DNA of 43,607 nt, taken from assembly GCA_024275485.1 (NCBI GenBank), contig JAJRZA010000084.1, forward strand, positions 1-43,607, written 5' to 3'. Below the pieces are notes generated by a model that searched no databases, was not told the DNA's origin, and saw nothing but the letters and a program-made list of their open reading frames with translations. Shown piece after piece: positions 1-43,607 of this stretch (positions are counted from its first letter, which is position 1; each line of letters begins with the position of its first letter). The position numbers and the translations under genes were made by a program. The stretch comes from Candidatus Krumholzibacteriota bacterium (GTDB lineage Bacteria; Krumholzibacteriota; Krumholzibacteriia; LZORAL124-64-63).

Positions 1-137
1 CTCCCGGAACCTCGGGTAACAGTTCAGATCTGGGGTTAGAAATCATGAGCCACGACAACGGAAGAGCCGGATGGTGGAAATCTCCTAGTCCGGATCTGGA
101 GAGGGGCCCGGTCGGGAGACCGCCGGGTCTACTCGAC
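1..137 (+). mobile_element. 3' end of a group II intron (domains V and VI), truncated by window edge
   Basis: From about 64 to 96 the sequence folds like group II domain V: it opens GAGCCGG, has a GAAA tetraloop at 77-80, a two-base bulge (TA, 86-87) and a closing strand GTCCGGATC. A long hairpin typical of domain VI follows (about 102-130) with a GAGA loop, and then CTACTCGAC, which matches the branch-point and 3' splice-site end of bacterial introns, especially class C. The intron would end at 137. Domain V is imperfect: it is one base short of the usual 34, and the G of the AGC triad faces A rather than U, so it may be inactive. Codons in frame 1 run open to a TAG at 37-39, which could be the tail of the intron's reverse transcriptase, but 12 codons cannot be identified. 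The rest lies outside the window. Confidence 0.6.
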
Positions 138-161
138 TAGAGATTTTGCAGTTCTTGAAAA

Positions 162-187
162 CATGGCCCGGTGCAAGCCGGGCCATG
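162..187 (-). terminator. Intrinsic terminator of the minus-strand kinase/regulator operon
   Basis: A perfect 10-bp stem (CATGGCCCGG / CCGGGCCATG) with a six-base loop. On the minus strand it is followed by TTTTC, which fits a rho-independent terminator about 90 bases past the stop of the response-regulator gene. The intron end at 137 lies just beyond it. Confidence 0.75.
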
Positions 188-274
188 ATTGTTGTGCAGG
201 CGAAGACGGTTAAATTCGACCCGCTCAATTGGCAGTTTATACTCAAGATTCTTTTACGGGGGTGGGGGGAATTC

Positions 275-1663
275 TCAGCCCAATTGGTATTTCTCCAGTC
301 GATAAATCAGAACATGCCGAGGGATACTCAAAAACAACGCGGTCTTGCTGCGATTTCCGCCACAAATGACCAGAGCCCTTCGGATTATTTCTTTTTCCAT
401 TTCCACCAACGAGAGCCCTTCGGCAGGCAGTGGCCCCAGGGGGAGGCGGCCTTTTTCAGCATTGATGTTGGTGCCCTGAACCGCAGGTGAAATCGTGCCT
501 GATTGAGGGGCCAACCGATGCAAGTCCGCCACCTCAAGGGTATCGGTTTTGCGCATGAGCACCAGGCGCTGATTGATGTTCTTCAGCTCCCTGACATTGC
601 CCCGCCAAGGTTTTTGTTCCAACTTTACTCGAAGCTCTTTGGTGGTGATCACTCCGGTGCCTCCGTGCATCAGCGTGAAGTGGTCCCAGAGATAGCCAAT
701 ATCTTCATCACGCTCCCGCAGGGGAGGAATATTCAGGTGCAGAACATTCAAACGGTAGTATAGATCTTCCCTGAATCGTCCTTCAGCCACCTCGGATTCC
801 AGGTTTCGGTTGGTGGCACAGACCAAACGGAAATCCACATCGATGGGTTGGTTTCCTCCCACCGGATCAACCTGGTGCGTTTCCAAAACCCGCAAAAGCT
901 TGGGTTGCAGCGCCAGGGGCAGCTCGGCAACTTCGTCCAGAAAGAGGGTTCCACCCTGGGCCAGACGAATTTTTCCGCTGGAGGCCTGGCTGGCCCCCGT
1001 GAAAGCACCCTTGGTATGGCCAAAGAGTTCCGATTCCATCAATTCGGCGGGAATAGCGCCGCAGTTTACCGGTACGAATGGCCGGTCATACCTGGCAGAC
1101 AGATCATGGCAGGCACGGCTGACCAGTTCCTTGCCGGTGCCGCTCTCACCGGTGATCAGCACCGTGGCGTCGCTGACAGCAATCCGTTGCACCTGGTCCA
1201 TGAGTTCGGTCATGCTGCCACTGCGATAAACCAAACCCGGGTCAAGGGTGGCCTTTTCCTTCAGCAAGCGTCGCAGGCGGGCGTTGTCCCGTTCCAGATC
1301 GCTGGTATGCAGGGCCTGGTCCACCGTCAACAACAACTCGTCACGGGCAAAGGGTTTCAGCAGGTAGGAAAAGGCACCCAGGCGCATGGCTTCAACAGCC
1401 TGCTTGACAGTACCATGGGCGGTCAAAACGATGACCGGGGGAGCACCTGCCGGGGCATCTTCAACGATTTGTTTAAGGACTTCCATCCCATCCATGCCCG
1501 GCATGCGGATGTCGGTCAGGACCAGGTCGGGGTCTTCATTCAGGCGGTCGAGGCCCGCCTGGCCATTGGCGGCAGGCAGGACTTCATGTCCGGCTTCCTG
1601 GAGCATGAAGGAAACCACTTCGCGCAGACTGATGTCGTCGTCGATAAGGAGGATACGTGCCAT
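275..1663 (-). CDS. Sigma-54-dependent NtrC-family response regulator
   Basis: A 462-residue cytoplasmic transcription activator. The receiver domain (about 1-120) has the acidic pocket DDD at 8-10, the phosphoacceptor Asp51 in LTDIRMPG and Lys103. The AAA+ domain (about 150-385) has Walker A GESGTGKE at 172-179, the sigma-54-contacting GAFTGA loop at 219-224 and Walker B LFLDE at 240-244. A Fis-type helix-turn-helix ends the protein (about 420-462). All parts needed to drive sigma-54 promoters are present, and length is normal for the family. It is the last gene of a three-gene minus-strand operon and starts four bases after the stop of the NTF2-like gene, so the histidine kinase two genes upstream is its likely partner. 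ATG start. Its targets are not visible directly; sigma-54-like promoters occur elsewhere in the window. Confidence 0.95.
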   Translation of the reverse strand: MARILLIDDDISLREVVSFMLQEAGHEVLPAANGQAGLDRLNEDPDLVLTDIRMPGMDGMEVLKQIVEDAPAGAPPVIVLTAHGTVKQAVEAMRLGAFSYLLKPFARDELLLTVDQALHTSDLERDNARLRRLLKEKATLDPGLVYRSGSMTELMDQVQRIAVSDATVLITGESGTGKELVSRACHDLSARYDRPFVPVNCGAIPAELMESELFGHTKGAFTGASQASSGKIRLAQGGTLFLDEVAELPLALQPKLLRVLETHQVDPVGGNQPIDVDFRLVCATNRNLESEVAEGRFREDLYYRLNVLHLNIPPLRERDEDIGYLWDHFTLMHGGTGVITTKELRVKLEQKPWRGNVRELKNINQRLVLMRKTDTLEVADLHRLAPQSGTISPAVQGTNINAEKGRLPLGPLPAEGLSLVEMEKEIIRRALVICGGNRSKTALFLSIPRHVLIYRLEKYQLG

Positions 1664-1667
1664 GGCG

Positions 1668-2228
1668 TCAAGGAATCAGCGAGGCGCGAACCTCGCCGCT
1701 GTTGGTAAAAAAGGTACCAGTGGATTTGTCGGTGATGGGCATTATTTCTTCCCATCTCAACAGGAACCATCTTTGGTTGATTTCCTCAAATACAAACAAT
1801 CCGCTGCCAACATATTTTTTACCTTGAATCTTCAACATGTACGTAATTTCATAGCGGGCTTCCTTGTTGTACGGCATGCCGCGTTCGGTGATATTATCGG
1901 TAAGATTCAATTCGCATTTGAGCACAGGACTCATCAATCTGGTCAGGAAACCTTCTTCTTTGGTGAGGCCCCAATGGTCCCATTTAATGTCGGGATACAT
2001 CGACACGGTGCCGAGATCGGCCACATAAACAAAACTGTCGGACAGAACACTGCGGTATTCATCAAAATCCCGTTTGATCACGGACACTTCGAGTTTTTGA
2101 AGAACCAGATCAGGGTCATCCGCCCCAGTCATGGGGTCACCGGCTTTTCCAGGTTCGATGGCCAGACCCGAACCGATCATGAGGACCAGGACCAACAAAA
2201 AAGCCAGGGTGATAAATCTTTGTTTCAA
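1668..2228 (-). CDS. Small secreted protein, NTF2/SnoaL-like fold suspected
   Basis: 186 residues. The N-terminus has a basic start and a hydrophobic run (about 5-23, rich in L, V, F) that reads as a signal peptide or anchor. The remainder has the look of an NTF2-like (DUF4440/SnoaL) domain: a helical start with LQKLEVSVIKRDFDEY, then alternating strands ending in a Trp-rich WFLLRWEE strand. Such domains bind small ligands or act as accessory sensors. The start codon is TTG and overlaps the TGA stop of the kinase gene (TTGA), so the two are translationally coupled. Lying between the kinase and its response regulator, it may modulate the sensor from the periplasm; that is inference. The family call is from fold-like appearance only. 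Confidence 0.6.
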   Translation of the reverse strand: MKQRFITLAFLLVLVLMIGSGLAIEPGKAGDPMTGADDPDLVLQKLEVSVIKRDFDEYRSVLSDSFVYVADLGTVSMYPDIKWDHWGLTKEEGFLTRLMSPVLKCELNLTDNITERGMPYNKEARYEITYMLKIQGKKYVGSGLFVFEEINQRWFLLRWEEIMPITDKSTGTFFTNSGEVRASLIP

Positions 2229-3427
2229 GAAAGTTCACTTCCCAATTGGTTACCGGTGTTGTTGTCGAGGGCGAGGGCCAACACCACACAGGCCCCACCA
2301 TCGTACTTCTCATCAACCCAAAGTGTTCCACCCATGTTCTCGGCGGATCGCAAGCTGGTGGCCAATCCCAACCCGGTGCCGCCGTCGCGGGATGAGTAGA
2401 ATGGGGTGCCGAAATTTTCAATGGCTTCGGCAGAAAACCCGGGACCCGTGTCCATCACCCTGACCCGGCCAGTGTCATGGTCTGCTGACACAACCAGTTG
2501 GATGGGATTGCCGGACGAATCAATGGCCGCTGCATTCAGGATAACATTAACCAGGATCTGCCGCACTTCTTCACCGTTACCCCGAACTTTGCAGGTGTCC
2601 GGCATTTTGGCAACCAATTGTGGAATATCTTTTTGGTTGGCCAGCAAATCAATCACCGCAGACACTTCCTGAACAAGATCGATTCTTTCGGGATTTCCGG
2701 GCCGGCTGCGGGCGAATTCCAGAAACCGGGTCAACACCTGGTTGAGGCGCTCCGATTCCCGGAGCAGAATATCCAGGAGTCGATGTTTGGGGTTGTCTGC
2801 GGGAAAATCGTCATTCAAAACTTCAGCCGCTCCCTGGATGCTGGCCAGGGGATTACGGATTTCATGGGCCAAACCGGCAGACAATCGACCAACTGCGGCC
2901 AAGCGGGCCGAACGCACCAACTCCTGCTCAACCGCGATTTTCTCGTCCAGGGTGTGCTGCAGATTCTGGGCCGTCATCGCCAAATTGCAACTGGTCAAAT
3001 TCAACCGCTCCACCAGTTGTCCGGCCAACAATCCCATGGCCAGGTAGAGCAGGATTTCCAGGATTTTTTCGGCCCGCATACCTGGGTCCGCCATCACCCA
3101 GTGGTCAAGTCCCCATTCGGTGGCAAAAGCGTGGGGCAGATAGATGGCCACCACCAGAAGGGCGGCGCCAAGACCTCCAATCATCCCTCCCCTGAAAGCA
3201 GCCAGGATGATGGGGAAGTAGTACAGTCGACGATAAATACCGTGAGCAGCCGCGTTCCAGTCAAAGGAATTTGCCGATTCCATGATGTGGCGGGCGTGGG
3301 CTCCATGTTCACCATGATCTCCGTGGGGAGTGATGTAGTGCAAGGTGGAAACGAAACCGATCAGCAGTACCACCATCCAATACTGATTAAAAAAAGTTAA
3401 ATTCGGGTTGCCGTTGGCGGTTTTCAT
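2225..3427 (-). CDS. Membrane histidine kinase with His-rich extracytoplasmic loop
   Basis: 400 residues and the first gene of the operon with the NTF2-like protein and the sigma-54 regulator. The membrane part (about 15-140) has roughly three or four hydrophobic segments. Between the first two lies a cluster of six histidines (His30, 35, 38, 41, 44, 47, within HGDHGEHGAHARH), which looks like a metal-binding patch on the outer face. The kinase core follows: H-box HEIRNPL with phosphoacceptor His188, N-box NVILNAAA, G1 DTGPGFS and G2 GGTGLGL, all intact, so it should be active. It belongs to the NtrB/ZraS-like class that partners sigma-54 regulators. The signal is unknown; metal sensing is suggested only by the histidines. 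ATG start at 3427, with the tandem palindromes 41-77 bases upstream. Confidence 0.92.
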   Translation of the reverse strand: MKTANGNPNLTFFNQYWMVVLLIGFVSTLHYITPHGDHGEHGAHARHIMESANSFDWNAAAHGIYRRLYYFPIILAAFRGGMIGGLGAALLVVAIYLPHAFATEWGLDHWVMADPGMRAEKILEILLYLAMGLLAGQLVERLNLTSCNLAMTAQNLQHTLDEKIAVEQELVRSARLAAVGRLSAGLAHEIRNPLASIQGAAEVLNDDFPADNPKHRLLDILLRESERLNQVLTRFLEFARSRPGNPERIDLVQEVSAVIDLLANQKDIPQLVAKMPDTCKVRGNGEEVRQILVNVILNAAAIDSSGNPIQLVVSADHDTGRVRVMDTGPGFSAEAIENFGTPFYSSRDGGTGLGLATSLRSAENMGGTLWVDEKYDGGACVVLALALDNNTGNQLGSELS

Positions 3428-3467
3428 TCCGAATCCCGGGGTTGGAGTACGGGCAATTGGTGAACGC

Positions 3468-3504
3468 TGAAGAATATTCTATAGAAAAGTGAAGAATATT
3501 CTTC
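3468..3504 (-). promoter_or_regulatory. Tandem palindromic operator upstream of the kinase operon
   Basis: The 13-mer TGAAGAATATTCT occurs at 3468-3480 and again at 3490-3502, 22 bases apart (two helical turns). The second copy extends to the perfect palindrome GAAGAATATTCTTC (3491-3504). On the minus strand a TAGAAT -10-like hexamer lies between the copies. The position just ahead of the kinase start suggests autoregulation by the operon's own regulator or by a dimeric repressor. Which protein binds is unknown. Confidence 0.5.
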
Positions 3505-4155
3505 TAAAAAGAGCGACCCAAGCAGGTTGATTTGCATAAATTGTTCAATGATAGCAGGTTGAACGCTGGCCTGTTTTCTGCACTGGGTTATTCAAGCAAT
3601 GCATTGACCATGCCGAAAGGGAATCGGATGCCAACGGCTTGACTCCCGACTTCCTGGCGTGACCAGCCAAGAATCCGAATACAAATGAATGCGGCCGCCT
3701 GCGTCATTTCCGTTTTGACTCTTCGAACGACCTGGTTGTTCGGGATGAATATGGAAACATGATCCCCGGCAACGGCGGTCGCTATTTCCAATCCTGCGAT
3801 TGATCTGGATACCAACTTTTCTTCCCCTCCAAACGAATTCTGCAAACGGGATCTGGGTTGGCAATTAATCTCAGCGAACATGGGCCAATTTGCGGGTAAC
3901 CACCTTGGAGCCCTGATGGAATCAAACATGAAATCCCCTTGGGCGGCATCCCGGCCGTCCACCCTAAGTCGGCCACTGAACTGTCAAAAGAATGGGTATC
4001 ACCTCAAGTGCGAATCGATCACCAAATTGAAAAGCGGAAATTGACCTTGCTGAAATTATTTCTGCAGTTGAGATTTATGGAAATAGTGATGGTCTGCTTG
4101 TCTCTCGTTCGGCAAGGGGATTGGCCCCTTGAATATTGGGTCCCGATGGGAAGAA
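3505..4155. other. Region without a firm gene
   Basis: About 650 bases. The only long frame is 3588-3962 on the minus strand (124 residues). Its end, with VVRRVKTEM and GSQAVGIRF, vaguely recalls a PilZ domain, but it has no clear ribosome binding site and its composition is unlike the neighbours, so I do not call it. A 7-bp hairpin CAAGGGG/CCCCTTG at 4113-4131 sits just before the next gene. Nothing else was recognised. Confidence 0.4.
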
Positions 4156-4923
4156 ATGAAGCAGCATTCCAGCAAATCATCCACCCCTCATGCCTCCTTC
4201 GGCTGGTGCAGCCAATGCAACGTTGAACACCGCCTGGAACAGGGCAATGCTCACCGTCATGCCCTGGAATTGATGAAGGAGTTGGAGGAGCTCAAACGCA
4301 TCGATTACCGCCGTGATTCAACCGATGCGGACCCCAGGTTTTCCACGGATTACCTCTTTGGCAAAGCCTGTGGAAAGATGTTTGGTGTGTTGGAATGCGA
4401 GGATGGCGGGGGAAAGGTCGTTGTCCTGCGCGCTTTCTCCTGCCAGTACAACGCAGCCTGGAACCTCGATGGTTGGGTTTCTCCATTGTTCGATGTCGAA
4501 GATTACGAGAAGATCATGGTCCCGGGTGATAGAAGGATCAAAGAGTTTGGGCGGGAAATTGATGCCTTGAATTCAGGTGATGAAGATCTCCCAGTTCTTA
4601 AGCGCCAACGGAAACATCTCTCCCGGTCGATCATGATGGAACTGCACAAACTCTACGAACTGATGAATTTTCGTGGTGAAAAGATGCCTTTGACGGAGGT
4701 TTTTAAGATCGCCAATGGCATCCCGACAGGGGCGGGGGATTGTTGTGCACCAAAGCTCCTGAATCATGCCGCCCGCCACAACCTTCGACCGCTCGGCATT
4801 GCGGAATTCTACTGGGGGAAAACGAATCCATCAGGAACTCGCGAGCACGGCCGTTTCTATTCCAGCTGCATCGACAATTGTCTACCTATCCTGGGTTTTA
4901 TGTTGTGTGGGGCAGGGCCATGA
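4156..4923 (+). CDS. N-terminal accessory domain of a long RluA-type pseudouridine synthase, as a separate protein
   Basis: 255 residues from the ATG at 4156, which has GGGAAGAA directly in front. A TTG at 4129 in the same frame is possible but lies inside a hairpin. The protein matches the N-terminal half of the roughly 550-residue RluA-family proteins known from Vibrio and related bacteria. Landmarks are GKMFGVLE, LRAFSCQYN, DGWVSPLFD, a charged helical middle (LKRQRKHLSRSI), PTGAGDCCAPKLL, EFYWG and the Cys-containing end FYSSCIDNCLPILGFML. In those relatives this region runs straight into the catalytic domain. Here it stops at TGA 4921-4923, and the catalytic part starts at the overlapping ATG 4920. 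An early CxxC (WCSQC) may bind metal. It probably helps substrate recognition; no catalytic residues of its own are seen. Confidence 0.75.
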   Translation: MKQHSSKSSTPHASFGWCSQCNVEHRLEQGNAHRHALELMKELEELKRIDYRRDSTDADPRFSTDYLFGKACGKMFGVLECEDGGGKVVVLRAFSCQYNAAWNLDGWVSPLFDVEDYEKIMVPGDRRIKEFGREIDALNSGDEDLPVLKRQRKHLSRSIMMELHKLYELMNFRGEKMPLTEVFKIANGIPTGAGDCCAPKLLNHAARHNLRPLGIAEFYWGKTNPSGTREHGRFYSSCIDNCLPILGFMLCGAGP

Positions 4924-5558
4924 ACGGGTTGAAGATTGTTTATCAGGAAGAATCCTTTGTCGTGGTATTCAAACCGAGTGGTTTGCTCTCTGTCCCCGGC
5001 CGTGGACCTGATATGCAGGATTGTGTCGTCAATCGCTTGAAATCCCTTATCCCGGACTGTATTGAACAGCCTTCAGTTCATCGTTTGGACATGGATACAT
5101 CCGGCCTCCTGGTCTTGGCATTGACCAAAGAGGCCCGGCGCAATCTCTCGATTCAGTTCCAAGAGCGCCGGGTCGGAAAAAAATATATCGCAATTCTGGA
5201 TGGGATTTTTGACGAGGATTCTGGTGAAATTGAATTGGCCTTCCGTCTGGACCCCGAAAATCGTCCTTATCAGGTCTACGACCCAGTGCAGGGCAAGGTG
5301 GGAACAACCCGGTGGCGCAAGCTGAGCGTAGAAGACGGCTGCACACGCGTTGAATTCATCCCGCTAACCGGTCGAACCCATCAGCTGCGACTTCACGCTG
5401 CACACAATCTTGGACTCGGCTGTCCCATCGTTGGCGATCGTTTGTACGGTTCGGGCACAGCCCCTGGTCAGCTGAAACTCCATGCTGCATTTCTCGCCTT
5501 TGAAGATCCGGAATCGGGCGAACGGTTAAGCTTTGAATCCCGGCCCATATTTGAATGA
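4920..5558 (+). CDS. RluA-family RNA pseudouridine synthase, catalytic domain
   Basis: 212 residues, converting uridine to pseudouridine in rRNA or tRNA. The catalytic motif HRLDMDTSGLLVLA contains the family's essential Asp, and the second signature RTHQLRLHAAH is intact. The N-terminal motif FKPSGLLSVPG is also typical. The start chosen is ATG 4920, which overlaps the stop of the accessory-domain gene (ATGA); upstream sequence in this frame is out of frame with the accessory domain and unlike the family. Length equals a bare catalytic domain with no S4 domain. The pair therefore looks like a natural split of a protein usually made as one chain, with coupled translation keeping the halves in balance. 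A single-base frameshift in a fused gene is the alternative. Confidence 0.9.
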   Translation: MNGLKIVYQEESFVVVFKPSGLLSVPGRGPDMQDCVVNRLKSLIPDCIEQPSVHRLDMDTSGLLVLALTKEARRNLSIQFQERRVGKKYIAILDGIFDEDSGEIELAFRLDPENRPYQVYDPVQGKVGTTRWRKLSVEDGCTRVEFIPLTGRTHQLRLHAAHNLGLGCPIVGDRLYGSGTAPGQLKLHAAFLAFEDPESGERLSFESRPIFE

Positions 5559-5649
5559 TCTTATCCTTGGGGCTCTATTGCTTTGCCCAGAGGAGATGCC
5601 GGCACACTACCTGAGGGTCAAGCCCCGGGCGATCTTTTGTGGCAAATTC

Positions 5650-5964
5650 ATGTTTTTAGTGTACAGTCTCCCAGTTGGTATTCTGGTGAAACATGACACC
5701 GAATTGGAATCTGTTTACGAAGCCTTTTCCGATACGGAAAAACGGTTGGCCGCTCTTGGGGCCCAGTATCAGACTGCGATGATCGTGGTTTGGACCATGC
5801 GGGAAGCTGTGGTGGTTATTGGATTGGTCCTGGCCATTTTGAGTTCCAGCTTCACGATCGTTCTGCCGTTTGCAGCCGTGGCTTTCATGGGCCTGGCCCT
5901 GAAGGCGCCGCGGGCCACGTCGTTTTTTGAGAAGAATCTGGATATGGTGAGCAGGATCAGTTGA
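5650..5964 (+). CDS. Small hypothetical membrane protein
   Basis: 104 residues from ATG 5650; the frame is open further upstream to 5533. The C-terminal half has two hydrophobic helices in a hairpin (TAMIVVWTMREAVVVIGLVL and SSFTIVLPFAAVAFMGLAL, both within about residues 47-88), preceded by an acidic, helical stretch with ELESVYEAF and TEKRLAALG. No family is recognised. It lies 90 bases after the pseudouridine synthase on the same strand. The start is uncertain, and there is no strong ribosome binding site. Confidence 0.45.
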   Translation: MFLVYSLPVGILVKHDTELESVYEAFSDTEKRLAALGAQYQTAMIVVWTMREAVVVIGLVLAILSSSFTIVLPFAAVAFMGLALKAPRATSFFEKNLDMVSRIS

Positions 5965-6034
5965 TGGATTCAATATCGTCACGGCGGCAATTTAGATTTA
6001 ATTTTGCGCTCAAACAAAAAATGATTTACAAAGT

Positions 6035-6050
6035 GGGGTCTGAATTTGCA
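6035..6050 (+). promoter_or_regulatory. Weak sigma-54-like -24/-12 match
   Basis: GGGGTCTGAATTTGCA has GG and GC at the required 12-base spacing and a perfect TTTGCA -12 part, but a poor -24 part. It lies about 95 bases before the DUF2892 gene. Confidence 0.25.
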
Positions 6051-6143
6051 GGTTGTGAAAGAAGGGATGGCTTTTTTGGTCCTTGGATCATTGGAGTTTT
6101 GTCCAATACAGGAAAGCTTCCTGCCAACTTTAAGGAGAAAAAA

Positions 6144-6350
6144 ATGAGCGTGAGCAGTGCCATCAGCAGTTTTGCCGGATTCATGGTTTTGTTGAGCCTG
6201 GGTTTGGGACATTTCACAGGTCAGATCGACCTCACACACATGAGCTGGTCATGGCTCACCACCTTTGTGGGTCTGAATCTTTTCCAATCGGGGTTTACCG
6301 GGTTTTGTCCCGTTGCCCATCTTTTTCGGGCCCTGGGTTTGAAAGATTGA
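6144..6350 (+). CDS. DUF2892 (YgaP-like) small inner-membrane protein
   Basis: 68 residues. A strong ribosome binding site (AAGGAG) precedes ATG 6144, which decides the start within a longer open frame. Two hydrophobic segments (about 7-25 and 33-50) are followed by the family's typical end SGFTGFCPVAHLFRALG, in which a conserved FTGFCP motif sits at the second helix end. DUF2892 proteins are usually found alone or fused to rhodanese domains and are linked to sulfur or stress handling, but the function is not established. No rhodanese partner is visible here. Confidence 0.8.
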   Translation: MSVSSAISSFAGFMVLLSLGLGHFTGQIDLTHMSWSWLTTFVGLNLFQSGFTGFCPVAHLFRALGLKD

Positions 6351-6396
6351 CGAAAACCAAAATATGTGACGACGATGGGGTAACATTTCTGGGAGC

Positions 6397-7314
6397 TTGC
6401 CAATCAATACCATCTACATCCTCGGCTTTCTTGCCCTGATATCTTTGGCCGGTATCGCAGGCATGGCCTACTTGGTCCACCGGAGTTTTCGCGCTCCCCG
6501 GGTCCCGGAACAAGGCGATCCCGGTGACCATAATCTGGACTTCCGTCAGGTATGGATCCCAACTGCCAAAGGAAAACGTCTGTTTGCCTGGTTGCTGCCG
6601 GCCACGGACAAAACCGCCCCTTCCACCGGCACCCTGATCATGATCCACGGCTGGGGCGGCAACGCTCACTTCCTTCTGCCCCTGGTACGATCTTTCCTGA
6701 ATTTTGGCCTGGATGTCCTGCTTGTCGATGCCCGCAATCACGGTCAAAGCGATGATGACGGCCACTCATCATTGCCTAAATTCGCTGCCGATACGAGCAG
6801 TGCCGTAGATTGGCTCAAACAACAGTCAAAGCACCATGGCCCTGTGGCCTTGTTCGGCCATTCCCTCGGTGGGGGTGCGGTATTGCTGGCAGCAGCCGAG
6901 CGCAGCGATATCAGTGCGGTGATCAGCCTGGCAACCTTTGCCCATCCCACCGATATGATGCGGCGTTTCATGAAGAATGCCCGGGTTCCCGATCTTGTTG
7001 CACCGCTGGTTTTGTTGTATGTGGAATTCATCATCGGGCGGCGGTACGATGATATTGCTCCCATCAACACGGTCGGCAAGGTGGAATGTCCGGTTTTGAT
7101 GGTGCATGGCGAGGCTGACCGAACGGTGCCGGTGGCTGATATGAAAGCCATTCGGGACAAGTATCAGGGGCAGACTCCAAAATTTGAAATTATTCCCAAT
7201 GCAGGGCATACATCGGTGAAGCGGTTTGAAGAAAATTCGTTGGTCTTCCTGGATTTTTTGGAAACGGCAGGGTTTGGCAGACAGAGTACAACCGAAAAGC
7301 CATGTGACCTATAG
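6397..7314 (+). CDS. Membrane-anchored alpha/beta hydrolase
   Basis: 305 residues with an N-terminal hydrophobic anchor (about 4-26), then an alpha/beta-hydrolase fold. The oxyanion motif HGWGGN, the nucleophile elbow GHSLGGG with the catalytic Ser, the acid in GEADRTVP and the base in NAGHTSV are all present. The serine-hydrolase triad is therefore complete and the enzyme is likely an esterase, lipase or peptidase-like hydrolase; the substrate cannot be told. The start is TTG 6397, because the first ATG in frame (residue 23) would cut the membrane anchor; the ribosome binding site is poor. It stands alone between unrelated genes. Confidence 0.85.
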   Translation: MPINTIYILGFLALISLAGIAGMAYLVHRSFRAPRVPEQGDPGDHNLDFRQVWIPTAKGKRLFAWLLPATDKTAPSTGTLIMIHGWGGNAHFLLPLVRSFLNFGLDVLLVDARNHGQSDDDGHSSLPKFAADTSSAVDWLKQQSKHHGPVALFGHSLGGGAVLLAAAERSDISAVISLATFAHPTDMMRRFMKNARVPDLVAPLVLLYVEFIIGRRYDDIAPINTVGKVECPVLMVHGEADRTVPVADMKAIRDKYQGQTPKFEIIPNAGHTSVKRFEENSLVFLDFLETAGFGRQSTTEKPCDL

Positions 7315-7505
7315 CTGCAGGTTCCTGAAAAGTGTGGTGATTCGGCACACGATTGCCCCAATAGGCCATCCCCAAGAGAAAATGCAACCAACTGTAATAT
7401 AATTGATTACACGGTGTTCCCGGTAATTTCAATTCCTCCTGAAATGGGTACAATTCGTGCCTGTATTGAACCGAAAGCAAATACAAGCCTTCGGGAGGAA
7501 AGAAA

Positions 7506-8132
7506 ATGAAACCCAACATACGCATAGTCAGATTCCTGCTCGTCCCCGTTGTCCTGGCCCTGTTGGCAGTAACTTTGCCAGCCGATTCAACCCTGGCTCA
7601 TGAAATCATCCAGGAGCAACAAGACGATGGAGCCAGACAAGGCCTGTTCCTGGGAGTCAGTGCTGGAAGCGGCGGTGGCGTTCTCCTATACAAGGATGGG
7701 TCCAGTTCCATAACCGAAGAAGCGAAAAAAGGTGGATTTGGCTCTTTACGATTTGGATATGCTTTTTCGCCCAAGTTTGCCTTGAGCCTGGAAGGATTTG
7801 GTTTCACCACAACGAAAAATGAGGAGGATTGGGAGATTGATGCAGTATTTTTAGCGACTACCTTCCATCCCTGTGGTTCAGGTTTCTTTTTGCGGGTGGG
7901 AATGGGTGTCGGGGATGGGTATATCACCCATCCCAATAGCGGAGATAAAATAACCCTCGACGAGCGCATGGCTTTTCTGTTCAGCATAGGGTACGATTGG
8001 TGGTTGAACGACCACATGTCCCTCGGCTTGTCCCTGGATTCCATGGGTATCGATGGGGGAGGGGCTTCGGGATTCGAGGATGACGGTGTTGGTGTCGGGG
8101 GCCTGGTCGTGCAGTTCAATTGGTACTTGTAG
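7506..8132 (+). CDS. Outer-membrane beta-barrel protein
   Basis: 208 residues. GGGAGGAAAG stands right before ATG 7506. The signal peptide covers about residues 1-32 (basic start, long Leu/Val run, then ADSTLAHE). The mature part alternates Gly-rich turns and amphipathic strands (for example GGFGSLRFGYAFSPKFALSL) and ends in VGGLVVQFNWYL, with an aromatic residue near the C-terminus as barrels require for Bam recognition. This is the small 8-strand OmpW/OmpA-barrel-like class. No specific family was identified. Confidence 0.75.
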   Translation: MKPNIRIVRFLLVPVVLALLAVTLPADSTLAHEIIQEQQDDGARQGLFLGVSAGSGGGVLLYKDGSSSITEEAKKGGFGSLRFGYAFSPKFALSLEGFGFTTTKNEEDWEIDAVFLATTFHPCGSGFFLRVGMGVGDGYITHPNSGDKITLDERMAFLFSIGYDWWLNDHMSLGLSLDSMGIDGGGASGFEDDGVGVGGLVVQFNWYL

Positions 8133-8180
8133 CGCTCCCCACCTTGTGGGCCGTTGGATGACAGGGGTACAAACCATAGC

Positions 8181-9674
8181 ATGAATCGTCGCTACAACAT
8201 GATTCGTCCACCAAGGGCAGGCGGTATCCCAACGGGCATATCCCTCATTGGAATGGGCAGTTTCCGGAGGGGCTTGAAGCCTCTCCTACTGTGCTGTTTC
8301 GGGTGGTTGGTTTTATGTGGGTTGGTGGTTTTGTTTTCCTGTCCTGCTTTAGGCCAGATCCCAACATCGGACAATAAAAATCGCAACATCTCATCGCCCT
8401 ATTTGCTGCGGCTGGCCGATGTGGAGCTTTCGGGCGCCACCAGAACTTCCCTGGCTACCGTTTACCGTTTTTTGCCTTTGCACCCCGGCCAGCCTATTGA
8501 CCAGAATACATTGTTGGAGGCGGTAGAGGCTCTTCGCAAGGGTGGGTTGTTCAAGTCCGTATCATTCTATACCAAACCGGGCCGGGAACGTGGGCAGCTG
8601 ATCCTCGTTTTGGATGTGCAAGAGCACGGTCTGGATTTTCGATGGGCGGCAGGTAATACCGACATCGACGGTTGGTATCTGGTGCCGGCCATGCTCGCTT
8701 ATGACAATGCTTTTGGCAAAGGCGGCATGCTGGATCTGCAATTCCGGATCGGTTTTCGCCACAGTGGCGTTCTGCTGCGTTATGGACAACCTCGAGCAGG
8801 TGATGGACGCAATTATTGGGGTGCCAAATTCAGCTCGATTTCCACTGACTGGCCCTATTTTTCCGAGGGTGTTGAATATCGTCACGAAGTGAAAACAGCC
8901 GGGTTGGCTTCGGTGTTTGGCCGACGATATTCTGATAATCGTTTGGCCGAAATCGGTTTGGAATTTGAGGGGGTCAAGGTAGCTGATTATTCTTCGGCAC
9001 ACACCGTGTCTCAGGACGGATCCATCACATTTGGCGATCAAATCCGGGAGCAGGATTTGCCCCCGGCCATTCAGGCTGCGGTGGGCGAGAAGTTTCGCAC
9101 GATTATTCATACCGACTGGCAATATGATACACGGTCCAAGGTCAAACGTGCGGGTACTCCCGTATCGGGAATTTGGGGACGACTGAAGGGGCGAATCATC
9201 CTGCAGGTAGCAGGTAGTTTTCCGGGTGTCCAGGCCGATCTGAGGGCCTACCGAAACATGCCTGGAGGTGTTTTTGCGGCTCGGGTGCGAGGCGCCTGGG
9301 TTGGAGAGAGAGCAGCCTTTTACGATCGGTTGTACCTGGGCGGAATGTACACGGTTCGTGGTTTTTCAACCAACTCCCTATCAGCTCCGGGAGGCGATAC
9401 CTGGCTTTTCTCGAGCTCAATTGAGTACCGCAGTCGAATTCTGGGAGATAAAAAGGGTACCAAGCTGGCAGGTGTTTTATTCTTGGATGCGGGCGCCAGC
9501 GGGTCTTCCGATCTGGTGGACCCATACACCGGTTTCGCCGTCGGTGCCGGGTACGGCTTGCGCCTACGGGTTTGGTGGTTGGACTGGATCGGATTGGATA
9601 TAGGCTTCCCTGTGACTGAGCGTCCCCTTGACATGCGGTTCCAGGTTACCGCATCCATCGGGTGGTCGTTCTGA
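8181..9674 (+). CDS. Omp85-superfamily outer-membrane protein with POTRA domain
   Basis: About 497 residues. After a basic stretch and a hydrophobic signal sequence (LLLCCFGWLVLCGLVVLF) comes one POTRA-like domain (VELSGATRTSLATVYRFLPL ... LRKGGLFKSVSFYTK), then a beta-barrel. The barrel has the Omp85 loop motif RLYLGGMYTVRGF and ends in ASIGWSF, a classic C-terminal barrel signal. One POTRA is fewer than BamA (five) or TamA (three), so it resembles short Omp85 proteins such as those attached to patatin-like or two-partner systems. It could insert or export proteins or lipids across the outer membrane. The start is uncertain: TTG 8154, ATG 8181, 8199 and 8253 are all in frame. It is the first gene of a coupled operon (TGATG overlap with the DUF4390 gene). 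Confidence 0.85.
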   Translation: MNRRYNMIRPPRAGGIPTGISLIGMGSFRRGLKPLLLCCFGWLVLCGLVVLFSCPALGQIPTSDNKNRNISSPYLLRLADVELSGATRTSLATVYRFLPLHPGQPIDQNTLLEAVEALRKGGLFKSVSFYTKPGRERGQLILVLDVQEHGLDFRWAAGNTDIDGWYLVPAMLAYDNAFGKGGMLDLQFRIGFRHSGVLLRYGQPRAGDGRNYWGAKFSSISTDWPYFSEGVEYRHEVKTAGLASVFGRRYSDNRLAEIGLEFEGVKVADYSSAHTVSQDGSITFGDQIREQDLPPAIQAAVGEKFRTIIHTDWQYDTRSKVKRAGTPVSGIWGRLKGRIILQVAGSFPGVQADLRAYRNMPGGVFAARVRGAWVGERAAFYDRLYLGGMYTVRGFSTNSLSAPGGDTWLFSSSIEYRSRILGDKKGTKLAGVLFLDAGASGSSDLVDPYTGFAVGAGYGLRLRVWWLDWIGLDIGFPVTERPLDMRFQVTASIGWSF

Positions 9675-10333
9675 TGCGGCGCGCGGTGGTATTGCTGATT
9701 TTATCTTTGTGGTGGTCTCTGGTGCCGTCTTTTGTTGTTGGTGGCGATGAAACGGCCCGGGTGGTCGGTATTACTCCGGAACGAGTTGGCAACCTTGTGG
9801 TCTGCAACTTGAAGACCATGGGTCTGCCCGCTGAAAAACAGCTCCAGTCCATGCGCTCGGGCTTGGTTTCATCCGTGGAATTGAAGTTGTCCTTGCTGGA
9901 CGAAAACAACCACTCGCTGGGCGGCAATACCATGACTTTGCGTCTGGCCTTCGACCTGTGGGAGGAAGTTTTTTCCGTGCGCGATGATGGCCAGGAACGC
10001 CGTTTTCATTCCCTGACCGATTTGGAAAAATATCTGGCTGATCTGGGAAATCTGCCGGTGACTACCGCCTCTTCCCTGGACAAGAATCAGCGCTATCGCA
10101 TACAGGTGGAACTGGTTGTGAGTCCCATCGCCCGGGATGAACAAAAACGTGTGGAGGAAGTGATTGCCGGAGACCAACGTCCTCATCGGGAAGGGCAGGA
10201 TCAACAGGAAGCCTCGGTGAGTCTGGGGCGCCTGATTCGCTTCTTCTACAAGGATGGCAACGACGATCGAGGGGGCAGTGTGCAGCTTTCGGGCTGGTTT
10301 ACCTCCAGGGAGTTGGATCATGAATCGAATTAG
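9674..10333 (+). CDS. DUF4390 family exported protein
   Basis: 219 residues. ATG 9674 overlaps the stop of the Omp85 gene (TGATG). The signal peptide is at about 1-22. The body matches the DUF4390 pattern: LSLLDENNHSLGG, an AFDLWEEVFSV strand, a middle helix SLTDLEKYLADLG and a QRYRIQVELVVSPI strand. The function is unknown. Family members sit next to NtrY-type kinase genes in betaproteobacteria, and the same order is seen here: the kinase ATG (10320) lies inside the end of this gene. It may take part in periplasmic sensing for the kinase; that is inference from neighbourhood. Confidence 0.8.
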   Translation: MRRAVVLLILSLWWSLVPSFVVGGDETARVVGITPERVGNLVVCNLKTMGLPAEKQLQSMRSGLVSSVELKLSLLDENNHSLGGNTMTLRLAFDLWEEVFSVRDDGQERRFHSLTDLEKYLADLGNLPVTTASSLDKNQRYRIQVELVVSPIARDEQKRVEEVIAGDQRPHREGQDQQEASVSLGRLIRFFYKDGNDDRGGSVQLSGWFTSRELDHESN

Positions 10334-11249
10334 CACACAACTGGTGGTGTCATTCCTGATCGTTGCCCTTTTGCCGACACTGCCTTTGTCACTGGTGGTG
10401 CGGGAGTTGCTGGAACGTCGTTTTGGTCCCGCCATTGCCGAACCCTTGGAGCAGGCGCTGGAATCGGGGTTGGCTGAGAGCCGCGCACATCTGCAGGAAT
10501 TGCGCACGAATTTTGGGTACCGAGCCAATGAATTGAGTGCTGGAGTTCTGGACGAGGGGGGGTATCTGCTGGACCTTGGCGGTCATGTTCAACGCGCAGA
10601 CTCCCTGGATGTTTTTCTGGCTGAGCGGCCGGGCCTCTGGGACAAAGCCCGGGGTTTGGAAATCTTTGAGTCCGGATCTGTTGCAAAGGTGGAACGCCTC
10701 GGCGATGCGCTGGCTGTCCGCGTCAAGGGTGCCTATGGAGCAGTTTCTGTCATTCTGCAGCCTTTGCCTGTGGGGATGGTCGCACGAGCAGGGGACCTTA
10801 CCTCCGGATTAAGTATTCTGCGGATAATTCGCGGTGAAAACGGCAGGGTGGTCCTCAGCTTTGTGGGGCCGTTCCTGCTTGTCTACGGCATTCTCATTTT
10901 GGTGGCCCTTGCAGTCGGGATTATCTGGTCCCGTCGCATGGTCAAGCCCCTGGAAGTCCTGGTGGGTGCCACCCGGCGTGTGGCTGAGGGTGATCTGGAA
11001 TTTCGAATTGAACGGCAGGGCCCGGGGGAGGTGGGCGAATTGGTTCAAAGTTTTGATCAGATGATCGGGAACCTGGCAGAGCAGCGTCGGGATTTGGCTC
11101 GACTGGAAAGGGCGGCGGCTTGGCGGGGCATGGCGCGCACGCTGGCTCACGAAGTGAAAAACCCTCTGACGCCAATTTTGCTGGCGGTGAATCAGGCGCG
11201 CGACTGTTACGACGGCGACGATGACCAATATCGGTCCCTGTTGGCTTAA
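10320..11249 (+). CDS. NtrY-like histidine kinase, N-terminal part (interrupted by in-frame TAA)
   Basis: 309 residues: a first membrane helix (about 7-27), a periplasmic domain (30-178), a second helix (179-204), HAMP (about 205-255, with VKPLEVLVGATRRVAEGDL) and the phosphoacceptor helix with AHEVKNPLTPI, His277. The frame then stops at TAA 11247-11249 in the middle of the dimerisation helices. Reading on in the same frame gives VSEIVGEEVESLRRLVRDFG, which continues the family pattern without a gap, so codon 310 is a nonsense codon in an otherwise intact gene. It is probably a recent mutation, a strain variant or a consensus error; the two parts could also be made separately. It overlaps DUF4390 by 14 bases. 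Confidence 0.85.
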   Translation: MNRISTQLVVSFLIVALLPTLPLSLVVRELLERRFGPAIAEPLEQALESGLAESRAHLQELRTNFGYRANELSAGVLDEGGYLLDLGGHVQRADSLDVFLAERPGLWDKARGLEIFESGSVAKVERLGDALAVRVKGAYGAVSVILQPLPVGMVARAGDLTSGLSILRIIRGENGRVVLSFVGPFLLVYGILILVALAVGIIWSRRMVKPLEVLVGATRRVAEGDLEFRIERQGPGEVGELVQSFDQMIGNLAEQRRDLARLERAAAWRGMARTLAHEVKNPLTPILLAVNQARDCYDGDDDQYRSLLA

Positions 11250-11273
11250 GTTTCGGAAATAGTTGGCGAAGAA

Positions 11274-11807
11274 GTGGAGAGTTTGCGTCGGTTGGTAAGG
11301 GATTTTGGCGATTTTGCCCGATTGCCCAAACCCGTTTTGAAACCAGGGAATTTGCAAGAAATGCTGGGCGAACTGGCCCAACTTTATGGCCCTGAATGTT
11401 TACAACTGGAATCCAGTTCCACCGCTGAAAGCGGATGGTTCGACCACGACGCCCTCAGACGGGCGCTGATCAATCTCATCGACAATGGGTTGGAGGCCTG
11501 CGAAGAAGCAGGAAAACCGAAAAAAGTGCAATTAATTTCGACGCCCAGTGAATCTGGAGTTCAGCTGGTGGTCATGGACAACGGCACGGGAATTCCCGAA
11601 GACCATCAAACAAGAATATTTGAACCTGATTTCACCACCAAGAGCGGCGGTATGGGGCTGGGATTGGCCATTGTTGAAAACATCATCATCGGCCACGGTG
11701 GACACATCAAAGTTGAGAGCGAAGTGGGGCACGGTACACAATTCACCATCACGCTACCCCTGACTCCAGGTGCGGGGCGGCAGTCTTCCCGGGACGGCGA
11801 ACAATGA
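11274..11807 (+). CDS. NtrY-like histidine kinase, C-terminal ATPase part
   Basis: 177 residues if translation restarts at GTG 11274; no clear ribosome binding site is seen there. It has the second dimerisation helix and a complete HATPase domain: N-box NLIDNGLEA, G1 MDNGTGIP, F-box FEPDFTTK and G2 GGMGLGLAI. It is in the same frame as the upstream part and separated from it only by the TAA codon and eight further codons. The stop overlaps the regulator start (ATGA at 11804-11807), as expected for an intact kinase-regulator pair. Without the His-bearing half it could not autophosphorylate on its own, although it might complement in trans. Confidence 0.8.
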   Translation: MESLRRLVRDFGDFARLPKPVLKPGNLQEMLGELAQLYGPECLQLESSSTAESGWFDHDALRRALINLIDNGLEACEEAGKPKKVQLISTPSESGVQLVVMDNGTGIPEDHQTRIFEPDFTTKSGGMGLGLAIVENIIIGHGGHIKVESEVGHGTQFTITLPLTPGAGRQSSRDGEQ

Positions 11808-13234
11808 CTCCGAAAGTGCTGATCATTGATGACGAACGCAACATCCGTCGCACCTTCAAGATGGTGCTCACAAGTGAAGGCATGGCCGTGGATGTGGCCG
11901 AATCCGGGGAGGATGGTCTGGCTCGGTTCAAAGCCCATCGTCCGGATGTGGTGTTGCTGGATGTGCGGTTGCCGGGCATGGACGGCATGGAGGTCCTGCG
12001 GCAGATCCAGGCCGCGGATGCGAGCCTGCCGGTGATCATGATTTCCGGTCACGGCACCATTGCCACGGCAGTGGAGGCCACCCGTCATGGAGCTTTTGAT
12101 TTCCTGGAGAAACCACTCAGCAAGGAGCGTTTGCTGGTGGCAATTCGCAATGCCCTGGATGTGCGCAATTTGAACCGCGAGGTGCGTGTTCTGCGGGAGC
12201 GGGTGAACCGGCGTCACCTGATGGTTGGCGAGTCGGCTTCCATGCAGGCCATCCGCCAACAAATCGAGAGGGTTGCCGGTACCAATGCCCGGGTTTTGAT
12301 TTCGGGTGAAAGTGGCACCGGCAAGGAATTGGTGGCTCGGGCCGTTCACGAGGCCGGTGACCGACGCGACAAGCCATTCGTGAAAATAAACTGCGCAGCC
12401 ATCCCCGAGGAGCTGATCGAGAGCGAGCTCTTCGGTGCCGTGAAAGGCGCTTTTACCGGAGCCACGCAAACCCGCGATGGAAAGTTTCTGCAGGCCGACG
12501 GCGGCACTCTCTTCATGGACGAAATCGGTGATATGTCCTTGAAGGCCCAGGCCAAAGTCCTGCGGGCGTTGCAGGAGGGCGAAATTGAGATGGTGGGGGG
12601 TAACAAGACCTACACCGTTGATGTGCGTGTTCTGGCGGCAACAAACAAGGATCTGGCCGCTGAAGTGGGTTCCGGGAACTTTAGGGAAGACCTTTTTTTC
12701 CGCTTGAATGTAGTGCCGCTACTGGTGCCCACCTTACGGGACCGGCCCACGGATATACCTCTGTTGGCCGAGCATTTTTTGTCGGTCTATCAGGATGAAA
12801 ACGGCCTCACCCAAAGATCTTTCACCGAGGATGCGTTGATGGTTCTTCAGAGCTTGGCCTGGCCGGGAAATATTCGAGAGTTGGCCAACGCGGTGGAACG
12901 TTTGGCCATTCTCAGCACTGGCGAAAGCATAGGCCCGGACGACCTCACCCTTTTCGGAGTTGGTGGCGACCTTGTTGCCGGTGATTCGACCAATCAGGAG
13001 GGAACGGCCGGCACCATTTTGCCTTGCGATCTATCTTCTGTCCTGGCTGCCGGAGGTTTGGTGGCAGCCCGGCAGCAGTATGAAAAAAGCCTCATCGCCG
13101 AGGCCCTCACTCAATCCGGTGGCAATGTCAGCAAGGCTGCCCGGTTGTTGGGCATTGACCGCACCAACTTGCACAAGAAAATCCAGACCTACGATTTGTC
13201 ATCCGGGCGCGAGCCCGAAAAAGGTGGTGGGTAA
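11804..13234 (+). CDS. NtrX/NtrC-family sigma-54-dependent response regulator
   Basis: 476 residues. The receiver has DDE at 9-11 and phosphoacceptor Asp53 in LLDVRLPGMDG. The AAA+ domain has GESGTGKE at 168-175, GAFTGA at 215-220 and Walker B TLFMDE at about 235-240, with ATPase arginines in ATNKDL and FREDLFFRLN regions. A Fis-type helix-turn-helix ends it (GGNVSKAARLLGIDRTNLHKKI). All elements for sigma-54 activation are intact. It is coupled to the kinase by ATGA and to the following barrel gene by TAATG. Divergent sigma-54 promoters 1.6-1.8 kb downstream (14811 and 15055) are plausible targets. Confidence 0.95.
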   Translation: MTPKVLIIDDERNIRRTFKMVLTSEGMAVDVAESGEDGLARFKAHRPDVVLLDVRLPGMDGMEVLRQIQAADASLPVIMISGHGTIATAVEATRHGAFDFLEKPLSKERLLVAIRNALDVRNLNREVRVLRERVNRRHLMVGESASMQAIRQQIERVAGTNARVLISGESGTGKELVARAVHEAGDRRDKPFVKINCAAIPEELIESELFGAVKGAFTGATQTRDGKFLQADGGTLFMDEIGDMSLKAQAKVLRALQEGEIEMVGGNKTYTVDVRVLAATNKDLAAEVGSGNFREDLFFRLNVVPLLVPTLRDRPTDIPLLAEHFLSVYQDENGLTQRSFTEDALMVLQSLAWPGNIRELANAVERLAILSTGESIGPDDLTLFGVGGDLVAGDSTNQEGTAGTILPCDLSSVLAAGGLVAARQQYEKSLIAEALTQSGGNVSKAARLLGIDRTNLHKKIQTYDLSSGREPEKGGG

Positions 13235-13869
13235 TGAGGCAACTGGTCCTGGTTGTCCTTTTGACCTTGGCTTTGGTTTTGCCCGGTAAGGGGGAGTGTG
13301 CCGCGTCCGATGTGAAGCTGCGAGGCTGGTTCTTCGGTTGGCAGACTGCCTCCGGGCAACGGAATCGGTACGATGTTTTTGGTCGGGATGAGTTACCAAG
13401 TGGCACTGTTGAAGACCAAGGTCGTGGCGGCGGGCTGCTGGTCGGCCACCGTTTTGGCGAACGTTTCCTGGTCGGGTTCCAGCTTGTCTTCGCCCGGCAC
13501 AGTATCATTGGCAGCCAAGATCATCTTATCGATGCTGAAGCCCTGCTTACGGGAACGGTTATTTTTCGTCCGAAGGATACCTTGCAACCTTTCTTGCGTG
13601 GGGGGTTTGGTGGTGCCAGCGAAGTATTGGAACTTATTGAAGATTCGGGGAATGTTGTTTCCTACGGAACTGCGGCCATCGCCGGTGGTGGGTTTCAAAT
13701 CCGTCTAAGCAGCCGGTTTTCCCTGGAACTGGAAACGGTGGCCACTTTTTCCAACTACCTTGAGGTGTATGACAACACCGATAACAAACCATGGCCTGAA
13801 GAAAAATGGCAGGTCCGAACCTCAAATTATGGCTGGCGGGTTGGCCTCGGGGTGATGGTTTGGTTCTGA
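13234..13869 (+). CDS. Outer-membrane beta-barrel protein
   Basis: 211 residues; ATG 13234 overlaps the regulator's TAA stop. The signal peptide is at about 1-24 (VLVVLLTLALVLPGKGECAA). The mature protein has barrel-like strand repeats: GGGLLVGHRFGERFLVGFQL, FLRGGFGGASEVLEL, GFQIRLSSRFSLELETVATF. It ends in VGLGVMVWF with the terminal Phe typical of outer-membrane barrels. Together with the Omp85 protein at the start, it makes this operon envelope-themed, so the two-component system probably responds to envelope state. No named family recognised. Confidence 0.75.
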   Translation: MRQLVLVVLLTLALVLPGKGECAASDVKLRGWFFGWQTASGQRNRYDVFGRDELPSGTVEDQGRGGGLLVGHRFGERFLVGFQLVFARHSIIGSQDHLIDAEALLTGTVIFRPKDTLQPFLRGGFGGASEVLELIEDSGNVVSYGTAAIAGGGFQIRLSSRFSLELETVATFSNYLEVYDNTDNKPWPEEKWQVRTSNYGWRVGLGVMVWF

Positions 13870-13888
13870 TTGAAGCCATGGAAAAATG

Positions 13889-13918
13889 ATGGGGTCACCC
13901 AGGCCAGGGTAACCCCAT
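13889..13918 (-). terminator. Hairpin terminator between convergent genes
   Basis: ATGGGGTCACCC and GGGTAACCCCAT pair over 12 positions with one mismatch around a six-base loop. On the minus strand it is followed by CATTTTTCC, so it ends the lipoprotein gene at 13941; it may also stop the plus-strand operon. Confidence 0.7.
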
Positions 13919-13940
13919 TGATCATCGTCCGGATATGGAT

Positions 13941-14762
13941 CTACCGACAATCAACATTCTGCTGATAAATGTTCCAGCAGGCTTCAACACCATTGTTGTA
14001 GTCAGGAATCTTCAGACTACCATCGCCGGCGGCATGCCACTGAATGAAGCTGGAATCCCCACCTGCGCCCAGAGTGAACTCAATGCGGAAATCAGGATCG
14101 TTGTCGTAAAAGGCCAGACGATCGCCGTAACTGTCGGGTTGGCGGCTGATGAACTCGAGGAAACGGCCGTCGGCATTGGTGCCCCAGGCGATTTCACCAC
14201 AGACGGGGAAGTCTTCGTCGTCCAGATCCAGGAACACCCAGTGGCCATCTTCACCGTTGTCGGTGGTGGTTCCGGAGAACCAGAGATATTCCAGGTTGGT
14301 GCCATCGGGCACCAGATAAAGTTCCCATTCCACCACTTCGCCCGCCGGCATACCGAGCAGAACAATTCCCACTCGTTCACCGGCCACTTGCCAGTCGTAG
14401 GTCCAACGCCAGGAGCCATCGGGCTGAACGGTTGGCACGGTGTGGATGGCGTTGGAGAAGGCTTCTACCGGAGCGGCCAGAACCAGGTGGGCCATCACAT
14501 CAAGCAACACCGTTCGCAGGTAGGCGTTGATGAAGTTGTCGTATTCGCCGCTGGATTTGTCCAGTTGATCGGCGGGACCGAAGAAGCTGAAATCGAACTC
14601 CAGTTGTTCGGTAGAGGGAAGAGTGGGGGCAATAGTGGTTTCGGGGGAGGTAGGGGTATTCTCGGATTCGGAACACCCACCAAGATTGAAGGCGACGAGG
14701 AACATGATGGCGGCCAGGGCCATCAGGCCTGATGCGGCGCGAAGTGGTCGGAAGAGGTACAT
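13941..14762 (-). CDS. Lipoprotein of unknown function
   Basis: 273 residues. AAGGAGT lies six bases before ATG 14762. The N-terminus has basic residues, a hydrophobic run and the lipobox LGGC (Cys at about 30), then a Ser/Thr/Pro linker, so it is a lipoprotein on the outer surface of the inner membrane or on the outer membrane. The mature part is acidic and Trp-rich, with many short strands (SWRWTYDWQVAGERVG, EYLWFSGTT, GHWVFLDLDDEDF). This pattern suggests a beta-sandwich or beta-helical fold, but no family is recognised. It is transcribed away from the TonB receptor operon, from a good -24/-12 promoter match at 14811-14826 that would give a 38-base leader. It may share regulation with that operon. 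Confidence 0.75.
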   Translation of the reverse strand: MYLFRPLRAASGLMALAAIMFLVAFNLGGCSESENTPTSPETTIAPTLPSTEQLEFDFSFFGPADQLDKSSGEYDNFINAYLRTVLLDVMAHLVLAAPVEAFSNAIHTVPTVQPDGSWRWTYDWQVAGERVGIVLLGMPAGEVVEWELYLVPDGTNLEYLWFSGTTTDNGEDGHWVFLDLDDEDFPVCGEIAWGTNADGRFLEFISRQPDSYGDRLAFYDNDPDFRIEFTLGAGGDSSFIQWHAAGDGSLKIPDYNNGVEACWNIYQQNVDCR

Positions 14763-14810
14763 GTCGGGACTCCTTGTTGTTAAACTGAGTGCGAGGGCTG
14801 TTTCCCTATG

Positions 14811-14826
14811 CGCAAAGGGTGTGCCG
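14811..14826 (-). promoter_or_regulatory. Sigma-54 (-24/-12) promoter for the lipoprotein gene
   Basis: On the minus strand CGGCACACCCTTTGCG matches the consensus TGGCACG-N4-TTGCW with the exact GG-to-GC spacing. The first base is C instead of T, and G7 is A. A start site near 14800 would leave a 38-base leader holding the ribosome binding site. Confidence 0.6.
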
Positions 14827-15054
14827 ATGGCAAAAAAAGGAATTACTCAGCCTATTATGTTGAAAATGAACCTGTTAGGAGGCGGTTTAGTTAGGGGAGG
14901 TGAAATTCTTTCCTGTGCCTGAAGACAACAGTCGGCGCCTGAGTGTGAATTCTCGCTACAGCCTGTTTGCACACATTTGCTTGTGAAAGAGATCATGGGT
15001 GTGGTAACAGATGAAACAACAGTTGGTTAAAGATGCTTCAGGCAATTTGTCCTT

Positions 15055-15070
15055 TGGCACAATCACTGCA
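15055..15070 (+). promoter_or_regulatory. Sigma-54 (-24/-12) promoter for the TonB receptor operon
   Basis: TGGCACAATCACTGCA has a perfect TGGCAC and TGCA at the exact spacing. The start site would be near 15081, which places the upstream ATG 15011 outside the transcript and supports GTG 15167 as the start. The 230 bases between this and the 14811 promoter hold no gene and are where activator sites should lie; I saw only weak repeats (TTTGC-ACACA-TTTGC near 14969). Confidence 0.6.
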
Positions 15071-15166
15071 ATTATCGTTTGCGGTTATTTCGTCAGAATC
15101 AAAACAATTGCCAAATTGCAAATGGTCATCCCAGCAGATTTGCCGGAAGAATTGGAGAAGCCCAGA

Positions 15167-17512
15167 GTGAAGGGATGTTTATTTTTGTTATTGACGCTTC
15201 TGGCGGGGGCGGTTCCGGCGCAGGAGGTTTCTCTCACCGAGGTTGTCAATCTTCGTGGACAGGTCCTTGAAGAGGTAACCGGTCAACCTGTTGCGGGTGC
15301 CCTGGTGATGGTCACTTTTGACAACCCGGATACCACGGCCCTTTCTGTGACCTGGCAGCAATATCTAGCCCAAATCGGATCCTTAGAAAACCAATTCATC
15401 GATGATGATCGCTTGGTCACCTTTGCCGATTCCACAGGCCATTTTGCCTTCCGCTCATTACCTCCCGGGCAGCTGGTTTTGTCGTTCCCGAATGTCGGCT
15501 ACTCGCCATTGTCCACGCGCTTGGAGATTCGAACCAACGAGTTGAAAGATGCCGTCTTTCGATTGCAGCGCACTCAATACAACGAGTATGAAGTGGTGGT
15601 TTACGGCAAGGGACCCGAGAAGGAGGTTTCCCGACAGTCTCTTTCGTTGTTCGAGGTGGAACGCCTGCCGGGTTTTGGCGGTGACGTGATCAAAAGCCTG
15701 CAGGCCCTGCCCGGTGTGGCGCGGCCAACCATGAACAACCCCGGCGCCATCATAGTGCGTGGCAGTGGCAACTACGATACCCGGTTTTTGCTCGATGGAA
15801 TTGATATTCCTATGCTGTTCCATTTCGGCGGCGTGAAATCCACCTACAATTCACTGAGTCTAGGTGGGGTTGATTTGTATCCAGGTGGTTTTGGCACCCG
15901 ATACGGTGGATGCATCGGTGGTGTTGTGGAACTCACCGGCCGACCTTCCCGGTCGGATCGCTGGCACACGATTTTGGATGCCAGCATGCTCGACGCCAGT
16001 TTCCATACCGAAGGTCCGTTGGGAAATGGTTTTGGCCTTACTCTCAGTGGTCGGCGAAGCTTCATAGGCGAGCTGGCCAACGCTGCACTCAAGAACAACG
16101 ACGATGTCAACCTGGCGGTGGCACCTTATTACTGGGACACCGTGGCCCGTCTGGACCACGGCAGGGGCACTGCCCATGAGTTCTTTTTTACTTTTTTTGC
16201 CGCCAGCGATCGCATGAAGATGATTGTTCCTGAAGCAAGGTCGGGCAGTCCGGAAGTGAGTGAAGCCACCGACACCCTGGAGATGAGCCTGGCCTTTTCC
16301 CGTTTCATTTTTGGCTATGACGCGGAGATCGGCTCGCGTATGCGCAACGAATTGAGAATTGCCGCGGGCCGGGATAAAAGTTCCGTGCATGCCCTGGGCG
16401 AGTTCCGTTTTGATGGAGATGGCCCCATCTACAGTTTACGGGATGACCTGGCCATGGCCTGGCGTCCGGAATTTGTGACCCATCTGGGAGTGGACCTGAT
16501 CTACACGCCCTACGACTACGCGGTCAAGGTCAACGGCTATCCGGAGTCGAGTGCCACCCGCAAGAAATATTCCGATCTGGGCAGTTACGCCAATATCGAA
16601 TACCGCCCCCTGCCGGATGTGCTGCTCAACGTCGGTATTCGTTACGACTACTATCATCATCTGGACGAAGGCATAGCCAGTTTTCGTTCTTCAGCCCGCT
16701 GGAACTATCGGCAAAGCCGTACGATCACCGCTTCGGTCGGCACGTACAATCAGTCGCCGCGGCCCATCGGTCAATCCACGGATCCTGTTTACGGGAACCC
16801 TGATCTGCCGCCAACCCTGGCCCGCCATTCTACCCTGGGCCACGAGTGGCGTTTGGGTGACCGGTTGTCGTTGAAAGTGGAGGCCTACCACAATACCCAG
16901 GATCAGGTTCCTGCATTGGCCGATACCAACAATATCAATTTTCTGGCCGATGCCGAGGCCCGCATGTACGGTCTGGAATTCATGCTGCGGCACGAATCAA
17001 ACGGCGGTTTCTTTGGCTGGATATCCTACAGCCTGGGTCGCAGCCAGCGCCGTTTTGCAAGGGACCCCGGGGACGGATCCGATTGGAATTCTTCGGTTTG
17101 GTCCCTGCACGACATGGATCAGACCCATCACCTGGAAGCAGTGGGCTCATGGGAGCTGGGCAAAAACTGGTCTTTCGGTTCAAGAATTCAATACGTCTCG
17201 GGAGTGCCCGTCACACCGATCCTGGGCTACACCGGAAATCGCTACGAATTCGACGCCGATACTGGGGATTACGTGATAGTTGAAGGAGAGTATCTCTCGG
17301 ATCGCATTTCGCCTTACTTCCGTACCGATCTGCGCATCGATAAAAAGTTCATCCGCGAGAACTCCATCTGGTCGGTGTACCTGGATTTTCAAAATGCCAA
17401 CTACTTCATCTACAACAGCCCCGAGGGCTACACCTACAACTACGATCACTCCAAACGCACCGAATACGGCTGGATCTTTTTTCCCGCTCTGGGCGTTCGG
17501 GTGGAATTCTAG
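15167..17512 (+). CDS. TonB-dependent receptor with carboxypeptidase-regulatory-like N-terminal domain
   Basis: 781 residues from GTG 15167, with GGAGAAG seven bases upstream and a clear signal peptide (KGCLFLLLTLLAGAVPAQ). The frame stays open back to ATG 15011, but a sigma-54 promoter lies between. Domains in order: a CarboxypepD_reg-like beta-sandwich (about 27-120, with LRGQVLEEVTGQPVAGALV), a plug domain (about 145-270, with SLQALPGVARP, IIVRGSGNYDTRFLLDGIDI and DLYPGGFGTRYGG), and a large barrel ending in a strand with GVRVEF and the terminal Phe. It imports a ligand across the outer membrane using TonB energy. No TonB box was clearly identified. This type (no siderophore signature) often handles polymers or peptides. 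The ribosome binding site of the next gene overlaps its stop (TAGGAGG). Confidence 0.93.
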   Translation: MKGCLFLLLTLLAGAVPAQEVSLTEVVNLRGQVLEEVTGQPVAGALVMVTFDNPDTTALSVTWQQYLAQIGSLENQFIDDDRLVTFADSTGHFAFRSLPPGQLVLSFPNVGYSPLSTRLEIRTNELKDAVFRLQRTQYNEYEVVVYGKGPEKEVSRQSLSLFEVERLPGFGGDVIKSLQALPGVARPTMNNPGAIIVRGSGNYDTRFLLDGIDIPMLFHFGGVKSTYNSLSLGGVDLYPGGFGTRYGGCIGGVVELTGRPSRSDRWHTILDASMLDASFHTEGPLGNGFGLTLSGRRSFIGELANAALKNNDDVNLAVAPYYWDTVARLDHGRGTAHEFFFTFFAASDRMKMIVPEARSGSPEVSEATDTLEMSLAFSRFIFGYDAEIGSRMRNELRIAAGRDKSSVHALGEFRFDGDGPIYSLRDDLAMAWRPEFVTHLGVDLIYTPYDYAVKVNGYPESSATRKKYSDLGSYANIEYRPLPDVLLNVGIRYDYYHHLDEGIASFRSSARWNYRQSRTITASVGTYNQSPRPIGQSTDPVYGNPDLPPTLARHSTLGHEWRLGDRLSLKVEAYHNTQDQVPALADTNNINFLADAEARMYGLEFMLRHESNGGFFGWISYSLGRSQRRFARDPGDGSDWNSSVWSLHDMDQTHHLEAVGSWELGKNWSFGSRIQYVSGVPVTPILGYTGNRYEFDADTGDYVIVEGEYLSDRISPYFRTDLRIDKKFIRENSIWSVYLDFQNANYFIYNSPEGYTYNYDHSKRTEYGWIFFPALGVRVEF

Positions 17513-17522
17513 GAGGCTTGAT

Positions 17523-18680
17523 TTGAAATCATATCTAGTTGCCGTCCTGTTGATGCTCACTGTTGCCGGTGTGACCGGTTGTGGTGAAGGTTTTCCAGAC
17601 GAAGAAATGCACTTTGGAATCGCAAACAAAACCCGTCCCTATGCAGTGATTGTCGAACCGCCGGAAGCCGCACCCGGTGATACGGTTATGGTGACCCTGA
17701 TGGCCCAAACCCCTGATCCGGATGAGTTGGATATCACTTGGCGCGTGGCCCAGGATTTCGATCGCGGGTTGTACGAAACCGATGGTGTGGAACGAAACTT
17801 TCTGGCCCTGAGCCCACCCTTTCCCATCACCGACGAGGATGGTTTTCTGACCCAGAGTTTCCAGTGGGTGGTTCCCGATTCGGCTCTGTTGATCTCATCG
17901 GCCCTGCCGGAAGTTCTGGATGACCCGGTGATGGTGGTTTTGGCCGAAGAGCTTATCGGACCCGCTGCCGGATCGCCCCCCACCAAGACGGCTGTTGATG
18001 CCTGGCTGAAGGAATTGACTCCCCAGCAGGTGGCCGGCATGAACCCCCAGGAGCAAATGGCAACGTTCGCCCTGGCCGACCGGTTTGCCTGTCAGGTTCG
18101 GTTTCGTGCCTCGTTGCAATCGGGTCTGATGGTGGATGTCACCCGCAATCTTGCCATTCGCCATACCGGACGCCTTGGTGGCCTCAACACCAACCACAAC
18201 GCCCAGGTTTACAGTTTTGGAGTGGTAGCGATTGAAAAGGAAGACGCCACCACAGAGGATCTCAACAATGCGGATATTTCCCAAACCTGGTATCCCTTCA
18301 TCCAAGGTACGGTTCGGGTGGCGGATCGGGTCAGCATTCCCCGGTATGAAAGGTGGACCTATTATCTGGTGGTGGATTTTTATCACGAGCAGTATACGTC
18401 GCCCTTTGACCCGGAACTGCTTTTGTCCGAGCAGGGAAGCTATCGGTGGTATTACTATCGGCAGGACGACCCTGCCTCGGATCACCAGTTCTTTGCCACC
18501 GAAGACGGCGATGATGCCGAAATGTGGAACCTGAGCCGAGAGGCGAGAATTATTCCCGGCGGTGCAGGTTCCATTTTCCGGATAGTGGCCGCGGTGCGGG
18601 ACGAACGCAGCGAGTGGATCATGTACCATGCAGTTCCAGGTGGGGCCGTGCAAGAGGGTATTGTCGAATTCTCCCCATAA
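17523..18680 (+). CDS. Lipoprotein encoded with the TonB receptor
   Basis: 385 residues from TTG 17523, six bases after a perfect AGGAGG. This start gives a proper lipoprotein signal (KSYLVAVLLMLTVAGVTGC, Cys20), while the frame is open well upstream inside the receptor gene. The mature part begins with a likely Ig-like or Big-like strand region (PEAAPGDTVMVTLMAQ), has a helical middle (AVDAWLKELTPQQVAGMNPQEQ) and strands to the end. I recognise no family. Its place directly after a TonB receptor suggests a surface or periplasmic partner that binds the receptor's ligand; this is inference from the common receptor-lipoprotein arrangement. Confidence 0.8.
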   Translation: MKSYLVAVLLMLTVAGVTGCGEGFPDEEMHFGIANKTRPYAVIVEPPEAAPGDTVMVTLMAQTPDPDELDITWRVAQDFDRGLYETDGVERNFLALSPPFPITDEDGFLTQSFQWVVPDSALLISSALPEVLDDPVMVVLAEELIGPAAGSPPTKTAVDAWLKELTPQQVAGMNPQEQMATFALADRFACQVRFRASLQSGLMVDVTRNLAIRHTGRLGGLNTNHNAQVYSFGVVAIEKEDATTEDLNNADISQTWYPFIQGTVRVADRVSIPRYERWTYYLVVDFYHEQYTSPFDPELLLSEQGSYRWYYYRQDDPASDHQFFATEDGDDAEMWNLSREARIIPGGAGSIFRIVAAVRDERSEWIMYHAVPGGAVQEGIVEFSP

Positions 18681-18756
18681 TGGTAATATGCACGCAATGT
18701 TAAACTTTACAACCTCCTCCAACCCTGACGAGGTATCTGAATTGATCAAGGTTGCC

Positions 18757-20793
18757 ATGCAACTCCTGCGGCCGTTAACCCTGGTAACGGCTTTTTCCCT
18801 GCTCTTGCTCTTGACCGCACTTGCCTTCGCCGACACCCCACCTGGCGATTTACCCACCCCGGATGTCTTCAGCCGCCTGGCCGATGCAGGCACTACCGAC
18901 GACCATCCGGATGCTGACCATGTCATCGTCCTGACCACGGCCGTGAACAAGGTCAAACCCAGCGGAGTCACCTACGTCGACGGCTACGACTTGGTGAAGG
19001 TCTTGACACCCGCAGGCTGTCGCAACCAGAGCGTGTTGAGTTGGCGCTTCGACCCCCAAAGCAGTTATGTCGAGGTTCGAGAGGTGACCATCCTCCGTGA
19101 TGGTGAACGCCTGCCCGTGGATGCAGCCCGGGTACACGATCTTCCTGCACCCCAGGCGGCCATCTACTGGCGTGACCGCATTTTGACCCTGCAATTGCCT
19201 CGTCTGGAAGTGGGCGATGGTATCGAGGTGATCACCTTCCGTAAGGGTTTCACCTACGCCTTGCTGGCTGAAGGCCAGGCAGGTGCCACCGGTTCCGACG
19301 CCCCGGATGACGACCGCTACATTCCTCCCATGCCAGGAGAGTATTTCGACATCGTCCTCTTTTCCGAAAACGCACCCATCATCGAAAAACGCTACGTACT
19401 TCGCCTTCCCGCCGACAAACGCCTGCACGCCGAAGTCTACAACGGCGCCCTCTACAGCAGCGTGACCTATGATGACGAAATCACCGAGTATGCCTGGTGG
19501 GGGCTCGATCTTCCCGCCCGGTTGCATGAAGCCAGCCAGCCGTCAGCCAGCGATTTTGTGCCCAAGGTTGTCCTGGCCACCGCACAGAGTTGGGAAGCAA
19601 AAAGCCGTTGGTTCTTCGATGTTAATCGCGACCAGTTTGAGGTCACTCCGGCCATCCAGGAAAAAGTGGACGAGATCCTGAAGGATGCCGGCCTGACCAA
19701 TGCAGATGAAGAACGCAAAGCCAAAGCCCTGCTTCATTGGGTAGCCCAAAACATCCGTTATTCAGGCCAAACAATGGGTGAAGGCGAAGGGTTCACCTTG
19801 CACTCGGCCAGCATGATTTTTGACCAGCGCAGTGGTGTGTGCAAAGACATTGCCGGCATGCTGGTGGCCATGATGCGCGCCGCGGACATGGATAGTTACG
19901 CCGCCATGACCATGGCCGGCAGCCGCATCGACGCCGTGCCTGCCGACCAATTCAATCACTGTGTAACAGCACTTCGCCTGGAGGACGGAACCTTCCGCAT
20001 GTACGATCCAACCTGGGTGCCCTACAACAACGACATATGGTCGCTGTTGGAAACCGAACAACACTTTCTGGTGGGGACACCCGAAGGCGAGTCCTTAAGC
20101 CGCATCCGTTACAGTGCTCCTCGGGAATCCCCACTGAAAGTTATCCATGAAGCCACACTTGATGATGAAGGAACCCTCAGCGGAGTCGTCAGATTTCAGG
20201 GTTCAGGGGCTCTTGATGGCCGTTTGCGACGCATTGTCTCAGGTACTCGAATTGGTGAGATCGACCTCCGTTTTGCGCGGCTCCTGTCTGTTTTGAGCAA
20301 CCGGGTAGAAGATGTAGTGGTCCAACATCACAACCCTGCGGACTTCAGCAAGGATATGTGGATCAAGTTCAGTTACCGCATCCCGGGTTTTGCCCTGCAC
20401 CTGGACGGAGGATTGGAATTCGCCAGCCCTGCCATGAAAATTGTTCTCAGTGATGGTAGTCTTTTTCGCGCTGGAGCCTCCCAGTGGCCCGAGAAACGTG
20501 AGACGGACATCCTTCTTTACTACACCCAACAGGTTGAACTCAACGAAACCATCCGGCTGCCCAGGGGGATGAAGCTGGAGGACGTCGATACACCGGATGA
20601 GGTGGATGAAACCTATGCCGGTTTTTCGGGATCATTGACACAAGACGGTCGGGACCTTGCGATCAGCAGCCAAACGGAAGTCCGGCGCCGACAAATTCCT
20701 CCTGAAGGATATGACGGCTTCCGCAAAGCAATGATCGCGGCCCAGGAGTGGGGCAACATGACCATCCGCGTGGCGAAGGAGGGCAAAAAATGA
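18757..20793 (+). CDS. DUF3857 / transglutaminase-like secreted protein, active-site triad intact
   Basis: 678 residues from ATG 18757, which begins a clean signal peptide (MQLLRPLTLVTAF ... ALAFAD). ATGs at 18691 and 18697 are in frame but add a non-signal leader. A DUF3857 domain (about 50-280) precedes a transglutaminase/protease-like domain in which Cys362 (SGVCKD), His401 (FNHCVT) and Asp417 (YDPTW) form the expected triad; a C-terminal DUF2569-like or beta domain follows. Family members are periplasmic or surface proteins, thought to be cysteine peptidases or cross-linking enzymes; the substrate is unknown. It follows the lipoprotein by 76 bases and overlaps the next gene by ATGA, so it belongs to the receptor operon or starts a sub-operon. 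Confidence 0.85.
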   Translation: MQLLRPLTLVTAFSLLLLLTALAFADTPPGDLPTPDVFSRLADAGTTDDHPDADHVIVLTTAVNKVKPSGVTYVDGYDLVKVLTPAGCRNQSVLSWRFDPQSSYVEVREVTILRDGERLPVDAARVHDLPAPQAAIYWRDRILTLQLPRLEVGDGIEVITFRKGFTYALLAEGQAGATGSDAPDDDRYIPPMPGEYFDIVLFSENAPIIEKRYVLRLPADKRLHAEVYNGALYSSVTYDDEITEYAWWGLDLPARLHEASQPSASDFVPKVVLATAQSWEAKSRWFFDVNRDQFEVTPAIQEKVDEILKDAGLTNADEERKAKALLHWVAQNIRYSGQTMGEGEGFTLHSASMIFDQRSGVCKDIAGMLVAMMRAADMDSYAAMTMAGSRIDAVPADQFNHCVTALRLEDGTFRMYDPTWVPYNNDIWSLLETEQHFLVGTPEGESLSRIRYSAPRESPLKVIHEATLDDEGTLSGVVRFQGSGALDGRLRRIVSGTRIGEIDLRFARLLSVLSNRVEDVVVQHHNPADFSKDMWIKFSYRIPGFALHLDGGLEFASPAMKIVLSDGSLFRAGASQWPEKRETDILLYYTQQVELNETIRLPRGMKLEDVDTPDEVDETYAGFSGSLTQDGRDLAISSQTEVRRRQIPPEGYDGFRKAMIAAQEWGNMTIRVAKEGKK

Positions 20794-22712
20794 AGCGCTT
20801 TATCCAAACCGCCATGGCTCTTGTTCTTGTCTTGTTACCCGGTGCCCTGATGGCAACTGGTGATAATGATAATGGCCTCGGCCAATCAGCGGGGTATGAT
20901 TTGGACGCCCTGTGGGCCCAGGCACAATCGCATTATGATTTGGAGGAGGAAGACGCGATTCTATTGCTGGAAAGCAAGCAGGTAACCTTCACCCAGACCG
21001 GTGACATAACAACCCGCGTTCACCGTGTAGCTTGGGTTGGAACATCGGTGGGAATCCGCGGCTATGCCGACTTGCGGATCCCCTGGAACACCGCCTCATC
21101 CACTCTTGAAGTTGAAATTCTGCGCACCTGGCGTGAAGGTCGCTGGTGGCCTGATGAGGAAAAGATCAGCGACACCGCAGTGGTTCATACCTTGCCGCAC
21201 GCCCTGGACCGAGCCGATGATTACACTACCATGCGTGAGACCATGCTGCTGCACGATGGAGTGGAGTTGGGCTGTATCATGGAAACAGCCTATTCCATCA
21301 CCGAGCGAAATGTCCCTGCCCGTGGCGGGATTTTTATTCTTCCCCGGAATGATCCTGCAGTGTTGACCGAGTTGAAGGTGATCGCTCCATCCACTTTGGA
21401 TATCAGACACGAGGAGTTGAACGGAGTTGCAGCACCAACGGTGCTCGATGAGAGCAACCTCACCACCCGGCTGTGGAAAAGGGAAAACACAAACGCCCTC
21501 AAAAGACCCGTTACATCCAGTCCCGAAGCCTATGAGCCTGCAGTGGTTTGGTCATCCTGGGAAAACTGGGGAAAACTTGCCGACCACTGGCTGGCTTCAA
21601 TCAACGATGCTGCCACCATCGACCCTGGCCTGGTTGAATCTCTCCATGAGAGACTTTATCCAACCATGAGCCAGTGGGAAAAAATCGCAGTTGTCGGAGA
21701 TTATCTGAACGAGATGGTCCGCCGGGTGCACTACGATGATCGATTTTGGCGATTTGTACCACGGTCCGCTGCGCAAACAATGTCCACCGCCTACGGCCAT
21801 GATTTGGACCGGGCTGTATTGGCCATGGCTCTTTTGAAGGAGACCGGATTCAACGTTGAACCGAAATTTGTTGGTGAAGGGGTTTTTCTGGCCTCCCCTG
21901 AAATCCCAAGGCTTCAGGACATGGGCCGAATATTGGTTCGGGTCCCTCAGATCATGGAAGGTTACCTGAACCCGGCTACAGGCAAGGTTGTCGGCCCTGA
22001 TGAAGCCTATGGCCATCCCTTTCTTGATATTGCTTCGATGTATCTCAGCGAGCCCCATCCTCGGCATCTGCCCCATGGGGAAATTGGTTTTAAGGTGGCC
22101 ATATCCCTGGAACCTGGATCCGATGGCGTCTGGATGGGTTCGGGTAACTTTCGAGGAGCGACAGTCCTGAGTCCGTTCAGCCAGGTTGTTGCAGACGATG
22201 ATCTGAGATCAGGGTTCTTGGCAAAACTCGTCGGTTCGGTTATCTCGGGAGTTGAAGTCACCGGTGCCAATCCCATCAGGATTGACCCTGACCTGGTGGA
22301 GATTGGTTTCGATATCAAGATCAGCGAATCCGATGACGATGCTGCCGAGACCATGAAGTTTCAGGTGGGAGCGCCCGCCGGTGGAATCTCCTCCAAACTT
22401 CCCGGTGATGTTCACCTCTATGAACCAACACGCTCCACACCCGTCATGGGGCTTGAAGGACTGGTCCAGGTGGTAACCGTAAGGATAATGGTGGATCCGG
22501 AAGATGTTCTCCATCGTCCTGAACCGAAATCCATACAAAACAAGGCAGGGTCGTTTGAATTGGAGGTGTTGGAAGAAGATGGTTGGCTCACGCTGATTCG
22601 AACGGTGACTCTTGCCCGCCAAAATGCATTCCCGCCAGGGGACTGGCCTGATTTGAGGGCGCTTCTGCTTGAAGAAACCGACCCAGTGAACGGTACGATT
22701 TGGTTGAAGTAA
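20790..22712 (+). CDS. DUF3857 / transglutaminase-like secreted protein, catalytic Cys lost
   Basis: 640 residues. ATG 20790 overlaps the stop of the previous gene. The signal peptide is MKRFIQTAMALVLVLLPGAL. It has the same layout as its upstream neighbour, with a DUF3857 part with strands such as VHRVAWVGTSVGIRGYADL followed by a transglutaminase-fold part. In that fold the helix GHDLDRAVLAMALLKETGF aligns with GVCKDIAGMLVAMMRAADM of the neighbour, so Asp338 stands where the nucleophilic Cys should be. No NHC or YDP motif is found either. It should be catalytically dead and may bind or present the same substrate, as an active/inactive pair. A terminator follows at 22730. Confidence 0.8.
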   Translation: MKRFIQTAMALVLVLLPGALMATGDNDNGLGQSAGYDLDALWAQAQSHYDLEEEDAILLLESKQVTFTQTGDITTRVHRVAWVGTSVGIRGYADLRIPWNTASSTLEVEILRTWREGRWWPDEEKISDTAVVHTLPHALDRADDYTTMRETMLLHDGVELGCIMETAYSITERNVPARGGIFILPRNDPAVLTELKVIAPSTLDIRHEELNGVAAPTVLDESNLTTRLWKRENTNALKRPVTSSPEAYEPAVVWSSWENWGKLADHWLASINDAATIDPGLVESLHERLYPTMSQWEKIAVVGDYLNEMVRRVHYDDRFWRFVPRSAAQTMSTAYGHDLDRAVLAMALLKETGFNVEPKFVGEGVFLASPEIPRLQDMGRILVRVPQIMEGYLNPATGKVVGPDEAYGHPFLDIASMYLSEPHPRHLPHGEIGFKVAISLEPGSDGVWMGSGNFRGATVLSPFSQVVADDDLRSGFLAKLVGSVISGVEVTGANPIRIDPDLVEIGFDIKISESDDDAAETMKFQVGAPAGGISSKLPGDVHLYEPTRSTPVMGLEGLVQVVTVRIMVDPEDVLHRPEPKSIQNKAGSFELEVLEEDGWLTLIRTVTLARQNAFPPGDWPDLRALLLEETDPVNGTIWLK

Positions 22713-22729
22713 ATCCACATCAATATGAT

Positions 22730-22757
22730 GGCCCAGGGTCAATGACCGGGGCCTTTT
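22730..22757 (+). terminator. Intrinsic terminator of the receptor operon
   Basis: GGCCC...GGGCC with an inner GGTC/GACC stem (22730-22753), followed by TTTTC. It lies between convergent genes. Confidence 0.75.
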
Positions 22758-22810
22758 CTCGTCAAACCAAAATTGGTAATTGCCACATTGGCCCCGATTT
22801 CAGGGGGCGG

Positions 22811-24109
22811 TTAGTAATGCCACTGCAAGTAAACAGTCTGGAAATTGCTGCCACCCTTGATGCGGCCAAAGTGCTGAACACTCTCAAATATGGCTGACCT
22901 GTGATGGATGCCATAACCCAGCCACCAGTGCTTCATATCCTTGCCGCCGGTAATATCACCTATGTTGATGTCAGCTGAAAAATCCAGAAAATTGAGCATC
23001 TTGCTGGGCTTGTAGCCTTTTTTGCCCAACTGGGTTTCTTCCACATAGGGAATTGAATTGACGTAGGAGACACCTTCGGCGGCACCAACTCTTAACCGTA
23101 TCGGCAGGGGAATGGTGTAGTACATTTTGATGTTGGCCACGACTTCCTGGGCATTGTCCTGAACCGAAGACTTCCAATGCCAGACCAATCCACCGGTGGC
23201 GAACATGTGAATCGGCAGACCTAACAACCGGTCGGTCAATGGATAGCCGTAAAAAACCGAAGTCAGTTGATTGTTGAATTCATCCTTGGCCGCCTGACCA
23301 TTAAAAATATCAGACAGAGAGGACGGAGTCGCCCAGCCATGAGCCACGCGCCAATAGGCCGTATTATCAACCACCGGTTTGAGATCCTCAGTGCGTCCAT
23401 TGGACAGACCCAAACCCAATTGGATTTCACTCAAACCATCTTTGTTCACCAAAGGAGACTCTCGGACCTGTTGGTCCAAAAGGGTGAATTTGGCAGAGCC
23501 GTAGGCGTACAAGCTGCTCACAAAATGGTAGGTCCCCTGGAATCCAACAGAGAGATCGGCTCCGGCGGCAATATTCTCCCGGTCCAACCCAAAGTAGTAC
23601 GAGTTGTATTGGCGATTTTTGATTTTGAGCTCCGCATAGGGATAGAACAGGAATCGTCTGCTTTTCCAGGAGGCACCGTAACGAATGTTGGCCAGGCCAT
23701 TGCCTTCAAAATCAGTCATCAATTCTAAATCCAAATGGGTCGGGCCGAAGACTGTGTAGCGTGCTTGCACGCCAAAATCAATGGTGTCGCCCTGGTAGTC
23801 GTTTTGAAATTCCTCAGGGATGTCGAAAAAGTGCAACCGACCGAGAACACTGAGCCGCCAACGGTCTTTTTTATAAAATCGCAACCCACCTTCAGTGCCC
23901 TGAAAATAAACATGATCACCTTCAAACCACATCATGGGGACCATGCTGGCCACTTTGGTTTCATCGGTGGCAAAGGGGATGGTGGCGCCCCTCATGATCA
24001 TGCCCAGGCCCCATTCCCTTTCCTGATAAGTGCGCTCCTCGGCTTGGGCCTGGGGAGTGACCAACAAGACAGCCAGGAGGGTCATGGTCAATCGGGAAAA
24101 TTTTTTCAT
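22811..24109 (-). CDS. MipA/OmpV-family outer-membrane protein
   Basis: 432 residues from ATG 24109; a longer open frame reaches 24319, but the signal peptide MKKFSRLTMTLLAVLLVTPQAQA begins here with AGGTG upstream. Family features: the N-terminal strand RTYQEREWGLGMIMRGATIPF, the first strand pair with MVPMMWFEGDHVYFQGTEGGLRFYK, RYTVFGPTHLDLELM, and a C-terminal strand ending LQWHY. MipA/OmpV proteins are outer-membrane barrels, some of which scaffold peptidoglycan enzymes or act as adhesins. At 432 residues it is longer than the usual 250-280, with extra long loops in the second half. It is monocistronic, ends against the terminator at 22730 and is divergent from the helicase gene. Confidence 0.75.
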   Translation of the reverse strand: MKKFSRLTMTLLAVLLVTPQAQAEERTYQEREWGLGMIMRGATIPFATDETKVASMVPMMWFEGDHVYFQGTEGGLRFYKKDRWRLSVLGRLHFFDIPEEFQNDYQGDTIDFGVQARYTVFGPTHLDLELMTDFEGNGLANIRYGASWKSRRFLFYPYAELKIKNRQYNSYYFGLDRENIAAGADLSVGFQGTYHFVSSLYAYGSAKFTLLDQQVRESPLVNKDGLSEIQLGLGLSNGRTEDLKPVVDNTAYWRVAHGWATPSSLSDIFNGQAAKDEFNNQLTSVFYGYPLTDRLLGLPIHMFATGGLVWHWKSSVQDNAQEVVANIKMYYTIPLPIRLRVGAAEGVSYVNSIPYVEETQLGKKGYKPSKMLNFLDFSADINIGDITGGKDMKHWWLGYGIHHRSAIFESVQHFGRIKGGSNFQTVYLQWHY

Positions 24110-24310
24110 GATGGATGCACCTGCCTGAGAATTTCCAAGGCAGGGTTTGGCGAAAGAAGGAGAGTTCCTTGAATTCAAAATCCAGTATCCGGCCAGTTCT
24201 GGGGCTTTGTCAAGGCTACAAAGGACTGTATTTGTGGCTTTTTTCAGGTTTTGTATTTCATTTGTGGCAGATCCCCGCAATTTTCTTCTTCTCTCAATTC
24301 GGAGTTTCCC

Positions 24311-26188
24311 ATGTCCCAACCTGCCCAGGGGTTCAGCGAACTGAATCTGGCTGATCCTCTTGTCAAAGCCGTCGCCGAATTGGGTTACGAATCCACGCTG
24401 CCCATCCAGGCGGCCTGCATTCCGCCCCTACTCGAAGGTAGGGATGTTCTGGGCCTGGCCCAAACGGGAACCGGGAAAACGGCCGCTTTCGCTTTGCCTT
24501 TGCTTTCCAACATCGATTTGTCCAATAATACACCCCAGGTGCTGGTGTTGACGCCCACTCGCGAGTTGGCCATTCAGGTGGCGGAGGCTTTTCAGGCCTA
24601 TGCCCGCCATCTGCGTGGGTTCCACGTTGTTCCCATTTATGGAGGTCAGCGTTATTCCTTTCAATTCAATCAGTTGCATCGTGGGCCGCAGGTTATTGTT
24701 GGAACTCCTGGGCGTCTCCTGGATCACCTCAAAAGGCGTACCCTGAATCTGGGTGGCATCACTACCGTGGTGCTTGATGAAGCCGATGAAATGCTGCGCA
24801 TGGGGTTTGTGGAGGATGTGGAAAACATCATGTCCCATGCTCCAGACGAAAAGCAAATGGCCTTGTTTTCGGCCACCATGCCTCCGCAAATCAAACGCAT
24901 TTCAAAGAAGTATCTGACCGATCCGGTGGAAATAAAAATCGAGTCAAAAACCAGCACCGCAGACAACATTGAGCAGGTGTATCTGGTCGTGCCCAACCAC
25001 GCCAAATTTGAAGCCCTGGCCCGAATCCTGGAAACCGAATCCTACGACGGGATTCTGATTTTCACCCGCACGAGGGTTGCCACCACGGAACTGGCCGAAA
25101 AAATGGCCGCCCGTGGATTCGATGTGTCGGCCCTGAATGGCGATATGAGCCAGGAGTCGAGGGAACGAACCATCAAACGCCTGAAGACCGGCAAGATTGA
25201 TATCGTGGTGGCCACTGATGTGGCCGCCCGCGGCTTGGACGTGGAACGCATTTCCATGGTGATCAACTACGATATTCCCGGCGATTCGGAAGCCTATATT
25301 CACCGTATCGGACGCACGGGACGGGTTGGTCGATATGGTAAGGCGATCCTGTTTGCCAACCCTCGCGAAAAACGTTTGCTGCTGGCCATTGAACGGGCTA
25401 CCCGCCAACCATTGAAGCGCATGGAGATGCCCAGTCATGATACGGTGACCCGCAAGCGCATCGAGAAATTCCGCGACAGCCTGGTGCAGATGATGGAGAA
25501 GCAAGATTCCCTGGAATTCTTCCAGGACCTGAGCTTTGAACTGATGGAAGAGATGGATATTGATATGCTGCAACTGGCAGCAGGTGCTTTGTGCATGGCT
25601 CAGAAAGATCGTCCATTGCAGGCTGAGGACAGCCGAGCTTTGAGCAGTCCTCACTGGGATGAACCGAGGCAGGGACGGCAGGGTCGTAAGGAGCGGGGAG
25701 GGCCCAAGGGCCGGCAGATGAAAAATATGGCCTTGTACCGCATCGAAATTGGTTCTGCCGATGGCGTAGAAATTCGCAACATTGTTGGCGCGGTTGCCAA
25801 TGAAACCAGCATTCGCAGTCGGTTTATTGGGCAGATCAGGATCCAACAGGATTTCTCCACCATCGAGTTGCCGGACGATTTGCCCCAGAGTATTGTCGAC
25901 CATTTGAAAACCACCCATGTGGGGCCCAAGCAGATGCGGATTTCCAGGATTCGGAATGAAGGTCAGGGTGGGGGTGGTCCGAGGGAAAAACCTGGGTGGG
26001 AGACAAAAGCGGGAAAGCCAAAATCAGCAAGGGTGAAAGGTGGAAAGGTAACGGGCGGTGAAACCGGAACCGGAAAACCAGGAACCGGTAAGCCAAAGAA
26101 GGTCAAAACTAAAAAGTCCAAGGCCGCGAAGAAGAAGGAGAAGAAGGCAAAAAAGGCTTCTGCGAAGAAGAAGGCTCCCAAGGAATAA
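24311..26188 (+). CDS. DEAD-box RNA helicase with DbpA-type RNA-binding domain and Lys-rich tail
   Basis: 625 residues from ATG 24311, with GGAG six bases upstream. All helicase motifs are intact: Q motif (GFSELNL ... STLPIQ), AQTGTGKT, PTRELA, the GG and TPGR motifs, DEAD, SAT, ATDVAARGLDVER and HRIGRTGR. After about residue 465 comes a DbpA/CsdA-like RRM domain (MALYRIEIGSADGVEIRNIV ... FSTIELPDD), then a low-complexity basic tail (about 570-625) made largely of Lys, Ala and Gly. It resembles CsdA/DeaD, which unwinds rRNA during ribosome assembly and mRNA decay, often in the cold. Two copies of TTTGTGGC, 30 bases apart (24231 and 24261), lie in the leader. Confidence 0.95.
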   Translation: MSQPAQGFSELNLADPLVKAVAELGYESTLPIQAACIPPLLEGRDVLGLAQTGTGKTAAFALPLLSNIDLSNNTPQVLVLTPTRELAIQVAEAFQAYARHLRGFHVVPIYGGQRYSFQFNQLHRGPQVIVGTPGRLLDHLKRRTLNLGGITTVVLDEADEMLRMGFVEDVENIMSHAPDEKQMALFSATMPPQIKRISKKYLTDPVEIKIESKTSTADNIEQVYLVVPNHAKFEALARILETESYDGILIFTRTRVATTELAEKMAARGFDVSALNGDMSQESRERTIKRLKTGKIDIVVATDVAARGLDVERISMVINYDIPGDSEAYIHRIGRTGRVGRYGKAILFANPREKRLLLAIERATRQPLKRMEMPSHDTVTRKRIEKFRDSLVQMMEKQDSLEFFQDLSFELMEEMDIDMLQLAAGALCMAQKDRPLQAEDSRALSSPHWDEPRQGRQGRKERGGPKGRQMKNMALYRIEIGSADGVEIRNIVGAVANETSIRSRFIGQIRIQQDFSTIELPDDLPQSIVDHLKTTHVGPKQMRISRIRNEGQGGGGPREKPGWETKAGKPKSARVKGGKVTGGETGTGKPGTGKPKKVKTKKSKAAKKKEKKAKKASAKKKAPKE

Positions 26189-26325
26189 TTTCTGATTGGG
26201 TATTGATTGAAATCACTTCCTCCCTTCGCCATGGTTTTGCTCATGTTATTTCCACCGATTGGTGAGAAGGCCTTGGTGCACAACCCAGCAAAAGTGGACA
26301 CGGTGCGAAAACGGTGGTAGTCTAC

Positions 26326-26339
26326 TGCGAAATATCGCA
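26326..26339. promoter_or_regulatory. Small inverted repeat ahead of the M14 gene
   Basis: TGCGA-AATA-TCGCA, arms of five bases, 44 bases before the start codon. It could be an operator, but nothing else supports this. Confidence 0.25.
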
Positions 26340-26382
26340 ACTTTCCCTAGCACAGTCTTTATCCCCTTTCCAGGAGCGTTTC

Positions 26383-29358
<2,976 letters not shown>

Positions 29359-29422
29359 TCAATCATGCAATGCGAACAACACTTGCTGCATTTTGGGCGA
29401 AATTCGAGTAGACGAGGTGCCG

Positions 29423-29635
29423 ATGGCGAACTGGCCCATTGACGCACGTGGAATCTGCGTCGTTCTGATGGCGATAGGGGGTGTTTTGCTGGGCTTGCGG
29501 CTGAACCCGCGAGCCTCTCGAACTGCGTGGCTGGTGGGCACCTCCTTGAACGTCAACCTTAAACGTTCTTTTTTGATGTCCATTATTCCAAGGGAAAATC
29601 ATCGTGACGGGGGACGGCAATACGAAGTAGTTTAA
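29423..29635 (+). CDS. Possible small membrane protein in the gap before the DUF3179 gene
   Basis: 70 residues from ATG 29423, with only a weak GAGG upstream. One hydrophobic segment (ICVVLMAIGGVLLGLRL), then a basic tail. No family is recognised, and the opposite strand is open over the same stretch, so coding is doubtful. The rest of the 354-base gap (29359-29712) shows nothing else. Confidence 0.25.
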   Translation: MANWPIDARGICVVLMAIGGVLLGLRLNPRASRTAWLVGTSLNVNLKRSFLMSIIPRENHRDGGRQYEVV

Positions 29636-29712
29636 ATGTCTGAATCATTTGCGAATAACAAGAACATTCCTATCATTTCTGGTATCCGGAATTAAATCCC
29701 GAAAGGACCATT

Positions 29713-30639
29713 ATGTTCGCCAGATCATTGTCCCGCTCCATCTTGTGCATTTGCTCATTGCTCCTCTTCCCTACCTTTGGATCTGCTCTGACCGAACGCC
29801 CAGAGCCCAAAGTACACGGCGTATTTGACGGCGATGAGATGTACACCTTGTTGCCCCCCGATGCCATCCCGGCCATCACCTCCCCGGAATATGTCACCGG
29901 CGATGAAGCCGCCGCCCAGATGATGCCCGAGGAGCCCATCATCGGCGTTGCCACTGGTGATGACGCCGTCTGCTGGTCTGCGTGGCAACTGGACCACCAC
30001 GAAATTGTCGACGATCATATTGGCGATACTCCCATCGCGGCCACCTGGTGACCTCTTTGCCATACGGCCGTGGTTCACGTCCGCAAAATTGAAGACCAAA
30101 CTTTTACCTTTATTGTTTCGGGAAAACTGTGGCGCAACAGCTTGGTGATGCAGGACAAGGAAACCGGCTCCCTGTGGAGTCATATCACCGGGATTTGTCT
30201 GGAGGGTGAACACAAGGGTGACGAGTTGAAGCAAATACCCTCGGTGCAAACCAGCTGGGCCCAATGGCACGCCGACCATCCGAAGACACGGGTTTTGAAA
30301 AAATCCGAAGAGATCAAATCGTCCCAATATCAGGGTTACTTTGATGACCCCGACAAGGCAGGACTTTTTCGTACATTCTGGCTGGAGGATCGGATGCCGG
30401 GGAAGGCTATTGTTCACGGCATTACTCTCGGGCCCCATGCCTTGGCCGTAACTGATGATGCCTTGAACACCGGTGAAAAATTGCGCCACGATCTGGGAGG
30501 CGTAGAGCTGATCATCACCCGCGGTGCCGATGGTGGAGTGCGTGCGGTGCGTGTTGACAACGACCAGGAAATTCAGGTGCTTGATGCCTTTTGGTTTGCC
30601 TGGAGTGCATTCTATCCCAACACGGCAGTCCTTGAATAA
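29713..30639 (+). CDS. DUF3179-family protein, candidate selenoprotein (TGA 30049-30051 read as Sec)
   Basis: 308 residues if TGA at codon 113 is read through. AAAGGA lies five bases before ATG 29713; the signal peptide is at about 1-25. The first 112 codons match the N-terminal half of DUF3179 (HHEIVDDHIGDTPIAATW). After the TGA the same frame continues without a gap as PLCHTAVVHVRK, then TFTFIVSGKLWRNSLVM and KETGSLWSHITG, all family signatures. In the family this place reads VTYCPLC, so the TGA replaces the first Cys and gives UPLC, a UxxC redox pair. A hairpin with a GTT loop starts a few bases downstream (30056-30087). TGA serves as normal stop elsewhere in the window, so a changed code is unlikely. 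DUF3179 has no established function; a periplasmic thiol/selenol redox role is inference. A nonsense mutation is the alternative. Confidence 0.75.
30056..30087 (+). other. SECIS-like hairpin after the in-frame TGA
   Basis: Stem CGG-C-CGTG / CACG-T-CCG (30065-30072 with 30076-30083, one mismatch) closes a GTT loop at 30073-30075. An outer TTTG/CAAA pairing (30056-30059 with 30084-30087) extends it. The loop G lies 22 bases after the TGA, inside the 16-37-base window known for bacterial SECIS elements, which also need a G at the start of the apical loop. Confidence 0.55.
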
Positions 30640-30662
30640 GATTTTGGCTTCTGCACCGGGGT

Positions 30663-30690
30663 AAGCTGTGTTTTTTTTAGCAGCTTTTGC
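30663..30690 (+). terminator. Possible terminator after the DUF3179 gene
   Basis: AAGCTG and CAGCTT pair around a T-rich 12-base loop and are followed by TTGC. The structure is weak. Confidence 0.3.
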
Positions 30691-30713
30691 AGGTTTTGAT
30701 AAAACTAGACAAA

Positions 30714-30727
30714 ATGATCCAAATCAA
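30714..30727. promoter_or_regulatory. FNR-type box upstream of napA
   Basis: ATGAT-CCAA-ATCAA matches the FNR consensus TTGAT-N4-ATCAA at 9 of 10 fixed positions. It lies about 175 bases before napA; activation of nitrate reductase by an oxygen-sensing FNR-type regulator is expected for such operons. No good -10 hexamer is seen at the canonical distance, so the start site is unclear. Confidence 0.55.
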
Positions 30728-30839
30728 GAAAAGACACCGTCTTTCGAAAGTGGACATCTGCGATCCCTTATCTCCTTGTAATATTTAACTTTACGAAAAT
30801 TCAAGAATCCCAGTAAATTACTCCTGTTATTGGCCAATT

Positions 30840-30868
30840 CCCCGTGCAGCCAATTCTTCGGCGCGGGG
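30840..30868 (+). other. Hairpin in the napA leader
   Basis: CCCCGTGC (30840-30847) pairs with GCGCGGGG (30861-30868) over 8 bp with one G-T pair, around a 13-base loop. It ends 32 bases before the napA ATG and has no T-run, so it may influence mRNA stability or translation instead of ending transcription. Confidence 0.4.
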
Positions 30869-30900
30869 TTCGAGCCAAACCTGACCGAAAGAGGTTTTAG

Positions 30901-33675
30901 ATGTCTCTTACTCGTCGTGAATTTATCAAAAGGGCCGCTGCGGTGAGCGCGGCTGGTGCCATCGGGATGAAAATTCCCGAATCGGCTCTGGCACAGGTGG
31001 CCCAGATGGAAAGTGGTTGGAAGTGGGACAAAGGTGTTTGCCGCTTTTGTGGAACGGGGTGTGGATTGATGTTGGCCACACGCAACGACAAGATCGTCGC
31101 GGTCAAGGGTGATCCGGCAGCTCCGGTCAACCGTGGCCTGAATTGCATCAAGGGTTATTTCAATGCCAAGATCATGTACGGCAAGGACCGCCTGACGCAA
31201 CCACTTTTGCGGGTCAACAGCCAGGGTGAATTCGACAAGCAGGGTAAGTTTCAGCCGGTGTCCTGGGACAAGGCCTTCGACGTCATGGCCGATAAATTCA
31301 AAGAAGCTTACGGAGAACTGGGCCCCACCGGCATTGGTGTTTTCGGATCAGGTCAGTATACGATCCAGGAAGGCTACGCCATGGTCAAACTGATCAAGGG
31401 TGGTTTCCGCAGCAACAACATCGATCCCAACGCCCGGCACTGCATGGCCAGCGCCGTGGTGGGTTTCATCCAGACTTTCGGTATCGATGAACCTTCCGGC
31501 AATTACGACGATATCGAGTATACCGACACCGCCGTGCTCTGGGGCGCCAACATGGCCGAGATGCATCCCATTCTGTGGTCCCGCATCTCGGACCGCAAGT
31601 TGTCCAATCCGGACAAGGTCAAACTGATCAATCTGACGGTTTACAAGAACCGTTGTTCGAATCTTGCAGATACCGAAATCATCTTCAAACCCCAGACCGA
31701 TCTGGCCATCTGGAATTACATCGCCCATGAGATCGTGCACAACCATCCCGAGGCCATCGACCAGGAATTCGTGGACAAGTACACGGTCTTTGCCACCGGT
31801 AAGGTTGATGTGGGTTACGGCATGCGCAACAACCCTGATCATCCCAAGTATTCGGCCCTGGAACGCGAGACCATGTCCAAACAGGTCTCCAAGGTATTGA
31901 GTGAAGCCGAAGGCAAGACCCTGGCATATCTGGGTTACAAGGCCGGCGATACACTGGTGAACAAGAACGCCGCCGGAGCCGCCAAGCACTGGATCATCGG
32001 CTTCGAGGATTTCAAAACAGGCCTCGAACCCTATACCCTGGATTTTGTGGGCGAATTGGCCAAGGGCGATCCTGACGAACCCCTGGAAGAGTTCAAGGCC
32101 AAGTTGCAAATGCTGGCCGATTTGTATCTCGAAAAAGATCGCAAGGTTGTCAGTTACTGGACCATGGGCATGAATCAGCATACACGCGGTAGCTGGTGCA
32201 ACGAAATGGCTTACAGCGTTCACCTGCTGTTGGGCAAACAGGCTCAGCCTGGCAATGGCGCCTTCAGCTTGACCGGTCAGCCCAGTGCTTGCGGCACTGC
32301 TCGCGAAGTGGGTACGTTTGCTCATCGTTTGCCTGCGGATCTGGTGGTCAAGAACCCGAAACATCGTGCCTTCACGGAAAATCTGTGGAAGTTGCCGGCC
32401 AAAACCCTGAACGGCAAACCGGGCAGTCATTACACCAAGCTTTTGCGCGATATTGAGGACGGAAAAATCAAGTGGGCCTGGGTGCAGGTTTGCAATCCCT
32501 GGCAGAATACCGCCAGTGCCAACCACTGGTTCAAAGCCGCCCGGGAGATGGATAACTTCATCGTTTGTTCGGATGTGTATCCGACCATCTCGGCCAAGGT
32601 TGCCGATCTCATTCTTCCGAGTGCGATGATCTTCGAGAAGTGGGGCGCCTATGGCAATGCCGAGCGTCGCACTCAGCACTGGAAACAATTCGTCACTCCT
32701 GTTGGCGACTCCATGCCCGATATCTGGCAGGCATTCGAGTTTGCCAAGCGTTTCACCCTGAAAGAGGTGTGGGGCGAACAGAAAATCACACCTGAACTGA
32801 CCCTGCCTTCGGTGATGGCCGAAGCACATGCCATGGGTTACAAGGATGACGATACCCTCTTCGATGTGCTCTTCAACAACGAGGAAGCCCACAGTTACCG
32901 ATGGCCCGACCCCATCGGCAAAGATACTCTCAACACCATGGCCGAAGGCGACAAACGCAAGGTCGCCGGTTTTGAGGGTTATGGTTACTTCGTGCACAAA
33001 TACCTGTGGGAAGAGTATCGCAAGTTTGGTGTGGGTCATATGCACGACCTGGCCGAATTCGACGCCTACCACAAGGCGCGCGGCTTGAAGTGGCCCGTAA
33101 TCAACGGCAAGGAAACCGAGTGGCGCTTCAACGCTGAATACGATTCCTATGTCGCCGACAAATCACCGAACAACAAGTACGCCTTCTATGGGCCGGCCCT
33201 GAAGGCCATGCCTGCGGGCAACCTTGAAGGCCCGGTGAAGGGCGACAAGGTCAATTTGGCCAACAAGGCCAAAATCTTCTTCCGGCCCTACATGGATCCT
33301 CCGGAAATGCCCGATGACAAATTCCCTCTGTGGTTGGTGACCGGCCGGGTGCTCGAACACTGGCACACCGGGACCATGACCATGCGCGTTCCCGAGTTGT
33401 ACCGGGCGGTGCCGGATGCCGTCTGCTACATGAATGGTGCCGACGCAAGAAAGATGGGTTTGTCCGGCAGTGACAGTGTCTGGATTGAAAGCCGACGAGG
33501 CAAGGTCAAGGCGCGTTTGGAGTTGCGCGGCCGCAATACCATGCCCAAGGGGATGGTCTTTGTGCCTTTCTTCGATGAACGGGTGTTGATCAACAAGGTC
33601 TGCCTCGACGCCACTTGTCCCATCTCCAAGGAGACGGATTTCAAGAAATGTGCTGTCAAAGTGACCAGGGCATAG
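30901..33675 (+). CDS. napA: Periplasmic nitrate reductase catalytic subunit NapA
   Basis: 924 residues. Reduces nitrate to nitrite in the periplasm with a bis-MGD molybdenum cofactor. A Tat signal opens the protein ([19 protein letters not shown]), so it is exported folded. The 4Fe-4S motif CRFCGTGC with the fourth Cys in GLNCIKGYF follows. The molybdenum ligand Cys is in [13 protein letters not shown] (about residue 181), in the Cys form that distinguishes NapA from Sec-containing formate dehydrogenases. Cofactor-binding motifs recur through the protein ([45 protein letters not shown]). Length is that of the longer NapA type found in Epsilonproteobacteria (about 925). AGAGG precedes ATG 30901. 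It heads the operon napAGHBFD. Confidence 0.97.
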
Positions 33676-33684
33676 CTGGAAACC

Positions 33685-34482
33685 ATGTCGGTCAACATGG
33701 GCACCAATCGGCGAGAATTTTTCTCGACACTGCTGAAAGGCGGGGCTGCCGCTTTGGCCGCAGGCGTGATGTGGGGTGGCTTTGTCCGCGAGGCCAAAGA
33801 CGCTCCCCTGGTACTGCGACCTCCCGGAGCTGTACCCACGGACGATTTCCTGACCAGATGCATTCGTTGTGGATTGTGTGTCGAAGCATGTCCCTACGAT
33901 ACGCTTTCTTTGGCCACACCGGGCTCCGGTGTTCCTTCGGGAACTCCGGAATTCATTCCCCGGGTGGTACCCTGCTATTTGTGCCAGGATATCCCCTGCA
34001 CCGTGGAATGTCCCACCGGTGCCTTGGATGTCGCCCTGGTCAGCAGTGACGGTGGTAGAGTTTTGGATGTCAACCGGGCCCGCATGGGTCTGGCGGTGAT
34101 GGACTACCACAATTGCATCGCCGCCTGGGGGCTGCGTTGTGATGCCTGTTATCGGGCCTGCCCGTTGATCGACAAGGCTATCACTCTGGAATACAGCCGC
34201 AATGAACGCACCGGACGGCACGCCATTTTGCTGCCCAAGGTGCAAACCGATGCCTGCACCGGATGCGGTCTTTGTGAAAGAGCCTGCATTTTGGAAGAGG
34301 CGGCGATCATTGTCTTGCCCCGGGATGTTGCTTTGGGCAAGGTCGGCGACAATTACCTGCGTGGTTGGGACGAAGAAGACCAAAAACGAATTATGGACGC
34401 TGTGCCGCCGGATGAAATCCGGCAGCAGCAAATTGTCGACCCACTCGACTATCTGAATGACGAAGGTTTGGAATATGAATAA
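33685..34482 (+). CDS. napG: Periplasmic ferredoxin-type protein NapG
   Basis: 265 residues. A Tat-like start (TNRREFFSTLLKGGAAALAAG) exports it. Four Cys clusters for 4Fe-4S centres: CIRCGLCVEACP, CYLCQDIPCTVECP, CIAAWGLRCDACYRACP and CTGCGLCERACI. With membrane-bound NapH it forms a quinol dehydrogenase that passes electrons to NapB/NapA. It starts ten bases after napA and overlaps napH by eight. Confidence 0.95.
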   Translation: MSVNMGTNRREFFSTLLKGGAAALAAGVMWGGFVREAKDAPLVLRPPGAVPTDDFLTRCIRCGLCVEACPYDTLSLATPGSGVPSGTPEFIPRVVPCYLCQDIPCTVECPTGALDVALVSSDGGRVLDVNRARMGLAVMDYHNCIAAWGLRCDACYRACPLIDKAITLEYSRNERTGRHAILLPKVQTDACTGCGLCERACILEEAAIIVLPRDVALGKVGDNYLRGWDEEDQKRIMDAVPPDEIRQQQIVDPLDYLNDEGLEYE

Positions 34483-35302
34483 ATCCAAACATCTGCGTTA
34501 CCTGATAGGTCGGCGAGTGGTTCAGGCTGCAGTGATGCTGTTGCTGGTCGGTGGCAACCTCTGGGGCTGGACCGTGCTGCGGGGAAACCTCAGCCAATCC
34601 ATCCTGTTGGGCACGGTGCCCTTGGCCGATCCATTTGCTGTTTTGCAGTTGTTGGCCGCCGGTGGAATGTTGGCGAGCAATGCTTTGCTGGGATCCCTGA
34701 TCACCGTGGTGTTCTATGGATTGCTTGGCGGTCGCACGTTCTGCGCCTGGGTTTGTCCCATGAACCCGGTGACGGATCTGGCCAACCGGCTGGCCCGTCG
34801 CCTGGGTTGGAACAAGGGCCAAAAAGCCCGGATGTTTTCACGAAGTTCACGCTTCGTTGCCTTGATCCTGGCTGTGGTTCTGTCCTTAGTTCTGGGAATT
34901 GCCGCCTTCGAAGCCATCAGCCCCATCGGCATGCTGCACCGCGGATTGGTGTTCGGCATGGGGGCGGGGTGGATGGTGGTGCTGGCTGCTTTCGTGTTCG
35001 ATCTGGCCGTGCAACGCAACGGTTTTTGCGGCCATTTGTGCCCTCTCGGAGCTTTTTATACTGCCATCTCGCCTATGAGCCTGGTGCGCATTCAGCACGA
35101 TCACCATAAATGCACCTCATGCATGGACTGCCTGAAGGTGTGCCCTGAAAATGAAATCCTGGAACTGGTCGGCAAAGCCAGCGGTTCGGTCCTGGATGGA
35201 GTCTGTACCAATTGCGGCCGCTGCATCGAAGTCTGCCACGACGATGCGCTCCGCTTCAATTTTCGCAAAGAAGCCATGTCCCTCGAATCGGGAGGTTCCT
35301 GA
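34475..35302 (+). CDS. napH: Membrane quinol dehydrogenase subunit NapH
   Basis: 275 residues from ATG 34475, which overlaps the end of napG. About four membrane helices (around 18-40, 55-80, 125-145, 165-190) carry the cytoplasmic/loop motifs CAWVCPMN and CGHLCPLGAFY typical of NapH. Two 4Fe-4S motifs end it: CTSCMDCLKVCPEN and CTNCGRCIEVCHDD. It oxidises quinol and feeds NapG. As no napC (tetraheme quinol dehydrogenase) is present here, NapGH is the likely sole electron entry. Confidence 0.95.
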   Translation: MNKSKHLRYLIGRRVVQAAVMLLLVGGNLWGWTVLRGNLSQSILLGTVPLADPFAVLQLLAAGGMLASNALLGSLITVVFYGLLGGRTFCAWVCPMNPVTDLANRLARRLGWNKGQKARMFSRSSRFVALILAVVLSLVLGIAAFEAISPIGMLHRGLVFGMGAGWMVVLAAFVFDLAVQRNGFCGHLCPLGAFYTAISPMSLVRIQHDHHKCTSCMDCLKVCPENEILELVGKASGSVLDGVCTNCGRCIEVCHDDALRFNFRKEAMSLESGGS

Positions 35303-35874
35303 TGTTAATCCGGATGTTGAAGACGAACAAAGTGATCCTGGTGGGAATGCTGATCCTGCTGGTGTTAGTGGTGGGCTGTTCCACGCAAAAGGCTGCCGTG
35401 AATCAGGACGCCCCTGCAGTGGCTCCCGTGTTGGTGACCGATGACGAACTGAGTTATCGGAACCAACCGCTGATGGATCCTTCGGATACACCAAAGCCAA
35501 CTTTTGATGCCGCCGACCCCGGTGATTCGGAATTGCTGGCCCGTGCTTTCGAAAATTCGCCCCCGCTGATACCCCACAACACCGATGACCTGTTGCCTAT
35601 CAGCATCGGGGATAATCAGTGCCTCGATTGCCATCTGCCTGAAAATGCGGAGGATTCAGGTGCCACCGCGACCCCGGCCAGCCACCTTTACGATATGCGG
35701 CGTGGCCGGCAGTTGTCCGATCTGAACCCGGCCAACTTCAACTGCACCCAATGCCACGCCACCCAGGCCGAGGTGGCGCCACTGGTGGCCAATACTTTCG
35801 AACCCTACTTCAGGACCGAAGACGGGGCATCCCAGTCCAATCTGCTGGATATCCTGAACGAAGGGGTCGAGTAG
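35302..35874 (+). CDS. napB: Diheme cytochrome NapB, predicted lipoprotein
   Basis: 190 residues from ATG 35302 (TGATG overlap with napH stop; GGGAGG six bases upstream). Two heme-binding motifs, CLDCH and CTQCH, with the family context SHLYDMRRGRQLSDLNPANFNCTQCHATQ, identify NapB, the electron donor to NapA. Unusually, the N-terminus ends in a lipobox (LVVGC, Cys at about 26), so the cytochrome would be membrane-anchored, while NapB is usually a soluble periplasmic protein. Confidence 0.93.
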   Translation: MLIRMLKTNKVILVGMLILLVLVVGCSTQKAAVNQDAPAVAPVLVTDDELSYRNQPLMDPSDTPKPTFDAADPGDSELLARAFENSPPLIPHNTDDLLPISIGDNQCLDCHLPENAEDSGATATPASHLYDMRRGRQLSDLNPANFNCTQCHATQAEVAPLVANTFEPYFRTEDGASQSNLLDILNEGVE

Positions 35875-35877
35875 ACG

Positions 35878-36210
35878 GTGGCTTTCAACAGTTCGCGCCG
35901 GGATTTTCTGACCCGGCTCCTCAAACCGGTCACCGAAGCGGCCGCGCAGGCGGAAATTTGTTCGCCTGAATTGCCGGCCGGCGTCAATATCATCCTCAAG
36001 GTGGATCTTTGCCTCGCCTGGGGCCGTGGCATCTGCAACAGTTGTGAACGCGTTTGCCCCGAAAACGCCCTTCTCTTTGTGGGCATGATGAACCCGCGCA
36101 TCATCGATTCGCGCTGCACCTGGTGCAATTTATGTGTCCCTGTTTGTCCGGTGGACGCCATCGAGGTGCGACCCGAAGCCATCCCTGAATTGGAAGTGGA
36201 AGAATCATGA
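35878..36210 (+). CDS. napF: Ferredoxin-type protein NapF
   Basis: 110 residues from GTG 35878, three bases after napB. The start SSRRDFLTRLL resembles the twin-arginine-like NapF N-terminus. Two Cys groups are seen: an atypical CLAWGRGICNSCERVCP and the regular CTWCNLCVPVCP. NapF is usually cytoplasmic, with four clusters in larger forms, and is linked to maturation of NapA. This one is short and carries about two clusters. It overlaps napD by ATGA. Confidence 0.8.
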   Translation: MAFNSSRRDFLTRLLKPVTEAAAQAEICSPELPAGVNIILKVDLCLAWGRGICNSCERVCPENALLFVGMMNPRIIDSRCTWCNLCVPVCPVDAIEVRPEAIPELEVEES

Positions 36211-36470
36211 ATATTTCGAGCGTTGTGGTGAAAACCCTCCCTGAGCATCTTGAGGAAGTGAAAACCGCCCTGGAAGAAAGCGGTCTTTGTGAGGTTCATT
36301 TTAATGACGACCAGGGTCGCATTGTGGCGGTGATTGAGGGAGACGATGACGCCGACGAGTCGGATAAGTTGAAGTTGATTGCCGAGTTACCCAATGTTGT
36401 CTCGGCGGGTTTCTCCTGCACATATATTGATCCCCAGGATGAGGGATTGCAGGAATTGGATGGTCGGTAG
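36207..36470 (+). CDS. napD: NapA-specific chaperone NapD
   Basis: 87 residues. NapD binds the Tat signal of NapA and delays export until the cofactor is inserted. The typical pattern is present: ISSVVVKTLPEHLEEVKTAL, an acidic turn, then GRIVAVIEGDD and IAELPNVVSAGFSCTYID. It is the last gene of the operon, coupled to napF. Confidence 0.9.
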   Translation: MNISSVVVKTLPEHLEEVKTALEESGLCEVHFNDDQGRIVAVIEGDDDADESDKLKLIAELPNVVSAGFSCTYIDPQDEGLQELDGR

Positions 36471-36504
36471 GACAAGATCAGGCTGCAACTTTTCTCCATT
36501 GAGA

Positions 36505-36548
36505 TTGGTCTTTATAATTGACAGACCAAATTGGGTAATCCTTTGGTC
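36505..36548 (+). promoter_or_regulatory. Promoter with flanking inverted repeats ahead of the 36600 gene
   Basis: A perfect TATAAT (36513-36518) lies between TTGGTC (36505-36510) and GACCAA (36524-36529), and a further TTGGTC is at 36543-36548. The half-sites around the -10 suggest a repressor operator. The -35 region is poor. Confidence 0.35.
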
Positions 36549-36599
36549 AATTTCTGATTGTTGTGCTATGCGCCCAAATAAACCCTGGAGGAACCCAAA

Positions 36600-37235
36600 A
36601 TGCTGAAACTGCTACCGCCGCGAATCCTGCTGCTCACCTTGTCGATTTTTCTTCTGAGCTCCATCCCCGTCATGGCCCAGGATTGCCCTGAACTGATCGA
36701 AGCCGATTGTGCCGGTGGCACGGCCTGGTTCGGTTTGCGACACGATGGTGCCAATGTGGGCCAGGGACAAACCGCCACCCTGATCTGTGACAGCACCGTT
36801 CTGGGCATTGATTTCATGTTCCAGGTGACCGGCAACCCCAACGGGGGAATCCCTTCCATGATTGCCGGTGATGAAATCCACGTTGCTCTTATCGATGCCG
36901 ATGGAAACATTCTGGCCACTGCCACGAACACCGTGCCTGCTGATGTTTTCAACGGGTGGCTGGAATTTTCATTCCCCGCTGGCATGGTAGTGCCTGCCGG
37001 CCTGTATCAGTTTTCAGCCTACACGACGGTTGAACGCAATTGTTCCTTCCACTTCGCTTATGGTGACGGTTCCGATTGCTACGATGGTGGCAATCGTGTG
37101 ACTTCCCTCAATGGTATTGATGGCCCCTGGTTCGGCAGCAGCAACAATGACGTGCCTTTCCGCCTGCACTTGACCAGTGGTTCAGTGGCCAACGAAATGC
37201 GTGCCTGGGATGCTGTAAAAGGGATGTATAGGTAA
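36600..37235 (+). CDS. Secreted protein of unknown function
   Basis: 211 residues; GGAGGA sits seven bases before ATG 36600. The signal peptide runs to about 26 (LLLTLSIFLLSSIPVMAQ). The mature part is a Gly/Asp-rich beta-sandwich-like sequence with six or more Cys (CPELIEADC, TLICDS, RNCSFHFAYGDGSDC), probably forming disulfides. A strand GWLEFSFPAGMVVPAGLYQFSAY recalls carbohydrate-binding or choice-of-anchor modules. It ends MRAWDAVKGMYR, a short aromatic/basic tail that might serve as an anchor or sorting tail; this is speculation. No family recognised. Confidence 0.7.
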   Translation: MLKLLPPRILLLTLSIFLLSSIPVMAQDCPELIEADCAGGTAWFGLRHDGANVGQGQTATLICDSTVLGIDFMFQVTGNPNGGIPSMIAGDEIHVALIDADGNILATATNTVPADVFNGWLEFSFPAGMVVPAGLYQFSAYTTVERNCSFHFAYGDGSDCYDGGNRVTSLNGIDGPWFGSSNNDVPFRLHLTSGSVANEMRAWDAVKGMYR

Positions 37236-37254
37236 AGGAATATTTCCCATTTAA

Positions 37255-37285
37255 GAACGGGCACCTCATAGTAAGGTGCCCGTTC
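37255..37285. terminator. Bidirectional hairpin terminator
   Basis: A perfect 12-bp stem GAACGGGCACCT / AGGTGCCCGTTC around a seven-base loop, between convergent genes. No strong T-run on either side. Confidence 0.65.
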
Positions 37286-37313
37286 AGGCTTGGGCGTTTC
37301 ATGCGGGGAACAG

Positions 37314-38057
37314 TTACCAGGCAGTGCTCATCCCGGCACTCAAAGCCTGCTCACCAAGGCCTGCCCACTCGGCAAACAATCCCACCTTACCCAGGCTGGT
37401 GGCCACTCCCAGGGCCAGTTGATAATGATGGACATCGGTGCCCACAACATCTTCCCCGTCCAACTCCCAGTTCACCGGACCACCAAATACACGAGCTGCC
37501 ACATACGGGAATATTTTTTCCTGAATGACCCAACCGAAACGGGCACCAAGGCGGGCATCTCCCGCGAAGTAACTGGTCTTGGCATCCGTGCCCGGGGCCA
37601 CTGTTTGTGACCATGATGCACCGAGAAAAAATGAAAGATCAACAGACGGAGTTTTTCCCTGACCTTCTGATGCCCGATACTCCACACCTGCGGCCACCAG
37701 TCCGCCAGGTTCAAAATCATGGGAAGCCTGGCCCTCGGGTTGCAAACCTCCATCCAACAATACCCCCGCAACCGCCCGAATTGCCCACTGCCTATTGATG
37801 AGCCAGGCCCCGGAAAGGGAGATCGTGGTCATTTCAAGATCGACTTCCCGGCCACCATCGAAGCGAATGGTAGATTTCATGGAGCCAAAACCGAGGCCCA
37901 GTTGATATTGGTTTCGGTGAGAGATTGAGCCGTAACATTGTGCAGGCGGACCGCCTGGTGAAGGAACACCTCAGGCGAAGGCTTGCCCAATGGAAACGAA
38001 TCCCAGTGTCAAAGTGATGGCCATGGAAAATAGGGTTTGTCGAGTGAATATATGCAT
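37314..38057 (-). pseudogene. Outer-membrane beta-barrel gene with in-frame TGA after the signal peptide
   Basis: The reading frame starts at ATG 38057 (AAAGG upstream) with a good signal peptide (LFSMAITLTLGFVSIGQAFA), stops at TGA 37973-37971 (codon 29) exactly at the expected cleavage site, and then stays open in the same frame to 37314. The continuation (YQLGLGFGSMKSTIRFDGG, FSLSGAW-type strands, FFLGASWSQ) is a barrel of about 219 residues ending GMSTAW. Starting inside at ATG 37880 would give a 188-residue product without export signal, so the full frame must be the gene. A hairpin AGGCG-GTC-CGCCT follows the TGA with its loop G 20 bases downstream, much like the one in the DUF3179 gene, but no conserved Cys is known at this site. 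A simple nonsense change is the likelier reading. Confidence 0.6.
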
Positions 38058-38255
38058 AATGGAGCCTTTGGGTTGGTGGATTGACATACTGCAAGTGACT
38101 AATTGACCGGCGATTCCCCCTGGGGTGATGTATTTTGAAAACACCTTACCAAAAAATAGCCATGATTGGTACTAGTTGCTTGAAGGTAGCAATGACTACG
38201 CACTATCACAACACTCCCTGTCGAATGATTTCCAGCAATGCTTCCACCGTCTGGC

Positions 38256-39479
38256 CTACCGTTTCTCTTGCGAAACAACCACACCTTCAACAACGACCCC
38301 GACACAATGCGATGAGTATTCAAACGGATCCCCATCATACAAAGCCAAATCCCCATCCTTTCCCTTCACCAGCGATCCGACCCTCTCGTCAATGCCGAGA
38401 ATCCTTGCCGGATCAATGGTCACCGCCGCCAGTGCGTCGTCGAAGCTCAAACCATGGGCACTGGCAATGGCCGCCTCAAACAAAACCACACGCACTTTGG
38501 GCACATAGGCTTCGTACCCACTCTGAATTCCAAATGGAATCCCCGCTTCGCGCAACAAAGCGGCTGTTTCCATGCTGGCATTTTCAGTTTCCAAGAAGGC
38601 CCTCATCATGGTCGGATGCAACAAAACCGGAACACCAGCTTCTTTGATGATCGGCAGGATCTGGTGGGCTTCGGCTGCACCATCGAGCCAAAGACGGAGA
38701 CCGAATTCGTCGGCCAAACGCAGGGCATTGATCATGTCCCGTGTGCGATGGGCGGTGACCATCAGGGCCAGATCGCCCTCCAAAACCCGCACCATGGTTT
38801 CCAGATGCAGATCGTGGGCAGGAGCCGGAGTATCGTCGTCGTTTTCCGAACGACGCAGTTTGTCGCGGTACTCCTGTGCCTTGATCAGTTCCTGACGCAG
38901 CAGGGCAATGGTTTTGGCACGGGTGGTGAACTGTTTGCTTTGCCCCCCGAAAGCCCCCGGGGGTGTCAGGGTGACGGCCAGGGCAGTGGCATCGTCAACA
39001 ACGGCATCATCAATGGTTGTGCCTCGGGTTTTGACGATCATGGTCTGGCCCGAAACCGGCGCACCGGGGGAGTGACCCGTGTGCACGGTTGTCACGCCGA
39101 ATGAACGCACCCAGGCAATGAGGGCTTCCTGGGGGTTGTAGGCGTCAATGGCCCGGAGTTCCGGCTGGATGGGGGCGGACTCATCAAGATGATCCTGATC
39201 ATGGGGAATGTTGTAGATGCCCGTCAACCCTAGGGTGCTGTGGATATCCACCAGGCCCGGGGTGACCACTGCTGCCTCCAGCACCTCAAATCCGTCCGGA
39301 ATTCTCACCTGACTTGCCGGGCCGATTTCCTTGATTATTCCGTCTTTGATGACCACAACACCATCAGTGATCGATGCTCCGTCCATGGTGTGAATGATAC
39401 CGCCGCGCACTGCAATCTGGGCCTCGGCCAGGGAGAAATTTGAAAGGAGAAGGCCAAGAAGAATCAGAAGCTTCTTCAT
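38256..39479 (-). CDS. Secreted amidohydrolase-like protein lacking metal ligands
   Basis: 407 residues; ATG 39479 overlaps the stop of the upstream amidohydrolase gene (four bases). Signal peptide MKKLLILLGLLLSNFSLAEA. It has the amidohydrolase layout: a beta-sandwich start (GGIIHTMDGASITDGVVVIKDG), a barrel, and an end with KGKDGDLALYDGDPFE. The metal ligands seem lost: the HxH site reads IHST, the HTHR of its partner is TAHR, LHHLSEG is LWLDGAAEA and YHTDD is IQSGY. It is thus likely a catalytically dead subunit paired with the active neighbour, a tandem arrangement also seen in other bacteria. Substrate unknown. Confidence 0.8.
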   Translation of the reverse strand: MKKLLILLGLLLSNFSLAEAQIAVRGGIIHTMDGASITDGVVVIKDGIIKEIGPASQVRIPDGFEVLEAAVVTPGLVDIHSTLGLTGIYNIPHDQDHLDESAPIQPELRAIDAYNPQEALIAWVRSFGVTTVHTGHSPGAPVSGQTMIVKTRGTTIDDAVVDDATALAVTLTPPGAFGGQSKQFTTRAKTIALLRQELIKAQEYRDKLRRSENDDDTPAPAHDLHLETMVRVLEGDLALMVTAHRTRDMINALRLADEFGLRLWLDGAAEAHQILPIIKEAGVPVLLHPTMMRAFLETENASMETAALLREAGIPFGIQSGYEAYVPKVRVVLFEAAIASAHGLSFDDALAAVTIDPARILGIDERVGSLVKGKDGDLALYDGDPFEYSSHCVGVVVEGVVVSQEKR

Positions 39480-40825
39480 GACTCACCTCCATTTTCATAA
39501 CAGCACAGGAACGGCTCCATGTCCTTGCCCGCACCCTGGCCGCCTTCAGCATGCAGGCGATCTTCGGGATCGGTGATATCGAACACCTTTTTGCCTTCCA
39601 CCCAGGTTTGTTGCACACGAGTGTAAACACTCAGGGGATCGCCGTTGAGAATGATGAAGTCCGCGTCTTTGCCTTGGGTCAGACTTCCTGTGCGATGGTC
39701 CAGATCCAGCATGATGGCCCCATTGATGGTGACTGATTTCAGGGCCGTTTCGCGGTCCAGGCCACCACGCACTCCCAAGGCGGCCGAGCGCAGGAAGAGG
39801 CGGCTGTCGGTGATCCAGTCGTCGGTGTGATAGGCTACCAAGGCGCCGGCTTCGGCCAGAACAGCTCCGGTTTCGAAACGCAATTCCACCGCTTCAAGCT
39901 TGCCGCCGGGGCTGTCGATGGTGATGATGCTGCATCCGGCGCCGGAGGCGGCAATCTGATCGGCCACCTTCCAGCCTTCGCTCAGGTGGTGCAAAATGAC
40001 CTTGAAACCAAACTCATCCTTGAGCCGCAAGACCGTCATGATGTCGTCGGCACGATGGGTATGGTGGTGCACGACGCGCTGGCCGGCCATCACCTCGACC
40101 AGGATTTCCAGGTCCAGATCGCGGGGGGGGAATTTGGCGGCATCACCATCGGCAGCTTCGATTTTGGCCGCGTATTCCTGGGCCTGGATGAACTTTTCCC
40201 GCACCAGAAAGGCGGCTTTGGCCCGGGTACCGGGGAAGGGGGCCGCACGCTGGCTGTTGGTGCCGTTGGCCATCTTCAAGCCGCCCAGCACACGAAGGCC
40301 GCCGTAGCCGTCATCGATGGTGTAGGCCAGGCCTTCGGGAGTAAAAATTTGAGTGCCCGGCCCGGTGCGGCGCATTTTCAGGTAGATGGTTTGTCCGCTG
40401 CTGAGAAACCCGCTGCCGGGCATCACGTTCAAGGTTGTCAGACCACCGGCTACGGCGCGACGGTACCCGGCATCAAAAACATTGAGGCCGTCCATGATGC
40501 GAACACCAGGCTGGATCGGGCCACTTTGGTCAGCCGCCTGGAATCCACCAAGGTGGCTGTGGGTGTCGACCAGGCCCGGCATGATGAACTGGCCCTGGAC
40601 GTCGAAAATCGTGGCACCCCTGGGCACTTTGATCTCGTTTTGGGGGCCGATGCCGGTGATGACTCCATCTTCAACGACGAGGGTTCCGCTGGGAATCTCA
40701 GGGCCATCAATGGGAATGAGGTGGGCTCCGACGAAGGCCGTTGTTTCCGCCACGGCAGGAATGGCGATGAAAACTGTACACAGCAAGACAAAGAAAAGCC
40801 GTGGCGAATTGTGCATTGTTGGCAT
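39476..40825 (-). CDS. Secreted metal-dependent amidohydrolase
   Basis: 449 residues. Signal peptide to about 26. The imidazolonepropionase/dihydroorotase-like amidohydrolase fold has DTHSHLGG as first metal site, HHHTHRADD and LHHLSEG with further His ligands, and YHTDDW with the Asp region. It ends with LTQGKDADFIILNGDPL. All the metal ligands that its downstream partner has lost are present here. It probably hydrolyses a cyclic amide, peptide or similar in the periplasm. ATG 40825 lies one base after GGAGG; the second in-frame ATG at 40816 has better spacing (ten bases) and may be the true start. Confidence 0.88.
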   Translation of the reverse strand: MPTMHNSPRLFFVLLCTVFIAIPAVAETTAFVGAHLIPIDGPEIPSGTLVVEDGVITGIGPQNEIKVPRGATIFDVQGQFIMPGLVDTHSHLGGFQAADQSGPIQPGVRIMDGLNVFDAGYRRAVAGGLTTLNVMPGSGFLSSGQTIYLKMRRTGPGTQIFTPEGLAYTIDDGYGGLRVLGGLKMANGTNSQRAAPFPGTRAKAAFLVREKFIQAQEYAAKIEAADGDAAKFPPRDLDLEILVEVMAGQRVVHHHTHRADDIMTVLRLKDEFGFKVILHHLSEGWKVADQIAASGAGCSIITIDSPGGKLEAVELRFETGAVLAEAGALVAYHTDDWITDSRLFLRSAALGVRGGLDRETALKSVTINGAIMLDLDHRTGSLTQGKDADFIILNGDPLSVYTRVQQTWVEGKKVFDITDPEDRLHAEGGQGAGKDMEPFLCCYENGGES

Positions 40826-41084
40826 GCCTCCGGGGGATTGCTAAAAAGGACGGTGAAACAACAATCTAACTGAAAATGGGATTCATTGCCATAGGGCTTC
40901 TTAAAATTGAGAACTCGAAATCCTTGGATCGGCAGTTCACCAGCAAAAATCCCCTCCTGAATTTGCACAATTTACCTTTATAGGATATCTTTCATCTTGA
41001 TTAAACCCATTTTCCAGCCTGGAAACATTTTCAGTAGAACAACCGATATGCTAGGATTTGGGGGTGCACAAATGTCAGTGAAAC

Positions 41085-41100
41085 TGGTGCTATGCTTGCA
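41085..41100 (+). promoter_or_regulatory. Possible sigma-54 promoter for hpd
   Basis: TGGTGCTATGCTTGCA has exact GG-to-GC spacing and a perfect TTGCA; the -24 part has TGG and C6 but deviates at C4, A5 and G7. The start site would be near 41111, leaving only about 11 bases of leader with the ribosome binding site GAGGAA. Confidence 0.4.
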
Positions 41101-41121
41101 ACTTTTTCCGAGGAATAAAAG

Positions 41122-42204
41122 ATGGCAGACCTCTTCGAAAACCCAATGGGTTTGTGCGGATTCGAGTTTGTAGAGTTCACGGCCCCTGAACGGGGTATCC
41201 TGGAACCGGTATTCAAAACCCTGGGTTTCGCTCACATTGGCCGCCACCGATCCAAGGATGTCGATCTCTGGCGTCAGGGCGGCATCAACATGATCATCAA
41301 TTACGAACCCGGTTCTGCAGCAGCCTACTTTGCCGCCGAGCATGGCCCTTCGGCCTGTGGCATGGCCTTTCGGGTGAAGGATTCGGCCAAGGCGTATGCC
41401 CATGCACTCAAACAAGGTGCGCAACCGGTGGTCCAGGAACCAGGCATGATGGAATTGCGCTTGCCTGCCATTCGTGGCATCGGCGGCTCAACCGTCTATC
41501 TGATAGATCGTTTTGAGGACGGCAACTCTATCTACGACATCGATTTCGAGTACCTTGAAGGGGTGGATATCCATCCGGCAGGGGCAGGGTTCGACATCAT
41601 CGACCACCTTACCCACAATGTCTACAAGGGCAGGATGAACTACTGGGCCGAATACTACGAAAAGATTTTCAATTTTCGCGAAATTCGCTTCTTCGACATC
41701 AAAGGCGAATATACGGGGTTGCTGTCCAGGGCTTTGACTGCCCCCGACGGCCTGATTCGTATACCCCTGAACGAGGAAAAGGGCGACCAGATCGGACAGA
41801 TCGAAGAATACCTGCGCGAATACAAGGGTGAAGGCATTCAACACGTCGCTTTCATCTGTGACGATTTGATCTCCTGCTGGCAGAATTTGAAGGACCTCGG
41901 TGTGCCGTTTCTGACCGCACCTCCGGAAACCTACTATGAAATGCTTGAAGAGCGTTTGCCGGGTCATGGTGAACCCACAGGGGAGTTGCAAAAACGCGGG
42001 ATCCTGCTGGACGGCTCCAGCGAGGATGGCCATGCGCGCCTTTTGTTGCAGATTTTCTCTCAGAAAATGATCGGCCCGATCTTTTTTGAGTTCATCCAGC
42101 GCAAGGGTGACGAGGGCTTTGGCGAGGGCAACTTCAAGGCCCTGTTCAAATCGATGGAACGTGACCAGATACGCCGTGGCGTTATCGAAACCGAAGAAAG
42201 CTAG
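41122..42204 (+). CDS. hpd: 4-hydroxyphenylpyruvate dioxygenase
   Basis: 360 residues, the normal bacterial length. Converts 4-hydroxyphenylpyruvate to homogentisate in tyrosine catabolism using Fe(II) and O2. Two VOC repeats; the iron ligands are His162 in DHLTHNV, His241 in GIQHVAF and Glu323 in [10 protein letters not shown], matching H161/H240/E322 of the Pseudomonas enzyme. The C-terminal motif [11 protein letters not shown] is intact. GAGGAA precedes ATG 41122. The next gene, nine bases on, encodes a VOC protein. No homogentisate dioxygenase or fumarylacetoacetase is in the window, so homogentisate may go on elsewhere or serve as a quinone or pigment precursor. Confidence 0.95.
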
Positions 42205-42213
42205 GGGCCCACC

Positions 42214-42747
42214 ATGGCTGTTGAATTGCAACGCATTCACCACGTAGCCTACCGCTGCCGCGATGCCAAGGAAACGGTGGAGTTTTACCAGCGGGTCTTG
42301 AAAATGGACTTCGTGCTGTCCATCGCCGAAGACCAGGTGCCATCCACCAAGGAACCCGATCCGTATATGCACGTTTTCATGGATGCGGGCGGGGGAAATA
42401 TCCTGGCCTTTTTCGAGTTGCCCAATTCGCCCGAGATGGGCCGCGACGAGAACACCCCCATCTGGGTGCAGCATATCGCTTTTGAAGTGAAGGACATGGA
42501 GACGCTGTTGGAGGCCAAGGAATTGGCGGAAGCCGAGGGTTTGGATGTGTTGGGGCCCACCAATCACGGCATTTTCAAGTCCATTTATTTCTTTGACCCC
42601 AACGGCCACCGACTCGAACTGGTCGCCAACACCCGTACTCCAGAGCAGATGGCGGAGCTGCACAAGGTGGCGCCGAAAATGCTGGATGAGTGGAGCCGGA
42701 CCAAGAAGGCTCCGCGCCATGCGGCCTGGTTACACGAATTGGACTGA
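42214..42747 (+). CDS. VOC-superfamily (glyoxalase-like) protein
   Basis: 177 residues. One complete VOC fold: IHHVAYRCRDAKETVEFYQRVL, ILAFFELP, WVQHIAFEVKDM and the closing FFDPNGHRLELVA. Likely metal ligands are His in IHHVAY, Glu in FFELP, His in VQHIAF and Glu in RLELV, so it may be a metal-dependent dioxygenase, lyase or isomerase. It is co-transcribed with hpd, suggesting a role in aromatic or tyrosine-derived metabolism. Reaction unknown. Confidence 0.85.
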   Translation: MAVELQRIHHVAYRCRDAKETVEFYQRVLKMDFVLSIAEDQVPSTKEPDPYMHVFMDAGGGNILAFFELPNSPEMGRDENTPIWVQHIAFEVKDMETLLEAKELAEAEGLDVLGPTNHGIFKSIYFFDPNGHRLELVANTRTPEQMAELHKVAPKMLDEWSRTKKAPRHAAWLHELD

Positions 42748-42972
42748 TGGCTGATCGAACCTGCCATCTCGTTGGTGGACGATGCCGGGCATCAAAATTC
42801 AACTGGATAATATTGCCCATTTTCCTATTATTCGGTTCTATCAGGAATGGGAAAGGCTGGTCTTTTCGGGTGGGCAGGGCTTTGGTGCGCACATCGTCTT
42901 ATTGCTCCCGGACTTTGCGATTTTTTCCCGATACACTCATTCCAGGGGTCCAATTAGACAAGGGGAATCACC

Positions 42973-43401
42973 TTGAAAAAACTACTGATGGTTGTTGCGA
43001 TCCTAATGTTGTGTACGACATTTGCATCTGCTCAGGAATTAGGGGCAAGGTTTGGTGACGTTTCCGGTGGAGACGTTGCTCTTGATGCCATTTTCTCACT
43101 CGGGAAGTATTCAAGAACACACGCTGATTTATCGTTTGGCGATGGAGTCGGAATTGATCTGCTCTGGGATTTCATATACAAGCCATTAGGTGAAGAAGCG
43201 TTGAACTGGTATGCCGGTGTCGGACCATACGCGATCTTCGACGATCCGTTTTCACTTGGGATTGTTGGTGAAATTGGTTTGGAATACCGATTCAGTTTCC
43301 CAATTTCAGTGAGTGCGGACTGGAGACCTGCCTTCAGAATAGTGGAAAAAACGGAATTTAGTACCGGTGGTTTTGGTTTGAATGTCCGCTATATATTCTA
43401 A
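42973..43401 (+). CDS. Small outer-membrane beta-barrel protein
   Basis: 142 residues from TTG 42973; AGGGGAA lies before it at good spacing, and the signal peptide (KKLLMVVAILMLCTTFASA) fits this start. The mature part has strands with Gly and aromatic residues (HADLSFGDGVGIDLLWDF, NWYAGVGPYAIF) and ends GLNVRYIF with terminal Phe. It is in the size range of an OmpX-like eight-strand barrel. It is preceded by 225 bases without a gene, which contain a small hairpin GATGC/GCATC near 42781. Confidence 0.7.
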   Translation: MKKLLMVVAILMLCTTFASAQELGARFGDVSGGDVALDAIFSLGKYSRTHADLSFGDGVGIDLLWDFIYKPLGEEALNWYAGVGPYAIFDDPFSLGIVGEIGLEYRFSFPISVSADWRPAFRIVEKTEFSTGGFGLNVRYIF

Positions 43402-43468
43402 TAGTTGTGCCCCCGAAAATGTTTCTCCCTTCTATCGTTGGTGTGTTCCCCAGCCATCCATTAACTCC

Positions 43469-43607
43469 CTACCGTGCGTAACTCAACTCATGTTCACAGT
43501 TCCTCTCCAATGCCCGGGTCTTGACCTTGCCATCGTAGTATTCCGACCAACGTTCCGGTAACTCAATGTGATCACGAAAGATCCGCTCCGAAAAAATATC
43601 ATCAAAC
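43469..43607 (-). CDS. C-terminal end of a gene running off the right edge
   Basis: 46 codons are open on the minus strand from the window edge to TAG 43469-43471. The fragment has HIELPERWSEYYDGKVKTRA and ends CEHELSYAR. Composition looks coding. I do not recognise the family; a transposase-like or enzyme tail cannot be told apart. Confidence 0.4.
   Translation of the reverse strand, partial: FDDIFSERIFRDHIELPERWSEYYDGKVKTRALERNCEHELSYAR

Follow-up and report, generated by a model that had tools for sequence, protein, structure and literature searches.

Here we describe a gene in a 43,607-nucleotide stretch of Candidatus Krumholzibacteriota DNA (hereafter the window) that, with a probability of about 0.95, specifies an exported protein of the DUF3179 family and has an in-frame TGA translated as selenocysteine (Sec). 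This interpretation, proposed earlier by a sequence-only reading of the window, is strongly supported by the Sec machinery of the host genome, by the same TGA in 36 homologues and by a covarying hairpin that is confined to the TGA-bearing genes; comparison across genomes shows the TGA, the hairpin, the downstream frame and the machinery to be conserved together.

The window derives from a Krumholzibacteriia-type metagenome-assembled genome (a 3.98-Mb draft, 96% complete). A check of the frame agreed with the proposal that it is interrupted solely by the TGA: codon 113 is the single internal stop, and there is no frameshift and no further stop (Table 1). Translated through this codon, the product matches PF11376 (DUF3179) in a profile search with 206.3 bits (E = 8.8e-61; Pfam gathering cut-off, 27 bits), the best stretch covering residues 50–287, which bears out the suggested family. 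The TGA does fall at the first cysteine of the CPLC motif: position 113 lies in the context IAATW-U-PLCHTAVVHVRK. The protein has the conserved PLC-type motif of DUF3179, and near-invariant residues among 41 sequences include P58, G78, E97, D101, P114, L115, R124, S136, G137, D148, W155 and G165. The N terminus carries a putative signal peptide, MFARSLSRSILCICSLLLFPTFGSALTERPEP, judged by eye. A second apparent TGA read-through in the window (ORF 40978–42720, minus strand) was taken for a shadow ORF, having no Pfam match and overlapping plus-strand ORFs.

Table 1 Features of the candidate selenoprotein gene and its surroundings (window coordinates).
Feature	Position	Strand	Remarks
Candidate DUF3179 selenoprotein gene	29713..30639	+	308 residues with TGA as Sec; stop TAA at 30637-30639
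In-frame TGA, putative Sec 113 at the start of the UPLC (CPLC) motif	30049..30051	+	TGA in 36 homologues
SECIS-like hairpin, CGGCCGTG-GTT-CACGTCCG	30065..30083	+	Conserved, with covariation, among homologues that have the TGA; lacking in the others
napA-like molybdopterin nitrate reductase gene	30901..33675	+	PF00384, PF01568, PF04879; NapA name from sequence reading and operon context
napG-, napH-, napB-, napF- and napD-like genes, following napA	33685..36470	+	Fer4 families, PF03892 (NapB), PF03927 (NapD)

DUF3179 genes occur in 36 of 80 genomes of the phylum, and the majority of the matches contain one TGA. Aligning the homologues for TGA/Cys pairs, as the earlier reading had suggested, gave at this codon TGA in 36 of 50 genes and cysteine (TGC/TGT) in 4, the remainder encoding serine (5), histidine (4) or asparagine (1), and the TGA-bearing genes span many genera of the class. 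The window genome itself has three DUF3179 genes, each with exactly one in-frame TGA at the motif; the other two are selenoprotein candidates with hairpins of their own, one with the motif SFUGVCNSG (L002, G000:C26:4115-4681) and one with TYUPLCDAA (L003, G000:C67:27620-28015). In a maximum-likelihood tree of 49 genes, read at clade level because its deep branching order lacks resolution, the Sec genes fall into three well-supported clades plus two long-branch sequences: the UPLC clade of the window gene, a UPLA clade, and a clade with UPLC and some UPLV, UPLQ or UPPA members. The serine genes and the histidine genes form clades of their own. In the UPLA clade (L006, L010, L011, L012, L026, L045 and L046) Sec is retained and the second cysteine is alanine; further motifs among Sec homologues are UPLV, UPLQ, UPPA and UPLT. 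The genes with cysteine, serine, histidine or asparagine at the Sec position (L004, L005, L018, L019, L021–L023, L025, L027, L029, L030 and L047–L049) offer natural comparisons.

This distribution bears on one alternative, that the TGA is a point-mutation stop or the gene a pseudogene, with two decaying halves. In its favour, standard annotation would give two ORFs (29713–30051 and 30070–30639), but the identical TGA codon stands in 36 genes from many genera, and selection continues past it. Between the window gene and its congener L013, dN is 0.042 and dS 0.682 on the 5′ side of the TGA (dN/dS of about 0.06), and 0.066 and 0.653 on the 3′ side (about 0.10); comparisons over greater distances agree, with dS saturated. 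To judge from these rates, the part downstream of the TGA is maintained coding sequence under purifying selection. Downstream decay in relatives, which the earlier reading had named as evidence against itself, is thus not seen, and we regard a pseudogene as refuted by the conserved TGA and the downstream constraint.

All four components of the Sec pathway that the sequence-only reading had proposed looking for are present in the same genome. The selA match scores 449 bits, selB 331 bits (a 640-residue ORF) and selD 366 bits, each above its curated cut-off; internal TGA codons are absent from selA and selB, and selD has one. The latter gene (L066, G000:C1:20138-21055) is itself a selenoprotein gene, with the TGA at the usual Sec site (AGUAAK). 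A tRNA-Sec scores 69.5 bits (gathering score, 47) and is also called by ARAGORN, with the anticodon TCA (UCA in RNA). The selB and tRNA-Sec models have matches in all 45 related genomes, and above the curated cut-off in 42 of the 45 for each; as the weaker matches are mostly other translation factors or serine tRNAs, it is the number above the cut-off that matters.

The hairpin occupies precisely the proposed position, starting at the 14th base past the TGA, with the G that leads its loop at the 22nd. Bases 30065–30071 pair with 30077–30083, the window gene having a single C/T mismatch. Folded singly, this sequence is not unusual relative to shuffled sequence (z of about 0 to −0.5), and the hairpin was therefore judged by comparison across genes. 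Across 35 genes with the TGA, pairing in the seven-pair stem amounts to 94.3%, compared with 25–55% when the partner strand is slid by one to three columns, and both sides change at five of the seven pairs (for example, C–G to U–A in 14 genes at one pair), although these counts are taken over related sequences and are hence of non-independent events. None of 500 shuffles reached the observed covariation score, and RNAalifold recovers the same stem unprompted. The same columns in 12 non-TGA genes are 36.9% paired, which is chance level and below their own shuffled mean. Such a difference between genes that share a protein motif seems hard to explain by coding constraint. The stem alignment omits the third paralogue, L002 (motif UGVC), which has its own 6-bp stem at a similar distance (GGGGTC-GGTCT-GACCCC). 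In the SECIS of Escherichia coli fdhF, an in-frame stem–loop just 3′ of the UGA presents a G-led loop about 21 nucleotides from it; the window hairpin shares this placement, loop and spacing. Unlike known bacterial SECIS elements, it has no primary-sequence match to the Rfam SECIS models, which found nothing in the genome or the loci, but a control search did not find that family anywhere either, so that this negative carries no information.

We propose that the hairpin acts as a bacterial SECIS, recruiting SelB with Sec-tRNA(UCA), and infer that the ribosome consequently inserts Sec at the TGA rather than stopping. Sec113 would then be the reactive residue, nucleophilic or redox, of a periplasmic enzyme; our best guess at its chemistry is a selenol-based redox or nucleophilic reaction. 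Alternatively, the TGA could be a regulated stop, or be read by a near-cognate tRNA, yielding mainly a 112-residue product with Sec as no part of the biological one. Such a stop would accord with a case built on sequence comparison rather than on observed translation, but covariation restricted to TGA genes, at SECIS distance and alongside a full Sec machinery, argues for specific Sec insertion, and we hold the regulated stop to be highly unlikely, slightly more so than the pseudogene.

A sequencing or assembly error at position 30049 has in its favour that the window comes from a draft assembly. It is contradicted by the covarying hairpin that accompanies the TGA and by the same TGA in independently assembled genomes, including a public contig of Candidatus Krumholzibacteriia bacterium (L070, JAUUYW010000012.1), although the figures for L070 are identical to those for L013, so that the two are likely one genome (as are, probably, L069 and L008) and were not counted as independent; the independent assemblies in practice refute such an error. 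Genome-wide reassignment of TGA, which the earlier reading had called unlikely, can be practically dismissed, although several genes have TGA in frame. In the window it is the ordinary stop of several neighbours, such as the napH-like and napF-like genes, and is soon followed by a further stop codon or a new gene; selA and selB lack internal TGA; and a dedicated Sec system exists.

The first DUF3179 selenoprotein was reportedly described by Zhang and Gladyshev in 2007, in a deltaproteobacterial symbiont of Olavius algarvensis. The family is tabulated with the motif UxxC/T among prokaryotic selenoproteins (PMC9312934, PMC13188914), and the passages concerned cite Zhang and Gladyshev 2007 for it. 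The gene is therefore less novel than the earlier reading, which knew of no characterised DUF3179 selenoprotein, had supposed, and the claim to discovery shrinks to that of an added member. The window gene resembles the tabulated selenoprotein in Pfam family and in having Sec first in UxxC, and differs in belonging to Krumholzibacteriota and lying beside nap genes, the Olavius member being compared by description only. Among its relatives in the phylum are forms with UxxA, UxxV or UxxQ, which fall outside the published motif. In the same class, DUF3179 proteins without Sec share the domain and motif position, but have neither the TGA nor a hairpin at the SECIS position and occupy separate branches of the tree. 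A literature search for a link between Krumholzibacteriota and selenoproteins returned nothing beyond one passing co-mention. What appears to be new here, as read from the genes, is the membership of Krumholzibacteriota, three Sec paralogues in one genome and a putative SECIS supported by covariation, together with predicted Sec subfamilies that have alanine, valine or glutamine for the second cysteine.

An AlphaFold2 model of the protein is confident and mostly β (pLDDT 90, pTM 0.87) and spans the Sec site; residues 1–28 are disordered, which fits a signal peptide. A sequence search of the PDB yielded no relative, and a fold search of the PDB with the model gave none at E ≤ 0.001 (best TM-score near 0.2 or lower), nor any known redox fold such as thioredoxin. 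Matches in BFVD, a library of viral folds, are to two klosneuvirus-like proteins, both uncharacterised (Indivirus ILV1, E = 3.3e-9; Hokovirus HKV1, E = 2.2e-4); these give no functional hint, and giant viruses may also have the modelled fold. The redox role suggested earlier for a UxxC protein stands only in part: the window gene does have UPLC, but the second cysteine expected of a thiol–disulfide oxidoreductase is not conserved across Sec homologues, being alanine, valine, glutamine or threonine in some. Because some Sec homologues lack it and non-Sec homologues have serine, histidine or asparagine, a simple CxxC-type pair is disfavoured as the common mechanism, and the motif hints only weakly at redox chemistry. 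Speculatively, and with the odds against it, DUF3179 could be an enzyme family whose Sec works singly, as a nucleophile or metal ligand, and not as one half of a redox pair; cysteine, serine, histidine or asparagine could take its place, and the fold would be one without a solved relative, with Krumholzibacteriota keeping Sec in at least three lineages and no observed reversion to cysteine within them.

The proposed link to nitrate respiration fares similarly. The nap genes do lie downstream, but the napA-like gene begins 261 bases beyond the DUF3179 gene and the linkage recurs in one congener only; beyond its genus the window gene has no conserved gene neighbourhood, and L003 shares its own with one congener. 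A functional tie is thus only weakly suggested. An FNR-like box, ATGATCCAAATCAA, lies upstream of napA at 30714–30727, with a similar one, carrying one more change, in a congener; the window has no more matches of this kind than chance would give.

Standard annotation halves this gene and drops its putative active residue, and does likewise to most DUF3179 genes in the phylum. With 42 of the 45 genomes examined above the cut-off for each marker, Krumholzibacteriota appear to be Sec users, and the 36 Sec genes, the covariation-supported SECIS and the Sec and non-Sec paralogues would together provide a clean basis for the annotation of DUF3179 and for functional tests.
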